DNA of 64,000 nucleotides, from positions 2,480,001 through 2,544,000 of the forward strand of contig NZ_CP126095.1 of assembly GCF_030123105.1 (NCBI RefSeq), in the 5' to 3' direction. The translations under genes were made by a program, and so were the position numbers. The stretch comes from Paenibacillus sp. G2S3 (GTDB lineage: Bacteria; Bacillota; Bacilli; Paenibacillales; Paenibacillaceae). The notes below the pieces were generated by a model. That model did not search any database. It was not told the origin of the DNA and was given only the letters and a program-made list of their open reading frames with translations. Shown here one piece after another: positions 1 to 64,000 of the stretch (its first letter is position 1; the number at the start of each line of letters is the position of its first letter).

Positions 1-3000
1 GGTGCTTCAACCATCGGCAATGAGTTTTATCTGAAACTGCAGAAGCAGAACGGAAGAATCACCGGTTTCTATGCAGCACAGTACAGTGACAACAAAGAAG
101 AGTGGAATCAGATTATTGATACCACTGGCGGTAAAAATTATCAATATATAGATAAGGGTAATGCACTCATTGAGCCTGAGAACATTTATTTAGGAATCGC
201 TGCGGCAAACGGTGGCGGGGCTACACCTACAAAAATTACGTTCTCTGATCTGAGAATCGGTGGTGAACCGGTACCCTTCGCTATAAATTCAAGTGCATTA
301 AAATCCGTTGTGCTTTCTGGTGAAGCGAAAATGGGTGTAGGTGCTGCACATAAACAAACGCTTAACGTGACAGGTGCAGATTATGATCAAAATGAAATCA
401 CAGCCTTTGATTCAGTAGTCTACACAAGCAGTGATAAAGATGTGGCAACGATTAATGAAGACGGAGTTGTTACTGGTGTACGTAACGGCAATGTAGTAGT
501 TACTGCCGAAGCAACATTGGGCGAAGTTACAAAAATAGCTACTCTGGCCATTCAAGTTGGAGATATTGAGACAGAAGAATCATGGGAACTTTCATCTCCA
601 GATGGCAATACAAAGATGACGGTAGAAATGATCACAGGTGGAGTTCTTCAATATACTGCGGAAAAGAATGGCGTAGAGAATATTGGAACATCACCACTTG
701 GTTTAGTAACCAGCTTAGGTGACTTTTCGAGTGGCCTTGTATTAAGAGAGGCTTCAGAAGTGAAAGAAACCAACGAAAGCTATAAGGTGCTTTCCGGTAA
801 GAGTGATGAATATACAAATCACTATAATGAACAGACGCTTACATTTGCAAAGAAAAATGATGATTCTGTTAAATTTGACTTGATCATCCGCGCATATGAT
901 GATGGAACGGCATACAGATATGCTGTCCGCACAGATGGGAATAAAGAAATTAAAATCAGTGATGAAGTATCAGGCTTACAGCTTCCGAAAACAGCAGATG
1001 TATATTGGATGAACTATACTTCGGCTACATGGAACTATGAAGGTCAGTATCAAGTAACTACTACGGAAGGATTAACAGCGGGCTCTACTCCCTCCATACC
1101 GTTCTTATATGGAAAAGATGGTGTATGGACGCTGTTCTCAGAAGCAGACCTCAACGGAACTTACACGGGTTCTATGTTTACAGTAAAAGAAAACGGGTTG
1201 TTAGATGTTTCATTCTCTAAGACACAAGGGACGAAGGCTGTAGTGACAACAACGCCTTTTAAATCTCCATGGAGAGCGGCAATCACAGGTACTCCGAAAG
1301 ACATTGTCGAAAATACAATGATTGAAAACCTGAGTACTCCTGCAGATTACGAAACATATGACTATGAATCATGGGTAGACCCAGGTTTATCTTCCTGGTC
1401 ATGGGTAGCTAACTGGGGAAGTGGAATCAGTGATCAGTCGAAAGCTGAAACGCATTTGAACTGGATTGAATTTGGAGCTGAAATAGGATGGGATTATTAT
1501 ATCCTTGATGAAGGATGGAGTATGGGCGGTCGCGGAAAAGTTAGTGGTATGCGTGAATGGTGGCCGCAAGTAAAAGAGTTTGCAAAAGAAAAAGGAGTTA
1601 GATTGTGGGCATGGGTACATGTAAGCGATATTGATACACAGGCAGAACGCGACAAGCACTTTAAAGAATGGTCTGAACAAGGTATCGTAGGCATTAAGCC
1701 GGACTTCTTTGATGGGGAAGGCCAGAGTAATATGCAGCTTTATGATGATCTGTATAAAGATGCGGCGAAGTACCATCTCATGGTTCTTGCACATGGTGCA
1801 AATAAACCAACCGGTGAAATTCGTACTTATCCAAACGTATATGGACGTGAAGCAATCCGTGGGCAGGAAGCAGGAGGTATTACTGCGGAACAGTACACAA
1901 TGATTCCGTTTATCCGAGCGGCAATTGGACCGGCAGAGGTTACTGAAGAGATCAGATCTAAGGATTATAACAAGACGACTATGGGATTCCAATTCGCATT
2001 GACAGCGTTGATTGAAGACGGAATTCATAGTATGGGTTCTGCGCCAGATGTTTATAGAAGTATTCCGGAAGGAATGTCCTACTATAAAAATTACCCGAAA
2101 AAATGGGATGCCACAGAATTTGTTGGCGGTGAAATTGCCCAATATGTGAGCATAGCAAGAAGAGCCGAAACTAACTGGTATGTTTCTGGAATCAGTGTGA
2201 ATCCAAGAACGATACAAGTTCCATTAAATTACCTTGACGCAGGCAAAAAGTATACGGTATTGCTTTACAAAGAAAACGACAGACGGGACGTAGATATGAG
2301 TATTATCCCGAATGTTACAAACGAAACAGTATTAGACATCAATGTACTCTATGGCGGTGGATATGCATTACGTGCAGTTCCGACAGCAGAGTTGGATAGC
2401 ATCACTTCAATCGTTGTCAATCCGGCAGAAGTGACAGTAGAAAAAGGATATTTATCTGATCCGGTTGCAGTTACACTCAGTCCGCAAGCTGCAGAATTCA
2501 AAGATGTTATATGGAGTGTTGCAGACAAAACAATCGCAACTGTAAATCAGAACGGTGTAATCAGAGGCGTTGCTAAAGGTGAGACTACAGTAACGGTGTC
2601 TTCTGCATACGACAGTACTATAAAAGCAGAAATTAAAGTAACGGTTACACCTCCAAGGTATGTTCTTGATAATGATAAATGGACAATTCTTAATCCAAGT
2701 GAAAATGTGATTATCAATAATGCCGATTCTGCAACAATCACAACAGAAACGGGAGTCCTTGGCGCTAATAACTGGAAAAACATGTTCTCTATGGACGTAC
2801 CGGAAGGCGATAAAGATTTTACTATCACAGCTAAGATTTCCGGCGGCCTTAAGGCAAATTATCAGGGTGGATTTATCACAGTCTTTAATAAAGCGAACCC
2901 AAATAGCTTATCGGTAGCAGCAGGACGGCGTTATCATAGCGGCATCATGGGAGCTCACCCTCAGGCGTTCGGCGTAATGTCAACAGCCTCAGGAGCTACC

Positions 3001-4803
3001 AATGAATATTACAACACAGATGATAATTATAATAATGATGCTTACGTTAAGATTCAAAAGGTTGGAAATAAATTTATTAATTCCTATAGCTATGATGGTG
3101 TAAATTGGACAGCAATTACCAACAAAGGAACACCTCAAACTACTACAAATGCAAATTTAGCAGCAAGTGCAAATCTTTCTGTAGGTTTCTATGCAGGTTC
3201 CGGTGGGGGACAAACAGCAATTGATGTCAAAGTTAGCGATTTTACTTACAATGATGTGAAGGTACCGATAGCAATTGACACCTTGGAAACAGAAGTTGTT
3301 GATAAAACGGCGCTGAATGATGCAATAGCATCTGTAGAAGCATTAAAAGAAGCAGACTACACAGCGGACAGCTGGGCAGAATTAGTAGCTCAATTGAATG
3401 CAGGAAAAGATGTAGCTGCAAAGGAGAATGCTACAGAGCATGAAGTGGCTGAAGCAATAGCAGCAATTAAAGCAGCAGTAAAAGCACTAGTATCAGTAGA
3501 TCCACAAGTTGTTGATAAAACGGCGCTGAATGATGCAATAGCATCTGTAGAAGCATTAAAAGAAACAGACTACACAGCGGACAGCTGGGCAGTATTAGTT
3601 GCTCAATTGAATGCAGGAAAGGATGTAGCTGCAAAGGAGAATGCTACAGAGCAGGAAGTGGCTGAAGCAACAGCAGCAATTAAAGCAGCAGTAGAAGCAC
3701 TAGTATCAGTAGATCCAGAAGTTGTTGATAAAACGGCGCTGAATGATGCAATAGCATCTGTAGAAGCATTAAAAGAAGCAGACTACACAGCGGACAGCTG
3801 GGCAGTATTAGTAGCTCAATTGAATGCAGGAAAAGATGTAGCTGCAAAGGAGAATGCTACAGAGCAGGAAGTGGCTGAAGCAACAGCAGCAATTAAAGCA
3901 GCAGTAGAAGCACTTACTAGAGAGGCTGGGACACCAACACCAACACCAACACCAGCGCCAACACCAACACCAACATCAACACCAGCGCCAACACCAGCGC
4001 CAACACCAGCGCCAACATCAACACCAGCGCCAACACCAGCGCCAACACCAACATCAACACCAGCGCCAACACCAACACCAACACCAACACCAACACCAAC
4101 ACCAGCGCCAACATCAACACCAACACCAACACCAACACCAGCGCCCGTTCAGCCGGGAGTGCAATTCATGAACAATGTCGTTGATATTGCCAATGTGCTA
4201 ACCAGCTTCGCCCAAAAAATTGAAGATGCCAAGTCCAATCCGGAACCACTGAAATTTAAGGATACTTCCTCTCATTGGGCTGACTCCACCATTGGTATCT
4301 TTACGAAGTTAGGATTGGTTACTGGTTATCAAGACGGCAGCTTCCAGCCGGATACAAGCATCACCCGTGCGGAGTTCGCTACGATTCTTGCTAAGGTATT
4401 TGGCTTTGCAGGCAACGCTGGCGAAAGCTCCTTAAGTGATATTTCCGGTCACTGGGCCGAAGCTTCAATTGCCGCCCTGAAGCAAAAAGGTGTAATTTCC
4501 GGCTACCCGAACGGCACATTCCTGCCTGATCGGGAAATCAGCCGCGCCGAGATTATTGCAATGATCTCCAGGATCATTAACCTGAACAGCGTTAATGCAG
4601 CGTCCTCCAGCTTCACGGATCTGGATAAGACATGGAATAAGGAGCAGATCGAGCAAGCGGCGGCAGTCGGCATCATTAGCGGGGTGGGAAATGGTATGTT
4701 CCTTCCAGCCAAGCAGGCTTCCCGTGCCGAAGCGTTAACTATTGTACTGCACATTCTAGAGACTAATCTGGAGCTTAAGAACCTTCTGAATACCCTGAAA
4801 TAA
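1..4803 (+). CDS. Cell-surface GH97 glycosidase with FIVAR repeats and three SLH domains (5' end outside window)
   Basis: The frame is open from base 1, so the start and any signal peptide lie upstream; 1600 residues are visible. Order: a beta-sandwich piece (about 1-95), a bacterial Ig-like domain (100-190), GH97 N-terminal, catalytic and C-terminal parts (about 195-795), a second Ig-like domain (800-885), a second beta-sandwich (890-1090), three FIVAR repeats (1100-1305), a Thr/Pro-rich linker (1311-1381) and three SLH domains (about 1418-1590). In the GH97 part, KPDFFDG (Asp568) fits the nucleophile position of retaining GH97 enzymes, which are alpha-galactosidase-like, and GREAIRGQE carries the likely acid/base Glu. 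This is a family inference. The SLH domains should hold the enzyme on the cell wall, where it would release sugars outside the cell. The repeats are nearly identical at DNA level. The exact substrate is unknown. Confidence 0.9.
3301..3918 (+). repeat. Three tandem 213-bp FIVAR-encoding repeats
   Basis: The sequence beginning gataaaacggcgctgaatga recurs at 3301, 3514 and 3727, an exact 213-bp period (71 residues). Copies differ at only a few bases, for example aca against gca in the KE(T/A)DYTA codon. The third copy diverges near 3918, just before the Thr/Pro linker. Such near-identity suggests recent duplication or homogenisation. Confidence 0.95.
3931..4143 (+). repeat. Low-complexity acaccaacacca/ccagcgcca tract encoding a Thr/Pro linker
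   Basis: About 210 bp of repeating ACACCA, ACCAGCGCC and ACATCA hexamers encode an uninterrupted Thr-Pro, Ala-Pro and Ser-Pro linker between the FIVAR repeats and the SLH domains. It is probably an extended, possibly glycosylated wall-spanning spacer. Hexamer units make in-frame length change by slippage likely. Confidence 0.95.
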
Positions 4804-4840
4804 GCTAACCATTGGTTTTACTAAGGGGACTTGTCTAAAT

Positions 4841-4883
4841 AAAAGCCCGCCCAGCCATTACAAAGGCCGGAGCGGGTTTCTTC
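4841..4883. terminator. Intrinsic terminator, probably bidirectional
   Basis: CCCGC (4846-4850) pairs with GCGGG (4872-4876) around an inner ccagcc/ggccgg pairing. Short T-runs follow on both strands. It lies between the convergent GH97 and MFS genes. Confidence 0.75.
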
Positions 4884-5010
4884 TGTGTGCAAGAGGGCAG
4901 TCACGGCCTTTTACCAATCAATAAACTTAAATGTAACTCTCGAAAACTTTAAGATCCGGCTTAAGCTTTTGCATGCAATCTAGCATTGCTCGGTGGAGAA
5001 TCGGATATCT

Positions 5011-6297
5011 TTATGCTTTATTTTCCAGGCCGGATGCCTTTTCCATTTCAAGGAACGCTTTCGGCTTCTTTGCAACGACGATGAGCACCGCGGATACGGT
5101 GAAGACGATGACTGCGACCCAGAATGCTACTCTATACCCTGCTGTTTCAGCGATCTTCGAGATCGTTGGGACACCAACTGTATCACCACAGATTGATCGG
5201 ATAGCAAAAGCTAGTCCCCAGAGCGCGCCGAAGTTCATTGGACCTACCAGCTTTATAATGACAAGAGGAACGGCAGAAGCCCAGATCCCCATGCCTAAGC
5301 CGAACAGGATGCCATAGGAGACTAGCCAGCCGTACCCGGAATCCGGCTCAGTGTAAGTAAGGATGATGGTAGCGGCTAGCAACAACATGTTACCAAAACA
5401 GAATACAAGCTTAGGATTGATTCGGTCCGACAACCATCCGAAGAAGATTGTGCTGACGCCACCGGATAAACCAATGAAACCGAGTGCAGATCCTATAGTT
5501 TTCGTGTTAAACGTTAGGTCGCTTAAATAAGCGGCTGCGTTCTGCATGACGCCGATCTGTCCGAAGCCGAGCGCAGCAAATGCGATACAAACAAGAATCA
5601 TGGCAGGTGTCTTCATGGCCTGATTGCGAGTGAGTCCAATGAGGACTGGGCGTTTCTTGGTCGGTGTCGCTTCGAAATCCTCTTGGGTAAGCCCATCAGG
5701 CAGAAGACCGATGTCCTGAGGCTTCGTTTTCACCAACAGCAATGCAATGAGAAGCAGAACGATTACGATCGCGCTGTTAGCGAGATAAGCAGCCCGTACT
5801 CCCGACGAGTCTATTATGGTAGCGAGAAAGGATGGCGCAAATATGGCACACACGCTGGCACCACAGCTGATAATGCCTGTGGCGAGACCGCGGCGTTTAT
5901 CGAACCATGCTGTCGCCAGCGTACTGGTTACTGCTGGTCCCGTAAAAGCGCTACCAATACCGACAAGTGCATAACAAATATAGTACACCGGGAGCGAGTT
6001 GGTGATAGAGAGTAGAGCGTTTCCGCCCCCAAGCAGAATCACTCCAATAAGAATGAGCTTCTTTACCCTGCCTTTGGTGACCTGGTTGCCTACGTAGGCG
6101 CTGACCACGCCCATGCATATGGTGAAGATTGACGATGCCAATGCAATCGAAGTTCTCGGTACATCCAGCGACTCAGACATAGGGACTAAAAATAAGCTGA
6201 ACGAATAAATCATCAACCCTGTTGAAGCGAAAGTGCATAGGAAAGCTGCAAGCACTACGAACCAACCGTAATAGATTTTCTTTGTTGTCTTTTGCAT
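5011..6297 (-). CDS. MFS transporter, oxalate/formate antiporter-like (OFA) family
   Basis: The 428-residue product has about 12 hydrophobic segments and the family-typical N-terminus YYGWFVVLAAF. The arginine/lysine loop GNQVTKGRVKKL after the second pair of segments is typical of MFS. OFA proteins exchange or import small carboxylates; the substrate here is not readable. I start it at the ATG at 6297 because AAAGGA lies seven bases upstream; an upstream in-frame extension to 6399 has no comparable site and would enter the shared promoter. It diverges from a LysR-type gene that probably controls it. The neighbouring thiolase/DUF35 pair suggests carboxylate or CoA-ester metabolism, which is inference. 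Confidence 0.85.
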   Translation of the reverse strand: MQKTTKKIYYGWFVVLAAFLCTFASTGLMIYSFSLFLVPMSESLDVPRTSIALASSIFTICMGVVSAYVGNQVTKGRVKKLILIGVILLGGGNALLSITNSLPVYYICYALVGIGSAFTGPAVTSTLATAWFDKRRGLATGIISCGASVCAIFAPSFLATIIDSSGVRAAYLANSAIVIVLLLIALLLVKTKPQDIGLLPDGLTQEDFEATPTKKRPVLIGLTRNQAMKTPAMILVCIAFAALGFGQIGVMQNAAAYLSDLTFNTKTIGSALGFIGLSGGVSTIFFGWLSDRINPKLVFCFGNMLLLAATIILTYTEPDSGYGWLVSYGILFGLGMGIWASAVPLVIIKLVGPMNFGALWGLAFAIRSICGDTVGVPTISKIAETAGYRVAFWVAVIVFTVSAVLIVVAKKPKAFLEMEKASGLENKA

Positions 6298-6323
6298 CTT
6301 CGTGTCCTTTCTAATTAACAATA

Positions 6324-6385
6324 AATTAGATATAATCAAACTATGTAAGGTTTGAGGTACTCTTTTTAGTTTGATGAATCTAATT
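6324..6385. promoter_or_regulatory. Inverted repeat in the MFS/LysR divergent promoter, candidate LysR operator
   Basis: AATTAGATATAATCAAAC (6324-6341) is mirrored by GTTTGATGAATCTAATT (6369-6385) across 27 bases. The arms match except for a small central difference. The position between two divergent starts fits an operator bound by the LysR protein beginning at 6418. Confidence 0.5.
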
Positions 6386-6417
6386 GTGTATTTTTTCACA
6401 TAGAGAGGGAGTTACGT

Positions 6418-7356
6418 ATGAATATATTGAGTTTGAGATATTTCATTTCTGTAGCGGAATACTCAAGTTTTACGAAAGCATCCGAGTACCTATATGTAAC
6501 ACAGCCAACTTTAAGTCGACAAATATTGGACCTTGAAGAAGAATTGGGGGTGCAACTTTTTGTGCGCGGCAGGCACACGCTAACTTTGACAGAGCAAGGT
6601 AGTCGGTTTTTGCATGAAGCCACGGAAATCATCAGAAGATGTGATAATCTTCGGGATATCGTGAAGCAGGGACAAGATGATGGAAACATCATGGGATTGC
6701 TAAGTGTTGGTTATCAAGGATTTCTTGATACTAAGCTCATGCAGCATGCGCTGAAATCTATAACGAAAAAGCACCCGCGTGTTGATTTTTCACTTTCACA
6801 AGGTAGCCCAACTGAACTAAGACATCATCTTTTATTTGATAAATGTGATTTGGTATTTGCCTTAAATACTTGTATTGATTCTATTCCAAATATAGAGTGT
6901 ATAAAGCTTCGAGAGAATAAATTGCAAATTGCAGTTCCACGGAACTGTCGTTTATCAAAATATGACTCTATTGATATGAAGGAATTAGCGAATGAGAATT
7001 TTATAATGCTTGAACGTAAAATTTCTCCATTTACTGTAGATTATGCTACCAGTTTGTGTATGAAACATGGATTCTCACCGAATGCTTCATGTTACGTTAA
7101 TGATGCAGAAAAAGCATTACTTTTAGTGGGTTCAGGCAAAGGTATTACATTTCTGCACTCAACAAACAATATAAATAGCCCCGCTGAAACCTATGATATA
7201 AAGGTATTAAACATAGAAGGACTTGATAACGATTTGGATTTCGTATTAGCTTTTAAAAGAGATAACACAAATCCAATCATTCCGCTATTTGTTTCTGAAT
7301 TAATGAGTTCCATCGAACTGAACAACTCACGTGAGTGTGACCTGATTTCTGTGTAA
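6418..7356 (+). CDS. LysR-family transcriptional regulator
   Basis: The 312-residue protein opens with a typical LysR winged helix-turn-helix (residues 1-60, with ASEYLYVTQPTLSRQILDLE as the recognition region), followed by a periplasmic-binding-protein-like effector domain (about 90-300). GAGGGAG lies upstream of the ATG. It is transcribed away from the MFS transporter gene, the standard arrangement for a LysR activator and its target. The effector is unknown; a substrate of the transporter is the simplest guess. Confidence 0.88.
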   Translation: MNILSLRYFISVAEYSSFTKASEYLYVTQPTLSRQILDLEEELGVQLFVRGRHTLTLTEQGSRFLHEATEIIRRCDNLRDIVKQGQDDGNIMGLLSVGYQGFLDTKLMQHALKSITKKHPRVDFSLSQGSPTELRHHLLFDKCDLVFALNTCIDSIPNIECIKLRENKLQIAVPRNCRLSKYDSIDMKELANENFIMLERKISPFTVDYATSLCMKHGFSPNASCYVNDAEKALLLVGSGKGITFLHSTNNINSPAETYDIKVLNIEGLDNDLDFVLAFKRDNTNPIIPLFVSELMSSIELNNSRECDLISV

Positions 7357-7391
7357 ACTTTACAGGTTGAACATTGAGCAAGATATAATGA

Positions 7392-7421
7392 GGGCTTGGA
7401 AGGCGGAAGGCTTCCAAGCCC
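7392..7421 (+). terminator. Stem-loop after LysR gene, probable terminator
   Basis: GGGCTTGGAAG (7392-7402) and CTTCCAAGCCC (7411-7421) form a perfect 11-bp stem with an 8-base loop. The following T-run is weak (ttagtc), so termination may be partial. Confidence 0.55.
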
Positions 7422-7488
7422 TTAGTCACATATCGTGGCTGTAAATTTTGATTTGGGTGATCCAGAATTGAGAGCTGAGAGTGCCTAA

Positions 7489-7920
7489 CTAATTTTTAAT
7501 TCTGAATCCAACGGATTTGAAGCCGCCGTCCATTTGAATAAACTCTACCTTGGCGGTAAGTGGCAACGAGCTGATCAATTCAGCCACATTATCTTCGTTT
7601 ACACCATATAATGCAGCATGAAATTGATTTCCGTCTTCGAAGTGCCCAATGCTAATACAGTAAGGCTCTTTATTTACGAAATTCTGATTAGCTTTTGTGA
7701 AGGTATAATCGCCCTTCAGATTGGTATTTTCAAAGATGATTTCATCAATTGCAGCTTCATCACCCATATCAAACCATTCCAAATCAGTGCTACCACACTT
7801 CTGACAGGTAGGTAGGGGACGCCATACAACATCTCCACATTCCTGGCATTTCATACCAAGAACTTTACCTTCTTCGAGTGCATCATAATAAGTTTTCAAA
7901 ATTGGTCGTAGTTTAAACAT
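7489..7920 (-). CDS. DUF35 zinc-ribbon/OB-fold protein, thiolase partner
   Basis: This 143-residue protein has a rubredoxin-like zinc ribbon with two Cys pairs (CQECG and CQKCG, about residues 24-41), followed by an OB-fold half. That is the DUF35 (OB_aCoA_assoc) architecture. Such proteins bind thiolase-like enzymes and, in archaea, bridge thiolase and HMG-CoA synthase, possibly channelling acyl-CoA. It starts 17 bases after the thiolase stop and is probably cotranscribed and part of the same complex. No HMG-CoA synthase gene is nearby. Family assignment is firm; the physiological reaction is unknown. Confidence 0.85.
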   Translation of the reverse strand: MFKLRPILKTYYDALEEGKVLGMKCQECGDVVWRPLPTCQKCGSTDLEWFDMGDEAAIDEIIFENTNLKGDYTFTKANQNFVNKEPYCISIGHFEDGNQFHAALYGVNEDNVAELISSLPLTAKVEFIQMDGGFKSVGFRIKN

Positions 7921-7937
7921 ATCTAAATTCCTCCTTC

Positions 7938-9212
7938 TTACTTTTTCTCAAGAATGATACCAACAGTGGTGTGACCGCCACCCATGCCGCGTACCAAGCA
8001 TTTTTGTACATCTTTTTGAACTTGACAGTCTCCAGCTTCGCCGCGCATTTGGAGAATAGCTTCGCTAAGCATATTGATACCAGAAGCACCAAAGGCATGA
8101 CCAAAGCTAAGGTCGCCACCGTGTGGGTTAATAGGCTTATCCCCATCGAAACAGGTTCTACCGTCTAATTCATACTGGTAACCCTTACCTTCAGGTAGAT
8201 AACCAAATACTTCAGCACTATCGAGCTGCTCACCCGAAGTCATAACTGTAGTAATCATTAAATCGAGTTCATTAGGATCGATATCATCTTTGTAAAGGGC
8301 ATCACGAACATCTACATTCATCTGATGGAAACAGTAAGGGAATCTCTGTGTATTAGATGAGCTCGCATAGTCAATAACCTCAATTGGTTTCTGACTAAAC
8401 TTCTTAGCGATATCAGAAGAACACACAACGATAGCTCCAGCAGCTACATTGTGAAGAACACTACCTCTTTTGCGAATAAAGCGAGTGATCTTACGATTGT
8501 GCTCCTCAGATCTCATGTATTCCATAACATCGTCAAAACCATTTTCTTTAGCGATTTCTGCAAACTCACGTCTTTCAGCTGCACGAGGATTCCGCGAAGC
8601 ATTACGACGAAGATTGACTGCCATAGCGTTATAGGTGTCATCAATGGTTTCCTCAGAAACGCCATAGTTCTTCATATAGAGTCTTGCCTGCTCATCAGTA
8701 AGCAAGTTATCGCTAACACCGTCAAAACGATAATAAGTAGTGTCAAACAAAGCTCTACCTGGTGACCACCACTCTTCATACTCAGCAATAGGACGTATCA
8801 TATGTGCTGGTTGATTTCTTGCATTGAAGTGTTTCGGAGTTTCAATTCCTGCAACCAAGACAATGTCACATTTGCCTGAAGCAACAGCATTACATGCTTC
8901 CATAAAAGCAATATAGCCGCTGGCGCAAGCCTGTTCGATATGAATGATAGGCTTTCCAGCCAGTCCGATCCATTCCTCCAGAGTACCTACCATGCCTAGC
9001 ACATTACCAGCAGTTACATAATTGGCCATCTGTGAATATACAATTTTATCAACATCGCGAGGTTTAACTCCTGCGTCCTCCATTGCCTGATGGCAAGCAC
9101 ATGCCCAAAGTTCATAGATAGAAAGGCCTTCATACATAGGATCATCAAAGTACCTCTGAGGAAGAGTGCTAGTACCGATAATTGAGACAGAACGTGCAAG
9201 TTTTTGTTCCAT
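7938..9212 (-). CDS. Thiolase-family acyltransferase (SCP2/archaeal-type)
   Basis: The 424-residue protein has the thiolase fold. The nucleophilic Cys96 sits in EQACASGYIAF, and the catalytic His region reads GGDLSFGHAFGASG near residue 380. The C-terminal CLVRGMGGGHT replaces the usual CxGGG motif of degradative thiolases. This resembles the lipid-transfer/SCP2-like and archaeal thiolases that work with a DUF35 partner rather than classical AtoB/FadA. AAGGAG precedes the ATG, and a good sigma-A promoter lies upstream. It likely condenses or cleaves acyl-CoA in the cytoplasm; direction and substrate cannot be read. It is the first gene of a two-gene operon. Confidence 0.85.
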   Translation of the reverse strand: MEQKLARSVSIIGTSTLPQRYFDDPMYEGLSIYELWACACHQAMEDAGVKPRDVDKIVYSQMANYVTAGNVLGMVGTLEEWIGLAGKPIIHIEQACASGYIAFMEACNAVASGKCDIVLVAGIETPKHFNARNQPAHMIRPIAEYEEWWSPGRALFDTTYYRFDGVSDNLLTDEQARLYMKNYGVSEETIDDTYNAMAVNLRRNASRNPRAAERREFAEIAKENGFDDVMEYMRSEEHNRKITRFIRKRGSVLHNVAAGAIVVCSSDIAKKFSQKPIEVIDYASSSNTQRFPYCFHQMNVDVRDALYKDDIDPNELDLMITTVMTSGEQLDSAEVFGYLPEGKGYQYELDGRTCFDGDKPINPHGGDLSFGHAFGASGINMLSEAILQMRGEAGDCQVQKDVQKCLVRGMGGGHTTVGIILEKK

Positions 9213-9243
9213 AATTTGTATCTCCTTTCTTTGTTATGAGATG

Positions 9244-9272
9244 ACTATATCCCATAAACAAAGTCCTGTTAA
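9244..9272 (-). promoter_or_regulatory. Sigma-A promoter for thiolase-DUF35 operon
   Basis: On the minus strand TTAACA (9272-9267) is followed after exactly 17 bases by TATAGT (9249-9244), about 30 bases before the thiolase ATG. Confidence 0.55.
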
Positions 9273-9345
9273 ATTGTCTTTTTGTATATGTGAATAGCAT
9301 AGGAACTTCGTATTCATTTATTGTATAGCACGTATGTAATATTTG

Positions 9346-9389
9346 AGAAAAAGCGCCGCCATCCCTTAATCAGGTACTGGCGGCGCTTT
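9346..9389 (-). terminator. Intrinsic terminator of the TetR gene
   Basis: AAAGCGCCGCCA (9350-9361) and TGGCGGCGCTTT (9378-9389) form a perfect 12-bp stem. Read on the minus strand it ends in a T-run (gctttttctc). It begins 12 bases after the TetR stop and separates it from the thiolase operon. Confidence 0.85.
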
Positions 9390-9400
9390 GTTTTAAGCCA

Positions 9401-10018
9401 TTATTTTTTTAAACCAGCTGCAAAGTAGGGGCCATTAACCGTAATGGTCGTTAGGATACGGGCCATTTCTAGAGGAGATTCTTTCGTGCCACTTTCCAAC
9501 CATTGTTGTATGACCCCTATGATTGCAGTTCCCATATAAGCAGCTAAATATTGCCCTGGAACAAGAAGATTTTCTTCCTTCATAAATGCGTTTGGATTAT
9601 TTCCATAGAGTGTTTCCCACATGAATTCCTTCCATCTTGTTTGAAATGTTAAATCCCCTTTTGGACCTAACACAGCTTTCATAAATCCACTATTTAAATT
9701 TAAATACTCAAATATTGAAACGGTAAAGGAAAATGGCGTCAGAGTCTCTGAGTCAGTTTCAAGTGCGGCAATAACAGTCGGGTAGTTTTGTTTGGTAAGT
9801 CTGGACATATCAAGCATAATTTCTTCCTCACATTTAGTCATTAAATCAAATTTGTCTTGATAGTGTGCATAAAACGTACCCCTATTAATATTCGCCTTGG
9901 TTGTTATGTCTTTCACCGTAAGTGCTTTAAAACCTTTTTCATTTATTAATTCTACTAGTGCGTGTCGAATGGATTCTTTTGTCCGAATGACACGTAAATC
10001 CGCATTTATATTACGCAA
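9401..10018 (-). CDS. TetR/AcrR-family regulator
   Basis: The 205-residue protein has an N-terminal TetR helix-turn-helix (about residues 12-60: ALTVKDITTKANINRGTFYA, then HYQDKFDLM) and an all-helical ligand-binding C-terminal part. It diverges from the S15-family hydrolase gene across about 300 bases and lies upstream of the thiolase operon, so either may be its target. The spacing favours the hydrolase. No clear palindromic operator was found. The ligand is unknown. Confidence 0.85.
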   Translation of the reverse strand: MRNINADLRVIRTKESIRHALVELINEKGFKALTVKDITTKANINRGTFYAHYQDKFDLMTKCEEEIMLDMSRLTKQNYPTVIAALETDSETLTPFSFTVSIFEYLNLNSGFMKAVLGPKGDLTFQTRWKEFMWETLYGNNPNAFMKEENLLVPGQYLAAYMGTAIIGVIQQWLESGTKESPLEMARILTTITVNGPYFAAGLKK

Positions 10019-10320
10019 GTAGATCCCTCCTTAATTTTATCCAACACAATTATTAAAGGTGTTCCATTACCAACACATTGCTCATTTTTGATTATTGAAC
10101 AGATGCTAATCCTATCCTATACTTCGAATTGTAATAAACAACAGGTTGTACGTTATTTATTATAACTTAACATTCAGGAGGAGGGACAGACAAGTTATTA
10201 ACGAAAAAAACACAAAAAGATTAGTTATTCATAAATCCTATTTTACTCAAAGTCGGGGAGACTGATTATAAGCTAAAAGAACTTACAACAATTAATTCTT
10301 TGTGAAAGGAAGTAATATTA
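10019..10320. other. 302-bp divergent intergenic region
   Basis: AT-rich spacer between the TetR gene and the S15-family hydrolase. It must hold both promoters, but no convincing -35/-10 pair or palindrome was found. A strong Shine-Dalgarno-like aggaggaggga near 10176 is not followed by a usable start codon. Confidence 0.5.
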
Positions 10321-12012
10321 ATGAACAAATTTCTGGGCCGACCTGATCTGAAACCGACACATCCTAGTGAGACTAAACCAGGTTTGAACAACATAGTCAT
10401 GACTACTGCGCATTATGGAAATCAAGAGGTAATCATGGAAAAGGATGTTCCCATCAAAATGCGGGATGGGGTCAAAATATACGTCAATGTTTTCCGTCCG
10501 AATAAGCCTGGGAAGTTTCCGGTGGTAATGAGCATGGATCCATATAATAAAGATGGCTTACCTCCCTATGAAATGTTTCGTCAAGTCTGGCCGACGGTAG
10601 GTACTATCGTTACATCTCTTTATGCGCCATTTGAGTCACCTGATCCCGGTTTTTGGGTACCAAACGATTATGTATTGGTTAAAATCGCAACGCGGGGGAG
10701 TTCAAATTCGGAAGGTGACCTCTATCCTTGGACGGAAACGGAAACGCAAGATTATTATGAAATCATCGAATGGGCCGGCGTTCAGGAGTGGAGCGATGGC
10801 AATGTGGGACTAAACGGTGTGTCATATCTGGCCATGACCCAATGGCGGGTGGCTGCTAAGAATCCGCCTCATCTGAAGGCGATTATCCCGTGGGAAGGGA
10901 CTTCTGATCTGTACCGGGAATGGTACTTTCACGGCGGAATACCGGAAACGGTTTTCTCAGCTGATTTCGAGAAGTTGCAACATACCCGGTGGCCAAATAA
11001 CAACATAGAAGAAATGGTAGCGGAGCAAAAAAAGCATCCTTTAATCGATGAGCATTGGGAGGAAAGACAGGTTACATTGTCCGATATCAAGGTACCTATG
11101 TTTGTTGCCGCCAGTTGGTCCACCCAAGGGTTGCATAACCGCGGTACCTTTGAAGGCTTTAAACAGTCTTCATCCAAAGACAAGTGGCTGCTGGTTCATG
11201 GCCGCAAGGAATGGGAAACCTACTATTTGCGTGAATCGCTGGAACAGCAGAAGGATTTCTTCGATTATTTCCTGAAAGGCATTGAGAATGATTGGATGGA
11301 TACGCCTCGGGTACGCTATGAGGTCAGCGAGAAATTTTATAAGGGACATATTCGTATTTCAAATGAATGGCCGATCCCCCAAACCCAATATTCCGAATAT
11401 TATCTGAATGGAGAAGAAATGTCTTTGCAGCACACTCCCGTTCAGAACGAATCGAAACTTACCTATAATGCTGAGCCCGGTCAGACAGAAAACAGTGATT
11501 TACAGCTTAAATTTACCGCTGACGAGGACATGGAGCTCACCGGAAATATGAAGCTCAAGCTCTGGGTCTCCACCGATGACGCAGATGATATGGATCTTTT
11601 TGTCGGCATTAAGAAGTTCGACAGACGCGGCAATGAAGTGTATCTGCCCGACTTTAACCATCTTGAAAACGGTCAGGTGGCTAGCGGATGGCTGAGGGTT
11701 TCCCATAGAGAGCTGGATCCTGTAAAATCTACTCCTTATCAGCCTGTACTTAAGCACAAGAACTTGTTGAAGCTTAATAAAGGCGAGATTGTACCGGTAG
11801 AAATTGAAATATTGCCTTCAAGCGTATTCCTCAAGAGTGGGGAAAGTCTAGTGCTGGTCATAAAAGGCAGCGACATAATTGTCGATGACAACCCGACAGG
11901 CTCAAGAGGTTATGGGCACAGCGACACAGTGAACAAAGGAACCCATAAGGTTTATGCCGGAGGAAAGTATGATTCTTTCCTTTTGGTACCGGTGATTCCC
12001 TTGAGAGATTAG
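10321..12012 (+). CDS. CocE/NonD or X-Pro dipeptidyl-peptidase (S15) family hydrolase
   Basis: The 563-residue protein has an alpha/beta-hydrolase domain with the nucleophile Ser168 in GLNGVSYLAMTQ (the S15/CocE GxxGxSYxGxTQ motif) and a probable catalytic His in LLVHGRKEW. The C-terminal jelly-roll of the family follows, with ending motifs such as LVIKGSD. No signal peptide is visible, so it is probably cytoplasmic. Members hydrolyse esters or X-Pro peptides; this subfamily's substrate is unknown. AAAGGAAG lies eight bases before the ATG. The gene is monocistronic and ends at a strong terminator. Divergence from a TetR gene suggests inducible expression. Confidence 0.85.
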   Translation: MNKFLGRPDLKPTHPSETKPGLNNIVMTTAHYGNQEVIMEKDVPIKMRDGVKIYVNVFRPNKPGKFPVVMSMDPYNKDGLPPYEMFRQVWPTVGTIVTSLYAPFESPDPGFWVPNDYVLVKIATRGSSNSEGDLYPWTETETQDYYEIIEWAGVQEWSDGNVGLNGVSYLAMTQWRVAAKNPPHLKAIIPWEGTSDLYREWYFHGGIPETVFSADFEKLQHTRWPNNNIEEMVAEQKKHPLIDEHWEERQVTLSDIKVPMFVAASWSTQGLHNRGTFEGFKQSSSKDKWLLVHGRKEWETYYLRESLEQQKDFFDYFLKGIENDWMDTPRVRYEVSEKFYKGHIRISNEWPIPQTQYSEYYLNGEEMSLQHTPVQNESKLTYNAEPGQTENSDLQLKFTADEDMELTGNMKLKLWVSTDDADDMDLFVGIKKFDRRGNEVYLPDFNHLENGQVASGWLRVSHRELDPVKSTPYQPVLKHKNLLKLNKGEIVPVEIEILPSSVFLKSGESLVLVIKGSDIIVDDNPTGSRGYGHSDTVNKGTHKVYAGGKYDSFLLVPVIPLRD

Positions 12013-12042
12013 TGAAAGTTCCGAGTATTGGGGTTTAGCGTA

Positions 12043-12089
12043 AGAAAAAACGCTAAGTCGTTCATAATTGAAGGCTTAGCGTTTTTTCT
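12043..12089. terminator. Strong bidirectional intrinsic terminator
   Basis: AGAAAAAACGCTAAG (12043-12057) and CTTAGCGTTTTTTCT (12075-12089) form a perfect 15-bp stem with A- and T-rich flanks, directly after the S15-family hydrolase gene. Confidence 0.92.
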
Positions 12090-12093
12090 ATTT

Positions 12094-12145
12094 TTTGATT
12101 AGAACCAAAATTATCCTATCAGAAAACATTTTGGTTCTAATCAAA
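12094..12145. repeat. Perfect 18-bp inverted repeat with 16-base spacer
   Basis: TTTGATTAGAACCAAAAT (12094-12111) is mirrored exactly at 12128-12145. It sits five bases after a complete terminator, ahead of the ZIP remnant. It lacks the GC-rich stem of a terminator, so it may be an operator, a leader hairpin or the trace of an inserted segment. Confidence 0.85.
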
Positions 12146-12173
12146 TTAGAGTGTTTAGAAAGGATACCTTCAA

Positions 12174-12527
12174 ATAGTTAATTTCTTCCAGAATTTTAAT
12201 CCTATAGCACAAGCATTTATAGCCACCTTATTTACGTGGGGAATGACTGCGCTAGGTGCTACGCTTGTTTTTGCAACGAAAACAATAAATCAGCGATTAT
12301 TAGACAGTATTTTAGGGTTTGCAGGTGGTGTAATGATTGCGGCTAGTTATTGGTCTTTGCTGGGACCAGCAATCGAAATGTCGGAGTACCATGCCATAGG
12401 AGCTTGGTTTCCAGCAGCATTTGGATTTTTATTAGGTGGGTTATTTTTATGGGGAATTGATAAAATCATACCTCATCTTCATCCAAATACGCCTCTTAGA
12501 GAAGTGGAAGGGCTTCATCCTAAATAG
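12174..12527 (+). pseudogene. Truncated ZIP-family metal transporter remnant
   Basis: The frame from 12159 to 12527 encodes the N-terminal part of a ZIP (ZupT/GufA-like) zinc transporter: QAFIATLFTWGMTALGA, GFAGGVMIAASYWSLLGPA and FGFLLGGLFLWGIDK, about three membrane segments plus the His-containing loop PHLHPN. It stops at GLHPK. The later half with the HNIPEG metal-binding helices, expected in a protein of about 270 residues, is absent downstream. The N-terminus expected from homologues would begin at 12174, where the codon is ATA, nine bases after AAAGGA; no ATG, GTG or TTG occurs in frame there. An internal ATG at 12243 would cut into the first membrane segment. Start lost and 3' end deleted: most likely a pseudogene. 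Confidence 0.75.
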
Positions 12528-12587
12528 TTAACTTGAATTTTCACTTGCGTAATAACTTAGATAAGTAATTGAAAGGAGTGATGTAGG

Positions 12588-13526
12588 ATGTTGATTACTT
12601 ATAAAACTTCCCGTGATGGAATGCTGGAAATAAGAGAAAACTTCGAAAAAAATAGCTGGATAAATATGACTGCACCGTCAAAGGAAGAACTTAATGAGGT
12701 ATCTCAACTTTATAATATCCCAATTGAATTTTTAGAAGATCCGTTAGATCTAGAAGAAAGTGCTCGGATTCAATATGATGAAGATACGAATTGTACCTTG
12801 ATTATTAATGATTTTCCTATTATTGATGTTAATAACCATCAATTTGTTTCTTATATTACCATTCCTATTGGAATAATCTTAGGAAAGGATTACATTGTTA
12901 CGATTTGTAATCAATCGATTAACTCTTTAGAAAATATTATCAAGAAAAATGTTAACACCTCGATGAAGAATCGTTTTGCATTAGAGATATTATTCTCAAT
13001 TTCAACTCAGTATATAGAAAAATTAAAACTGCTCAACAAACAACGCCTTAAAATAGAGAGTCATTTGCGTGATTCATTAACGAACAAGCAACTTTATGAC
13101 CTAATGGATATTGAAAAAAGTTTAGTTTATTTTCTCACATCATTAAAGGCTAATGCGGATGTTATAACCAAACTGTTTCGTACCCATTCCGTAAAGTTAT
13201 ATGAGGATGACAAAGATCTTCTAGAAGATGTAAGAATTGAAATTAATCAAGGAATTGAGACCACAGAATTATATACAAGAATTTTGGATAGTATTACGGG
13301 GTCATATTCTTCACTAATATCTAATGAATTGAATAATACAATGAAAACTCTTACGATTTTTACAGTTTTTTTAACTTTGCCTACACTTGTATTTAGTTTC
13401 TTTGGTATGAATGTTTCCTTACCTATTGCCGATAAAGATCCCTTCTCTTGGATTGTTACACTGATAATAGCGTTGATTTTTGTTATTTGGATCGGATTGA
13501 CACTATGGAGAAAGAAGATATTCTAA
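12588..13526 (+). CDS. corA: CorA-family divalent metal ion transporter
   Basis: The 312-residue protein has a long charged cytoplasmic N-terminal funnel domain (1-245) and two C-terminal membrane helices. The CorA signature GMN occurs as FFGMNVSLP just after the first helix, and the protein ends in a short basic tail (WRKKIF). CorA pentamers conduct Mg2+, Co2+ or Ni2+, and some relatives export zinc. AAAGGAG lies nine bases before the ATG. The gene is visibly AT-rich compared with the sugar loci and lies beside a broken ZIP gene, so both may have arrived together; that is inference. Confidence 0.92.
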   Translation: MLITYKTSRDGMLEIRENFEKNSWINMTAPSKEELNEVSQLYNIPIEFLEDPLDLEESARIQYDEDTNCTLIINDFPIIDVNNHQFVSYITIPIGIILGKDYIVTICNQSINSLENIIKKNVNTSMKNRFALEILFSISTQYIEKLKLLNKQRLKIESHLRDSLTNKQLYDLMDIEKSLVYFLTSLKANADVITKLFRTHSVKLYEDDKDLLEDVRIEINQGIETTELYTRILDSITGSYSSLISNELNNTMKTLTIFTVFLTLPTLVFSFFGMNVSLPIADKDPFSWIVTLIIALIFVIWIGLTLWRKKIF

Positions 13527-13609
13527 GTGTGCGGGTAGAAACGTGAAGAGATTCTGAATTAAGTTTGTGCAGCTCTTCTTTAAAAATCACATCAACCTAT
13601 ATAGATTAT

Positions 13610-13638
13610 TTGTAACAGGTCATGTGACAGGTTATAAT
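13610..13638 (+). promoter_or_regulatory. Sigma-A promoter for DinB-like gene, with ACAGGT direct repeats
   Basis: TTGTAA (13610-13615), 17 bases, TATAAT (13633-13638), about 55 bases before the start codon. The spacer holds ACAGGT twice (13615-13620 and 13627-13632) separated by catgtg, a possible regulator site. Confidence 0.7.
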
Positions 13639-13692
13639 TTAATTTGTATGACTAAGTAATCGTTGCTTAACGACTAATAAAGGGGATTTCAA

Positions 13693-14175
13693 ATGTACAG
13701 AACAGTTCAAGATTTTCTAGGAGAATGGACAAGCGCTTCTGCAGGGACAACTCGCGTTCTTGAATCGCTTACCGATGACAAATTAGATCAGGTAATTGTT
13801 GAAGGCCACAACTCATTGGGATGGTTAGGTTGGCACTTGGCAACCTGTCCGATGTTTTTTGGTGGTCAGGTTGGGTTAACCCTTACTCCAGTAGGCAATC
13901 CGAAGGAAGTTCCGGCTCATGCGGCTGTGATTGTTGAAGCTTATAAGAATATCGCGGCTAATATTGCTTCTGAGGTTGAGAAATTAACGGACGAGCAAAT
14001 GGTTGAGAGTGTACAGACCTTTGCTGGATTAATGCCTCGTGGTGCAATGCTTAGATCGCTTGTAGATCATCAGACACATCATCGTGGTCAAATGACTGTT
14101 CTCTTACGTCAAGCAGGTCTTCGTGTACCTGGCGTAATTGGTCCTACTAGAGAAGAACAAGCTCAAATGAAATAG
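13693..14175 (+). CDS. DinB-family metal-binding protein
   Basis: The 160-residue four-helix-bundle protein has the metal-ligand histidines of the DinB/YfiT superfamily: His48 in GWHLATC, and His126 and His130 in LVDHQTHHRGQ. Some family members act as thiol-dependent transferases or hydrolases (bacillithiol transferases), but many are uncharacterised. AAAGGGG precedes the ATG and a near-consensus promoter lies upstream. Monocistronic, ending at a strong terminator. Unrelated in position to the second DinB gene near 62.5 kb. Confidence 0.85.
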   Translation: MYRTVQDFLGEWTSASAGTTRVLESLTDDKLDQVIVEGHNSLGWLGWHLATCPMFFGGQVGLTLTPVGNPKEVPAHAAVIVEAYKNIAANIASEVEKLTDEQMVESVQTFAGLMPRGAMLRSLVDHQTHHRGQMTVLLRQAGLRVPGVIGPTREEQAQMK

Positions 14176-14192
14176 TTACTTGTGCTTACGAT

Positions 14193-14236
14193 AAAAATCT
14201 CGTTTCTTAGACATTTGTCTTGGAAACGAGATTTTT
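14193..14236. terminator. Bidirectional intrinsic terminator
   Basis: AAAAATCTCGTTTC (14193-14206) pairs perfectly with GAAACGAGATTTTT (14223-14236). It lies between the convergent DinB and YesN-type genes. Confidence 0.9.
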
Positions 14237-14308
14237 TGTTGTCGGATGGAGCGTCACCTATTATTGCTAAAGGATGCAGCTGCTTTTTGGAGGGGGCGGC
14301 GATCACTA

Positions 14309-15928
14309 TTAGCCTGCTTCAATTTGTTGCATATATTCTCTGGGAGAGATCCCCGTCACTTTCTTGAAGACCTTACTGAAATAGAAGGCACTTTCGTAAC
14401 CAAGTTTTTGTGAGATTTCGTAAATACGACCTTCGCCGCGCACCATCATTTCCTTGGCCGCAGTGATTTTAGTCTCTGTGATATATTCTACATAATTGAC
14501 CTTAGCGACTTTGGAGAACAGATGGCTCAAATAGTTTGGACTGAAATTGAAGACATCTGCCACTTGATTCAGTGAAAGCTTAGTGCCGAGATTTCTTTTG
14601 ATGTATTCCTGGACATTTTTTACGATTTGTTCTTTATAGCTTTGTCTTCGAGTAGAGAGAATTTCCGAGCAGCCGTCACGGAACTGAATCAACCAGCCAG
14701 CGATCTCTTCAATTGTATGCATCTGATAGATGGCCCGATAGCCTTCCGGCTCATTTTCGAAGATATGCTCTACAATGTTTTCTCCATCTGCAAGAAGCGA
14801 AGTGGCCATATACAAAATATTGCAGGCAGCATCGGTGGCGGGCACCAGTAAGTCAGGTCGGTCTTCGAAGATTTCGATCATTTTGGAGATGATGGTGTAT
14901 AAAGCAAGGGTATCTAGTTCTTCAAAAGCACGGCGGATCTCTGAACGAGATTCAGAGAAATCAAACAATGGATGCTCCTGTTCTAGAGGTTCATTCTCAT
15001 CGAAGAAAACAAAAGACCGTTCTTGCACGGCAACTGGCAATGCCTTTCGAGCTGCCAGGTAGCTCTCCCGCAGTAAATAAGGGTCCTCGACGGCAAACCC
15101 TATGGCACCAATAATCGTTACATTGAAATAGTTATGTAATACGGATGCCATGTCGGTAAGTTGCTTCTCAATGTCAGACATCCAGTGACGGGGATCGACT
15201 TCGGGGACAGGTAGAGCAACGGCGAAATTACGTAAGTCAAGACTGGTGACATAGCAGGGTTGTATAGAAGTAAGCGTGTCCTTTGCCATTTGCACAGTGC
15301 TTGAGCATAAAGCAACCAGCTTATCTCCGCGGGGAGGGACAGTGTCTGGGCCTAGAATGCGGCAGGTACAGACCAGGTAAGCAGGCTCGGAAAAATCTAA
15401 CGCCAAATCCTCTTTCTGCAGGAGATACTGGTTCTTATTCTCGAACAGGTTATTGAATAGACGAATGAAGAATTTATCACGCTGCGCCTGAAGATTGCCA
15501 CGGTGAACAAGCTTTGGGTAGCTTTCCATTGTCTGGTAGCTCTCTAAAAAGGAAATGGCCTTTCGGATGGATTCGGCCAGTGCTTCCGGAGTGAGTTCCA
15601 GCTTTACTAGATAATCGGTGGCCTGCACCTCTATAGCTGCGCGTGCGTATTGAAATTCTTCATAACTAGTCAACATAATAAATAGCGGAAGTCGACCATA
15701 TTTTTGACGTATTGAAGCTGCAACCTCTAAACCGCTCTTAATTGGCATTTTGATATCGCTGATTACGATGTCCGGGCGGAGAGTGTCAATCATCTCTTCT
15801 TCTTGGGCACCATTGTGCGCGATACCGACAATCTCTATATTATATTGCTCCCATTTCAGCATAGACTGCAAGCCGATACAGACTAGAGCCTCGTCGTCGG
15901 CAATTAATAATTTAATCAATTTGACCAC
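14309..15928 (-). CDS. YesN-type response regulator with AraC output domain
   Basis: The 539-residue protein has an N-terminal receiver domain (1-125) with the acidic pair at Asp11-Asp12 and the phospho-acceptor Asp58 in DIVISDIKMP, a long linker region (130-430), and two AraC helix-turn-helix motifs at the C-terminus (about 435-535; LSLNQVADVFNFSPNYLSHL and EISQKLGYESAFYFSKVFKK). It follows the YesM-type kinase gene 21 bases downstream, so the two form an operon. Such pairs sense sugars outside the cell and activate adjacent carbohydrate ABC transporter genes; the likely target is the operon starting at 18080. Confidence 0.92.
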   Translation of the reverse strand: MVKLIKLLIADDEALVCIGLQSMLKWEQYNIEIVGIAHNGAQEEEMIDTLRPDIVISDIKMPIKSGLEVAASIRQKYGRLPLFIMLTSYEEFQYARAAIEVQATDYLVKLELTPEALAESIRKAISFLESYQTMESYPKLVHRGNLQAQRDKFFIRLFNNLFENKNQYLLQKEDLALDFSEPAYLVCTCRILGPDTVPPRGDKLVALCSSTVQMAKDTLTSIQPCYVTSLDLRNFAVALPVPEVDPRHWMSDIEKQLTDMASVLHNYFNVTIIGAIGFAVEDPYLLRESYLAARKALPVAVQERSFVFFDENEPLEQEHPLFDFSESRSEIRRAFEELDTLALYTIISKMIEIFEDRPDLLVPATDAACNILYMATSLLADGENIVEHIFENEPEGYRAIYQMHTIEEIAGWLIQFRDGCSEILSTRRQSYKEQIVKNVQEYIKRNLGTKLSLNQVADVFNFSPNYLSHLFSKVAKVNYVEYITETKITAAKEMMVRGEGRIYEISQKLGYESAFYFSKVFKKVTGISPREYMQQIEAG

Positions 15929-15949
15929 ATCCTTTCTAGATTTGCCATT

Positions 15950-17779
15950 CTACTCTTTTTGCATAAATGGTAGAAGAATTTTCATTAGAGTATACTGGCC
16001 CATTTCACTTTCAATCGAAAGACCGTAATTCTCCCCAAAGGTTAGCCGTAAACGCTCATTTACACTACGGAGTCCAACGTTCTCGAACACTCCCTTAGTT
16101 CCATCCTCCGAGTCACACAGAATGGTGGAGATTTGTTCTTTCATCATGCCTACACCGTTGTCCTCAATCGTGACCAGGATATCGGCAAATCCGCTTTTTT
16201 TCACCGTGATGAGAATATCTCCTCTACCTTTGGGCTCGATGCCATGGAAGATAGCATTCTCAACCAGAGGTTGTAACGTGAAACGGGGGATCAGGCCGGA
16301 GAGCAGTTCCTCATCTTCAATCTCCTTCACCATCGAGACTGTACTACCATATCGGTATTTCTGAATCAGAAAATAGTCATCGAGCAGGCTTAACTCATCT
16401 TTTAGTGGCATTAGCCTACGGTTGTCTTTGGCGATGCTGCGCAGCAGTCTGGAGAGTGAGGTAGTCATTTCTGCAATGCCGGTAGCATTCTGAATCGTAG
16501 CCATCCATTTGATCGAATTCAGTGTGTTGTACAAAAAGTGGGGATTGATCTGACTTTGCAGCATCCTGTACTCCAGCTCCTGCTTCTGCTTCTCGTCAGC
16601 AAGCTGGCTATCCATGAGTGCAACGATGTCCTGTGATAGGCGGTTGATGCCTCGTCCGACATCACCTAGTTCACTGTTCCATTCGATATTGCGGTCCAGC
16701 AAGAAGTTACCCTGGGCAATCTTATCAATTCGCTTCTTTAATTTCTCTACCGGAAGACTGATGTTTCGGGTTAAGTACAAAGTAATAATGCCGCTTAAGA
16801 TGATAACTAGTAAACAAACGCCGAGCATTACCATAATCCATATATTTGCTTTGGGAGCAAACTGGTCATTGGATAAGGTCTGCGACAAAATCACTCCATT
16901 ACGCACAGGATAAGAGACCACGATTTGGCTTTCTTCATCCTCCAGCTTGATCATAGAAAGCTCGGTTTGTGGACCGACAGGCTTATCATCGGTATAGGCC
17001 ACAGGTTCATACGGCGTAGTCATCGCAGTCACTTTATCGCCAATGAGCTGATAATGATGATTGCCAAGCGTCAGCAGCAATCGGGAGTTTTTTGGCAAGG
17101 AATACCCTTTCAGCTTATCAGTAATTACAGAAGTATTTGCTAGTAAATAGACCGTTCCAATCCGGGCAGCACCATCTCCGTAAATAGGTAGAATAAAAGG
17201 AATACCGTTCGTGGTGGAGAGCGGGTCTTTGATTACTTGTTCCCACTGCTCCACAGCATCTTTATTTAGTCCAGGAATTTGCCCTATATTGTGTACAGTA
17301 AGTGGAATTGAAGTACTGACGGAATTATCCAACTGGAGAAACTTTCCGTTGTTACCCGTAACAATCAAGCGGCGGACATAGCTATTGGAGCGATTGATCC
17401 GAAAATCCTCTTGCATAGAGTTAAATACATTAACAGCATCCTTGGCACTTGCCTTTGGAGATACAAAATAATCAGTGAGTAATGTATTGGTGGACGAGTT
17501 GGTGCTGCTGGTCATCGCCAAAAAGGAAAGATTAATTAAATCTTGTTCAATAATATGGGAAACTAGCTGCAGATTGAACTCGGTCGCCTGGATCGTTGTT
17601 TTACGCTGATAATAGGTAATCAATTCATAGCTGAAAAAGGATAGCAGAGCGGCGATTAGGAGCGCAAAGATGGTCATGATCAGAATAATGCGGCTCTTAA
17701 TGGTTGATTTTCTTCCCGTGTTGAACACTCCTCTACAAAATGCAGAAAAATATAAAGCGTTTGCAAAAATATCTTTCAA
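15950..17779 (-). CDS. YesM-type sensor histidine kinase
   Basis: About 609 residues: a first membrane helix (about 30-53), an extracellular sensing domain, a second helix (about 310-335), a HAMP domain, a His_kinase domain with His414 in QSQINPHFLYNTLNSI, and an HATPase_c domain (NAIFHG as N box, EDNGVGM as G1 box). The start is uncertain: the longest frame begins with TTG at 17779 without a clear ribosome site, while a GTG at 17728 directly abuts AGAGGA. A cre-like sequence lies at 17752-17765, which would be coding if the TTG is used. It diverges from the sugar-binding protein gene that it probably controls. Confidence 0.88.
   Translation of the reverse strand: MKDIFANALYFSAFCRGVFNTGRKSTIKSRIILIMTIFALLIAALLSFFSYELITYYQRKTTIQATEFNLQLVSHIIEQDLINLSFLAMTSSTNSSTNTLLTDYFVSPKASAKDAVNVFNSMQEDFRINRSNSYVRRLIVTGNNGKFLQLDNSVSTSIPLTVHNIGQIPGLNKDAVEQWEQVIKDPLSTTNGIPFILPIYGDGAARIGTVYLLANTSVITDKLKGYSLPKNSRLLLTLGNHHYQLIGDKVTAMTTPYEPVAYTDDKPVGPQTELSMIKLEDEESQIVVSYPVRNGVILSQTLSNDQFAPKANIWIMVMLGVCLLVIILSGIITLYLTRNISLPVEKLKKRIDKIAQGNFLLDRNIEWNSELGDVGRGINRLSQDIVALMDSQLADEKQKQELEYRMLQSQINPHFLYNTLNSIKWMATIQNATGIAEMTTSLSRLLRSIAKDNRRLMPLKDELSLLDDYFLIQKYRYGSTVSMVKEIEDEELLSGLIPRFTLQPLVENAIFHGIEPKGRGDILITVKKSGFADILVTIEDNGVGMMKEQISTILCDSEDGTKGVFENVGLRSVNERLRLTFGENYGLSIESEMGQYTLMKILLPFMQKE
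17752..17765 (-). promoter_or_regulatory. cre-like site near the YesM gene start
   Basis: On the minus strand it reads TGCAAACGCTTTAT, matching the degenerate cre consensus WTGNAANCGNWNNCW except one position near the end. It would let CcpA repress the sensor genes or the divergent transport operon. It is a weaker match than the site at 46532. Confidence 0.4.
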
Positions 17780-18079
17780 TTAATGCATGTTCAAAGTTAA
17801 TCTTCTATTTATAATATGCTTAACTAGTTTACCGATATCCATATTAACACCATAGCATATTCCTGCAATTCCATACAGTGGAAGGCAGAGGAGCTGAGAA
17901 ATTTACATGTTTTAAATAGGATTTTACAGGTTTGAAGCGAGGAGGAAGAGAAGAACAAAGAATAGTGAATGAACTGAGTTTGAAAATACATGCCATTCTA
18001 GAAGGGAAAGTTTTAAACTTTGAAATAGATCGGAAGAGCCGATCAGTGTAAACAATCAGAAGGAAAAGGGGATTTTTAT
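17780..18079. other. 300-bp divergent intergenic region of the first sugar locus
   Basis: Region between the YesM-type kinase and the binding-protein gene; it should hold the YesN-activated promoter. A short palindrome, GATCGG-N5-CCGATC, lies at 18028-18044, about 35 bases before the ATG. No strong -35/-10 pair was found, as expected for an activator-dependent promoter. AAAGGGGA lies before the ATG at 18080. Confidence 0.5.
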
Positions 18080-19423
18080 ATGAAATTGAAAAGATTCTAT
18101 GGCATGACTTTTGCCACAATACTCTCCCTAAGTGCGCTAGCCGGATGTTCCGGTAATAACAACAACGAAGGCAGTGCTGCAACAGCTGCTCCAGAAACGG
18201 GCAATACTGCAAACGCTTCCGCTGAACCGAAACAGGATCCTGTGACCTTGAAATGGGCTTTGTGGGATTGGGAAGCCACAGCATATTATCAGCCGTTGAT
18301 CGATGCCTATAAAGCTGAGCATCCGAATGTAACGATCGAATATGTCGATCTTGGTTCCACGGACTATATGACAATGCTGAGTACACAGTTGTCCGGCGGT
18401 GCCAATCTGGATGTTCTTACGATTAAGGATATTCCTGGATACTCAAACCTCGTGAAACAAAATCACTTGGAGCCGCTCAAGGGCTTCATGGGAGACAAAA
18501 ACATTGATCCATCCGTTTACGGCGGTACGGTAGAACAGATCGAAGTGAACGATGAAGTGTATGCGCTTCCTTTCCGGAGTGATTTCTGGGTCGTCTACTA
18601 TAATAAGGACTTGTTCGATAAAGCAGGAGTGGAGTATCCAGGTAACGATATGACATTCGACCAATATGATGAACTTGCTAGAAAAATGACCTCCGGCAGC
18701 GGTGCTGAAAAAGTATACGGAGCCCACTACCATACTTGGCGGAGTGCTGTTCAATTGTTCGGTATTCTAGACGGCAAGAACAACGTTGTTGGCGGCAACT
18801 ATGATTTCCTGAAGCCAACCTATGAACGGATCTTGAAAGAACAGGAAGATGGAATCGTTATGGATTACGCCACACTGAAGACTTCAAGCACGCATTATTC
18901 CGGTGTGTTCTACAACAATTCCGTTGCGATGATGAACATGGGCAGCTGGTTTATCGCGACTCAAATAGAAAAAGTGAAAAGCGGCGAGTCCCAATCGACC
19001 AACTGGGGAATAGTGAAATATCCTCACCCGGATGGTGTGGAAGCGGGTACAACACTGGGTACAATTACTTCCCTCGCTGTAAATCAGAAATCCAAAAATA
19101 AAGAAGCGGCACTTGATTTCATGAACTTTGTGACTGGTGAAGAAGGTGCTACGGTCATTGCTTCCACCGGAACCATTCCAGCGATTAAGAACGATGAAGT
19201 TATCAGTTCCATTACTTCCATTGACGGTTTCCCTACGGATGAGAACAGCAAAGCGGCACTGACTACGGTTCAGACGTATTTGGAAATGCCAATGCATGAA
19301 AAGAGTGCGGACATTGAAGTGATCCTGAACGAAGCTCACGATAACATTATGACTAAAAACGCTTCGATCGACGAAGGTTTGAAGGATATGAATACTCGCG
19401 TACAGCAGCTCTTGAACAATTAA
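18080..19423 (+). CDS. Sugar ABC transporter substrate-binding lipoprotein
   Basis: The 447-residue protein has a lipoprotein signal peptide with lipobox LAGC (Cys23) followed by an Asn/Ala/Thr-rich spacer, then an extracellular solute-binding family 1 (MalE/UgpB-like) fold. Recognisable motifs include VTLKWALWDWE, EVYALPFRSDFWVVYYNKDLF and GEEGATVIASTG. It should capture an oligosaccharide on the outer membrane face and pass it to the two following permeases. The nearby GH88 and heparinase-like genes suggest a uronate-containing ligand. AAAGGGGA precedes the ATG. A stem-loop after the stop probably gives higher expression of this gene than of the permeases. Confidence 0.92.
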   Translation: MKLKRFYGMTFATILSLSALAGCSGNNNNEGSAATAAPETGNTANASAEPKQDPVTLKWALWDWEATAYYQPLIDAYKAEHPNVTIEYVDLGSTDYMTMLSTQLSGGANLDVLTIKDIPGYSNLVKQNHLEPLKGFMGDKNIDPSVYGGTVEQIEVNDEVYALPFRSDFWVVYYNKDLFDKAGVEYPGNDMTFDQYDELARKMTSGSGAEKVYGAHYHTWRSAVQLFGILDGKNNVVGGNYDFLKPTYERILKEQEDGIVMDYATLKTSSTHYSGVFYNNSVAMMNMGSWFIATQIEKVKSGESQSTNWGIVKYPHPDGVEAGTTLGTITSLAVNQKSKNKEAALDFMNFVTGEEGATVIASTGTIPAIKNDEVISSITSIDGFPTDENSKAALTTVQTYLEMPMHEKSADIEVILNEAHDNIMTKNASIDEGLKDMNTRVQQLLNN

Positions 19424-19446
19424 CCTGAAGAGAGTTGGCGAATTCT

Positions 19447-19470
19447 AAGGGCGGGTGAAAGCCCGCCTTT
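19447..19470 (+). terminator. Stem-loop between binding protein and permease genes
   Basis: AAGGGCGGG pairs with CCCGCCTTT (19447-19470, one G-T pair). There is no long T-run and the permease gene follows with its own ribosome site, so it looks like a partial terminator or mRNA stabiliser setting the protein ratio. Confidence 0.65.
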
Positions 19471-19495
19471 TATAGAAAGGTTTGGAGGAGAAAGA

Positions 19496-20434
19496 ATGCA
19501 GAACGAAACCATATTGGATACAAAAAAGATCCCTAAACGTCATTTGTCAAAAGCTGTCCGGGAAAACCTGGTAGCTTACAGCTTCATTGCGCCGAACTTT
19601 ATCGGATTTGCTGTGTTTACACTGGTACCCATGTTTTTCGCCTTTATCCTAGCTTTTGTGAAATGGGACGGGGCCAATCCAATGAAATATATCGGACTGG
19701 ACAATTTCACTCGGCTTATTAAAGATACAACATTTCATAAAGCATTATGGAATACCATTGTTTACACTATTGGCGTAGTACCGTTCACCATGATTGTTGC
19801 GCTGGCGCTGGCGATTTTGCTTAATCAGAAGATCATGGCGCGCAATTTCATGAGAACCGTATTCTTTTTCCCATATGTGGCATCCTTGGTAGCCGTTGCT
19901 GCCGTATGGAACTTTATCTTCAGCCCTACGATGGGGCCGATCAACAATATTTTGCATACCCTTACCGGTATCCCACTGGAGGATCTTCCCCGCTGGGCGG
20001 CGGATAAACACTGGGCGATGTTCACAGTAATACTGTTCACTGTGTGGAAAAACATGGGTTATTATATGGTCATTTACTTGGCAGGTCTACAGGGGATCAA
20101 CCCTGAGCTGTATGAGGCGGCTGAACTTGATGGTGCTAACGCCTGGAGAAGATTCCGCAATGTGACGGTCCCTCAGCTGGCGCCTACATCCTTCTTTGTA
20201 CTGATGATTCTAGTCATCAATTCGTTCAAAGTCTACGATATTTTTATCAACCTATTTGCCGGCGCTGACAACCAGTTGAACGATTCTACAAGGGTTATGG
20301 TTTATCAAATCTACAATACGGCGTTCCGTTCGCTTGATTACGGATATGCCAGCGCCATGGCCATTGTATTGTTTCTGCTGGTACTTGGCATCACCATCGT
20401 CCAGTTCCGCGGCGAGAAGAAATACGGACAATAG
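19496..20434 (+). CDS. Sugar ABC transporter permease (MalF/UgpA type)
   Basis: The 312-residue protein has six predicted membrane segments and the conserved ABC-permease EAA loop, here YEAAELDGANAWRRFRNVTV (about residues 204-223), which contacts the ATPase. The start at 19496 is preceded by GGAGGAG. It is the second gene of the transport operon and pairs with the MalG-type permease beginning 15 bases after its stop. No ATPase gene follows, so a shared MsmX-like ATPase is expected. Confidence 0.93.
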   Translation: MQNETILDTKKIPKRHLSKAVRENLVAYSFIAPNFIGFAVFTLVPMFFAFILAFVKWDGANPMKYIGLDNFTRLIKDTTFHKALWNTIVYTIGVVPFTMIVALALAILLNQKIMARNFMRTVFFFPYVASLVAVAAVWNFIFSPTMGPINNILHTLTGIPLEDLPRWAADKHWAMFTVILFTVWKNMGYYMVIYLAGLQGINPELYEAAELDGANAWRRFRNVTVPQLAPTSFFVLMILVINSFKVYDIFINLFAGADNQLNDSTRVMVYQIYNTAFRSLDYGYASAMAIVLFLLVLGITIVQFRGEKKYGQ

Positions 20435-20449
20435 GAGGATTCAAAAGAT

Positions 20450-21289
20450 ATGGTGGGTACAAATAAAGGAATTAGAATCGGCACGATGGTGCTAGTGTAT
20501 ATTTTGTTGTTTGCGACAGTGCTCTGTATGCTTGTTCCGTATATATGGATGTTGTCTTCTTCGCTCAAGCTGAACAAGGATGTGTTCTCATTCCCGATGC
20601 AATGGATTCCGGCGAATCCGCGCTGGGGAAATTTCGTGGATATCTGGACCCGTATTCCACTGGACCGATTCATTTATAACACGGCGAAATTATCAATTAT
20701 CGTAACGATTTTGCAGCTACTGACTTCAAGTTTTGCTGCGTACGCATTCTCCAAACTGCAATTCAGAGGGAAAAATGTTTTATTCCTTGGATATATCGCT
20801 ACGATCGCAATTCCTTGGCAGGCATATATGGTGCCGCAATTTATCTTGATGCGTTACATGGGACTGAACAATACCCATCTGGCAATCATTCTATTGCAGG
20901 CATTCTCGGCTTTCGGAGTATTTCTGATGCGCCAGTTCTATCAAGGAGTCCCAGATGAATTATGCGAGGCGGCCCGTATCGATGGCTTGAGCGAATATGG
21001 GATTTGGGCGAGAATCATGCTGCCACTATCCAAGCCGGCTTTGTCCACCTTGACGATTTTTACCTTTGTTGCCACTTGGAATGATTTCTTGGGGCCGATG
21101 ATTTATTTGACGGATACGAAACTGAAGACTATACAAATTGGACTACGAATGTTCATTTCGCAATATTCCGCCGAGTACGGTCTGATAATGGCTGCAAGTG
21201 TGGTTTCCATTATTCCGGTTGTGATTGTTTTCTTGGCACTTCAGAAGTACTTCGTTCAAGGCGTCGCAGCATCTGGTATTAAAGGCTAG
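20450..21289 (+). CDS. Sugar ABC transporter permease (MalG/UgpE type)
   Basis: The 279-residue protein has six predicted membrane segments and the EAA loop CEAARIDGLSEYGIWARIML (about residues 172-191). It ends in QKYFVQGVAASGIKG, the typical C-terminus of MalG-type carbohydrate permeases. AGGAGG lies 11 bases before the ATG. It is the last gene of the operon and is followed by a clear terminator. Confidence 0.93.
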   Translation: MVGTNKGIRIGTMVLVYILLFATVLCMLVPYIWMLSSSLKLNKDVFSFPMQWIPANPRWGNFVDIWTRIPLDRFIYNTAKLSIIVTILQLLTSSFAAYAFSKLQFRGKNVLFLGYIATIAIPWQAYMVPQFILMRYMGLNNTHLAIILLQAFSAFGVFLMRQFYQGVPDELCEAARIDGLSEYGIWARIMLPLSKPALSTLTIFTFVATWNDFLGPMIYLTDTKLKTIQIGLRMFISQYSAEYGLIMAASVVSIIPVVIVFLALQKYFVQGVAASGIKG

Positions 21290-21297
21290 ACAGTATG

Positions 21298-21336
21298 AAA
21301 CCTGGCAGCTGCATTTAGCGGGTTGCCAGGTTTTTT
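21298..21336 (+). terminator. Intrinsic terminator of the first sugar transport operon
   Basis: AAACCTGGCA (21298-21307) pairs with TGCCAGGTTT (21324-21333) and a run of six T follows. Confidence 0.88.
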
Positions 21337-21388
21337 ATAAGTTCAGAGAAGGGGTTATACAATTGCGAGGCGTCGATACTCGGCAATG

Positions 21389-22225
21389 TCAGCTTTTTTT
21401 GCCGTATTTTCCAGGTGGAATGCCTGTGATGTTCTTGAAAGTACGTATGAAATTGGCATAGTCATTGAAGCCGGATAGATAACAGGTATCGGATACGGAG
21501 TTTCCGGCGGATAAGAGCTGTTTGGATAATGCGATCTTTTTAAGCAGGACGTAACGGTAGATCGTTCCTCCTGTCTGCTGCTTGAAGAGGTGACTAAGAT
21601 AATATTTATCGATGTTTAATTCACCAGCGATCTGCTCGAGAGAAAGATTCAGATGCAGATGGTTATCGATATAGCGCATGGCCGATTGAATATGCGAAGA
21701 AATAATACTGGGTATGGTGGAACTAGTACGGCTATATAGCTCATTAATGAGGACCAGAATCTGGATCAGATAAGTTAAAGCCAGAACCTCGCTGCCGTAT
21801 TGAGGATTCTCCAAGATTGTAATTAGGCGAAAGGCAAGGGCCATATACTCTGCAAGCAGTGTTTCATCCATTTGTGCGAGATTCTGCTCTCCGGGCTGAC
21901 GGTTCTGGAAACAGGCGAGTAGATTTGTAGTTGCGGTACAGAAGGGATATACGAGTGGAGCTTTGAAATGAATTGTTAATCGTTCGTAAGGCTCGGGAGA
22001 TATATTAATGATTTTATGAATCTCGTGATTGTTAAATAAGAGCACATTGCCCCGTTGAAGCGGATAGCTGTACTGATCCACAAATCCGTTCACCGTGCCG
22101 CCTAGAAATAGGAAGATTTCATAATGATCATGAATGTGAAAATCTTTGGTGGGTGAGATCGGTGAATTGCCGATGCCCGCCAGTATGTCGCCTTCGAACG
22201 GCTGATAATACTGGGCGTGTTTCAT
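21389..22225 (-). CDS. AraC-family transcriptional regulator with cupin sensor
   Basis: The 278-residue protein has an N-terminal cupin-type ligand domain (about 1-140; HIHDHYEIFLFLGG and the beta turn PLQRGNVLLFNNHEIH) and two AraC helix-turn-helix motifs (about 175-275; LSLEQIAGELNIDKYYLSHL and DTCYLSGFNDYANFIRTFKN). It diverges from the DUF2264/heparinase/GH88 operon and probably activates it in response to an intracellular sugar. Repeated GCAATAA motifs in the shared spacer are candidate binding half-sites. Confidence 0.9.
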   Translation of the reverse strand: MKHAQYYQPFEGDILAGIGNSPISPTKDFHIHDHYEIFLFLGGTVNGFVDQYSYPLQRGNVLLFNNHEIHKIINISPEPYERLTIHFKAPLVYPFCTATTNLLACFQNRQPGEQNLAQMDETLLAEYMALAFRLITILENPQYGSEVLALTYLIQILVLINELYSRTSSTIPSIISSHIQSAMRYIDNHLHLNLSLEQIAGELNIDKYYLSHLFKQQTGGTIYRYVLLKKIALSKQLLSAGNSVSDTCYLSGFNDYANFIRTFKNITGIPPGKYGKKS

Positions 22226-22258
22226 CCGGATAGCCCCTTTCAGATTAATAGCAACAAA

Positions 22259-22335
22259 CGCAATAAATAATCATTAATCGCAAAGACATTGCAATAATAC
22301 AACACTAAACTATAGATTAAGATTACGCAATAAAC
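22259..22335. promoter_or_regulatory. Repeated GCAATAA motifs and promoter upstream of the uronate operon
   Basis: GCAATAA occurs at 22260, 22291 and 22327, roughly three helical turns apart, between the AraC gene and the operon it faces. TTGCAA (22289-22294), 16 bases and TATAGA (22311-22316) form a plausible promoter overlapping the middle copy. Direct repeats of this kind suit AraC-type activators. Confidence 0.4.
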
Positions 22336-22413
22336 CAAGTATATACTGGTCAGAACAAGAGTAGTAAGGATCTGCATCTGCTGAATAGAAGCAATTGAAA
22401 GGGTGTACTGTGT

Positions 22414-23559
22414 ATGAATGGTACGAAACATCGTAAATATTGGCTGGATACGATGCTACAGATCGGGGACCCGGTACTTGATGCTTTGTCGCAGAGAAAA
22501 TTAAAGGAACGGCTGCCCACCGAGTTTCATAGTGACAGGAGCAAGTTTGCGCATTTGGAGGCATTCGCCAGGTTGGCCTGTGGAATGGCCCCATGGCTAG
22601 AGCTTGAAGGGTTGGAGGGTGAAGAAGAAGAGCTCAGGGCTCGTTATGCCATATTGATGCTGGAATGCATCGATGCCGCTGTCGATCCATCTTCACCTGA
22701 CTATATGGATTTTAAGTCCGAAGGCCAACCACTGGTCGATGCGGCATTCCTCGCCCATGCATTGGTGCGTGCACCGAAGCAGCTTGCCGGGCGGCTGAAT
22801 GAGCAGGTCAAAGGTAATTTAATAACAGCCTTGAAGCAAACGCGTCGGACCGCGCCCAGCGGCAGTAACTGGCTGCTGTTTAGTGCAATGGTAGAAGCAG
22901 CTTTATATATACTCGGCGATTCAGAATATGACCGGATGCGTGTTGGATATGCGATCCACATGTTCATGGATTGGTACAAAGGTGATGGCATATACGGGGA
23001 CGGAAAGGACTTTCACTGGGATTATTACAATAGCTTTGTCATTCAGCCGATGCTTGTGGATGTGGTTACACTCTTTGAACGGGACTTGGAGCAATACTCC
23101 GCATTGAGGCCATTGATTCTGGAGCGGGCACAAAGATATGCAACTGTTCTGGAACGGATGATTGCGCCGGACGGAACGTATCCGTTTATCGGGCGCTCTA
23201 TCGTTTACCGTTTTGGTTCGTTTCAGCTGCTATCACAAGCGGCGCTACAGCATTTTCTGGAGGATGCGCTATCACCCGCACAGGTACGCTGCGCCTTGAC
23301 CGCTGTAATCTCACGGACTATGGGATTTCCGGGGACGCTGGATGAAGCCGGGTGGCTACGTCCGGGGGTATATGGTTACCAGCCTGAGCTTGCAGAGAGC
23401 TATATTAATACGGGAAGTCTCTATTTATGCGCTTCAGTATTTCTTCCTCTAGGGCTACTTCCTGCAGATCCTTTCTGGGCAGGGACAGAATTGAAATGGA
23501 CAGCACAAAGAATCGCAGCCGGAGAGGATGTTATGAGAGATCATGCTTTGTGTAAATAG
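22414..23559 (+). CDS. DUF2264 family protein, short form
   Basis: The 381-residue protein is an alpha/alpha-barrel of the DUF2264 type, a family I associate with CAZy GH154 (beta-glucuronidase-like); that link is from memory. Visible family features are GSNWLLFSAMVEAAL, GDGIYGDGKDFHWDYYNSF and APDGTYPFIGRSIVYRF. It has no signal peptide. Compared with the second DUF2264 protein at 26603 it stops where the C-terminal beta domain would begin, with no remnant of that domain afterwards. AAAGGGTG lies eight bases before the ATG. It is first in an operon with heparinase-like, GH88 and full-length DUF2264 genes, implying cytoplasmic breakdown of uronate oligosaccharides. Confidence 0.8.
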   Translation: MNGTKHRKYWLDTMLQIGDPVLDALSQRKLKERLPTEFHSDRSKFAHLEAFARLACGMAPWLELEGLEGEEEELRARYAILMLECIDAAVDPSSPDYMDFKSEGQPLVDAAFLAHALVRAPKQLAGRLNEQVKGNLITALKQTRRTAPSGSNWLLFSAMVEAALYILGDSEYDRMRVGYAIHMFMDWYKGDGIYGDGKDFHWDYYNSFVIQPMLVDVVTLFERDLEQYSALRPLILERAQRYATVLERMIAPDGTYPFIGRSIVYRFGSFQLLSQAALQHFLEDALSPAQVRCALTAVISRTMGFPGTLDEAGWLRPGVYGYQPELAESYINTGSLYLCASVFLPLGLLPADPFWAGTELKWTAQRIAAGEDVMRDHALCK

Positions 23560-23596
23560 GGCGATCTGATTGCTCAAAAGGAGGGAGGAAGAGAGC

Positions 23597-25411
23597 ATGA
23601 ATAGACAGGAGCTTTTCGGAATTGTCCAACAAATGAAGTCAGCAAATCTGAGCTTGTATTATCCTAATGGTGATTCGGATGCTTTTTGGAAACTGGCCTC
23701 ATCATCCGAGACATTAAAGGAAGATATCAGCGAAATCCGCGCGGAGGCTCAAAGATTAGACAGCCAGCCTATATCGGAGCTGACGGATACGCTATTTTCA
23801 ATTTTTGCGCGCACGGGTTCGAGATTGGAATATGAACGGGTCTATTTCGAACGGAGAAGAAGGTTAAACACATATGTATTTATGACCTTGCTTGAGCCGG
23901 ATAATGTCAGACTTCTGGAGAACCTGGAAAATATACTATGGTCTATATGCGAAGAGTACACATGGTGCCTACCAGCCCATCTTCCTTCAGATCATACAGT
24001 GAATATCAACCAGTTTATTGATCTATTCTCCTCGGAGACTGCTTTTACACTTACTGAAATTTCTCTATTACTGGGGGAACGACTTCCACAGCTTCTTCGA
24101 TCCAGAATCAGACATGAAGTAGACCAGAGAATATTTCGACCTTTTATTGAATGTGGTCCTTATGAATGGGAGACTGCACGGCATAATTGGGCAGCAGTCT
24201 GCGCAGGTTCAATCGGGGCAGCCGCCCTGTTGATGTTGGAAGATCCTGCTGCGCTGACGGATATCCTGCTGAAGACAGAGCGCAGCATGAGTTACTATCT
24301 AGAAGGTTTCGGGGACGATGGGGCCTGCCTGGAAGGTCTGAGTTACTGGAACTACGGATTTGGCTATTTCACGTATTACAGCGATCTTCTCCGGGCAAGA
24401 AGCGAGGGAAGAGTAGACTGGTTTGCAACGGACAAAGTGCGAAGCATCGCTCAGTTCCAGCAGAAAAGCTTCATCGGTGGTAATTTTGTTGCCAATTTCT
24501 CTGACTCAGAGCCTCAAATTAACATACATATGGGCTTGTCCCATTATTTAGCTGATACCTTCCCAGAAGTCGAATGTCCTCCGCCTGCGCTTCGCGCTCC
24601 TTATGCTAAGGATCACTGCAGCCGCTGGGCTCCGGCTTTTCGAAATCTCATCTGGAGAAGGACCGGTGATGAGAAACAGGAACAGGATTGGGGAGCCGCC
24701 AGCTATTATCTTCCCGATGCGGCATGGCTCGTTTCGCGTTATAGATCGGAAGGGAGTTCATTCGGCTTTGCAGCCAAGGGAGGGCACAATGCTGAGCCTC
24801 ATAATCATAATGATCTGGGACAGTTCATTCTGCTAGGTGGAGGCGAAATCTATGTAGCTGATCTAGGCAGTGGAGAGTATACGGCTGATTACTTTGGGGC
24901 TGGCCGTTATCAATATGATTGCAATGGCTCACAAGGACATTCAGTTCCTATCATCGGCGGCCAGTATCAACTGGCTGGCAGGAAGCATAGTGCTACAATT
25001 CTGCACGCGTCGGCTGCGGTTGAAAAAGATGAACTGAAGCTGGAGCTGTCTCAGGCATACGAAGCGGAAGAGCTTCAATCCCTGATCCGCTCTATGGTTT
25101 GGTACAAGGGGCAGCATCCTCGCTTGGAGTTAGTTGACGAGTACCAGTATAACGGTAAGTCAGTGAGCTGGACAGAGCGGTTCGTTACCTGGCGTCGTCC
25201 GAAGATCCTTCGTTCTGGCGTCGTGCTGCTGCCCGGAACCGAAGTCGGCGGAGTTGAAGTGACCTATAATGCCCAGATCGTAGAACCGGAGATTACCGCA
25301 CGTGAGTACCAGGATCATTTTGGCAGGGATACGGTCTGGTATACGCTCGACTTTCATGCTCTTCAGCCCGGTTCTGAAGGGAAATTAGCATTCACCTTTC
25401 AATTTATATAA
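23597..25411 (+). CDS. Heparinase II/III-family polysaccharide lyase-like protein
   Basis: About 604 residues: an N-terminal alpha/alpha toroid (about 60-360) and a C-terminal beta domain of the heparinase II/III family (about 385-600), with the signature KGGHNAEPHNHNDLGQF. That motif carries the His residues used for metal binding or catalysis in the family. ARHNWAAVCAGSIGAAAL in the toroid resembles oligo-alginate and heparin lyases. No signal peptide is seen, so an oligosaccharide lyase working in the cytoplasm is likely. I start it at the ATG at 23597 with GGAGG eight bases upstream. Its product would have an unsaturated uronyl end, the substrate of the next gene's GH88 enzyme. Confidence 0.85.
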   Translation: MNRQELFGIVQQMKSANLSLYYPNGDSDAFWKLASSSETLKEDISEIRAEAQRLDSQPISELTDTLFSIFARTGSRLEYERVYFERRRRLNTYVFMTLLEPDNVRLLENLENILWSICEEYTWCLPAHLPSDHTVNINQFIDLFSSETAFTLTEISLLLGERLPQLLRSRIRHEVDQRIFRPFIECGPYEWETARHNWAAVCAGSIGAAALLMLEDPAALTDILLKTERSMSYYLEGFGDDGACLEGLSYWNYGFGYFTYYSDLLRARSEGRVDWFATDKVRSIAQFQQKSFIGGNFVANFSDSEPQINIHMGLSHYLADTFPEVECPPPALRAPYAKDHCSRWAPAFRNLIWRRTGDEKQEQDWGAASYYLPDAAWLVSRYRSEGSSFGFAAKGGHNAEPHNHNDLGQFILLGGGEIYVADLGSGEYTADYFGAGRYQYDCNGSQGHSVPIIGGQYQLAGRKHSATILHASAAVEKDELKLELSQAYEAEELQSLIRSMVWYKGQHPRLELVDEYQYNGKSVSWTERFVTWRRPKILRSGVVLLPGTEVGGVEVTYNAQIVEPEITAREYQDHFGRDTVWYTLDFHALQPGSEGKLAFTFQFI

Positions 25412-25457
25412 ATGATGAAAGAAATAGAGAACCATTCGAAGAAGGCGGTGTTTGAAA

Positions 25458-26594
25458 ATGAATATAACGGAAAAACAAACTTGGCTGGATGAAGCTTGGA
25501 GCAAGGCACTTGAAAAGACAAGATGTAACAGTCGGAAAATCGGCGCAGAATTTCCACATGCGAGTCAAGGCGGTAAATACTTGCTTGAAGCGCCGAACTG
25601 GTGGACAGCAGGGTTCTGGCCGGGAATACTCTGGCAGTTTTATTCTGAGAGTGGGGACGAAAGTCTTAAAATGATCGCGGAGCGCTGCGAAGAGAGACTC
25701 GACGAGGTACTGGACGGCTACGTTAAGCTGGATCACGATTTAGGCTTCATGTGGATTCTTACCAGTGTGGCGAATTACAAATTGACGGGTAGCGAGGAAT
25801 CGCGAATTCGAGCATTAAAGGCAGCCAACTACCTGGCAGCCCGCTTCAATCTGAAAGGATATTATATTCGGGCTTGGAATCCATGGAGTGAAGGGGAGGA
25901 CAATAGTGGAGTTGCTATTATCGACTGCTGCATGAACACCAGCCTGTTGTTCTGGGCTTCCGAGACAACGGGTGATCCCCGCTATCGTCATATCGCAGAG
26001 GCGCATATGGATACTGTGCTGGAGCATTTTATCCGACCGGACGGCTCCGTGTACCACATCGTTAAATTTAACCCGGAGACGGGTGGAGTGGTGGAGAAGC
26101 TTGGTGGGCAAGGTTTTGCGCCCGAATCGGCTTGGTCACGCGGCACGGCTTGGGCTATTTACGGCCTAGCGCTTGCCTTTCATCATACGGGAAAGCAGAG
26201 CTATCTGGATGCAGCTAAGCAGATAGCGCATTTCTTCTTGACCCGTCTGCCGGAGGATCACGTTCCGCATTGGGATTTCCGCGCTCCCGGTGAAGTCGGC
26301 GAGATTCGTGATAGCTCCGCTGGTTCCTGCGCGGCGAGTGGATTGCTGCTGTTAGCCGACCAGGTGGATGATTCGGAGTCCCATGTGTACAGGAACGGGG
26401 CTATAAGAATAGTGGAATCACTCTACAGGAATTATGGCAGTTGGGACAATACAGATGAGGAAGGGTTGCTGCTACATGGTACAAGTAACTACCCTGAGGG
26501 TCGGAATATAGATGTTCCGCTTATCTACGGTGATTTTTTCTATGTCGAAGCACTGGCTCGAATTAAAGCAGCAGGACCCTTCTATTGGGAGTAA
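25458..26594 (+). CDS. GH88 unsaturated glucuronyl hydrolase
   Basis: The 378-residue alpha/alpha-barrel protein has the two catalytic-site Asp regions of unsaturated glucuronyl hydrolases: KLDHDLGFMW (Asp94) and GVAIIDCCMN (Asp156). Conserved SAWSRGTAWAIYGLAL and RDSSAGSCAASGLL follow. GH88 enzymes hydrate the double bond of the 4,5-unsaturated uronic acid left by polysaccharide lyases and release it. It is cytoplasmic, with no signal peptide. The ATG at 25458 is preferred over a TTG two codons earlier, with AAGGCGG nine bases upstream. It lies 46 bases after the lyase-like gene and 8 before the next, in a tight operon. Confidence 0.92.
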   Translation: MNITEKQTWLDEAWSKALEKTRCNSRKIGAEFPHASQGGKYLLEAPNWWTAGFWPGILWQFYSESGDESLKMIAERCEERLDEVLDGYVKLDHDLGFMWILTSVANYKLTGSEESRIRALKAANYLAARFNLKGYYIRAWNPWSEGEDNSGVAIIDCCMNTSLLFWASETTGDPRYRHIAEAHMDTVLEHFIRPDGSVYHIVKFNPETGGVVEKLGGQGFAPESAWSRGTAWAIYGLALAFHHTGKQSYLDAAKQIAHFFLTRLPEDHVPHWDFRAPGEVGEIRDSSAGSCAASGLLLLADQVDDSESHVYRNGAIRIVESLYRNYGSWDNTDEEGLLLHGTSNYPEGRNIDVPLIYGDFFYVEALARIKAAGPFYWE

Positions 26595-26602
26595 GGGTGA
26601 TT

Positions 26603-28486
26603 ATGATGAACAAGGAGAAATCATTTTCTCGGATTGGCGATAATCCGCTGAAGACCCGTGAGGATCTGGTGATCGCCCTTGAGCAGCTTACAGATCCGCT
26701 TCGGCCGCACTACAGCAGAGGCGGCGCACGACTTAAAATCGGCAAAACAGGGGCGAGCTATTCGGCAGCAACTGCTGAAATGGAAGGGTTCTCTCGGGTG
26801 TTGTGGGGTTTGGTACCCCTGCTCATTGGTGGTGGAGACAGCGAACTCTGGGACATCGTGCTGGATGGCATTCGGCATGGCACCGATCCTTCTCATGAAG
26901 AATATTGGGGAGAGGTGAAGGATTACGACCAGCATTTGGTCGAAATGGCGGTCTTCGGCTTCGCATTGGCAGCCATTCCGGAACGGATTTGGTCGCCGCT
27001 TGCTCCGAAGGAGCAGGATCAATTATACCGTTGGCTGAATCAAATAAACGCCCATCCTTGCTATGACTGCAATTGGCTGTTCTTCAACGTTCTAGTTAAT
27101 ATCGGATTCCGCAAAATCGGTCGTCCCTACGACGCAGGGCAGCTAGAAAACAATTTGAAGCGCATGGATGATTTCTATTTGGGAGAGGGCTGGTACAGCG
27201 ACGGGATTAATGGCCACAGCGATTATTACGTACCTTTTGCTATTCATTACTATGCACTGCTGTACGCAAAGCTGATGGAGCAGAAAGACCCCGAACGTTC
27301 CCGTGTGTTCAAAGAACGGGCTCGATTGTTTGCTGCCGATTTCATCGGCTGGTTCGCACCCGACGGCTCCGCACTTCCTTATGGACGTAGCTTGACTTAC
27401 CGCTTTGCCCAGTCGGCATTTTGGAGCGTCATTGCCTATGCAGATGTTGAAGGATTTCCCGCTGGCGTGGTAAAAGGTCTGGTGCTGCGAAATCTGCGTT
27501 GGTGGTTCAGCCAGCCGATTGTTGACCCCGATGGCGTACTGACCATCGGGTATACTTACCCGAATCTGGTCATGGCGGAGAATTACAATGCTCCCGGTTC
27601 TCCGTACTGGGCGTTAAAGACTTTCCTGCCGCTGGCTCTAGGGGCGGATCATCCGTTCTGGAAGGAAGAGGAACTGCCGCTACCGGCCATTCCGGCTGTC
27701 ATGGTTCAGAAGCCTGCACATCTTGTCATCGTCCGCGAGCCCGCTTCCGGTCATGTGGCAGCCTTCAACAGCGGACATCTATACACGAATGAACATACCC
27801 ATACCTCGGCCAAATACGAAAAATTCGTGTATTCAACAGGCTTCGGCTTCAGCGTGCCCCGCTCCGAATGGGGGCTCTCCCAAGGAGCGTTCGACTCTAT
27901 GCTTGCGCTGAGCGAGCGCGGAGACAACTTATACCGGGTACGACGCCAGAATATAGAGTCTGAGATTATAGACAACGTCCTTCGTTCCGCCTGGAAACCG
28001 TGGGCCAATGTCGAGGTTCAGACTTTGGTTATCGCCGGACTCCCTTGGCATATTCGGATTCATCGAGTGGAAACTGGACGGTCGCTGGATACCGCGGAGG
28101 GTGGATTCGCACTTGGCCAAGAGAATGAAATGATATCGAAGATCGATGGGGCTGGTGCGATGGCCTCCACTTCTTGGGGAACCAGTGGAATCAAGGATTT
28201 GCTAGGTTATCGGAAAGGTGAGTTGGTCTGGCCGAACGCCAATACGAACCTGCTTCACCCTCGAACAGTGCTACCGATGCTGACGACCACCCTTGAGACG
28301 GGAATTCATTGGCTCGTTTCGGCCGTCTATGGTTGTCCTTCAAAGGGGGCTTTGGATATTCAGGCTGATCAAGCTGATGAGGTCCTCAAGCATTCACCTG
28401 AGCAAGATTTGAAAGTTAAGTTCAGCGAGGGAACGTTAACCATGGTCACTCTTTCTGGGAGAGAAATCGTCCTTAATTTACAATAA
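26603..28486 (+). CDS. DUF2264 family protein, full-length form
   Basis: The 627-residue protein has an N-terminal alpha/alpha-barrel (about 20-360; NWLLFNVLVNIGF, GEGWYSDGINGHSDYY and FAPDGSALPYGRSLTYRF) and a C-terminal beta domain (about 370-620; HTSAKYEKFVYSTGFGFSV). It belongs to DUF2264, which I link to GH154. No signal peptide. Two adjacent ATG codons, 26603 and 26606, follow an AAGGG. It is the last gene of the uronate operon, followed by a terminator. It shares the barrel with the product at 22414 but adds the beta domain. Confidence 0.83.
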   Translation: MMNKEKSFSRIGDNPLKTREDLVIALEQLTDPLRPHYSRGGARLKIGKTGASYSAATAEMEGFSRVLWGLVPLLIGGGDSELWDIVLDGIRHGTDPSHEEYWGEVKDYDQHLVEMAVFGFALAAIPERIWSPLAPKEQDQLYRWLNQINAHPCYDCNWLFFNVLVNIGFRKIGRPYDAGQLENNLKRMDDFYLGEGWYSDGINGHSDYYVPFAIHYYALLYAKLMEQKDPERSRVFKERARLFAADFIGWFAPDGSALPYGRSLTYRFAQSAFWSVIAYADVEGFPAGVVKGLVLRNLRWWFSQPIVDPDGVLTIGYTYPNLVMAENYNAPGSPYWALKTFLPLALGADHPFWKEEELPLPAIPAVMVQKPAHLVIVREPASGHVAAFNSGHLYTNEHTHTSAKYEKFVYSTGFGFSVPRSEWGLSQGAFDSMLALSERGDNLYRVRRQNIESEIIDNVLRSAWKPWANVEVQTLVIAGLPWHIRIHRVETGRSLDTAEGGFALGQENEMISKIDGAGAMASTSWGTSGIKDLLGYRKGELVWPNANTNLLHPRTVLPMLTTTLETGIHWLVSAVYGCPSKGALDIQADQADEVLKHSPEQDLKVKFSEGTLTMVTLSGREIVLNLQ

Positions 28487-28523
28487 GTTATTTAAATATT
28501 TCTCATATGAATTGAAAATTCAC

Positions 28524-28569
28524 AACAACAGCCCTGATGCAGTACTACTGCATTAGGGCTATTGTTTTT
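28524..28569 (+). terminator. Intrinsic terminator of the uronate operon
   Basis: A stem with arms aacaacagccctgatgcag and ctgcattagggctattgtt (one bulge and one G-T pair) is followed by TTTT. Confidence 0.85.
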
Positions 28570-28763
28570 AAGTGAATATTTATGATTTTATCTTTTAATT
28601 ATTGAGTTTTTTATCAAATGTTTTCTTAGATGGACAATTATGCTATAGTTCACTATCTAGTCATTTACAGAAGTATTGATTTATCAGACGATGGATAAAC
28701 TGACTTTTGGCAAAACTAGAAATACCGACATCTTTAGAAAGATAAGAAAGGCAGGAATTCCTT

Positions 28764-30218
28764 ATGGACAACGGCAGTCTGGTCACGTGGATACTTTCAT
28801 TTGTTATGATTATAAACATATTGCTCTCTGCTGGTTTTTTATTTTTTGAGAGGAGAGATATTGGTTATACTTGGGCATGGCTTATGGTTTTTTATTTCAT
28901 TCCCATTTTGGGCTTTATTATTTATCTCTTTCTTGGTCGTAATTTAGCAAAAAAGAATTTCTTTGGCCTTTCTGTTGAAGAAAGGAAATATCTACAATCC
29001 GCTGTAGATCATCAATTAGCCACATTGAAGGATACGCGCGAGGATCTGAATCCTTTACTCACGAAATATGCTGATTTGATCCATATGAATCTTGTTTCAT
29101 CGAATGCGTTAATGACAACAGATAACGAGATATTTATTTTTAGCGATGGTAAACAAAAGTTTGATTCTTTATTTAATGATATTAGAAATGCCAAAAAAGA
29201 GGTCAACATTCAATATTACATCATCCAGCCTGACGATTTAGGGACAAAATTAAGAGATGAATTAACCAAAAAAGCCAAAGAAGGCGTAAAAGTGAGAGTC
29301 CTCTATGACGAAATCGGCTCCAAGAGACTTTCTCTTAAGTTTTTTAAAGAACTACTTTCTTCTGGTGGAGAGGTAGAGGTATTCTTTCCTTCATTGCTTA
29401 GGCCGATAAATTTTCGAATGAATAATCGAAATCATAGAAAACTATGTATCATTGATGGGGAAATTGCTTATATTGGTGGATTTAATGTAGGAAATGAGTA
29501 TTTAGGGATTGATAAAAAGTTTGGCTATTGGCGGGATACACATTTTAGAATGAAGGGAGGTTCCGTTAATCAAATTCAAGGCAGGTTTCTTCTGGATTGG
29601 AAACATGCCCGGAAACACGAGCAGGTAAGCTTCGATCAATTTTCCTTTACTACTGGAAGTCATGCCGGATCAAGTCCCGCTCAAATTGTGTCTAGTGGTC
29701 CTAACTCGCTAGTTGAGCATCTGAAAAACATGTATATTAAGCTGATCTTGAACGCCAAGCGGAGTGTGTATATTCAGACGCCATACTTCATTCCAGATAG
29801 CAGTTTTATGGATGCATGTAAAATTGCACTCCTATCCGGTGTGGATGTACGGATTATGATTCCAAATAAGCCTGATCACCCTTTTGTATACTGGGCAACT
29901 TGGGCGTATGCAGGTGAATTATTGAATTATGGAGCGAAAATTCTGTTATATGAAAATGGTTTCTTGCATGCCAAGACGATTGTGGTAGATGAAGAAGTAG
30001 CGTCCGTAGGGACAATGAACATTGATTCCCGGAGCTTTAGACTCAATTTCGAAGTTAATGCAATTGTTTATGATGAGCAAGTTGCTAAACAGCTTCAAGA
30101 ATTGTTTCAGGAAGATAGCCAGTTAAGTACAGAGCTTACCCCTGAGCGTTATAGAGAAAGGTCCCTTATAATCAAATTTAAAGAGGGGATTTCTCGTCTT
30201 TTTTCGTCTATCCTCTGA
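28764..30218 (+). CDS. cls: Cardiolipin synthase
   Basis: The 484-residue protein has two N-terminal membrane helices (about 5-60) and two phospholipase-D HKD motifs: His224 in NHRKLCIIDG and His402 in LHAKTIVVDEE, each followed by a GG or GT strand (IGGFNVGNEY, VGTMNIDSRSF). It joins two phosphatidylglycerol molecules into cardiolipin and glycerol at the cytoplasmic membrane. Length and order are normal for bacterial Cls. The gene is monocistronic, AT-rich compared with the preceding operon, and shows no functional link to it. Confidence 0.94.
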   Translation: MDNGSLVTWILSFVMIINILLSAGFLFFERRDIGYTWAWLMVFYFIPILGFIIYLFLGRNLAKKNFFGLSVEERKYLQSAVDHQLATLKDTREDLNPLLTKYADLIHMNLVSSNALMTTDNEIFIFSDGKQKFDSLFNDIRNAKKEVNIQYYIIQPDDLGTKLRDELTKKAKEGVKVRVLYDEIGSKRLSLKFFKELLSSGGEVEVFFPSLLRPINFRMNNRNHRKLCIIDGEIAYIGGFNVGNEYLGIDKKFGYWRDTHFRMKGGSVNQIQGRFLLDWKHARKHEQVSFDQFSFTTGSHAGSSPAQIVSSGPNSLVEHLKNMYIKLILNAKRSVYIQTPYFIPDSSFMDACKIALLSGVDVRIMIPNKPDHPFVYWATWAYAGELLNYGAKILLYENGFLHAKTIVVDEEVASVGTMNIDSRSFRLNFEVNAIVYDEQVAKQLQELFQEDSQLSTELTPERYRERSLIIKFKEGISRLFSSIL

Positions 30219-30240
30219 ATACACAGACCCTATACTCCGT

Positions 30241-30279
30241 ACAAAAAGCGAGCTGTGGACTTGTAAATTCACAGTTCGC
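30241..30279 (-). terminator. Intrinsic terminator of the ATP-grasp gene
   Basis: GCGAGCTGTG (30248-30257) pairs with CACAGTTCGC (30270-30279) with one G-T pair. On the minus strand TTTTTGT follows. It starts 25 bases after the ATP-grasp stop. Confidence 0.8.
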
Positions 30280-30304
30280 CGCGGCACATGGATTCTACTA
30301 TGCT

Positions 30305-31093
30305 TCACACCATCCCTTGTTTTGATTTCACACACTTTAGATTGTATGTGCGACCGTATACTTTTGCATATCTGACAATTCGGTCAATCATACGGGTGTC
30401 TTTCAGCTTAGTGAACGGGCATGGATCGGGTGCTGTATTCACTTCCAAAATCCATGACTTAAGACGTTGATCTAAGGCAATATCCACACCGATTTCCTGA
30501 AGGCCAGGATAGACAGTGCTAAGCTGCCTGGCAGACTTGACTCCAATTTGCTTCAGGGATCGGATGAATATTTTACAATTCTCTGCGCTTGTGTAGCCTT
30601 TCAATAATTCCTCCATCGGATAAATCGTTCCTCCTTGACTCCCGTTTGTAACTACTTTGCGAGGATGCGCCACGCGTCCTGCAACCCCTGTTGCTTCCCA
30701 CCCACCTTTAGAATTTCGCTGCACCATCACCCGGATATCGAAGGGGCGGCCATCGTACACCAACAGTCTGATCCCCTTTTGAACTAAATAGGACTTCCCT
30801 TGGGCTTCTCGTAAGAGAGCTTGATATGCAGTGTCGTAATTAGAGAATTTGTGTACGTGGGTACCGGACTGATAGCTGTATTGTGCACGAGCAAGTTCAA
30901 CCCGTATCACGCCCTGTCCTAAAGATCCGCAGCAAGGCTTAATGTACACCATCTTATATTTTTGTAGCATCTCATAGAGCGTGTTCTTATCCATTTTTCT
31001 TGTAAGCGGGACATGTTTGTTTAACTCTTGATTTCTAACCAGCACCCTCGTCTTCGTTAGCTTATTAGATATACGACTTATCTGCTTCATCAT
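30305..31093 (-). CDS. YheC/YheD-type ATP-grasp protein
   Basis: The 262-residue protein has the ATP-grasp pattern: KMVYIKPCCGSLGQGVIRV (nucleotide-binding Lys and glycine loop, about 48-66), QKGIRLLVYDGRPFDIRVMV, and the metal site SWILEVNTAPDPCPF near residue 225. This is the YheC/YheD family, many copies of which occur in Bacillus and Paenibacillus and some of which are spore-coat associated. ATP-grasp enzymes join a carboxylate to an amine or thiol. The start at 31093 (or the next ATG at 31090) follows GGAGGG. It diverges from the AMP-ligase/SbnA fusion across 164 bases, so a role in the same pathway is possible but unproven. Confidence 0.85.
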   Translation of the reverse strand: MMKQISRISNKLTKTRVLVRNQELNKHVPLTRKMDKNTLYEMLQKYKMVYIKPCCGSLGQGVIRVELARAQYSYQSGTHVHKFSNYDTAYQALLREAQGKSYLVQKGIRLLVYDGRPFDIRVMVQRNSKGGWEATGVAGRVAHPRKVVTNGSQGGTIYPMEELLKGYTSAENCKIFIRSLKQIGVKSARQLSTVYPGLQEIGVDIALDQRLKSWILEVNTAPDPCPFTKLKDTRMIDRIVRYAKVYGRTYNLKCVKSKQGMV

Positions 31094-31257
31094 TTTGTCC
31101 CTCCATCTCCAAATGTCCATAGGCTATATTACGAAAATGCCGTAGCTTTTGATTGGGCAACCATCGAATCGCAGAACACTATGAAAGAATTCTACATATG
31201 ATTATTGTAGGTATTCATCTACGGGCTGCAGCATGCGGTCAACAGGAGGCGGCCATC

Positions 31258-33471
31258 ATGCTGCTCGACAAAGACAAATTGCAGGATAAGTTGCTTGAAG
31301 TAATTGAGGTGTTTCCCTGGTATAAGGGGCTAATCAGCGGCGAAAGAACAAATTATAGCTTAGAGACGCTCCCGCTTATGACGTCCACAACGCTAGATAC
31401 CTATTATTATAATCAACCCATTGATCCTTCTTTGACCATATACAGGACATCGGGTACAAGCTCAGGCCGTCGAAAAGCCATACTTTACTCTAAGGAAGAC
31501 GATAAGCACTATATAGATATTAAAACGAAGCTGTACGGTGATCTTATTGCGGGAAGCGGATGTGTTAGCGCTTTGGCGGATATGGGTACTGGGCATGCGG
31601 CGAACACTGCGCTGTTTATTTTTGAGCGGTTAGGATTGGAACATCATTCAATTCCCTTCGAATTACCGATCGAGCAGCATATTGAACAGCTTCAAACCTT
31701 CAAGCCTGACTTACTCTACACAATGCCTTCCATCCTTGATCATATCGTACATGCTACTAGAGATCCGCGTGCTTTTGGAATCCGCAAGATTATTTTGGTT
31801 GGGGAAATCGCCTCATTAGGGTGGCAACGGAATATGGCCGGTCTGTTCGGTCTTGAACCGCACGACATCATTGATACGTATGGCTCCATTGAAATGGGCA
31901 CGATTGCTTATTATTCACATGATCTTGGCAGGTATATTTTTGCTGATGGGATTTTTGCGGAAGGGATCGGGACGCAGGAGATTGGCGAAGAACTAAGTCC
32001 GCTTAGTAATGACGAAAGTGTTCTTGTGCTTACCTCAACTGTGCGCAAAATGCTACCAGCTATTCGTTTCGTTACCTATGACGTTGTTAGGGATTTTAGG
32101 TCTGTGATGATAGATGGTGTGGAGAAGCAGAGCTTTAGTTCCATCGTCAAACGAGTGGGACGGGAGCTGAAGCATGGCGAGAAAATCAGCCTGTACGATA
32201 TCGAGCAGGTTGTATACCGTCATATAGAAGATGCGATCATCCGGGTCAAAGTATGGAAGAACGCGCTGACCGTTTACATCAAAAGTAAATCTGTGGATAA
32301 CACCATTGTCCCGAAGATCAAAGAGGAAATTAGGGAATGCATTCCGGAAATCGGCATGATGATTCGAAACCATCTGCTGGACGATATTGAGGTTATTATA
32401 GTAGCCAAAGACGTGCCGATGGACAGCGGAAAGGTTAAGAACAAAAAGCTATATTACCAGAAAGATAAAGATCGCGTAGAGAGGGACTTCACTGACGGTA
32501 TTTTGTCGACTATCGGAAATACGCCATTAATCAAGCTGAAGAGCTTGTTCTATAAAAGTGAGTTTGATGTCTATGCAAAAATGGAGCTGATGAACCCGGG
32601 GGGAAGCGCAAAAGACCGTCCCGCCCTGCGGATGATCCAAGAGGCATGGAAGGAAGGAACAATAGGTCCGGGAACCACCATTATTGAATCGAGCTCTGGA
32701 AATATGGCGATCAGCTTGGCCATGATTTGCAAGTATTTAGGAATGCGTTTTATCAGCGTTATCGATCCTAGAACCACAGAAACGAATCTACAAATTCTGA
32801 AGGCGTTGGATGCCAAAATCGATTATGTGGCCAATCCCGATCCCGTAACAGGTGAGTTTCTTCCTGCTAGGCTGAACCGTGTACAGCAGTTATTGGCGGA
32901 AATACCGGGCAGCTACTGGCCGAATCAGTATGCGAATGCAAATAATTATTTAGCCCATTACCATACGACAATGAAAGAAATCGTGACTGAACTTGAACGA
33001 GTGGATTATTTATTTTGCAGCGTTAGTACATGCGGCACCATTCGGGGCCTTGGGGAATACGTAAGAGATCACGGACTTCGGACCAAGATCGTGGCTGTCG
33101 ATGCAGAGGGAAGTGCGATTTTTGGAGGCAATCAGGCAATACGGCGGTTCCCAGGGCTGGGTGCTGGTATCGTACCACCCTTCTGCAGATCAGATCTAAT
33201 CGATCATATCGTGCATGTCTCGGATTCAGATATCGTAAAAGGTTGCCGGATGTTGGCGGAGAACGAATCCATTTTGGCAGGCGCATCTTCCGGTGGGATC
33301 ATTGCTGCAGTCAAGCAGATGGAGCCAGAATTGGCTCCGGGAGCTGTCTGCGCAATCATTCTGCATGATAAGGGAGAACGCTACCTCGATACCGTATACT
33401 CTGACTCATGGATTCAGAGCCAGTTTGGACGGGAGCTTTTGACTGAAAGCGGCGATCTTCCTGAGATTTAA
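31258..33471 (+). CDS. Fused AMP-ligase (PaaK-like) and SbnA-like 2,3-diaminopropionate synthase
   Basis: About 737 residues. Residues 1-405 form an adenylate-forming domain related to phenylacetate-CoA ligases: the P-loop-like YRTSGTSSGRRKAILY, DTYGSIEMG, RFVTYDVV, and a C-terminal A10-like PMDSGKVKNKK. Residues 410-737 match SbnA of staphyloferrin B synthesis: STIGNTPLIKL, the PLP lysine Lys452 in NPGGSAKDRPA, SSSGNMAISLAM, SVSTCGTIRGLG and AGASSGG. SbnA condenses O-phosphoserine and glutamate into N-(2-amino-2-carboxyethyl)-glutamate. The start at 31258 is set by AGGAGG eight bases upstream; longer in-frame extensions lack such a site. SbnB follows after 31 bases. The fusion suggests that an acid is activated for joining to Dap or a derivative, which is inference. 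Confidence 0.85.
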   Translation: MLLDKDKLQDKLLEVIEVFPWYKGLISGERTNYSLETLPLMTSTTLDTYYYNQPIDPSLTIYRTSGTSSGRRKAILYSKEDDKHYIDIKTKLYGDLIAGSGCVSALADMGTGHAANTALFIFERLGLEHHSIPFELPIEQHIEQLQTFKPDLLYTMPSILDHIVHATRDPRAFGIRKIILVGEIASLGWQRNMAGLFGLEPHDIIDTYGSIEMGTIAYYSHDLGRYIFADGIFAEGIGTQEIGEELSPLSNDESVLVLTSTVRKMLPAIRFVTYDVVRDFRSVMIDGVEKQSFSSIVKRVGRELKHGEKISLYDIEQVVYRHIEDAIIRVKVWKNALTVYIKSKSVDNTIVPKIKEEIRECIPEIGMMIRNHLLDDIEVIIVAKDVPMDSGKVKNKKLYYQKDKDRVERDFTDGILSTIGNTPLIKLKSLFYKSEFDVYAKMELMNPGGSAKDRPALRMIQEAWKEGTIGPGTTIIESSSGNMAISLAMICKYLGMRFISVIDPRTTETNLQILKALDAKIDYVANPDPVTGEFLPARLNRVQQLLAEIPGSYWPNQYANANNYLAHYHTTMKEIVTELERVDYLFCSVSTCGTIRGLGEYVRDHGLRTKIVAVDAEGSAIFGGNQAIRRFPGLGAGIVPPFCRSDLIDHIVHVSDSDIVKGCRMLAENESILAGASSGGIIAAVKQMEPELAPGAVCAIILHDKGERYLDTVYSDSWIQSQFGRELLTESGDLPEI

Positions 33472-33502
33472 GAAAGGATATGTTTCATAAGGAGGTGACG
33501 GT

Positions 33503-34468
33503 ATGCTGTACTTAAATGATCGAGATATACGGGCAGTAGGTGTTGATTGGCCTGACCTTGTGGAGTCGGTAGAAACTGCAGTAGGTATCATCGATTCAGG
33601 TGATTACGCGCAGCCGGTAAAGCCTTATCTCAGGTATAAGAATCCTCAAAACCGGATTATTGCAATGCCCGCGTACGTAGGGGGAAAGGTGAATACTGCA
33701 GGGATCAAATGGATTTCTAGCTTTCCGAATAATATTTTGACTGGTCGTCCCCGTGCACATAGCATTATTGTATTGAATGACCACAGTACAGGGCAGCCTT
33801 CAGCCGTCCTGAACTCACCACTCCCCAGCATCGTAAGGACGGCTTCCATCAGCGGACTGATGATCCGTTACTATATGCAGGCGCGGTCGTTGGAACAGAT
33901 TCATCTCGGTATTATCGGCTGGGGCCCGATTGGCCAGTATCATTGTCAAATGGTTACGGCTCTGTATGGAGATCGAATCGAACGTATCCGTATTTACGAT
34001 ATCAAGGGAGTAGATTTGTCAGGATTCTCATCTTTATACAGTGATAGAATAGAAGTGGCAGAGACATGGGCGGATGTTTATCAGCATTCTAATATCTTCA
34101 TTACTTGTACCGTATCAGAACATCGGTATATCGATCTCCCCCCTGAAAAGGGTAGCCTTCTGCTGAATGTTTCACTTCGTGATTATAAGCCGAAGGCTTT
34201 AGCTTCGGTAAAAGCCATCATTGTCGACGATTGGGATGAAGTGTGCCGTGAGAATACGGACATTGAGCAGCTTCATCTGAAACAGGGGCTAACTCGTGAC
34301 GGCACTCGACGGATTACCGATGTCGTCTTTCGCCACAGCCTAGCTGAATTCAGCGAAGATGAACCGATCTTCTTCTGCCCGATGGGGATGGCCGTCTTCG
34401 ATATTGCTACAGCGGTGTATTATGTGAAGCAAGCGAGGGAAAAAGGGATAGGAACTGAGCTGGAGTAG
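33503..34468 (+). CDS. sbnB: SbnB-like N-(2-amino-2-carboxyethyl)-glutamate dehydrogenase
   Basis: The 321-residue protein belongs to the ornithine cyclodeaminase/mu-crystallin family. It has an N-terminal substrate part (KWISSFPNN, and SPLPSIVRTASISGL) and an NAD-binding Rossmann domain starting LGIIGWGPIGQYHC (about 134-147). Next to an SbnA domain it is best read as SbnB, which oxidises the SbnA product with NAD+ to release L-2,3-diaminopropionate and 2-oxoglutarate. An ideal AAGGAGGTGA precedes the ATG, and the gene is 31 bases after the fusion gene, forming a two-gene operon that ends at a terminator. If it is only an ornithine-cyclodeaminase-like enzyme, the pairing would be coincidental, which I consider unlikely. 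Confidence 0.83.
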   Translation: MLYLNDRDIRAVGVDWPDLVESVETAVGIIDSGDYAQPVKPYLRYKNPQNRIIAMPAYVGGKVNTAGIKWISSFPNNILTGRPRAHSIIVLNDHSTGQPSAVLNSPLPSIVRTASISGLMIRYYMQARSLEQIHLGIIGWGPIGQYHCQMVTALYGDRIERIRIYDIKGVDLSGFSSLYSDRIEVAETWADVYQHSNIFITCTVSEHRYIDLPPEKGSLLLNVSLRDYKPKALASVKAIIVDDWDEVCRENTDIEQLHLKQGLTRDGTRRITDVVFRHSLAEFSEDEPIFFCPMGMAVFDIATAVYYVKQAREKGIGTELE

Positions 34469-34510
34469 GAGAAGCAAGAATGAGAGCAATTCTGTCCATA
34501 TAACAGTGAA

Positions 34511-34534
34511 AACCCGCTTATTGAGCGGGTTATT
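34511..34534. terminator. Terminator between sbnB and the LysR gene
   Basis: AACCCGCT (34511-34518) and AGCGGGTT (34524-34531) form a stem with a 5-base loop between convergent genes. The T-run is interrupted (ttattatt). Confidence 0.7.
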
Positions 34535-34540
34535 ATTATG

Positions 34541-35422
34541 TTATGAATGATAGGTATCTTTAATAAATTGAATAAAATGTGCAGTGGCTGAGCTGAATAG
34601 CTTATTTTTTTTCCAAGCCAATACATGACTTGTAGTTCGTTCAGGTTCAAATGGAACAAAACAGGTACGATCACTTTCCCGGATAGAATATGAGCCACTC
34701 ACACAAATGGCATAGCCAAGCTTTTGTTCTACTAGAAGCATGGCGTTTGTCAAAAGATTATGTGAGGCAAAGATACGAAGGCTCCCATTCTCGACCCCAA
34801 GCCAGCTTGCGATCTCATTTTGTACAATCGTACGTCGAGGTAGAATTAGCGGTAAAGTAAGAATATCCTGAATGCCAATAGAAGTTTTCTGGGCGAGAAG
34901 ATCATCTCGTCGCATAAGAATGCCCCACTGTTCCTGATAAGGCAAGTGAATATAATCATATTTGGCGGCTTCAATGGGCTCTAATAATATACCGATGTCG
35001 ATATTTCCTCGGTCTAGCTTCTCTCGAATATCATCCCCATCAGCACTGTACAATTCATATTGTACCTTAGGATGCCGATTGGAGAATTCCTCTAATAACT
35101 CCGGCAACGCCCGGGATACCGTGGACTCTACACAGCCGATAGAGACTACGCCACCCACCAGATCCTTTTGTTCCGCCAGATCTCTTTCTGTTTTCTCCAA
35201 TAATGAAACAATCTCTTTTGCACGTTGCTGAAATAAAAGTCCACTGTCTGTTAATGTAATCTGCCTTTTTCCCCGAGTAAACAAGCTGGTCCCCAGCTCA
35301 TCTTCCAGATCCATAAGCTGCCGGCTTAAAGTTGGCTGGGTAATGTGGAGGATTTCCGCCGCATTGGTTATATTGCCTACCTTAGCAACTGTTAAAAAAT
35401 ATCTGAGAACACGAACATCCAC
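34541..35422 (-). CDS. LysR-family transcriptional regulator
   Basis: About 293 residues: an N-terminal LysR helix-turn-helix (NAAEILHITQPTLSRQLMD; about 18-36) and a type 2 periplasmic-binding effector domain from about 85 (VSIGCVESTVSRALPELLEE). The most natural N-terminus, DVRVLRYFLTVAK, follows a GTG at 35422 with GGAAGG 12 bases upstream. An in-frame ATG at 35449 gives nine extra residues, so the start is uncertain. It diverges from the MATE exporter gene and converges with the sbnA-fusion/sbnB operon. The exporter is the probable direct target. Confidence 0.87.
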   Translation of the reverse strand: MDVRVLRYFLTVAKVGNITNAAEILHITQPTLSRQLMDLEDELGTSLFTRGKRQITLTDSGLLFQQRAKEIVSLLEKTERDLAEQKDLVGGVVSIGCVESTVSRALPELLEEFSNRHPKVQYELYSADGDDIREKLDRGNIDIGILLEPIEAAKYDYIHLPYQEQWGILMRRDDLLAQKTSIGIQDILTLPLILPRRTIVQNEIASWLGVENGSLRIFASHNLLTNAMLLVEQKLGYAICVSGSYSIRESDRTCFVPFEPERTTSHVLAWKKNKLFSSATAHFIQFIKDTYHS

Positions 35423-35573
35423 TATTTTAAACATCCTTCCATAATACATCTGATAGATTGGACTTCTAAACCATACATATTAGGCATGATAAGCGATTTA
35501 ACATAGGTATTAGATATTTTTCACTTTTGAATTTACCATAGATTTAAAACCATTACAAAACGGGGTTAAACAA

Positions 35574-36938
35574 ATGAGTGAAATGCAAACGGCGCTTACG
35601 AAACCAAGATTATTTTCAGATAAGCAATTAATGAAATTATTCCTCCCCTTAATTGTAGAACAATTATTAGAATCTCTGATGGGCTTGGTCAATTCGATCA
35701 TGGTAGCTTCCGTCGGTGAATCAGCAGTATCGGGTGTATCCTTGGTAGAAATGGTTATGTTACTGCTGATCAGTTTATTTGCAGCGTTAGCAACCGGAGG
35801 GGCTGTGATTGTTGGTCAATATCTTGGAAAAAAACAGGAGAATCAGGCCAGAGAGGCAGCGAATCAACTCGTTTGGTTTGCCGGTGTTGCGGGACTTGTG
35901 ATTATGGTTTTGATTTATTTGTTGAAAGGATTTATTTTACACGGGTTATTTGGAACGATTACAGAAGAAGTGTATGGACACGCGAATACTTATTTATTAA
36001 TTATTGGGGCGTCTGTTCCTTTTCTGGCGCTTTATAATGCTGGTGCAGCGATATTCAGAACGATGGGGAACTCCAGATTGCCTATGAATATTATGTTGGT
36101 TATGAATCTTGTGAATATCGCAGGGAATGCTTTGTTGGTTTATGGGCTTGATATGGGAACTACAGGAATTGCTATACCAACCCTAATCTCCAGGATAGGT
36201 GCTGCTGTTTGTATTATTGTGCTTGTATCTAACCCAAAGAATCTCTTATCTCTGAAAAAGACCCTGCGGCATAAATTTGATGGCAGGATGATCAAGCAGA
36301 TTATGAGAATTGGTGTACCTTATGGACTGGAAAATGGAATGTTTTATATTGGACGGTTATTAATATTAAGTTTAGTCTCGACTTTTGGAACAGCGGCTAT
36401 TGCAGCGAATTCTGTAGGGAGTACGATTGCTTCCTTGCAGGCGTTACCCGGAATGGCCATCGGCTTAGGGATGTCTGTTGTGATTTCCAGATGTGTAGGT
36501 GCTGGAGAGTATGCTCAAGCTAAGTATTATACGAAAAAGATTATGGGTATAATCTATTTGGCACAGGTGGTTAGTTCCATTGTGAGTTTAGCTTTGTTTC
36601 CAAGTATACTGAGTATTTATCATTTTTCACCAGAAGCGGAGCTATGGGCAACAAGGATTGTATGGAGCCATGCGATCGTCATGATGTTGATCTGGCCTTT
36701 TGGGAATGCACTACCAACCGTTTTTCGTGCGGCCGGAGATGCGAAATTCCCTATGATCGTCAGCATGATTACGATGATGGGTTGTAGAATTCTGTTTGCT
36801 TATGTATTGGTTTATTGGTTTCATATGGATATGTTTGCAACGTGGATCGCAGTCTATTGTGATTGGTTGATTAAAGGGGCATTATTTATTTGGCGGTATA
36901 TTAGTGGGAAATGGACAAAGTTCCAGGCGATACAATAA
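35574..36938 (+). CDS. MATE-family multidrug/metabolite efflux transporter
   Basis: The 454-residue protein has 12 hydrophobic segments and the MATE repeat pattern: LPLIVEQLLESLMGLVNSIM in the first half, and a matching PYGLENGMFYIGRLLILSLV in the second, plus ATGGAVIVGQYLGKK. MATE proteins export cationic compounds using Na+ or H+ gradients. With the LysR gene divergent and the diaminopropionate genes just beyond, it may export the product of that pathway; a general drug pump is the alternative. It ends in a strong terminator. Confidence 0.92.
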   Translation: MSEMQTALTKPRLFSDKQLMKLFLPLIVEQLLESLMGLVNSIMVASVGESAVSGVSLVEMVMLLLISLFAALATGGAVIVGQYLGKKQENQAREAANQLVWFAGVAGLVIMVLIYLLKGFILHGLFGTITEEVYGHANTYLLIIGASVPFLALYNAGAAIFRTMGNSRLPMNIMLVMNLVNIAGNALLVYGLDMGTTGIAIPTLISRIGAAVCIIVLVSNPKNLLSLKKTLRHKFDGRMIKQIMRIGVPYGLENGMFYIGRLLILSLVSTFGTAAIAANSVGSTIASLQALPGMAIGLGMSVVISRCVGAGEYAQAKYYTKKIMGIIYLAQVVSSIVSLALFPSILSIYHFSPEAELWATRIVWSHAIVMMLIWPFGNALPTVFRAAGDAKFPMIVSMITMMGCRILFAYVLVYWFHMDMFATWIAVYCDWLIKGALFIWRYISGKWTKFQAIQ

Positions 36939-36940
36939 AA

Positions 36941-36971
36941 ACAGCCCCGATGAAGAATACATCGGGGCTGT
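36941..36971. terminator. Bidirectional intrinsic terminator
   Basis: ACAGCCCCGATG (36941-36952) and CATCGGGGCTGT (36960-36971) form a perfect 12-bp stem. A T-run follows on the minus strand (tgttttta), serving the leftward genes as well as the MATE gene. Confidence 0.88.
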
Positions 36972-36990
36972 CTTGCGACTGGTCAACTAA

Positions 36991-37530
36991 TTAAAGAGTA
37001 TAACTGAAGCCCAGTATAGTAAAACACTTGTCCCGATCTTCGGGTGCCATTCTGATTTCTATCAGATGCTCACAGCTAACCTCGTTTTGATATAGTATTA
37101 CCGGATTGCAATGTGTCCAGTTGTTCACGTGAGGATTAGCGGTGACTACAAGGCTGCCGTCTACGAAAATATCCGCCTTGCCGAACTCGCTGCTGCCAGA
37201 ATCCTTGTATACGAGGATGAGATTTCTGCTCGTTATTGTCAGCTTGAAGCTCTCTTCCCCTGATGCCCTTGAATGCATCCAATTATGAGGGAATTCCGGA
37301 GTTCCGTGAGGTTCGGCATCCATTTCTACCCGCTGCAAATCGGTATCGATCCCCGAAAATCCACCTACTGTGATCTTACCTGCGTCAAAATAGTTTTTTC
37401 GATCCAGCAGGAGGGTTCCAGCAAAATCATTCCCGATGACCGGGCGCTGATCTAATAAGATATCATCTTCAGCCATTGCTCCTTCCATATAACTAGAGCC
37501 GTACGAATACCGATTGGTATATTATGCAGA
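36991..37530 (-). pseudogene. Remnant of an SGNH/GDSL hydrolase C-terminal domain
   Basis: A 165-residue frame from the ATG at 37488 resembles the C-terminal region of large SGNH/GDSL hydrolases (ILVYKDSGSSEFGKADIFVD and NNWTHCNPVILYQ); I recall this similarity and did not compute it. The reading frame continues upstream of the ATG to about 37530 as NRYSYGSSYMEGAMAEDD, which looks like coding sequence cut off by a stop, and AAGGAG lies only two bases before the second ATG. The catalytic GDSL and SGNH blocks are absent. It lies last in a leftward run after TetR and the esterase-like gene. It could still make a small stand-alone beta-domain protein. Confidence 0.55.
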
Positions 37531-37561
37531 AATGAAACCTATTACGAAAAGACTCTATTAA

Positions 37562-38182
37562 TCATCGGGAATGCCGTACGCCATGCATAATGAAATCCTT
37601 GAATTGTCGGTCCGTTGCACGGTCTTCCTCGGTAACCACACCGCCTCGCTGATGGGTAATAATAACGGCTTTTTGTAAATACATGAAATACAGGTGGGTG
37701 GACTTCTGCAGAATGCTCAGCCACTTATTTTTTTCCTCCGGGGCCAATGGTATTGTCTCAAGCCGTATAAGCCGCGCATACCAGCCTTCCATGGCCTTCT
37801 TAAAGTCAGGCAGTTCCGCAGGATTCTTAGAAAGGGTGCTGTAGTAAACTCCAAAAATGGCATCATAGTAAATCAGTGACTCCTGATGATCTCGTAGCGC
37901 CAAATATTTATCCAGAATGTTCTCCAGTGATTGTACCGGCTGTTCAAAATCAAAATCAAACAGTAGCTGTCCAAACATCCGCTCCAGGTTAAGGACATAG
38001 ATTTGAGCGGCTAATTCTTCTTTGTCCTTATAATGATGATACAAAGTGCGCCGGGAGACACCGGCTTGTTCCGCAATCTGAGCCATATCCGTGCGCTCAA
38101 TACCTTGAGCACAGAACAAGCTGAGCGCTGTATCCTTAATGATCTCCCTTGTCATTTGCATCTGCTTTTCACGCAAATTCAT
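37562..38182 (-). CDS. TetR/AcrR-family regulator
   Basis: The 206-residue protein has an N-terminal TetR helix-turn-helix (about 25-55: DMAQIAEQAGVSRRTLYHHY) and a helical C-terminal ligand domain. It lies 44 bases after the pectin-acetylesterase-like gene in the same direction, so it may be cotranscribed with it and feed back on that operon. Ligand and targets are unknown. Confidence 0.87.
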   Translation of the reverse strand: MNLREKQMQMTREIIKDTALSLFCAQGIERTDMAQIAEQAGVSRRTLYHHYKDKEELAAQIYVLNLERMFGQLLFDFDFEQPVQSLENILDKYLALRDHQESLIYYDAIFGVYYSTLSKNPAELPDFKKAMEGWYARLIRLETIPLAPEEKNKWLSILQKSTHLYFMYLQKAVIITHQRGGVVTEEDRATDRQFKDFIMHGVRHSR

Positions 38183-38226
38183 TAATTTTCTCTCCTGCCT
38201 TGTGCGAGTATTTCGCTAATTCTATG

Positions 38227-39417
38227 CTATTTCTGAGCGGTCTTCGATGTCATGAGGAACTTGCTGCCCACGGAATAGGGTTTCTGATGGTTGACCGCGT
38301 CACCTAACCATTTCAGAAGCTTCACACCATCTTGTTCAGCCTGAAAGAAGGTCTCTCGGGTTGCAAAAGTGTGTGGGGTTGTCCCCGTCTTAGCATTTAG
38401 TCCATAGTCGGTCAGATAGTAATAGTAATTAGGTAAAGTGGCAGCCAAAGAAGATACAGATTGCCGCATTTCCTGTGACCATTCATTAATAATGCTTTGA
38501 TCTCTGGGCCCCTTGTAATCGTTGATGTTGTTCTGAAAGTGGATCAGAATCTCGTCAAATACCGAGTAGGATTGCAATATTACCGCATTCGCAGGCAGTA
38601 GATGACCGTTCGCTTTAAATGCTGCCCCGATGATATCCGCTTCGGGGGTATACCCAAAGTTCTTAACGAAGTCTGCCTGCCATTCCTTATTCACAACATT
38701 TGGCCACTTGTCTGATTTCAGGAAGGAACTGTCTGAATATTGGAAGATCTCGGAGTCTTTGTAATGAGAGGCGATCTCCGGAGCCCAGAAGGCGGACCCG
38801 AATCCACCAGCACTTTCGCCTGCAATCAGCAGTTTGTCGGGCTTATCCACGTTGGCATATATCCAATCAAGGCTGCTTCGCACGTTATTGCTGCCGTTAT
38901 AACGCATTGTAAAGGTGCTGCCGTCCTCTTTTTTATATTCAACCGTACGGTTACCGATATGGAAATCACCCGTCGAATAGGGAAGGTAGACCACATTCCA
39001 GCCATGAAAAGGATTGGCAGGGTTATCCGTATCCATCATGCCTCTTAGCAAGGTCAGCATATAGAAGGGAATGTTGGGGAAATAGTTGCCTGTATCTCCA
39101 CCTTTAATGAAGTTCATGAGCTTGATTGGGTGCGCGGCGCTTTGGGCATCCCAACTGGCCCCGCCCCCGGAAAAGAAGATGATCCAGTTATTAGTTTCGC
39201 CCTTTTTATTCCAGATAAAATACTCTGATCCATCACTTGAAATGACATTTTCGTCCAGCTTGACTTTATTCCACTCGTAAGGCTTCACTTCCATGATTAC
39301 GGGGGTGGTGGTTTCCGGTCTCTTGATTACAAAAGCGCTAATCGCAAGAATAGCAATCAAAACAAGGCTCAATAATCCAATGCTTGTGAATATCGTGATT
39401 TTCCCCATTCTTCTCAT
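38227..39417 (-). CDS. Membrane-anchored pectin-acetylesterase-like alpha/beta hydrolase
   Basis: About 396 residues with one N-terminal membrane anchor (IFTSIGLLSLVLIAILAISA, about 7-29) and an extracellular hydrolase domain. Motifs FFSGGGASW (oxyanion region), GESAGGFGS (nucleophile elbow) and a late His region match the pectinacetylesterase/Notum family (PF03283). It probably removes acetyl or other acyl esters from a surface or environmental substrate. I start it at 39417 because GGGAG lies eight bases upstream; an ATG two codons earlier is too close to that site and longer extensions have none. Its neighbours are a TetR gene and a hydrolase remnant. Confidence 0.8.
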   Translation of the reverse strand: MRRMGKITIFTSIGLLSLVLIAILAISAFVIKRPETTTPVIMEVKPYEWNKVKLDENVISSDGSEYFIWNKKGETNNWIIFFSGGGASWDAQSAAHPIKLMNFIKGGDTGNYFPNIPFYMLTLLRGMMDTDNPANPFHGWNVVYLPYSTGDFHIGNRTVEYKKEDGSTFTMRYNGSNNVRSSLDWIYANVDKPDKLLIAGESAGGFGSAFWAPEIASHYKDSEIFQYSDSSFLKSDKWPNVVNKEWQADFVKNFGYTPEADIIGAAFKANGHLLPANAVILQSYSVFDEILIHFQNNINDYKGPRDQSIINEWSQEMRQSVSSLAATLPNYYYYLTDYGLNAKTGTTPHTFATRETFFQAEQDGVKLLKWLGDAVNHQKPYSVGSKFLMTSKTAQK

Positions 39418-39513
39418 CTGCATCTCTCCCTTACTCAGAGTATACGCTAAGTTAACTCGTTGCACAATGTGTATACTTAAATGTGAAAGAAACAATCATA
39501 ATCGAAAATAAAA

Positions 39514-39559
39514 CGGGGTGTCCTCGCAGCCTTTTATCCATGGCTACAGGGACACCCCG
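39514..39559 (-). terminator. Intrinsic terminator of the GH38 gene
   Basis: CGGGGTGTCC (39514-39523) and GGACACCCCG (39550-39559) form a perfect 10-bp stem. On the minus strand a T-rich tail follows (ttttatttt). Confidence 0.85.
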
Positions 39560-39589
39560 ATTTTGTATGTTACTTCATTTAATTAGCTT

Positions 39590-42500
39590 CTACACTTCGA
39601 TTTCAAATGTTCTAATTTCGTAAGGTTCAAGTATAAAGGTAATGACAGGTTCAGTGTGAACCTCACCCTCAGGACGTTCCATTAGATTACACTCTTGCCA
39701 TGAAATGATATTCAAGTCGCTCGTCATCTCAATCTGCTGGCGGCTTCCGGAATAGTCATGAACACGTACGATTAATTTTTGACCATCCTCAGATTTCTTA
39801 AGGGCAGATACCATTACCGTATTCGTAGAAAGACGAATCACGGACTTTGTTTCCACTTCAGCTTGCCCCTTGGTGCTCCGCAGTGGATTGTTGATGGACC
39901 AAGCTTGACGGACGGTATCACCTTGTAGCCAATCACCAGTATGAGGCAGGATAGAGTAGGTGAATGAATGCTCGCCTTGATCCGCTTCAGGGTCAGGGTG
40001 TGTTGCTGATTTGATTAGAGATAAACGCATCACATTATCCTTGATGTCGTAGCCATACTTGCAGTCGTTTAACAAGCTAACGCCATAACCACGATCTGAT
40101 AAATCTGCCCACTGATGTCCCACGGTCTCGAATCTAGCGTAATCCCAGCTAGTGTTCCAGTGTGTTGGACGCTTAACATTACCGAACTGGATATCATAAG
40201 TGGCTTCGGTAGCTCGTACCGCAACAGGGAAAGCTACTTTCATTAGCTGCTTTTTCTCATGCCAGTCTACGTTCGTCACGAAGTCGATACGAGGATGCCC
40301 AGCGTGTAAGATCATTTGCTGTTTAATCGTGGAATCCATATAGCTCCATGTGAATTGTACAACACAACGCAATGAACCATTTTCTATGACTTCAATGCTA
40401 CGGCAATCGATCACTTCGCGCATTTTTTGCTGATAGTAGATGTCAATGTCCCAAGCTTCATGTGCTAATGGTTTATCCTCAAACACTTGGAACACGTTAC
40501 CGTGGCTTCCGTTAGCTAATACTTGACGCTGTTCGTGTTTATCATAGATGGATGACAATTGACCTTGCTCGTTCCACGCTATTTCAAGGTGAGGCGTTGA
40601 AATTCCTGATTCATTCAGCTTGAATGGCGTGCTTAGTGGCTCAGAATTCACATCTTCTACGAAGGAGATGGTGGTGTATCCGAGTGAAGGGATGTTGGAT
40701 ACTTCAACGATCCAATGGTTACCTTCACGTTGAGCTTGTAGTTGTTTACCTTCTGAACTTATCCAATGTCCTGTTTCCATACCAGTCTCTACAGTAATTT
40801 CTACGAGCTCAGTCAATTCCCAAGAAGCGTTGTTCCAGATGGTATATTTACCGGCTTCACTTCCGTTCACAAGTGCCTTCGTAGATTGTTCCCATACAGA
40901 TTGACCAATGGCTTCGGCTTGAGCATATTCAATCGTACTGTCTTCATACACTTCACGAATCGAAGAGCCTGGAATAATATCATGGAATTGGTTACGCAAA
41001 ATAATTCTCCAGCCTTCGTCTAGATCGGTCTGACGATAGTTCGACCAATCTTCAGAAACAACACTTTGCAGTGCGTTTAGCCATTCCGCTTCGCGGTATA
41101 GCAGTTCAAGCTTGCGGTTCATCCGCTTATTGTAGGCTTGGCTAGTGTACGTGCCACGGTGATATTCTAAGTAAAGCTCGCCATCCCATACATGGACATA
41201 ACGATCTGTATTAGCAACGGTCTCTTGCAGATTACGGAAGTAATCTCCCGCTGTTCCTGTTTCAATCTTCGGTAGACCTGGGAGATCGTTGAGTCTGCGG
41301 CGCATCTCTAGCATTTCACGGTTAACCCCGCCGCCACCGTCTCCATATCCGTAAGAAAGCAATAAATTGCGATTCACTTCTTTATCCCGGTACGTATCCC
41401 AAATGCCTTTTACAGTCTTAGGAATGATGCGGCCATTATAGGTGTAGAACCAAGAATCTTCTTCAGACCAAGGCTCTGGTGTTGTAATGAAGTGTGTTAA
41501 TACTTCAGTGCCATCAATACCGCGCCATTGGAAGGTATCATGTGGCATGCGGTTGTATTGATTCCAGCTAATTTTCGTGGTCATGAATGTATTGATTCCT
41601 GATTTTTTTAGAATTTGTGGCAAGGACCAGCTATAGCCAAATACGTCCGGCAGCCATAAATAATCACATTCAACACCAAATTCATTACGTAAGAAGCGAG
41701 TACCATATAGCAATTGACGGACAAGAGACTCACCTGAGGTCAAGTTGCAATCTGCCTCGAGCCACATACCACCGCCAGCTTCCCAGCGTCCTTCAGCTAC
41801 ACGTTCACGAATCTTCTCGTAGATTTCTGGATAATCATTTTTGATATATTCATAGAGCTGAGGTTGAGTCTGTAAAAAAGTGTAGTCCGGGAACATTTCC
41901 ATCAGACGGAGTACGGTCGAGAAGGAACGCGCACATTTCTCACGGGTATGCTTCAATTGCCATAACCAAGCGACATCAATATGGGTATGACCAATACAGG
42001 TAACAGTAACTGGCGAAGACTTTTCCATTTTATTAATTTCATCACGCAAATAATTACGAGCTTCCCCGATGGAAACGTAGAACTCTTCAGAACCTGGACG
42101 AGACCAGTCGATCAAAAGAAACGAGCGGTCCACTGTACTCAACAGCTGTGTATACTCTGGTGTTTTGGCATCGAGTACGTTCAGCGTCTCAACAACAGCA
42201 AGCGCGGTAAAATAGAAATCATCTGTTGCATCATCCAGCCAACAAATTTCAGCCATACGAATGCCATGTGTCTGATCTTTCTTAGGGCCGCCGCCCTCAA
42301 GTCCCGACCATAAACGGAAGGTCAGTGGAAGATTAGTGCCTACCGTTTCATCCGGCAAGAACACTTCTGTATGATTGGAATCTACACCTTGATAGGGCTT
42401 GCCGTTGTAGAAGAATAATGATTCAAAACCGGAGTTGTTTCCAGCACCCGTCTCTCCAAAATCAAATCGGCCTAGTACTCTGCGTCCTGCCCATGAGGCG

Positions 42501-42721
42501 GGTACGTCTATCTGTGTCGTTAGCCATAAATACAAATCGCGGCCTTTCCAGGTATCGCCAACTTGTAGCTTAGACCATTCTCCATCCACGGGTGGTTCCG
42601 CTGCAATTTCACCTTGTTCGTCAATCATAGAATTGAAAAAAGGAATGTGTATACGATCCCGGTAACGATATTCGGAAATCTCGTTTAGTTGGGAGTTGAG
42701 TTTACGTTTGGTTAGAAACAT
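39590..42721 (-). CDS. GH38 alpha-mannosidase (long form)
   Basis: The 1043-residue protein has an N-terminal beta domain (about 1-235), a GH38 catalytic barrel starting CIGHTHIDVAWLWQ (zinc ligands His247 and Asp249) and the nucleophile Asp359 in LWLPDVFGYSW, a middle helical domain with QFHDIIPGSS, and C-terminal beta domains. No signal peptide is seen, so it is cytoplasmic. GH38 enzymes trim alpha-linked mannose with retention of configuration. It diverges from the YesM/YesN pair of the mannoside locus. A second, different GH38 gene closes the rightward operon at 54738, so the two probably cut different linkages. Confidence 0.93.
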   Translation of the reverse strand: MFLTKRKLNSQLNEISEYRYRDRIHIPFFNSMIDEQGEIAAEPPVDGEWSKLQVGDTWKGRDLYLWLTTQIDVPASWAGRRVLGRFDFGETGAGNNSGFESLFFYNGKPYQGVDSNHTEVFLPDETVGTNLPLTFRLWSGLEGGGPKKDQTHGIRMAEICWLDDATDDFYFTALAVVETLNVLDAKTPEYTQLLSTVDRSFLLIDWSRPGSEEFYVSIGEARNYLRDEINKMEKSSPVTVTCIGHTHIDVAWLWQLKHTREKCARSFSTVLRLMEMFPDYTFLQTQPQLYEYIKNDYPEIYEKIRERVAEGRWEAGGGMWLEADCNLTSGESLVRQLLYGTRFLRNEFGVECDYLWLPDVFGYSWSLPQILKKSGINTFMTTKISWNQYNRMPHDTFQWRGIDGTEVLTHFITTPEPWSEEDSWFYTYNGRIIPKTVKGIWDTYRDKEVNRNLLLSYGYGDGGGGVNREMLEMRRRLNDLPGLPKIETGTAGDYFRNLQETVANTDRYVHVWDGELYLEYHRGTYTSQAYNKRMNRKLELLYREAEWLNALQSVVSEDWSNYRQTDLDEGWRIILRNQFHDIIPGSSIREVYEDSTIEYAQAEAIGQSVWEQSTKALVNGSEAGKYTIWNNASWELTELVEITVETGMETGHWISSEGKQLQAQREGNHWIVEVSNIPSLGYTTISFVEDVNSEPLSTPFKLNESGISTPHLEIAWNEQGQLSSIYDKHEQRQVLANGSHGNVFQVFEDKPLAHEAWDIDIYYQQKMREVIDCRSIEVIENGSLRCVVQFTWSYMDSTIKQQMILHAGHPRIDFVTNVDWHEKKQLMKVAFPVAVRATEATYDIQFGNVKRPTHWNTSWDYARFETVGHQWADLSDRGYGVSLLNDCKYGYDIKDNVMRLSLIKSATHPDPEADQGEHSFTYSILPHTGDWLQGDTVRQAWSINNPLRSTKGQAEVETKSVIRLSTNTVMVSALKKSEDGQKLIVRVHDYSGSRQQIEMTSDLNIISWQECNLMERPEGEVHTEPVITFILEPYEIRTFEIEV

Positions 42722-42887
42722 GAGTAATAGCCCTCCATAATCTTAATGGGGGACGAGGAATATAAGACTTATAGGTTATTTACAGGTTTGTTTGGGGGGT
42801 AGAAACCAACTATAGACGATTTTAAGCGAGATGTAAACTCATGATAAAGAAAAAATAATGTGAGGTGTAAAGATTTACATCTAAAAA

Positions 42888-42901
42888 TGAATGCGCTCCC
42901 A
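42888..42901 (+). promoter_or_regulatory. cre-like site upstream of the mannoside-locus YesM
   Basis: TGAATGCGCTCCCA matches the degenerate cre consensus WTGNAANCGNWNNCW (with the preceding A) at all but one fixed position. It lies in the divergent spacer between GH38 and the YesM gene. The match is moderate, so it is a candidate only. Confidence 0.35.
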
Positions 42902-42970
42902 TTGCACAATAAGAAAGGTGATGTTAAGCTTCTAATCCTAAAGGCTAGATTTTGAAGGAAGGTGTATTTG

Positions 42971-44785
42971 TTGAATATAAAGAAATTTTATCAAAATCAT
43001 TTACAAAAAAAACTGTTTAATAAAATTTTAGCTATATATTCATCCATCATCATTATTACGCTCATTGCCTCTTCCATTACCGTTTATAAATACTATGAAC
43101 AGACGATCACGCGTCAACATGTGGATGCCAATCGAGAGGTATTGGATTACGTGAGCTTATATATGAATCAGCAGTACGAAGGGATCCAATTGGCCATCCA
43201 ACAAATTTATAGTGATGCCTCTGTAAGTGAGGATTTATCATACTTTTTGCAACATGATTATGGAGATTATCTTAAATATCGTTTAGATCAATTTGCTGAA
43301 ATTGGGAGCTTTGTACCCCATACATTCGATACTTATTTCAAAACGTATTTGAATCAGAAAAGTGGTATTTCTGACGTTATTTTATACAGCACCGAGAAAG
43401 AATTTTATTATTTATATAAAAATAATACACGACAGCTCTACAACAGAGATATAGATATTTCGGAGCAAAAAGCACCTATACCCAAGAATGGCTGGGTCTC
43501 GCATGAGAAAAAATTATTACTTAAGGAAATTAGGGAAGACAACAACAATTTGTATACCATGACCAGGGAACTTAAAGATCCGATTTCGTTGAAAACGATC
43601 GGTATGCTCATTATAGATTTTGATGCTGAACTAATATCAAAATGGCTTGGTACGAAAGGTACAGAGAATAATGGCCAAGTATTGGTTCTAACACCAAGCG
43701 GTGACGTCATATATGATTCCTTAGGAAGGTATATGGGACAACAGTATCCGCATATCGATAGTCTTTATTCAGACGGCTGGACTGCACTAGATGGATTATC
43801 CAAGATTAACTTAAATACAACGAATAGCTCTGGTCTTATTGTGGCAGGCATCATTCAGAAGTCGCAGGTCAATAAAGAAATGATGGTTGTACGAAATTGG
43901 ATTATCGGGATTACAGCAGCACTAATTGTTGCGGCAATGGCGATTACATACGGAATCATTTTACGCTTCTCTAAAAAAGTGAAGATCATTGTCAAATCTA
44001 TGAAGCGCTTACAGGAAGGCGACTTAAGCACACGGATTCACCTTAATCGTGAGGATGAATTGCAGCTCATTGCCAACAACTTTAACTATATGTGTGAACG
44101 GCTAGAACTATATATTAATAAAGTTTACATTTCAGAAATTACGCAAAAAAATGCAGAACTTGTGGCGCTTCAGTCGCAGATTAATCCGCACTTTTTATAT
44201 AACACGCTTGAAGCTATAAGAATGCGGGCCATCTCGCAAGGTGCGAAGGATGTAGGTCAGATGATTTACATTTTATCAACATTATTCCGAACGATGATTA
44301 AGAAAAATATGGTTGTTACCCTCGCTGATGAGATTGAATACTGCAACCTGTATCTGGAGTTGTTTCAGATTAGGCATAAAGATAAGCTTCAAATCGAGTC
44401 GCGAATAAGTCCAGTAGCCATGAATTGTTCTATCGTTAAATTGCTGATTCAGCCGGTCATAGAAAATTATATTGTTCACGGATTTAGGCCTGAACGCTTC
44501 GATAACCTTATACGTATTGAAGTTACTGAAGCAGACGAGAGAATTCAAATTGCTATAAGAGATAACGGAAATGGGATTATTCCGAGCAAGCTAACAGAAC
44601 TACAACAAATGCTTCAAGTCAGTATGCGAATGGATGCACCACCTTCCTCGCTTGGACTATGTAATGTGAATGAGCGAATTAAACTTTATTATGGGACTGA
44701 ATATGGATTAGCGATCGCTAGTGAACTAGGTGAAGGAACAACAGTCATCATGAATATACCAGTGGTAAGGGAGAGTACGAAATAA
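42971..44785 (+). CDS. YesM-type sensor histidine kinase
   Basis: About 604 residues: a first membrane helix (about 18-40), an extracellular sensor region, a second helix near 310-330, a HAMP domain, the phospho-acceptor His in QSQINPHFLYNTLEAI and an HATPase domain (ENYIVHGF, RDNGNGI). AAGGAAGG ends at 42962; the TTG at 42971 has the best spacing and begins MNIKKFYQ, while GTG at 42962 overlaps the ribosome site. Its stop overlaps the response regulator start by one base (TAATG), indicating translational coupling. It should sense mannose-rich oligosaccharides outside the cell, inferred from context. Confidence 0.92.
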   Translation: MNIKKFYQNHLQKKLFNKILAIYSSIIIITLIASSITVYKYYEQTITRQHVDANREVLDYVSLYMNQQYEGIQLAIQQIYSDASVSEDLSYFLQHDYGDYLKYRLDQFAEIGSFVPHTFDTYFKTYLNQKSGISDVILYSTEKEFYYLYKNNTRQLYNRDIDISEQKAPIPKNGWVSHEKKLLLKEIREDNNNLYTMTRELKDPISLKTIGMLIIDFDAELISKWLGTKGTENNGQVLVLTPSGDVIYDSLGRYMGQQYPHIDSLYSDGWTALDGLSKINLNTTNSSGLIVAGIIQKSQVNKEMMVVRNWIIGITAALIVAAMAITYGIILRFSKKVKIIVKSMKRLQEGDLSTRIHLNREDELQLIANNFNYMCERLELYINKVYISEITQKNAELVALQSQINPHFLYNTLEAIRMRAISQGAKDVGQMIYILSTLFRTMIKKNMVVTLADEIEYCNLYLELFQIRHKDKLQIESRISPVAMNCSIVKLLIQPVIENYIVHGFRPERFDNLIRIEVTEADERIQIAIRDNGNGIIPSKLTELQQMLQVSMRMDAPPSSLGLCNVNERIKLYYGTEYGLAIASELGEGTTVIMNIPVVRESTK

Positions 44786-46350
44786 TGCACAACATACTTA
44801 TTGTGGATGATGAACCTTTAATTCTTGAAGGATTACGTTCAGTGATCGAATGGGAAGATTATGGATTAAGAATCGCAGGCCAAGCGGGTAATGGGGAAGA
44901 AGCTTTAGAGTTTCTACATCACCATAACGAAGCCATAGACATATTAATTACAGATATTACAATGCCAAAGCTTACGGGACTTGAACTGATTCAACAAATC
45001 AAGCATTTTGATTCAAAAATGAGATTTATTATCTTAAGTGGATATGAACAATTTGAGTATCTAAAAGCTGGAATGAGTCTAGGCATTGAGAATTATATTC
45101 TTAAACCGATTAATATAAAAGAATTGGAATCGACCATTGAGCAAATTGTTGAAGTTCTCAATCAAGAGGATGTTGAACAATTTCATGCGAAGGAGGATCA
45201 GCAAGTATTACGTAACAATATTCTGAACCGCTGGGTCACTGGAAACATCGATCGACAGGAGCTTTTGCATCGTTCAAAAGTGTTGAATATTTCGCTGGAC
45301 TGTTCTTTTTTTACGGTGGCTGCGATTCGACTTATTACAGAACAGGAAGAAGAAGAGAGTCAGCATAATCTGCAACCTAACCAACTTGTGGAAGAATGTT
45401 ATCGTATCGCTGTGCAGTCCGTAGCTGAGCGCGGTACAGTTATTGCATTTATAGATATGGAAGGCGATCTTATTCTTATTGTTGCGGAGTCGGCTGAGGA
45501 TGAGAACAAAGAAGAGATGTATTGTATGCTGGAACAGGTTCAATCTGCGATTATGCATGAATTAGGAAAGTCTGTCTGGATCACGATCGGAAGCAAGGAA
45601 TATACTTTTCAAGAAGTACCACAAAGTTATAAAAAAGCGAAAAGTTTATATGTGGAGCATCTGATGTTGCCGGGCTACCCCATTATAGATGTGGATCAAC
45701 TATCGAAGATGGTTTTACACGAGGACAAGCTTGAAATTGATTATGAGGCCTTTACGAAATTATTATTATCGGGTGAGCGTGAGGCTGCGAATCAATTTAT
45801 CGAGGAAACATTCCAAAAGCTGTTCGGCTGTGGCATGATTACCCGCATTGATAACTACAACGTAGCGATTGAATTAATGTTGATCGCTAAGAACATGGAG
45901 AAGAACTCTAATTTTAGTGCCGTGTTTAATCCTTTACTACGCATCCATACCATTGAGCAGCTGCTTCATCATGTGCAGGATAGTGTGAAAGAAACGCTGG
46001 ATCAATTATCGTTAGTAAGTGATGAACTGAGTCCGAATATGAAATATATGGTGGATCAAGTAAGTAAGCATTATAGAGAAGAGCTATCTCTGAAGACGCT
46101 TAGTCAGCGAATGAATATGCATCCTACTTACTTGGGACAGCTATTTCAGAAGGAGATGGGGCGAAGCTTCTCTGATTATGTGAATCAATTCCGAATTGAA
46201 AAAGCAAGGCAACTGCTGCTTCAAACTACGTTATTAACCAATGAAATTGCAGCTGAAGTGGGGTATCTAGATCCAGCGTATTTTTATCGCCAGTTCAAAA
46301 AATCAGTAGGGATATCTCCAACTGAACTTCGAAAGATGTATAAAAAATAA
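44785..46350 (+). CDS. YesN-type response regulator with AraC output domain
   Basis: The 521-residue protein has a receiver domain (1-125; Asp57 in ILITDITMPK, acidic pair Asp8-Asp9), a linker, and two AraC helix-turn-helix motifs at the C-terminus (about 425-520; LSLKTLSQRMNMHPTYLGQL, EIAAEVGYLDPAYFYRQFKK). It is translated by coupling with the kinase. The probable targets are the transporter promoter after 46440 and the divergent GH38 gene. A long terminator-like hairpin with nine T follows, so the downstream transport operon has its own promoter. Confidence 0.93.
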   Translation: MHNILIVDDEPLILEGLRSVIEWEDYGLRIAGQAGNGEEALEFLHHHNEAIDILITDITMPKLTGLELIQQIKHFDSKMRFIILSGYEQFEYLKAGMSLGIENYILKPINIKELESTIEQIVEVLNQEDVEQFHAKEDQQVLRNNILNRWVTGNIDRQELLHRSKVLNISLDCSFFTVAAIRLITEQEEEESQHNLQPNQLVEECYRIAVQSVAERGTVIAFIDMEGDLILIVAESAEDENKEEMYCMLEQVQSAIMHELGKSVWITIGSKEYTFQEVPQSYKKAKSLYVEHLMLPGYPIIDVDQLSKMVLHEDKLEIDYEAFTKLLLSGEREAANQFIEETFQKLFGCGMITRIDNYNVAIELMLIAKNMEKNSNFSAVFNPLLRIHTIEQLLHHVQDSVKETLDQLSLVSDELSPNMKYMVDQVSKHYREELSLKTLSQRMNMHPTYLGQLFQKEMGRSFSDYVNQFRIEKARQLLLQTTLLTNEIAAEVGYLDPAYFYRQFKKSVGISPTELRKMYKK

Positions 46351-46362
46351 AAGTTTTAGAGT

Positions 46363-46439
46363 AAAGGAAATGTTCCCGGGTATCACGTTCAAGTGGGGGG
46401 TTCACGAACGTTGGTCACGAGAATGTTTCCTTTTTTTTT
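46363..46439 (+). terminator. Complex terminator after YesN gene
   Basis: AAAGGAAA (46363-46370) pairs with TTTCCTTT (46426-46433) and an inner ACGTTC/GAACGT stem closes at 46385-46411. A run of nine T follows. Confidence 0.75.
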
Positions 46440-46521
46440 GTTCAAATCTTAAGGAATTTCAAGCCTCGCGGAGGTCATTTTTTCTTGCGATCTTTAATTT
46501 TTACATATCATTCTGGAGTTT

Positions 46522-46549
46522 TTCAACTTTATGAAACCGCTTTTATAGC
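46522..46549 (+). promoter_or_regulatory. Promoter of mannoside transport operon with cre between -35 and -10
   Basis: TTCAAC (46522-46527), 16 bases, TATAGC (46544-46549). The spacer and -10 overlap TGAAACCGCTTTTA (46532-46545), which matches the cre consensus TGWAANCGNTNWCA at 13 of 14 positions. CcpA binding here would block transcription when glucose is available. Confidence 0.6.
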
Positions 46550-46640
46550 GCAGAATTAAAGATAGTTAAAGGGGCAAGGAAATAAGATCGAAAGGGAATT
46601 ACGGGGATTGTTTGGGGATAGAGAAGGGGGATGTAGAATA

Positions 46641-47570
46641 GTGTCTGCATTTTTCAAAAGCTTAAATAAGGATAAAGTACTGTGGTTTATGGTATTGCCA
46701 GGGACAATATGGTTCCTAATCTTTTGTTACTTACCGATGTTCGGAACTATTATCGCATTTAAGGATTTTAAGATTCATCGGGATGGATTCTTTGCAAGCG
46801 TTTTAAATAGTAAGTGGGTTGGCCTTGAAAATTTCAACTTTTTATTCTCGACGGAGGACGCCTACATTATTACAAGAAATACGATACTGTATAACGTGGC
46901 GTTGATCTCCCTCGGTTTAGTTCTTGCAGTGGGCATTGCGATCACCTTGAACGAACTTGTGAACAAACGGATGGCCAAAGTTTATCAAACGGCGATGTTT
47001 ATGCCTTATTTTCTTTCTTGGGTTATTATTAGTTTCTTTACGTTCAGCTTCCTAAGTGTAGATAAAGGGATTTTGAACCAAGTGATTGTGTACTTCGGAG
47101 GCGACCCTGTTTCCTGGTATGGGGATACTCGCTTTTGGCCATATATCCTAATTTTCATGGGGATTTGGAAATCCATCGGGTATTCGAGTGTTGTTTACTT
47201 AGCAGCCATAGCAGGTATCGACAAGTCCTACTATGAAGCGGCTATGATTGATGGGGCTAGCAAATGGCAGCAAATTAAGTTTATTACACTTCCTTTGCTT
47301 AAACCTTTAATGGTGACGCTTACTATTCTAGCGATTGGTGGTATCTTTAGATCGGACTTCGGATTGTTCTATCAAATTCCTCGGGATTCCGGTGTTCTAT
47401 ACTCCGTAACGAATGTTATCGATACTTATATTTATCGAAGCATGAGTACGACAGGTAATCTAGGAATGAGTACAGCAGCAGGCTTATATCAATCGATCGT
47501 TGGCTTTATCATGGTGATTGTAACAAATTCTATTGTGAAAAAGATCAGCAAAGAAAATGCGATATTCTAG
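46641..47570 (+). CDS. ABC sugar transporter permease (LplB type)
   Basis: The 309-residue protein has six predicted membrane segments, the N-terminal LMVLPG-like start (WFMVLPGTIWFLIFCYLPMF) and the EAA loop YEAAMIDGASKWQQIKFITL. This is the LplB/YtcP-associated class that works with large family-1-like binding lipoproteins. The GTG at 46641 lies ten bases after AAGGGGG; a longer TTG start at 46608 has no good site. It is the first gene of the transport operon and is followed by a partner permease after 18 bases. No ATPase gene is present. Confidence 0.92.
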   Translation: MSAFFKSLNKDKVLWFMVLPGTIWFLIFCYLPMFGTIIAFKDFKIHRDGFFASVLNSKWVGLENFNFLFSTEDAYIITRNTILYNVALISLGLVLAVGIAITLNELVNKRMAKVYQTAMFMPYFLSWVIISFFTFSFLSVDKGILNQVIVYFGGDPVSWYGDTRFWPYILIFMGIWKSIGYSSVVYLAAIAGIDKSYYEAAMIDGASKWQQIKFITLPLLKPLMVTLTILAIGGIFRSDFGLFYQIPRDSGVLYSVTNVIDTYIYRSMSTTGNLGMSTAAGLYQSIVGFIMVIVTNSIVKKISKENAIF

Positions 47571-47588
47571 AAAGGAGTCATTGACGTT

Positions 47589-48512
47589 ATGGAATTAGTC
47601 AAACGTAAGCCAAAAGAAATCGACAACAACGCCATTACTCCTTTTTGGAATGTGGTACTCAATATTGTGATTGGAATTTTCGCTTTTACTTGTGTGTTTC
47701 CGTTCTTGTTTGTCATAGCTATTTCTTTTACGGATGAGAAAGTACTCGCTTTAAATGGATTCAGCTTGATCCCAGAAAAATTTAGTTTGGCGGCGTATCA
47801 GTTTGTTTTTAACACAGGGGATCAGTTACTTCGTTCCTTTGGAGTTACCTTGCTGGTTACTGTACTAGGTACGCTCATTAGTTTATTTCTAATTACAACT
47901 TACGCCTATGTTCTTTCTCGAAGATCATTTCGCTATCGTAATTTTTTCAGTTTTTTCGCCTTCTTCACGATGTTATTCTCAGGCGGAATGGTTCCGAACT
48001 ATATTGTGGCTACGCAGTTTTTACATTTGTACAACACGATATGGGCTTTGATCTTGCCAATCGCAATGAATGCATTTTTTATTCTAGTGATGCGGACCTT
48101 CTTCCAGACAACCGTACCTGATGCACTAATTGAGGCAGCGAAAATTGACGGTTCAGGGGAGTTTCGGACATTCCTGCAAATTGTACTCCCGATTTCTTTG
48201 CCGGGGATTGCAACGATTGGATTGTTCTGTACGCTGGGCTATTGGAATGATTGGTTTAATGCGCTGCTGTATATTGATGATGCGAGTCTTGTGCCACTCC
48301 AAGCGATGCTGATGCGAATTCAGAATAATATGGAGTTTGTCATTCAGAACAGTATGCAGATGGGATCAAGCTTTGAGATTGCTGCGACCTTGCCGACTGA
48401 AACCGTTCGTATGGCGATGGTAGTACTGGCGACCTTGCCTATAGCACTAGCGTATCCGTTCTTCCAAAAGTATTTTGTAAAAGGCTTAACCGTTGGCTCT
48501 TTAAAAGAGTAA
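47589..48512 (+). CDS. ABC sugar transporter permease (LplC/YtcP type)
   Basis: The 307-residue protein has six predicted membrane segments, FFSFFAFFTMLFSGGMVPNY typical of YtcP/LplC permeases, and the EAA loop IEAAKIDGSGEFRTFLQIVL. It ends QKYFVKGLTVGSLKE, the family C-terminus. AAAGGAG lies 11 bases before the ATG. It forms the membrane channel together with the preceding permease. Confidence 0.93.
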   Translation: MELVKRKPKEIDNNAITPFWNVVLNIVIGIFAFTCVFPFLFVIAISFTDEKVLALNGFSLIPEKFSLAAYQFVFNTGDQLLRSFGVTLLVTVLGTLISLFLITTYAYVLSRRSFRYRNFFSFFAFFTMLFSGGMVPNYIVATQFLHLYNTIWALILPIAMNAFFILVMRTFFQTTVPDALIEAAKIDGSGEFRTFLQIVLPISLPGIATIGLFCTLGYWNDWFNALLYIDDASLVPLQAMLMRIQNNMEFVIQNSMQMGSSFEIAATLPTETVRMAMVVLATLPIALAYPFFQKYFVKGLTVGSLKE

Positions 48513-48596
48513 CGTTACTAAGATGTATTTATTCGAATCGCTAGAATAGGAGTCGATATAAATAAAGAGTTAATTAAACTAAAGGGGGAAATAGAA

Positions 48597-50114
48597 ATGA
48601 AAGCGAAAAAAAGTTTAACGCTCGCTCTTGTAGGAACAATGCTTTTGTCTGGCCTTCTTGCTGGATGTGGTTCGAATAATAATACAAATGCGGCGAAAGA
48701 AACAGATAACTCAGCGGCAGCAGGGAATTCAACAGGGAATACATCGGAATTAAAGCCATATGAGCTGAAGATGTATTTAATTGGTGGACCTCAAAAGGAT
48801 TTGGATCTTGTATTAAAAGAAGTTAATAAATATACCAAAGAAAAAATTAATGCAACGTTGAACATTACGATGTTCGATTGGGGTGATTACGATAAGAAGA
48901 TGCAGGTCATCACCGCTTCTGGTGAGCCTTATGATATTGCCTTTACCTCTTCTTGGACAAATGATTTCCGCCGTAACGCAGCTAACGGTACCTTCTTGGG
49001 CCTGAACGATCTGCTAGATAAGTATGGAAAGGAAACGAAAGAAGTTTTGGACCCACGTTTCTTAGAAGGCACTAAGATTAAAGGTGAGATCTATGGTGTT
49101 CCTGTAAATAAGGAGCTTGGACAGCAATGGGTATGGCGCTTCAATAAGAAATATGTTGATAAATACAACATGGACATTTCCAATATTCGTACATTGGATG
49201 ATCTAGAGCCACTTCTTAAAACGATTAAAGAGAATGAGCCTGCGGATATTACACCGCTAGCTGTTCCTAAAGGCTTTAAACCATTCATGCCATTTGACTA
49301 TGTACTAGGTGATGAGCTACCTATCGGGGTCTATATGGATTCCACAGATGGCAAGGTTGTTAATATTCTGGAGACACCTGAACTTGCAACATCGTTAGAT
49401 ACGATGCGTAGACTTTACACAGCAGGTTACTTACGCCCAGACGTTGCAACACTTGAAGGTATTGATAACATTAAGACAGGTAAATGGTTTGCCGATCGCG
49501 AAATTACACAGCCTTATGCAGAAAAAGGTTGGTCTCGTTCCGCAGGTTATGAAATTGTAACTTCGCCTATGCATGAGCCTTATGTGTATACACAGTCCGC
49601 CGCTGGTTCGATGCACGCTATTTCCGTAACCTCAGGTGATCCTGAACGGGCTATGATGTTCTTGAATCTTTTGAATACAGATAAGTACTTACGCAATTTG
49701 CTCAACTATGGTATCGAAGGCACTCATTATAAGAAAATCTCCGAGAATGTCATTGAAGATCTGCCAGCTATGCAAGATAGCTATGCAATGCCAGGCTTCA
49801 CACTTGGAAATATGTTACTGACTTATCTGCATGCTGATGACCCTGCTGATAAATGGGATGCTTTCAAGAAGTTTAATGATTCGTCAAAAGAAGCCCCAAC
49901 CTTCGGTTTTGCATTTGATCCTACACCTGTAAAAACAGAAGTAGCGGCCATCAACAACGTAACTAAAGAATTTATGCCAGCGCTATACACAGGTTCTGTT
50001 GATCCTAAAACATATCTGCCAAAAGCAACTAAGAAATTTAAAGAAGCTGGACTGGATAAAGTCATTGCAGAAGTTCAAAAGCAGCTTGATGAGTGGAACC
50101 AGACAAAGAAATAA
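48597..50114 (+). CDS. Sugar-binding lipoprotein (LplA/YtcQ type)
   Basis: The 505-residue protein has a lipoprotein signal peptide with lipobox LLAGC (Cys24) and an Asn/Thr/Ala-rich spacer, followed by the long binding-protein fold of the LplA/YtcQ class (LGLNDLLDKYG-type motif, KGEIYGVPVNKELGQQWVWR, AISVTSGDPERAMMFLNLLN). The class is about 100 residues longer than MalE-type proteins and usually serves complex oligosaccharides. It is the third gene of the transport operon. Mannosidase genes follow directly, so manno-oligosaccharides are the likely ligand. Confidence 0.92.
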   Translation: MKAKKSLTLALVGTMLLSGLLAGCGSNNNTNAAKETDNSAAAGNSTGNTSELKPYELKMYLIGGPQKDLDLVLKEVNKYTKEKINATLNITMFDWGDYDKKMQVITASGEPYDIAFTSSWTNDFRRNAANGTFLGLNDLLDKYGKETKEVLDPRFLEGTKIKGEIYGVPVNKELGQQWVWRFNKKYVDKYNMDISNIRTLDDLEPLLKTIKENEPADITPLAVPKGFKPFMPFDYVLGDELPIGVYMDSTDGKVVNILETPELATSLDTMRRLYTAGYLRPDVATLEGIDNIKTGKWFADREITQPYAEKGWSRSAGYEIVTSPMHEPYVYTQSAAGSMHAISVTSGDPERAMMFLNLLNTDKYLRNLLNYGIEGTHYKKISENVIEDLPAMQDSYAMPGFTLGNMLLTYLHADDPADKWDAFKKFNDSSKEAPTFGFAFDPTPVKTEVAAINNVTKEFMPALYTGSVDPKTYLPKATKKFKEAGLDKVIAEVQKQLDEWNQTKK

Positions 50115-50174
50115 GGCTATGAACGTAACAAAACGCCTACGATTAATCTAAAGGTAACACAAATAGGATTAGTG

Positions 50175-50201
50175 GAGACGGGCAGCTATGCTGCCCGTCT
50201 C
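50175..50201 (+). terminator. Stem-loop between binding protein and GH125 genes
   Basis: GAGACGGGCAG (50175-50185) and CTGCCCGTCTC (50191-50201) form a perfect 11-bp stem with a 5-base loop. No T-run follows, so partial termination or mRNA stabilisation is more likely than a full stop. Confidence 0.7.
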
Positions 50202-50226
50202 TCTATCTTCATGAAGGAGTGAGAAT

Positions 50227-51546
50227 ATGGAACAATTCAGATTGCCAACCATCTCCATGCCGAAGCTGCCGCTTCCACAAGCTATTCAAGAAGTATTGAA
50301 TGAAGCAGAGGAAAAGTTAGCTCATCGGCCTAAACTATTGCAGCTTTTCAAGAACTGCTTTCCTAATACACTAGAGACAACTACTAAGCTTATGGATGAT
50401 GGAACAACATTCATCATTACTGGAGATATCCCTGCTTCTTGGTTGAGAGACTCTGTGGAGCAGGTTATGCACTACGTACCTTTTGCTAAGAACGATCCGG
50501 ATCTTCAACGTATCATTAGCGGTCTCATTAAGCGTCATATTCAGTATATACATATTGACCCTTACGCTAATGCGTTTAACGAAACAGCGAATGACTGGCA
50601 TTGGAGTACTAGCGATATTACGGAAATGTCCCCATGGGTGTGGGAGCGTAAATTTGAGATCGATTCCCTATGTTTTTCCATGCGTCTGGCTTATACCTAT
50701 TGGAAAGAAACGGGGAAGGCTGATATATTCGACGCCGGATTTAAGGCAGCAATGCTCAAAATATACAACTTGTTTAGAACGGAGCAACGTCATTCTGAAC
50801 TATCCCCTTACCGCTTTACGCGTAATAATGGAATTCCTGAAGATACCCTGCGCAACAACGGTCTTGGTATGCCTGTGAATTACACAGGGATGGTCTGGTC
50901 CGGGTTCCGATCAAGCGATGATGCTTGCGACTTCCATTACAATATCCCAGGCAATATGTTCGCTGTTGTTGCATTACGTCATATGCAGGAATTTGCAGAA
51001 TGGGTATTCCGTGATCTTGAATTTCTAAAAGAGCTTAAAGCATTAGAAGCGGACATTGATCATGGAATCAAGCTATATGGTATTTATCGTCATCCGAAAT
51101 TCGGTCCAATCTACGCCTACGAGACCGATGGTTATGGCAACTACTGTTTGATGGATGATGCGGGAACACCAGGACTCATGTCGATACCTTACCTTGGATA
51201 TGTCACGGCAGATGATGAAATTTACCAGAATACGAGACGATTTGCTCTGAGCAAGGAGAATCCTTTTTATTTTGAAGGAACAGCAGCGAAAGGGATCGGC
51301 AGCCCGCATACCCCGAAAGACTATATCTGGCATATGGCATTATCCATGCAAGGTTTGACGGCTTCCACGAAGGAAGAGAAGCTGGAGATGCTTGCGATGC
51401 TAGAGGCAACGGATGCGGATACTGGCTTTATGCATGAAGGATTTCATGTCGATGACCCGAATATATTCACTAGAAAATGGTTTGCCTGGTCTAATAGTCT
51501 GTTCTCTCAACTAGTCTATAAATCGATGAAGGAAGGACTACTATGA
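50227..51546 (+). CDS. GH125 exo-alpha-1,6-mannosidase
   Basis: The 439-residue alpha/alpha-barrel protein has the GH125 signatures GDIPASWLRDSVEQV (about 66-80), DWHWSTSDITEMSPWVWERK, NYTGMVWSGFRSSDDAC and MHEGFHVDDP with a late catalytic Glu, followed by RKWFAWSNSLF. The family removes non-reducing alpha-1,6-linked mannose with inversion. No signal peptide, so it is cytoplasmic. AAGGAG lies seven bases before the ATG. Its last four bases overlap the next gene's start (ATGA), so the two are translationally coupled. It matches the GH38 enzymes in a mannan or N-glycan breakdown role. Confidence 0.94.
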   Translation: MEQFRLPTISMPKLPLPQAIQEVLNEAEEKLAHRPKLLQLFKNCFPNTLETTTKLMDDGTTFIITGDIPASWLRDSVEQVMHYVPFAKNDPDLQRIISGLIKRHIQYIHIDPYANAFNETANDWHWSTSDITEMSPWVWERKFEIDSLCFSMRLAYTYWKETGKADIFDAGFKAAMLKIYNLFRTEQRHSELSPYRFTRNNGIPEDTLRNNGLGMPVNYTGMVWSGFRSSDDACDFHYNIPGNMFAVVALRHMQEFAEWVFRDLEFLKELKALEADIDHGIKLYGIYRHPKFGPIYAYETDGYGNYCLMDDAGTPGLMSIPYLGYVTADDEIYQNTRRFALSKENPFYFEGTAAKGIGSPHTPKDYIWHMALSMQGLTASTKEEKLEMLAMLEATDADTGFMHEGFHVDDPNIFTRKWFAWSNSLFSQLVYKSMKEGLL

Positions 51547-54500
51547 GCAGACCTGTAATCATATTCTATGATTCTGATTTTCCAATTTCTAATTCGATTC
51601 CTAGCGATGCGATCAAGTCCATGCGTGAGTTCGGTACGATCGCGAATGCGAATCAGCTTGCAGCTGCGCTTAAGGAAACCGAAGGTGGATGTTTCATTAA
51701 TCTGCATGCACCCTATTTCCCAAAAGCTGCATGGATAGACATTCTAGCCTATTTACAAAGAGGTGGCGGGTTGATCAGTATCGGAGGTGCTCCCTTCAAA
51801 CAACCCGTTCGCTGGAAAAATGAACAATGGCATGTGGAAGCTGAGCAGACTTCTTATCATCAGGAGCTGTATATTCATGAGGCACTGCGTGTTGATTGTT
51901 CTCGCAACCAGTCCTTGCTTGCATCGGATGTCATTCCACTGCTTAAGGGGCAAGAAGCTCTTTTTCAAGTAAGTGCAGAGACATGGAACCTTGTGCCACA
52001 TACGACGAAGACGAGTGATCTACCCCATCAAATGGGATCGGCAGGTCCGATGAGCACACGGATTTACCCACTTTTGAAGGGAATTACGCATGAGGGTCGG
52101 GAAACTGCTGCTCCAGTAGTTCTTTGGGAGAATACGATTGGTTTATTTGCAGGCTCACGCTGGCTGTTCGTAAATACGGCTGCAACGGCTTCTTTATGGA
52201 AGGAACAAGGGCTGCCTGCGATATCTGAGTGGGTTCGTTTCTGTAGTAAGGGTGTAACGGAAATCTGGGTTAAGCCGAATTACGCGTCATATGAGTCAGG
52301 AGAACGAGCTTCTCTGACACTTCAGATTCAGCAGCTTGAGCGGGTAAGACCTTCTTTGCGAAATGAAGCCAAATGGAAGCTAACAATTCATGTTGAGCAT
52401 GAATCCGAATCCTCCTTGCGTTGGTCACATAGTTTAGAGATGAAGGCTAATGCTGAACTTAACATCGTTCGTGTGCCTATTCCTCTGGAAATTAGGAGTG
52501 GCCTGTTCCAAGTGGTCTGCCAAGCGGAAGCCAGTGATGGTGAAGTCCGCATTCTACGTCAAGGATTCTGGGGGCATGCCCCTGAACTTCTGGCAGCAGG
52601 TGAGCCGGTAACGAGTGGAAGAGATTATTTCATAAAAGATGGGCGTCCGTTACCTGTTGTGGGGATGACTTATATGACGAGTGATGTGGCACGTAAATTT
52701 CTATTTCTGCCGAACGTTGGGGTATGGGATCGCGATATGGGTCAAATGCGGAAGGCAGGGATTAACTGGATCCGAACAGGAATCTGGACCGCTTATCGTA
52801 ATGTGATGCAAGACGATGGTCATGTTTCAGAAGAGGTACTGCGAGCGATTGATGCCTTTATCATGACGGCGAAGAAGCATGATCTTCAGGTGACTTTCAC
52901 GTTCTTCTCCTTCACACCGGAAACGTGGGGTGGGGTAAATCCTTATTTGGACCCACAAAGTGTTGAGGCTCAGAAGCGGTTCATTCGTTCTATTGTATCT
53001 CGTCATAAAGCGTCTTCGAATGTAGATTGGGATCTTATTAATGAACCGTCGATGTTTGATCCGGCACGGATTTTCTCGGATGGTCCGAGTTCATGTCATG
53101 ATCGCTTCGAGCAACAAGCTTTCATAGAATGGCTTCGACATAGACATGGGGAAATCGAAGTACTACAGGAACGTTGGAATATGACACCCGCACAGCTTCC
53201 TGACTTTGAATCGGCAGGGCTGCCAGAAGCGAAAGAGATGAACTTCGATGTACAGGATATGCACAGTGCTAAAAGAGGGACGCGTTGGCTTGATTATTGC
53301 TTGTTCTCCATGGATATGCATAACCGGTGGGTGAAGCAGTTATCTGACGCCATTAAGGAGCAATGTCCAGATCAGATGGTTACGGTCGGTCAGGATGAAG
53401 GGCTAGGGGCACAGCGACCTTCGCCGTTCTTCTACGAGGAGGCGGTGGATTACACCACTGTACATTCCTGGTGGTTTAATGATTATCTGGTGTGGGACGG
53501 CATCTTTGCCAAGACACCTAATAAGCCAAACCTAATTCAAGAGACTGGCGTCATGTATGTAGAAACTCCTGATGGACGAGCCAAACGTTCGGAGCTGGAG
53601 CTGCGAAATCTACTCGAGCGCAAATATGCCTATGCGTTTGGAACTGCTGGTGCGGGGGCCATACACTGGATTTGGAATACGAACTTCTATATGGATAATG
53701 CGAATGAGTCCCATATCGGAGCATTGAGAGCAGATGGAACCGAAAAGCCAGAGGCGGATGTCTCTTATGACTTCGGGAAATTTATAGAAGACATTCGTGA
53801 CGTATTTGGAGATCGGAAACTGGAAGAGATTGCTGTGGTGTTTCCGTATTCGAATGATTTCTCTAACCGGAAGCTGGCTTTCGCGGCTACAACAGAGCTT
53901 ACCCGTATTCTTTCTTATGATCTAAAGATGCCTTTTAGAGGGGCTTCTGAATACCACCTAGATGATTTGGAGAACCATCCTGTGAAGCTTATTATACTGC
54001 CAAGCGCGCATAACTTCGATGATGCAGCGATGGAAAGGTTGTTACACATCGTTGAAGAGACAGGTGCGGTATTGCTTGCTACAGGCCCGCTCGACATTGA
54101 TGCTTACTGGCGTTCTTCAGAGCGCTTTAATGATATTCTTGGCAAGCGTGAATTGCGGAATGTGCGCCGTGAAGAAGTTCTTAGCCTTCAAGGCCAAGAA
54201 CTCCCCGTCTCCTTCGGTCACAGACGGATTGCTGAGGTATCGAAGGAAACGATGATTCACGAATCCGGCGGAAGCGGAAGCTCTACTATAGACTCAGTCA
54301 TAAACATCCCGCTTGGCAAGGGTCGTCTCCTATGGAGTCCACTGCCCGTTGAATTGAGCGACCGAAGTGATACTACGTCTGCACTGTATCGCTACGCGTT
54401 GAATGCTGCTCATGTGGAGTGTGACTTGGAGTGGATTAGCGGAGGGGACTTAGTAGGTATCTACGGACGAAAATTGAGCTTTGCTACAGGAGCTCTCTTC

Positions 54501-54692
54501 ACCTTCGTATCGGAATATGCTCAGGATGCGAAAATCGAAGTGAAGGATTCAGCCACTGGCCGAACCTACGCTTTCTTGTTGGAACAGGAACGTTCAGTCC
54601 TGTTTGCTACGGACTATAAAGGTGATCTTCTTGGTGTGTATCGCCAGCAGGAAGTTGAAATTCATATAACTTATCCACATCTACTACATTAA
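51543..54692 (+). CDS. Clan GH-A glycoside hydrolase of unassigned family
   Basis: The 1049-residue protein has an N-terminal beta/Rossmann-like region (about 1-370), a TIM-barrel core (about 380-740) and C-terminal domains resembling beta-galactosidase trimerisation and beta-sandwich domains. Probable catalytic glutamates are Glu501 in WDLINEPSM (acid/base) and Glu667 in NLIQETGVM (nucleophile), the clan GH-A pattern. No signal peptide. I cannot place it in a numbered family; GH5, GH42, GH2-like and beta-mannosidase families are all possible. Overlap with the GH125 gene implies the same pathway, perhaps removing the core beta-linked mannose or another sugar from the trimmed glycan. Confidence 0.75.
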   Translation: MSRPVIIFYDSDFPISNSIPSDAIKSMREFGTIANANQLAAALKETEGGCFINLHAPYFPKAAWIDILAYLQRGGGLISIGGAPFKQPVRWKNEQWHVEAEQTSYHQELYIHEALRVDCSRNQSLLASDVIPLLKGQEALFQVSAETWNLVPHTTKTSDLPHQMGSAGPMSTRIYPLLKGITHEGRETAAPVVLWENTIGLFAGSRWLFVNTAATASLWKEQGLPAISEWVRFCSKGVTEIWVKPNYASYESGERASLTLQIQQLERVRPSLRNEAKWKLTIHVEHESESSLRWSHSLEMKANAELNIVRVPIPLEIRSGLFQVVCQAEASDGEVRILRQGFWGHAPELLAAGEPVTSGRDYFIKDGRPLPVVGMTYMTSDVARKFLFLPNVGVWDRDMGQMRKAGINWIRTGIWTAYRNVMQDDGHVSEEVLRAIDAFIMTAKKHDLQVTFTFFSFTPETWGGVNPYLDPQSVEAQKRFIRSIVSRHKASSNVDWDLINEPSMFDPARIFSDGPSSCHDRFEQQAFIEWLRHRHGEIEVLQERWNMTPAQLPDFESAGLPEAKEMNFDVQDMHSAKRGTRWLDYCLFSMDMHNRWVKQLSDAIKEQCPDQMVTVGQDEGLGAQRPSPFFYEEAVDYTTVHSWWFNDYLVWDGIFAKTPNKPNLIQETGVMYVETPDGRAKRSELELRNLLERKYAYAFGTAGAGAIHWIWNTNFYMDNANESHIGALRADGTEKPEADVSYDFGKFIEDIRDVFGDRKLEEIAVVFPYSNDFSNRKLAFAATTELTRILSYDLKMPFRGASEYHLDDLENHPVKLIILPSAHNFDDAAMERLLHIVEETGAVLLATGPLDIDAYWRSSERFNDILGKRELRNVRREEVLSLQGQELPVSFGHRRIAEVSKETMIHESGGSGSSTIDSVINIPLGKGRLLWSPLPVELSDRSDTTSALYRYALNAAHVECDLEWISGGDLVGIYGRKLSFATGALFTFVSEYAQDAKIEVKDSATGRTYAFLLEQERSVLFATDYKGDLLGVYRQQEVEIHITYPHLLH

Positions 54693-54737
54693 GCATCTTA
54701 GTAGAGAGTACGTATTGCATATAAGGAGGTCTTCACA

Positions 54738-57491
54738 TTGGATCGTTCAGATAAATCTATTAAACCTCAGACTGCCCATATTATTTCTCATACTCACTGG
54801 GACCGGGAATGGTATCTTCCATATGAAAAGCATCATGTACGCCTTATTAAACTGGTCGATGAATTGCTGGATCGATTGGATGAGGATGGTGAATTTAAGA
54901 GTTTTTATCTTGACGGACAGACAATCATTCTGGAAGATTATCTTCAAGTTCGCCCCGAGAATCAAGATCGTCTACAAAAACATATTACGGAAGGTCGTCT
55001 ACTGATTGGACCTTGGTATATTCTGCAAGATGCTTTCCTTACCAGCGGAGAGGCAAATGTACGTAATATGCAGATTGGTCATCAGGATTCGAAGCGGTAC
55101 GGTGAACCTTCTAAGATCGGTTATTTTCCGGACACCTTTGGTCTAGTGGGTCAGACTCCACAATTAATGAAGCAATCTGGCATTGATAATGCCTTTTTCG
55201 GTAGAGGGGTAAAGCCGACTGGATTCAATAATACAGTATCGGACGGTGGATATGAATCTTCGTTCTCGGAGCTGATATGGGAAGGTCCGGATGGATCGAA
55301 AGTGCTTGGAATTCTATTTGCGAACTGGTATTCGAACGGAAACGAAGTGCCAGTGAATGAAGCAGAGGCAAAAGAATTCTGGGAAAAGAAGTTAGAAGAT
55401 GCTCGGAAATTCGCCTCTACAGGTGAGCTACTCTTCATGAACGGTTGTGATCATCAGCCGGCTCAGCTGGATTTGCCTGAGGCTATCGAAACTGCGAAGC
55501 GGCTCTATCCAGATATGGAGTTTATTCATTCGAACTTCCCTGATTATCTTAAGGCTGTAGAGGACGTTATGGATCGCAACAGCTTGTCTACCGTAAAGGG
55601 TGAACTGCGGAGCCAGCATACCGACGGATGGGGGACGTTAGTGAATACCGCGTCTGCTCGTGTCTATTTGAAACAGATGAATCAGGAAGGGCAAGTCTTG
55701 CTGGAAAAGGTGGCCGAGCCACTCGCTTCATTCGCACATTTATTAGGCAATGATTACCCTCATCATCTGTTCACCTATGCCTGGAAGACGCTAATGCAGA
55801 ATCATCCTCACGACAGCATTTGTGGCTGCAGCGTGGATGAGGTTCACCGCGAAATGGTAACCCGTTTTGATAAAAGCCGTCATGTAGCAGAGACCATTGT
55901 TGATGATAGTAAGCGCGTGATTGCTGAAGCTGTGGATACGTCCGGATTTACAGCTTATGGTGAAGAAGTGCTTCCGTTAGTAGTCATGAATACGACAGGT
56001 TGGAGTCGCACGGGTACAGTGAGCGTAGAAATTGATGCGGCACGTCTATATTTGCGAGAAGGCTTCTCTCTGGAAGAAACGGCTAGCCGTATGAAGGGGA
56101 TTGACTTGAACGGTCGTGTACTAGTTGATGATCAAGGGAATTCCATTACATGCCAGATGAAGGATTTAGGTCTTCAATTTGGTTATGATTTACCTGATGA
56201 TAAGTTCCGCCAGCCCTATATGTGTCGACGCGTAAGACTTACCTTTGAAGCTGCACAAGTTCCGGCGCTCGGTCTTCGTGCTTATGCGTGGGTTCGCCGT
56301 GCAAACGCAGGGTTGCCTACATCACCGGAATCTTTGCTTCAAGGCGATCGGGTGCTGGAAAATGAGGCCATCAAGGTAGTGATCCATGATAATGGTTCAT
56401 TTACGCTTAGTGACAAAACCAGTGGCATGACCTACCGGGATCTTGGCGTGTATGAGAACACAGGTGACATCGGGAATGAATATATGTACAAACAGCCAGA
56501 AGCCGAACAAGCTTTAACGACCGAGGGACTACAGGCAAACATTTCTGTTCTGGAAAATACGCCTTATCGAGCATCTGTGGAAATTAAGCATGATTGGGAG
56601 ATTCCAGCCTCAGCAGATGATAAGCTGGACGAGGAGCAGCGTGCTCTTGTGTACTACCCGGAGCGCAAAGCACAGCGCAGTAGTGACACAGTGATTCTTA
56701 AACTTCGTACCGTAATTAGCTTAGAGCGGGGTGGGAAGGGGCTGCATATCGAAACGACGATAGACAATAAAGCCAAAGATCACCGGATTCGTGCGTTGTT
56801 CCCGACAGATTTGAATGTCGCCACACATCGTGTGGATTCGATGTTCGAGGTTGCGGAGCGGAATATTGAGCCAGCTACAGAATGGATGAATCCGAGTAAC
56901 ACGCAGCATCAGCAGGCCTTTGTTGATGTCAGCAATGGAAAAGCAGGTCTAACCGTCGCTAACTTTGGTTTAAATGAATATGAAGTGTTGCGAGATGGTC
57001 GAAACACTATTGCGATTACACTGCTCCGTAGCGTGGGTGAATTGGGAGACTGGGGTCTGTTCCCAACTCCAGAAGCGCAGTGTCTGGGAGAACACGTTGT
57101 TCGAATGGAGCTCATCCCACACACGGGTGAAGGTATATCCTCAGGTGCTTTTGCTGAAGCTTACCAATTCCAGATTCCTTGGATCGTATGTCAGACTGAT
57201 GTACATGAAGGAGCGATTGCTCCCGTGTATACTCCATTCGAATGGGAGAATCAGGAGCTCGCATTTTCCTCTCTAAAAATGAACGAGCAGACTGGAGATT
57301 TGCTGCTTCGCTGGTATAACATGAGTCAGCAGCGTACCGACCTGACCTTCCGTTCAACGATCCCGCAGCAGTATTTCTATAAGACAACAATCCTGGAAGA
57401 GGAGAGCCAGCCAATCTCTAGTGAGGATAAGGGTAGTGTGTCCTTACAGATCGGTCCATGCGAAATTGTAACGATGGGTATTCGGCAATAA
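54738..57491 (+). CDS. GH38 alpha-mannosidase (short form)
   Basis: The 917-residue protein opens directly with the GH38 barrel: HIISHTHWDREWYLPYE (His18, His20, Asp22) and the nucleophile Asp132 in YFPDTFGLVG. The helical domain has NHPHDSICGCSVDEVH and long C-terminal beta domains follow. It resembles the MngB-type bacterial GH38 group more than the long form at 39590. A TTG start at 54738 lies eight bases after AAGGAGG. It is the last gene of the mannoside operon, followed by a very strong terminator. Cytoplasmic location is inferred from the lack of a signal peptide. Confidence 0.93.
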   Translation: MDRSDKSIKPQTAHIISHTHWDREWYLPYEKHHVRLIKLVDELLDRLDEDGEFKSFYLDGQTIILEDYLQVRPENQDRLQKHITEGRLLIGPWYILQDAFLTSGEANVRNMQIGHQDSKRYGEPSKIGYFPDTFGLVGQTPQLMKQSGIDNAFFGRGVKPTGFNNTVSDGGYESSFSELIWEGPDGSKVLGILFANWYSNGNEVPVNEAEAKEFWEKKLEDARKFASTGELLFMNGCDHQPAQLDLPEAIETAKRLYPDMEFIHSNFPDYLKAVEDVMDRNSLSTVKGELRSQHTDGWGTLVNTASARVYLKQMNQEGQVLLEKVAEPLASFAHLLGNDYPHHLFTYAWKTLMQNHPHDSICGCSVDEVHREMVTRFDKSRHVAETIVDDSKRVIAEAVDTSGFTAYGEEVLPLVVMNTTGWSRTGTVSVEIDAARLYLREGFSLEETASRMKGIDLNGRVLVDDQGNSITCQMKDLGLQFGYDLPDDKFRQPYMCRRVRLTFEAAQVPALGLRAYAWVRRANAGLPTSPESLLQGDRVLENEAIKVVIHDNGSFTLSDKTSGMTYRDLGVYENTGDIGNEYMYKQPEAEQALTTEGLQANISVLENTPYRASVEIKHDWEIPASADDKLDEEQRALVYYPERKAQRSSDTVILKLRTVISLERGGKGLHIETTIDNKAKDHRIRALFPTDLNVATHRVDSMFEVAERNIEPATEWMNPSNTQHQQAFVDVSNGKAGLTVANFGLNEYEVLRDGRNTIAITLLRSVGELGDWGLFPTPEAQCLGEHVVRMELIPHTGEGISSGAFAEAYQFQIPWIVCQTDVHEGAIAPVYTPFEWENQELAFSSLKMNEQTGDLLLRWYNMSQQRTDLTFRSTIPQQYFYKTTILEEESQPISSEDKGSVSLQIGPCEIVTMGIRQ

Positions 57492-57519
57492 AGCGAACAT
57501 ATAGTATCTTATAATTTGA

Positions 57520-57568
57520 AAAAGGACGAAATCCAATAGTCATTCGACTTATTGGATTTCGTCCTTTT
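57520..57568. terminator. Very strong bidirectional terminator
   Basis: AAAAGGACGAAATCCAATA (57520-57538) pairs perfectly with its mirror at 57550-57568, a 19-bp stem with an 11-base loop. It lies between the convergent GH38 and MarR genes. Confidence 0.93.
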
Positions 57569-57587
57569 ATGTTTATAAATATGAGCT

Positions 57588-58082
57588 TCAAGAAGATGAC
57601 TTACTGCGCGTTGAGGAACCGAGACGATCAATCTGCTCTTCTAAAACGTTGCTTGCTTTACCTAAAAATTGCGAAATGAGTGCAAGTTCTTCATCCGTAT
57701 AGGAAGCAGCCAGTTTAACCATAGCGGTATGAAGCGGCTGGTAGGTGTCAATAACATCCTCTTTATTTTCATACAACGGGACAATAATCACTTTACGCCG
57801 ATCATTAGGGTCATTTTGTCTGCGAACATATCCGTTTTTCTCGAGTCGATCTATTAATGCTGTAACGCTGCCTGTGGCAAGTCCAGTTAATTTGGACAGT
57901 TCTCCAGCAGTGATGGGTCCTTTTTCACGTAAAATATCCACGGATAAGAAATCATTATTGTATAACCCTAGAGAGGCGGCTACGTTCTGCTGATATACCA
58001 CCGTTCGGGTTCCCAGACCACGCATGAGTAAGGTGAATTGTTCTTGCTCTGGTGTAGGTTGAGCTTGTTCTTGGCTTGACAA
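57588..58082 (-). CDS. MarR-family transcriptional regulator
   Basis: The 164-residue protein has the MarR winged helix: ITAGELSKLTGLATGSVTAL (recognition helix), then DRLEKNGYVRRQNDPNDRRK (wing) at about 57-100. A TTG start at 58082 follows AAAGGGG by nine bases. It diverges from the UvrA-like gene, with a palindrome in the shared spacer. MarR proteins usually repress a divergent efflux or detoxification gene until a small aromatic or drug ligand binds, so the UvrA-like protein is its likely target. Confidence 0.9.
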   Translation of the reverse strand: MSSQEQAQPTPEQEQFTLLMRGLGTRTVVYQQNVAASLGLYNNDFLSVDILREKGPITAGELSKLTGLATGSVTALIDRLEKNGYVRRQNDPNDRRKVIIVPLYENKEDVIDTYQPLHTAMVKLAASYTDEELALISQFLGKASNVLEEQIDRLGSSTRSKSSS

Positions 58083-58108
58083 AGGATAACGCCCCTTTTA
58101 AAATCTGT

Positions 58109-58129
58109 ATATCTCGTCAATCGAGATAT
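58109..58129. promoter_or_regulatory. Palindromic operator for the MarR regulator
   Basis: ATATCTCG-N5-CGAGATAT (58109-58116 and 58122-58129) is a perfect 8-bp-arm palindrome 27 bases upstream of the MarR start and inside the divergent region. It is of the size and symmetry MarR dimers bind. Confidence 0.65.
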
Positions 58130-58254
58130 TCGATTATGAAGTTATTAGAAAGTATGTTATTTTACAAGTACATTCTATCGAAATCAGTATGCTTTTGCAA
58201 AAAGAAAAGTAAAACGGCAGTATTGTGGTTGCTTTATTTGAGAGGGGAATCGTT

Positions 58255-60759
58255 GTGAAAGAAGCTATTGTTATTAAAGGTGCACGAGAGAACAATCTAA
58301 AGAATGTCTCGCTCACGATTCCAAAGTATAAGCTAGTTGTCCTGACGGGACCTTCGGGATCAGGGAAATCGACGTTAGCGATGGATACACTTCAGCGGGA
58401 ATGCCAAAGACAGTATTTGGATTCCATGGGCATGACTTCAGATACGATCAGCAAACCAAAGGTCGAGTCCATTGTTGGACTATCTCCATCCATTAGTGTT
58501 GGACAGCATGTTACGAATCGTAATCCACGCTCGACAGTGGGGACGGTAACTGACATTTATACCTTTGTCCGGTTTATTTTTTCTAGATTAGGGGAGCGGA
58601 TTTGCCCTTCCTGCAGTGGTAGCATACCACCTTCCTTTGAAGCGAGGGGTCTATTAATAGAGGAAGACGAGGAAATGGGTGATCCGTCGATGGGCTGTCC
58701 GCATTGCGGAGCTGAGCTTGAGAAACTTGGCATGTCACACTTTTCCTTCAATAAGCCGGAAGGGGCTTGTGAAGCTTGTGGTGGACTTGGGTCTGTGGCG
58801 ACTATAAATGAAGCAGCGGTATTTAATCCTGAGCTTAGCATGAAAGAGGGGGGAGTAGCCTCACTGAATGGCGTTCATCGGGATATACAGATGCGGATAT
58901 TAGTAGCGGCGGGAAAACATTTTGGATTTGAGTTTGACCCGGATCAACCGTTGAAGGATTATGGTGAAGTTCAGCGTGATCTGCTGTACTACGGCGTGGA
59001 CAGTGAAGCGTTTAAACGTCATTTCCCTAATATTAAGCCGATCCAAGGGACTAAGTTTGAAGGCGTTATACCGGGTTTGTGGCGGCGTTATAAGGAGAAA
59101 GAAGGGGAGTCCGGTGGGCAGGAGAAAGACGGAGGTTTTTTTCATGAACAGCAATGCCGGGAATGTCTTGGCGCTCGTCTGAAAAAAGAAGTTCGTCTAG
59201 TGCAAGTAGCTGGTGCTTCGATAACGGAAGTATCAGATTGGTCATTAAGCGATGTATATGAGTGGACGAAAGGGCTGGAGGCGGCCTTGCCTGCCGAAGG
59301 ACTTCATCTGCTAGAACCGATCCTTCATGATATGCCTACTAGACTAAAGCGGATTATCGATGTTGGCCTAGGTTATCTTTCCATGAACCGGCAGACAGTC
59401 TCTCTATCTGGTGGGGAAGCACAGCGCCTGCGTCTAGCATCACTTCTGGGTTCAGGTCTGACTGGTGTGTTATACATTCTGGATGAACCGACGACGGGTC
59501 TTCATCCTCGGGATACGGTGGGCCTCATTCGTGTGCTTCAGGAGCTGCGGGATCTGGGTAATACCGTGCTCGTTATTGAACATGATATTGAGATGATGCG
59601 TGCTGCGGATCATATTATTGATATGGGTCCGGGTGCTGGATTGCACGGTGGAACCGTTGTGGGTGAAGGTAGCTTGGAAGACTTGATGGCAAGTGAGCTT
59701 TCAGTTACTGGAGCCTATCTCAGAGAAGAGCGTCTTGAAGTTCCCACACGTGTTCGCCGGAAAGGGAACGGAAGGCAGATCACCATCCGGCAGGCACAGT
59801 ACCGGAACATTGATATTCCGGAAGTCTCCATCCCTCTGGGCTGTCTTGTATCGGTAACAGGGGTTTCCGGTTCAGGGAAATCTACACTTATATTTGATAT
59901 CCTTGCACAAGGTAGTACTAATGGACATGAACAAACAGGCTGTAAGGAGATTACGGGTCTAGATGAAGTCGGAAACATTGTGATCTTTGACCAATCACCC
60001 ATGGGTAGAATGCAGCGTTCTAATGTAGCGACCTATACCGATGTATTTACACATCTGCGTCAGTTATTTGCGGCTTTGCCAGAGGCGAAGAAAAGAAAAC
60101 TGACCTCCAAACATTTCTCCTTTAACACACCGGGTGGACGCTGCGAAACCTGTCAGGGACTTGGTGTATTGTCCGTAGACATGAACTTTCTGCCTGACTT
60201 AGAAGTGAAGTGTCACGCCTGCAAAGGAAGAAGATTTACGGATGAGGTCTTACAGGTGAAGTATGATGGCTTCTCTATTTCTGATCTGTTGGACATGTCT
60301 GTACAGGAAAGCTTACCGATTCTTAAGTCGGAGGCCAAAATGGCCGGTATTATTGAGACGTTATGTGAGGTGGGTCTTGGATACCTTAAATGGGGACAAT
60401 CTGTCAAAACCTTATCAGGCGGCGAGGGACAACGGATTCGGCTGGCCAAAGAGCTGAGCAAACCATCTAAACATCACACACTCTATTTGCTCGATGAGCC
60501 AACGACAGGCCTTCATCCGTCAGACATCAAACAGCTCCATACGTTACTGAGCAAATTGGTGGATACGGGAAATACCGTCGTAGTCGTGGAGCACAGCTTA
60601 GAGCTGATTCGGGAATCCGACTGGGTGATCGACATCGGCCCTGAAGGAGGCACAGTTGGAGGTAAGCTTGTAGCTGAGGGCACACCGGAGCAGGTCGCTG
60701 AAGTACAGGAATCTTATACGGGTATGTTCTTGAAACGGATTCTGGCTGAGGGGCTTTAA
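58255..60759 (+). CDS. UvrA-like ABC protein (drug-resistance/UvrA2 type)
   Basis: About 834 residues, shorter than the normal 940-residue UvrA. Two ABC modules: Walker [10 protein letters not shown] (about 32-40) and GVSGSGKST; signatures [13 protein letters not shown] and [13 protein letters not shown]; Walker [14 protein letters not shown] and [13 protein letters not shown]. Zinc-finger Cys pairs CPSC, CPHC, CEAC, CETC and CHAC are present. Such UvrA paralogues (UvrA2, DrrC-like) protect against DNA-binding drugs and are often under MarR control. I start it at the GTG at 58255 with AGAGGGG upstream; an earlier in-frame GTG at 58225 lacks a site. The divergent MarR gene and its palindrome suggest induction by a toxic compound. 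Confidence 0.88.
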
Positions 60760-60795
60760 TCCACTTTTAATCAGATATCCATTTGGAAAATAGAG

Positions 60796-60838
60796 AGTGC
60801 GCCGAAGCCATACAATCCATGGCTTCGGCGCACTTTTT
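60796..60838. terminator. Intrinsic terminator after the UvrA-like gene
   Basis: AGTGCGCCGAAGCCA (60796-60810) and TGGCTTCGGCGCACT (60820-60834) form a perfect 15-bp stem followed by TTTT. Confidence 0.92.
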
Positions 60839-60937
60839 GTGTGTTCCGGCATATTCACTAAGCGTAAAAAATGAGCGCCAGAAGATGAAGGCATCTAAGC
60901 CTCTAAGAAATATGAATTGAATTTATTGCTGTCGTCA

Positions 60938-60966
60938 TTGTAACATTAGGTTAAGCGCTCTATCAT
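60938..60966 (+). promoter_or_regulatory. Sigma-A promoter for HAD hydrolase gene
   Basis: TTGTAA (60938-60943), 17 bases, TATCAT (60961-60966), about 40 bases before the ATG. Confidence 0.6.
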
Positions 60967-61007
60967 TGCAGCTCACCCATTAAATAAAGAGGACGGTTAT
61001 TGAGAAC

Positions 61008-61538
61008 ATGGACCAGAAAAGGTTAATTATCTTTTTTGACAGTGGAGACACCATTGTTGATGAATCGACTGAGGTTAGGGATGTAGAAGGAATCGTACGG
61101 AGTGCGGATCTGATTCCGGGAGCAGATACCACAATTCAGACCCTGCATGAGAGAGGTTATACGCTTGCTCTGGTTGCAGACGGTGATACGCAATCCTTCA
61201 AAAATGTATTTAAGCAGCATGGGCTTAACGATTATTTCAGCGCTATGATCATTTCCGAGAATATAAAAGCAGTCAAGCCAAGCCCACGCATGTTCAAGGC
61301 AGCTATTGGCGCGCTTGATTTGTCTGAAGCGGATTTCTCCCGTACCGTTATGATTGGTAACAATCTTAGCCGTGACATGAAAGGGGCAAATGCGCTAGGC
61401 ATCGCTAGCATTTTTCAGAGCTGGACGCCCCGTTATCCTCATGAACCGGCAGATGAGTCTGAGCGTCCGACGTATACAGTCAGTGAGCCGCTGCAATTGC
61501 TAGAGTTGATTGAAAGGCTGAACGCTGAGCTCAAGTAA
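61008..61538 (+). CDS. HAD-superfamily hydrolase with altered motif I
   Basis: The 176-residue protein has HAD motifs: motif I FFDSGDT (Asp11), motif II LALVADGD, motif III Lys in KPSPRMF and motif IV GNNLSRDMKGA. Motif I reads DxGDT rather than DxDGT, so the usual second Asp (general acid) is displaced or replaced; DAGDT/DVGNT variants exist in the superfamily. The length allows only a small cap. It may be a phosphatase of altered chemistry, and the substrate is unknown. Monocistronic, with a clear promoter and terminator. Confidence 0.85.
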   Translation: MDQKRLIIFFDSGDTIVDESTEVRDVEGIVRSADLIPGADTTIQTLHERGYTLALVADGDTQSFKNVFKQHGLNDYFSAMIISENIKAVKPSPRMFKAAIGALDLSEADFSRTVMIGNNLSRDMKGANALGIASIFQSWTPRYPHEPADESERPTYTVSEPLQLLELIERLNAELK

Positions 61539-61585
61539 GCTGGAAGTCGTTCATTATGTTATTTTTCCATATCTAAATACAAAAA

Positions 61586-61627
61586 GAGAAACCCAAGGTC
61601 ATGAAAATGACTGGGTTTCTCATCTTT
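61586..61627. terminator. Bidirectional intrinsic terminator
   Basis: GAGAAACCCA (61586-61595) and TGGGTTTCTC (61612-61621) form a 10-bp stem with an inner GTCAT/ATGAC pairing; T-runs flank it on both strands. It separates the HAD and YdeI-like genes. Confidence 0.88.
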
Positions 61628-61674
61628 TTTAATCAATCTGCAAGAGTGACGAAGCAATCTCATGATCTGGTAGC

Positions 61675-62244
61675 TTAATAATCTAGAAGTCGTCCATGAT
61701 CATGCCATTGACCGTACATTTTATTTTCTTTAGTGTTTGCTATGAATTTATCTAGTTTACTCTTAAATAATTCTGGTTGATGTTTATTGCTTTGAATTGT
61801 GTCGATCCGAACTCTTTTATAAAGAGCTGGAAAGGCTAAGAAATTCTCATATACCTGCTGTTCCTCTTTTAGCCTTTGTTCTATAACCCTATCGATTAAA
61901 AACGAATCAGGGTCCATATCAGGAAGTACCTTTCTTCCTTCATCACTCATTAATCCCAGCTTTTCGAGACGGCGGACACGTTCTTTATTCAATTCTGTCC
62001 AAGAGCTTCGTTTGCTTCTGGGAGACAGTCGCTGCGCCAGCTTCGTTTCAGAAACTTTCTTTTTCACTCCATCGATCCATCCAAAGCACAAACATTCCTC
62101 AACCATATCCAAATATAGCAATGTTTCTGGGTTTGGCGTCATACTTACGAGTACCCAACAAGATTGTTCATTCTTACAATTCTCCTGAAGCCAAGTTCTT
62201 AAATCTTCTCTCGATTTTACTGTAATTAGATTTTCAATCTGCAT
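61675..62244 (-). CDS. YdeI/OmpD-associated family protein
   Basis: The 189-residue protein shows the YdeI-type pattern ECLCFGWIDGVKKKV (about 50-64) followed by a basic stretch RLSPRSKRSSWTELNKERV and a C-terminal helical region. The family is linked by name to resistance to peptides and bacteriocins, but the biochemical role is unclear. It starts three bases after the DinB-family stop and is probably translated from the same mRNA. Confidence 0.82.
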   Translation of the reverse strand: MQIENLITVKSREDLRTWLQENCKNEQSCWVLVSMTPNPETLLYLDMVEECLCFGWIDGVKKKVSETKLAQRLSPRSKRSSWTELNKERVRRLEKLGLMSDEGRKVLPDMDPDSFLIDRVIEQRLKEEQQVYENFLAFPALYKRVRIDTIQSNKHQPELFKSKLDKFIANTKENKMYGQWHDHGRLLDY

Positions 62245-62247
62245 AAA

Positions 62248-62763
62248 TTAATTAGCTTCCGCAGGCACTTGATACCAAAAAAAGGAATAGTCATTCATGG
62301 TGGAAGCGTGTCCTAACTGACGTAACATAGTAGATATATTACCTCTATGATAAGTCCCGTGATTGGCGGCATGCAGCACAATTTCTGATAGGCGTGTTTG
62401 GCGGATGCCAGCGAATGGATTATCAAGTAGAATAGTCTGCTCCAAATTGGTTTGGTTTTGTAACCATTCTTTGTATTGTTCCGATAGCAGTGCAAAAATA
62501 TTAGCGTATTCATCCACAGAATCTAGAATGTTCTTTTGGAGCGGTATACAGGCTTGAAACGCCTCTGGCATACCAGTACCTGTTAAGACCAGATACCACA
62601 TCTTATCCACCGCATAGATATGACTAAGGGCATGGGCTATGGTGGGGAAAGAGCTGTTCACTTCTTGGCTTAGGACAGAGGGAGAGAGTTCCTTGATTCT
62701 CCCCAAGATCGTTTGGTTCGCCCAAATGTGGTAATTAAACATTTCTGCTGGATGATTGGTCAT
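62248..62763 (-). CDS. DinB-family protein
   Basis: The 171-residue protein has the DinB four-helix-bundle pattern with metal histidines: FPTIAHALSHIYAVDKMWY near residue 45, and HAANHGTYHRGNISTMLRQL near 130. I start it at the ATG at 62763 with AAAGGAG eight bases upstream; an earlier in-frame start lacks such a site. Its stop lies three bases before the YdeI-like start, so the two form a pair. Family members include bacillithiol-dependent transferases; function here is unknown. Confidence 0.87.
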   Translation of the reverse strand: MTNHPAEMFNYHIWANQTILGRIKELSPSVLSQEVNSSFPTIAHALSHIYAVDKMWYLVLTGTGMPEAFQACIPLQKNILDSVDEYANIFALLSEQYKEWLQNQTNLEQTILLDNPFAGIRQTRLSEIVLHAANHGTYHRGNISTMLRQLGHASTMNDYSFFWYQVPAEAN

Positions 62764-62842
62764 TGTATGATCTCCTTTTGCGTGGTGATAGATTTTTTTG
62801 TAGCTGTTGTTAATATAAAAGAAGAAGTATGACAACAGACTG

Positions 62843-63754
62843 TCATACTTCTTCATAAAGATTTAGGGTATTTTGTAGCTGCTCTTTTATGATACCTCGC
62901 AGTGCAAGAGGCTCTAGGACTTCGGCGCCGCTGCCCAAACTCAGCAGAATTGACAAAAGCCAGCGGGCTTCCAATGGTTTATACACAGGAATTCGCATTG
63001 TCATGCTCCCATCGGTATGAAATTCCTTGTCCATCTGGTTAAAGTGATCCAACGCTTCTGCCAAAGCCTCAGGTCCCACCCGGATTACTACCTCCTCAAC
63101 CTGATCTACCCTGTTTGAATAATCAGCCTCGATGGGTACCTCATGTTGTGATGGAAAGGTATCTTGAGTCAGAATTAAGTTCATCATTCGGGATAGCCGG
63201 AACTCTCGATAATCCTGGCGTTCCCGGCAATAACCATAGATGTACCAGTTGCTATATTTAAAATGAAGCTTTACTGGTTCTATATCACGGGTTGTACGTT
63301 TGTTTTTTGCATTGATGTAATCAAAGCGGACGATATTTCGTTCCGTAATAGCCGTACGTAAAAGAGAAAGTGCGTCGGGATCCATACGGCGAGTTTCAAA
63401 GTCTACCGCTAGACTAGAAGTTTGTTGTTCCGTTCCAATCGTTTGCAGCCGTTCAATGGTTCCTTGTGCATGCTCGTCTTCAAACACGGAAGAGAGGCTG
63501 TTCAGCACGGTAATCAAAGAAGTGACATCATACGAACGGAGCAGGCTTTTATCCATTTTATATCCGTCCATGATGCCATATCCACCTTTAGTTCCCTGAT
63601 ACGATACGACCGGGATGCCGGCGGCACAAATGACATCGATATCCCTATAGATAGTTCTCTGGGATACCTGAAACTCTTCAGCCAGCTTGGAGGCAGATAA
63701 AACTTCGTGGTTCAACAGCTTGTAGATCATAGAAATCAATCGTTCCAATTTCAT
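62843..63754 (-). CDS. HTH-WYL (YafY-type) transcriptional regulator
   Basis: The 303-residue protein has an N-terminal HTH_11 domain (ASKLAEEFQVSQRTIYRDID; about 20-39), a WYL ligand domain (about 135-225: FKYSNWYIYGYCRERQDYRE) and a C-terminal WCX-type extension. WYL regulators bind nucleotides or nucleic acids and often control stress or DNA-damage genes. The start at 63754 follows a GGTGGG. It lies 79 bases upstream of the DinB gene in the same direction and may regulate it. A near-consensus promoter lies upstream. Confidence 0.88.
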   Translation of the reverse strand: MKLERLISMIYKLLNHEVLSASKLAEEFQVSQRTIYRDIDVICAAGIPVVSYQGTKGGYGIMDGYKMDKSLLRSYDVTSLITVLNSLSSVFEDEHAQGTIERLQTIGTEQQTSSLAVDFETRRMDPDALSLLRTAITERNIVRFDYINAKNKRTTRDIEPVKLHFKYSNWYIYGYCRERQDYREFRLSRMMNLILTQDTFPSQHEVPIEADYSNRVDQVEEVVIRVGPEALAEALDHFNQMDKEFHTDGSMTMRIPVYKPLEARWLLSILLSLGSGAEVLEPLALRGIIKEQLQNTLNLYEEV

Positions 63755-63796
63755 TTGTGTATTCCCACCCATTAGTCCATTTCGTGTTACTGCATG

Positions 63797-63824
63797 ATTA
63801 TAGCATAAAGAAAAATATTGACAA
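63797..63824 (-). promoter_or_regulatory. Sigma-A promoter of the WYL regulator gene
   Basis: On the minus strand TTGTCA (63824-63819), 16 bases and TATAAT (63802-63797) lie about 45 bases before the ATG. A TTGACA at 63818-63823 on the plus strand overlaps the -35, so the divergent promoters may compete. Confidence 0.75.
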
Positions 63825-63900
63825 AATATGGATGTATGGGTTAACTTGTGAATATAAAATAAAATCATTCATAAAACCACGAAAAAGAGAGTTGACTTAT

Positions 63901-64000
63901 ATGCCCAAGAAATTCACGGAACAAGAAAAAGAATGGATAAAACATAAATTGTTAACAGAAGGACGCCGCTGTTTTGAAATACATGGCATTAAAAAAACTA
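63901..64000 (+). CDS. Start of a TetR-family regulator (cut by window end)
   Basis: From the ATG at 63901 the frame stays open to the window end: it begins MPKKFTEQEKEWIK and continues with EGRRCFEIHGIKKT, which fits the first helices of a TetR/AcrR helix-turn-helix. The recognition helix lies outside the window, so the call is tentative. AGAGAG lies 13 bases upstream, a weak ribosome site. It diverges from the WYL regulator gene. Confidence 0.55.
   Translation, partial: MPKKFTEQEKEWIKHKLLTEGRRCFEIHGIKKT

What the first reader, a model, noticed from the sequence alone, without database searches (positions are those of the whole stretch)
31258..33471. Fusion of an AMP-forming ligase with an SbnA-like diaminopropionate synthase
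The frame runs unbroken from a PaaK-like adenylating domain (1-405) into a complete SbnA-like PLP domain (410-737) with Lys452 in GGSAKDRPA. SbnA enzymes (staphyloferrin B pathway) are normally single-domain, about 326 residues, and this PLP part has that length. One polypeptide could both activate an acid and make the Dap precursor. I know of no described enzyme with this architecture, though I cannot search.
Basis: partly seen in the sequence, partly recalled or inferred. Interest (0 to 1): 0.75.

Follow-up and report, generated by a model that had tools for sequence, protein, structure and literature searches.

The report
Spore-timed diaminopropionate amide-making gene set
A soil bacterium carries one long enzyme that appears both to start making an unusual amino acid and to join an acid to it; together with a spore-coat-type ligase and a promoter like those used late in spore formation, it looks like a small pathway that puts an unknown amide into or onto spores.

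Summary
The fused frame at 31258-33471 is real: one 737-residue ORF, unbroken in 17 of 100 genomes searched (own included). Its C-half is a bona fide SbnA (TIGR03945 cutoff met; Lys452 and O-phosphoserine residues kept). Its N-half is not a generic PaaK: its closest characterised relative found is DdaG, the fumarate-diaminopropionate amide ligase of dapdiamide synthesis (36% identity; 32 clade-diagnostic residues), though DdaG's curated cutoff is not met. The fusion is a single late stop-codon loss between genes that are adjacent but separate in other Paenibacillaceae. SbnB follows. More important: in 59 of 59 testable loci a YheC/D-type ATP-grasp gene (spore-coat family of unknown function) lies divergently upstream, and a sigma-K-like promoter precedes the ligase in 36 of 44 loci (about 1.6 expected; 18 of 22 after thinning relatives). 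The same site precedes dpaA in 29 of 30 genomes, other genes in 11 of 200. Best reading: a late-sporulation, mother-cell cassette making an N-acyl-diaminopropionate that the ATP-grasp ligase extends or attaches to something in the spore. Product, acyl donor and acceptor are inferred. Two genomes outside the order, perhaps a third, have ligase plus ATP-grasp without local SbnA/SbnB, so diaminopropionate may not be universal.

The parts
31258..33471 (+). Fused ORF, 737 aa: DdaG-like ligase (aa 1-400) - linker - SbnA (aa 412-737)
31258..32457 (+). DdaG-like AMP-forming amide ligase domain (aa 1-400), ending in VKNKKLYY, the motif near which split ligases end
   Evidence: NF041596 274.9 bits, E 1.1e-81, below the 700 cutoff; 36% identity to Pantoea DdaG; junctions
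32458..32490 (+). Variable linker in place of stop codon and intergenic gap (aa 401-411)
   Evidence: junction comparison; pLDDT under 50 at 390-395 and 397-405
32491..33468 (+). SbnA domain (aa 412-737), PLP lysine K452
33503..34468 (+). SbnB-type dehydrogenase (ACEGA to Dap), next gene
   Evidence: TIGR03944 312.4 bits, E 3e-93, narrowly under the 326.9 cutoff
30305..31120 (-). YheC/D-type ATP-grasp ligase, divergent; true start probably the ATG at 31093 or 31090 rather than the ORF's first ATG at 31120
   Evidence: PF14398 209.6 bits; position of the start in relatives; divergent in 59 of 59 testable loci
31176..31202 (+). Sigma-K-like promoter of the fused gene: AC - 17 nt - CATATGAT
31151..31162 (+). 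GATTGGGCAACC, perfect match to the recalled GerE consensus RWWTRGGYNNYY; weakly conserved, suggestive only
31125..31133 (-). CGTAATATA, putative -10 (CRTANNNTA) of the ATP-grasp gene; no convincing -35 recognised

Best explanation
The locus is a compact amide-synthesis cassette switched on in the mother cell late in sporulation. The SbnA half condenses O-phospho-L-serine with glutamate to ACEGA; SbnB oxidises ACEGA to L-2,3-diaminopropionate (Dap); the DdaG-like half adenylates a small acid (fumarate or a similar dicarboxylate most likely) and passes it to an amine of Dap, giving N-acyl-Dap; the divergent YheC/D-type ATP-grasp ligase then joins this product to a further amino acid, peptide or spore-coat protein. 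The fusion ties the first and third steps into one polypeptide but arose by simple loss of the stop codon between adjacent genes, and relatives manage with separate genes. Shown here by sequence: family assignments, conserved catalytic residues, gene partnership, a single origin of the fusion in the sample, and the conserved sigma-K-like site. Inferred: all reactions, acyl donor, timing of expression, and final product.
For: SbnA above curated cutoff; Lys47, loop 72-78, Arg132, Gln151, Tyr152 and Ser185 of SbnA align to K452, 477-483, R538, Q557, Y558 and S590 (alignment; residue roles from passages of PMC12414870), all invariant in the eight fused proteins. Ligase: 60 columns invariant in 17 ligases including Pantoea DdaG, of which 32 occur in at most 20% of 27 generic PaaK-like proteins of Bacillota. 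Only 2 of 398 Bacillota genomes exceed 35 bits for the DdaG family, both of this genus and neither over its cutoff. ATP-grasp divergent in 59 of 59 testable loci, SbnB downstream in 42 of 51. Sigma-K-like site AC-N14-17-CATANNNT towards the ligase: 17 of 20 fused and 19 of 24 split loci, shuffled means 0.79 and 0.84, maximum 4 each; away from the ligase 0 of 20 and 4 of 24. Thinned to ligases under 70% identity: 18 of 22; under 80%: 23 of 29. 13 of the 15 ligase genes that passed the filters against 11 of 200 other genes in the same loci. Positive control dpaA 29 of 30, reverse strand 4 of 30; commonest spacing 17 nt in both sets. The 6 further ligase genomes checked carry SpoIVA. The dapdiamide plasmid of Pantoea combines SbnA, SbnB, ATP-grasp and DdaG.
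Against: The NF041596 (DdaG) cutoff of 700 bits is far from met, and SbnB misses its cutoff slightly, so acid and product may differ. G628 and G864 have ligase and ATP-grasp without SbnA/SbnB beside them, and G856 too as far as its contig reaches (it ends just past the ligase). G628 has no SbnA-like protein above 35% identity; G856 and G864 have an SbnA/SbnB pair elsewhere, in G864 beside what looks like NRPS genes. The sigma-K-like site towards the ligase is absent from 4 of 6 loci examined later (L230-L233; L230 is the Ammoniphilus locus already counted as a miss). The string is not enriched genome-wide (31 sites against 52 in the reversed control). The GerE box is perfect in only 4 of 20 and 3 of 24 loci. 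KHGEK, a conserved ligase motif, is modelled with low confidence (305-309). No expression data.
Confidence: 0.55

Rival explanations
1. The cassette makes a secreted dapdiamide- or FMDP-like antibiotic (a glucosamine-6-phosphate synthase inhibitor, recalled) or a metal chelator, exported by the MATE pump two genes downstream and governed by the LysR regulator.
For: DdaG kinship; LysR 34541-35449 and MATE 35574-36938 lie next to SbnB in this window.
Against: No MATE match in any of the 24 named loci or the 61 loci (L001-L034 are too short downstream to show it, most of L035-L055 are not); LysR matches there are weak and scattered, 3 of 24. DdaC, DdaD and DdaH counterparts are not among the seven neighbouring proteins scanned. 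Promoter evidence points to sporulation.
Confidence: 0.2
2. The ligase's amine is not Dap; ligase and ATP-grasp form the true unit with another substrate, and the SbnA/SbnB genes supply Dap to the ATP-grasp or were joined later for a related product.
For: Ligase plus ATP-grasp without neighbouring SbnA/SbnB in G628 and G864, probably G856; the DdaG cutoff is not met.
Against: Ligase and SbnA are neighbours or fused in the other Bacillales loci, Ammoniphilus excepted, where SbnA and SbnB share the ATP-grasp operon; the closest characterised enzyme found acylates Dap.
Confidence: 0.2
3. The fusion is a neutral accident with no channelling; only its two separate activities matter (compatible with the best explanation).
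For: Single stop loss, unconserved linker of variable length, and a split sister (L019) of the fused clade; SbnB acts between the two steps, so direct hand-over from SbnA to ligase is unlikely. The model leaves the domains unoriented, pTM 0.52.
Against: No re-split was seen among the 20 distinct fused rows, although sampling started from the fused query.
Confidence: 0.6
4. Assembly or annotation artefact.
For: None found.
Against: 17 of 100 genomes share the unbroken frame; strong RBS.
Confidence: 0.01

Closest known systems
Dapdiamide pathway of Pantoea (DdaA/B, DdaF, DdaG; plasmid pPag2 of P. vagans C9-1)
   Same: SbnA- and SbnB-type enzymes, a DdaG-clade amide ligase (36% identity over 94% of the ligase), and a separate ATP-grasp ligase in one locus
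   Different: No dioxygenase, NRPS or asparagine-synthase-like gene seen here; ATP-grasp is of the YheC/D family; ligase fused to SbnA; sigma-K-like promoter; spore-formers
SbnA/SbnB of staphyloferrin B (S. aureus; 5D84)
   Same: Dap synthesis from O-phosphoserine and glutamate; catalytic and specificity residues kept
   Different: SbnA carries a ligase domain at its N-terminus; none of the neighbouring proteins scanned is a siderophore synthetase
YheC/YheD of Bacillus subtilis (PF14398)
   Same: ATP-grasp family; spore-envelope location and mother-cell control reported (passages of PMC517825, and PMC7911427)
   Different: Next best paralogue in the own genome only 41% identical; tied to an amide ligase; B. 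subtilis yheC and yheD are in the sigma-E regulon with SpoIIID, here the ligase side looks sigma-K
RimK, LysX/ArgX, tubulin tyrosine ligase, D-Ala-D-Ala ligase
   Different: Identity 14-23% in the rows; substrates unknown here
E-64 and cystargolide pathways (amide-bond synthetase plus ATP-grasp; passages of PMC12568646)
   Same: Two stand-alone amide-forming enzymes in series without an NRPS
   Different: Other organisms and products, no spore link reported in the passages seen; sequences not compared here

Membership tests
SbnA (TIGR03945) | Score above curated cutoff | tested here: met
   413.5 bits against 349.95
SbnA (TIGR03945) | PLP lysine and O-phosphoserine residues (Lys47, Arg132, Tyr152, Ser185) | tested here: met
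   K452, R538, Y558, S590 by the alignment; roles from passages
SbnA (TIGR03945) | Makes ACEGA from O-phosphoserine and glutamate | not testable with these tools
   needs an enzyme assay
DdaG (NF041596) | Score above curated cutoff of 700 bits | tested here: not met
   274.9 bits; therefore not filed as DdaG, only as DdaG-like
DdaG (NF041596) | Residues separating DdaG from generic PaaK-like ligases | tested here: met
   32 such columns shared by all 17 ligases including Pantoea DdaG
DdaG (NF041596) | Fumarate and Dap as substrates | not testable with these tools
   needs an enzyme assay
Dapdiamide pathway | DdaC dioxygenase, DdaD NRPS and DdaH amidotransferase in the cluster | tested here: not met
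   not among the seven neighbouring proteins scanned; no fifth gene recurs in more than 7 of 23 relative loci
SbnB (TIGR03944) | Score above curated cutoff | tested here: not met
   312.4 against 326.9 bits, full-length; called SbnB-type
YheC/D ATP-grasp (PF14398) | Score above gathering cutoff and intact ATP-grasp residues | tested here: met
   209.6 against 26.8 bits; K60, D212, E225, N227 invariant in 24 rows; their catalytic roles are recalled
Sigma-K regulon | Conserved promoter of sigma-K type before the gene | tested here: met
   36 of 44 loci, 18 of 22 after thinning, controls; 4 of 6 later loci lack it. Consensus letters partly recalled; dpaA as a sigma-K gene of B. subtilis is recalled
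Sigma-K regulon | Sigma-K-dependent expression | not testable with these tools
   needs transcript data

The most novel reading that the evidence does not exclude
Spores of many Paenibacillaceae carry a Dap-derived amide made late in the mother cell, and YheC/D-type ATP-grasp proteins, an unexplained spore-coat family, are the ligases that build it or attach it to coat proteins: a dapdiamide-like chemistry turned into spore-envelope modification.
Probability: 0.3. Interest if true: 0.82.

Novelty: new variant of a known kind. Interest (0 to 1): 0.6.

Why it matters
It offers a concrete biochemical hypothesis for the YheC/D family: the function of YheD in B. subtilis is stated to be unknown in PMC7911427 (passages). 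It also places an antibiotic-type amide ligase in the sporulation programme. Four small genes with a predicted substrate set make the idea testable in one assay series. The fusion supplies a convenient bifunctional enzyme, though by itself it is an ordinary stop-codon loss.

Tried and rejected
MATE pump and LysR regulator as parts of the system: rejected, not conserved. Genome-wide search for the promoter string as proof of a regulon: no power, 31 sites against 52 in the reversed control. A GerE box as a conserved element: weak. A fifth conserved neighbour: none in more than 7 of 23 loci. DdaG-like ligase or YheC/D gene beside SbnA outside Paenibacillaceae: none over 60 bits in the 56 other SbnA loci, within the flanks held. 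Structural match of the ligase half: the fold searches with the fusion model listed only PLP enzymes, so that half was judged by sequence alone. Lys/Arg/Tyr-rich N-terminal extensions of the ATP-grasp ORF in L042 and L051 as coat-like tails: 2 loci only, starts uncertain; left as a curiosity.

Rows dropped before counts: seven loci (L036-L039, L044 and L064, repeats or near-copies of others, and L043 with an uncertain start) and intergenics outside 80-350 nt (L051); L031 and L040 lack the upstream stretch. In one search seven loci (L036-L039 and L044 as repeats, L086 with Ns, L047 with frameshifts in several genes) and L048 (SbnA on the other strand). In one search, 59 of 61 loci were testable upstream and 51 downstream; at least six are repeats of one genome (L036-L039, L044, L230). 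The 27 generic ligases are the longest frames of loci that matched NF041596 at 34.5 bits or less.

Literature: the nine answered searches listed no paper on this fusion or cassette; PMC3179956 lists a Paenibacillus JDR-2 sbnA/sbnB pair as product unknown (passages). Only passages found by term were read in PMC517825, PMC7911427, PMC12568646, PMC3179956, PMC12414870, PMC9485241 and PMC9414260; the other listed papers were seen as titles and abstract starts. The DdaG/DdaF biochemistry (Hollenhorst 2009) was seen only as a reference entry and through PMC12568646. The library holds open-licence papers only.

Full report
Observation. The frame at 31258-33471 is open, 737 aa, with AGGAGG eight bases before its ATG. 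NCBIfam places residues 415-719 in TIGR03945 (SbnA, 413.5 bits, cutoff 349.95) and 18-383 nearest to NF041596 (DdaG, 274.9 bits, cutoff 700). Pfam gives PALP for the C-half and a sub-threshold AMP-binding hit for the N-half. The next gene, 33503-34468, is SbnB-type (312.4 bits, cutoff 326.9).

The fusion is real and derived. With the whole protein as query, 17 of 100 genomes including the own have one unbroken frame; 22 others in the same list have ligase and SbnA as separate neighbours (the tool's list is cut at the weak end). Among 55 locus rows examined one by one, 25 are fused (some genomes appear twice). At the junction, many split ligases end in VKNKKIYY or similar and a stop, with SbnA starting close by or overlapping; fused proteins keep VKNKKLYY (or a close variant) and continue through a linker not conserved in length or sequence. 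On a 47-row tree the fused state needs one change, the sister being L019, still split by a stop in the same frame (support 85; quick search, some long branches). The predicted structure shows two well-folded domains, low confidence at the linker (390-405) and no fixed mutual orientation (pLDDT 86, pTM 0.52).

The ligase half. Against plasmid records it hits four: Paenibacillus cellulosilyticus and three Pantoea DdaG (best 36% identity over 94%). Pantoea vagans pPag2 carries sbnA, sbnB, an NRPS, an ATP-grasp gene, ddaG and asnB in a row. In an alignment of 17 ligases including that DdaG, motifs TSGT, DxGTGHA, TMP and KHGEK are kept; of 60 invariant columns, 32 occur in at most 20% of 27 generic PaaK-like proteins from Bacillota. 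In 398 Bacillota genomes only two, both of this genus, exceed 35 bits for NF041596; with a profile of the ligases themselves, 11 of 398 genomes of the class have it (E up to 1e-30).

Promoter. Between the divergent genes, the ligase side carries AC-N14-17-CATANNNT in 17 of 20 fused and 19 of 24 split loci; dinucleotide shuffles give means of 0.79 and 0.84 and never more than 4; the opposite direction gives 0 of 20 and 4 of 24. These loci are related, so I thinned them: 18 of 22 with ligases under 70% identity, 23 of 29 under 80%. Upstream of other genes in the same loci the site occurs in 11 of 200, against 13 of the 15 ligase genes that passed the same filters. Upstream of dpaA, recalled as a sigma-K gene in B. 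subtilis, it occurs in 29 of 30 related genomes and on the reverse strand in 4 of 30. The commonest spacing is 17 nt in both sets, 24 of 44 and 28 of 30. In this window the site is 31176-31202. PMC517825 gives a five-nucleotide -35 and a ten-nucleotide -10 separated by 14-16 nt (passages); the exact letters I used are recalled. The ATP-grasp side has CRTANNNTA in 18 of 20 and 17 of 24 loci (means 1.9 and 2.0) but no -35 that I recognise. Against: the site is absent from 4 of 6 later loci (one of them the Ammoniphilus locus again), the string is not enriched genome-wide (31 against 52 reversed), and the GerE box is rarely perfect (4 of 20 and 3 of 24).

Limits. G628 and G864 have ligase and ATP-grasp without SbnA/SbnB next to them; G856 shows none either, but its contig ends just past the ligase. 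G628 has no SbnA-like protein above 35% identity; G856 and G864 have an SbnA/SbnB pair elsewhere, in G864 beside genes that look like NRPS by eye. Two fused genomes, G059 and G774, lack SbnB next door but have one elsewhere. So Dap is the likeliest amine in this window and not proven for the whole clade. The six further ligase genomes checked have SpoIVA, as expected for a spore function, though spore formation is common in these groups anyway.

Mechanism. Best reading: phosphoserine and glutamate to ACEGA (SbnA half), ACEGA to Dap (SbnB), acid plus Dap to N-acyl-Dap (DdaG-like half), then ligation by the ATP-grasp protein, in the mother cell at the sigma-K stage. The reactions follow from the families; the acid, the ATP-grasp acceptor and the site of the product are inference. 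Since SbnB acts between SbnA and the ligase, direct channelling inside the fused protein is unlikely.

Verdict. Observation confirmed; interpretation partly supported. The fusion alone is modest. The recurrent pairing of a DdaG-like ligase, usually with Dap genes, with a spore-coat-type ATP-grasp gene, most often under a sigma-K-like promoter, turned up in none of my nine answered literature searches. New variant of a known kind; interest 0.6.

Noticed in passing
window 36991-37488 (-): A 165-aa ORF matches only residues 464-624 of a 624-aa ORF in the close relative L035 (88% identity); it looks like a truncated remnant beside the non-conserved LysR-MATE pair.
   Followed up: partly
L042:8825-9838 and L051:8682-9827: The ATP-grasp ORF has an N-terminal extension rich in Lys/Arg/Tyr (in L042 a tandem RKI repeat), reminiscent of coat proteins; true starts uncertain.
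   Followed up: partly
G000:C1:2072919-2078885: The own genome holds five YheC/D-like match places in a row on one strand, away from the window.
   Followed up: no
L055:13275-14015 and L233:6514-7263: A second YheC/D-like ATP-grasp gene lies on the far side of the cassette in two distant genomes.
   Followed up: no
window 22414-28486: Four consecutive ORFs whose sequences look to me like polysaccharide-degrading enzymes (heparinase-like and unsaturated glucuronyl hydrolase-like, from memory, no search made), behind two permease-like ORFs at 19496-21289.
   Followed up: no
G054:C6:99009-99989: An SbnA-like stretch (40% identity) lies inside a 1377-aa open frame, another possible fusion of SbnA.
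   Followed up: no
window 31125-31133 (-): A conserved CRTANNNTA element before the ATP-grasp gene has no recognised -35; which sigma factor reads it is unexplained.
   Followed up: partly
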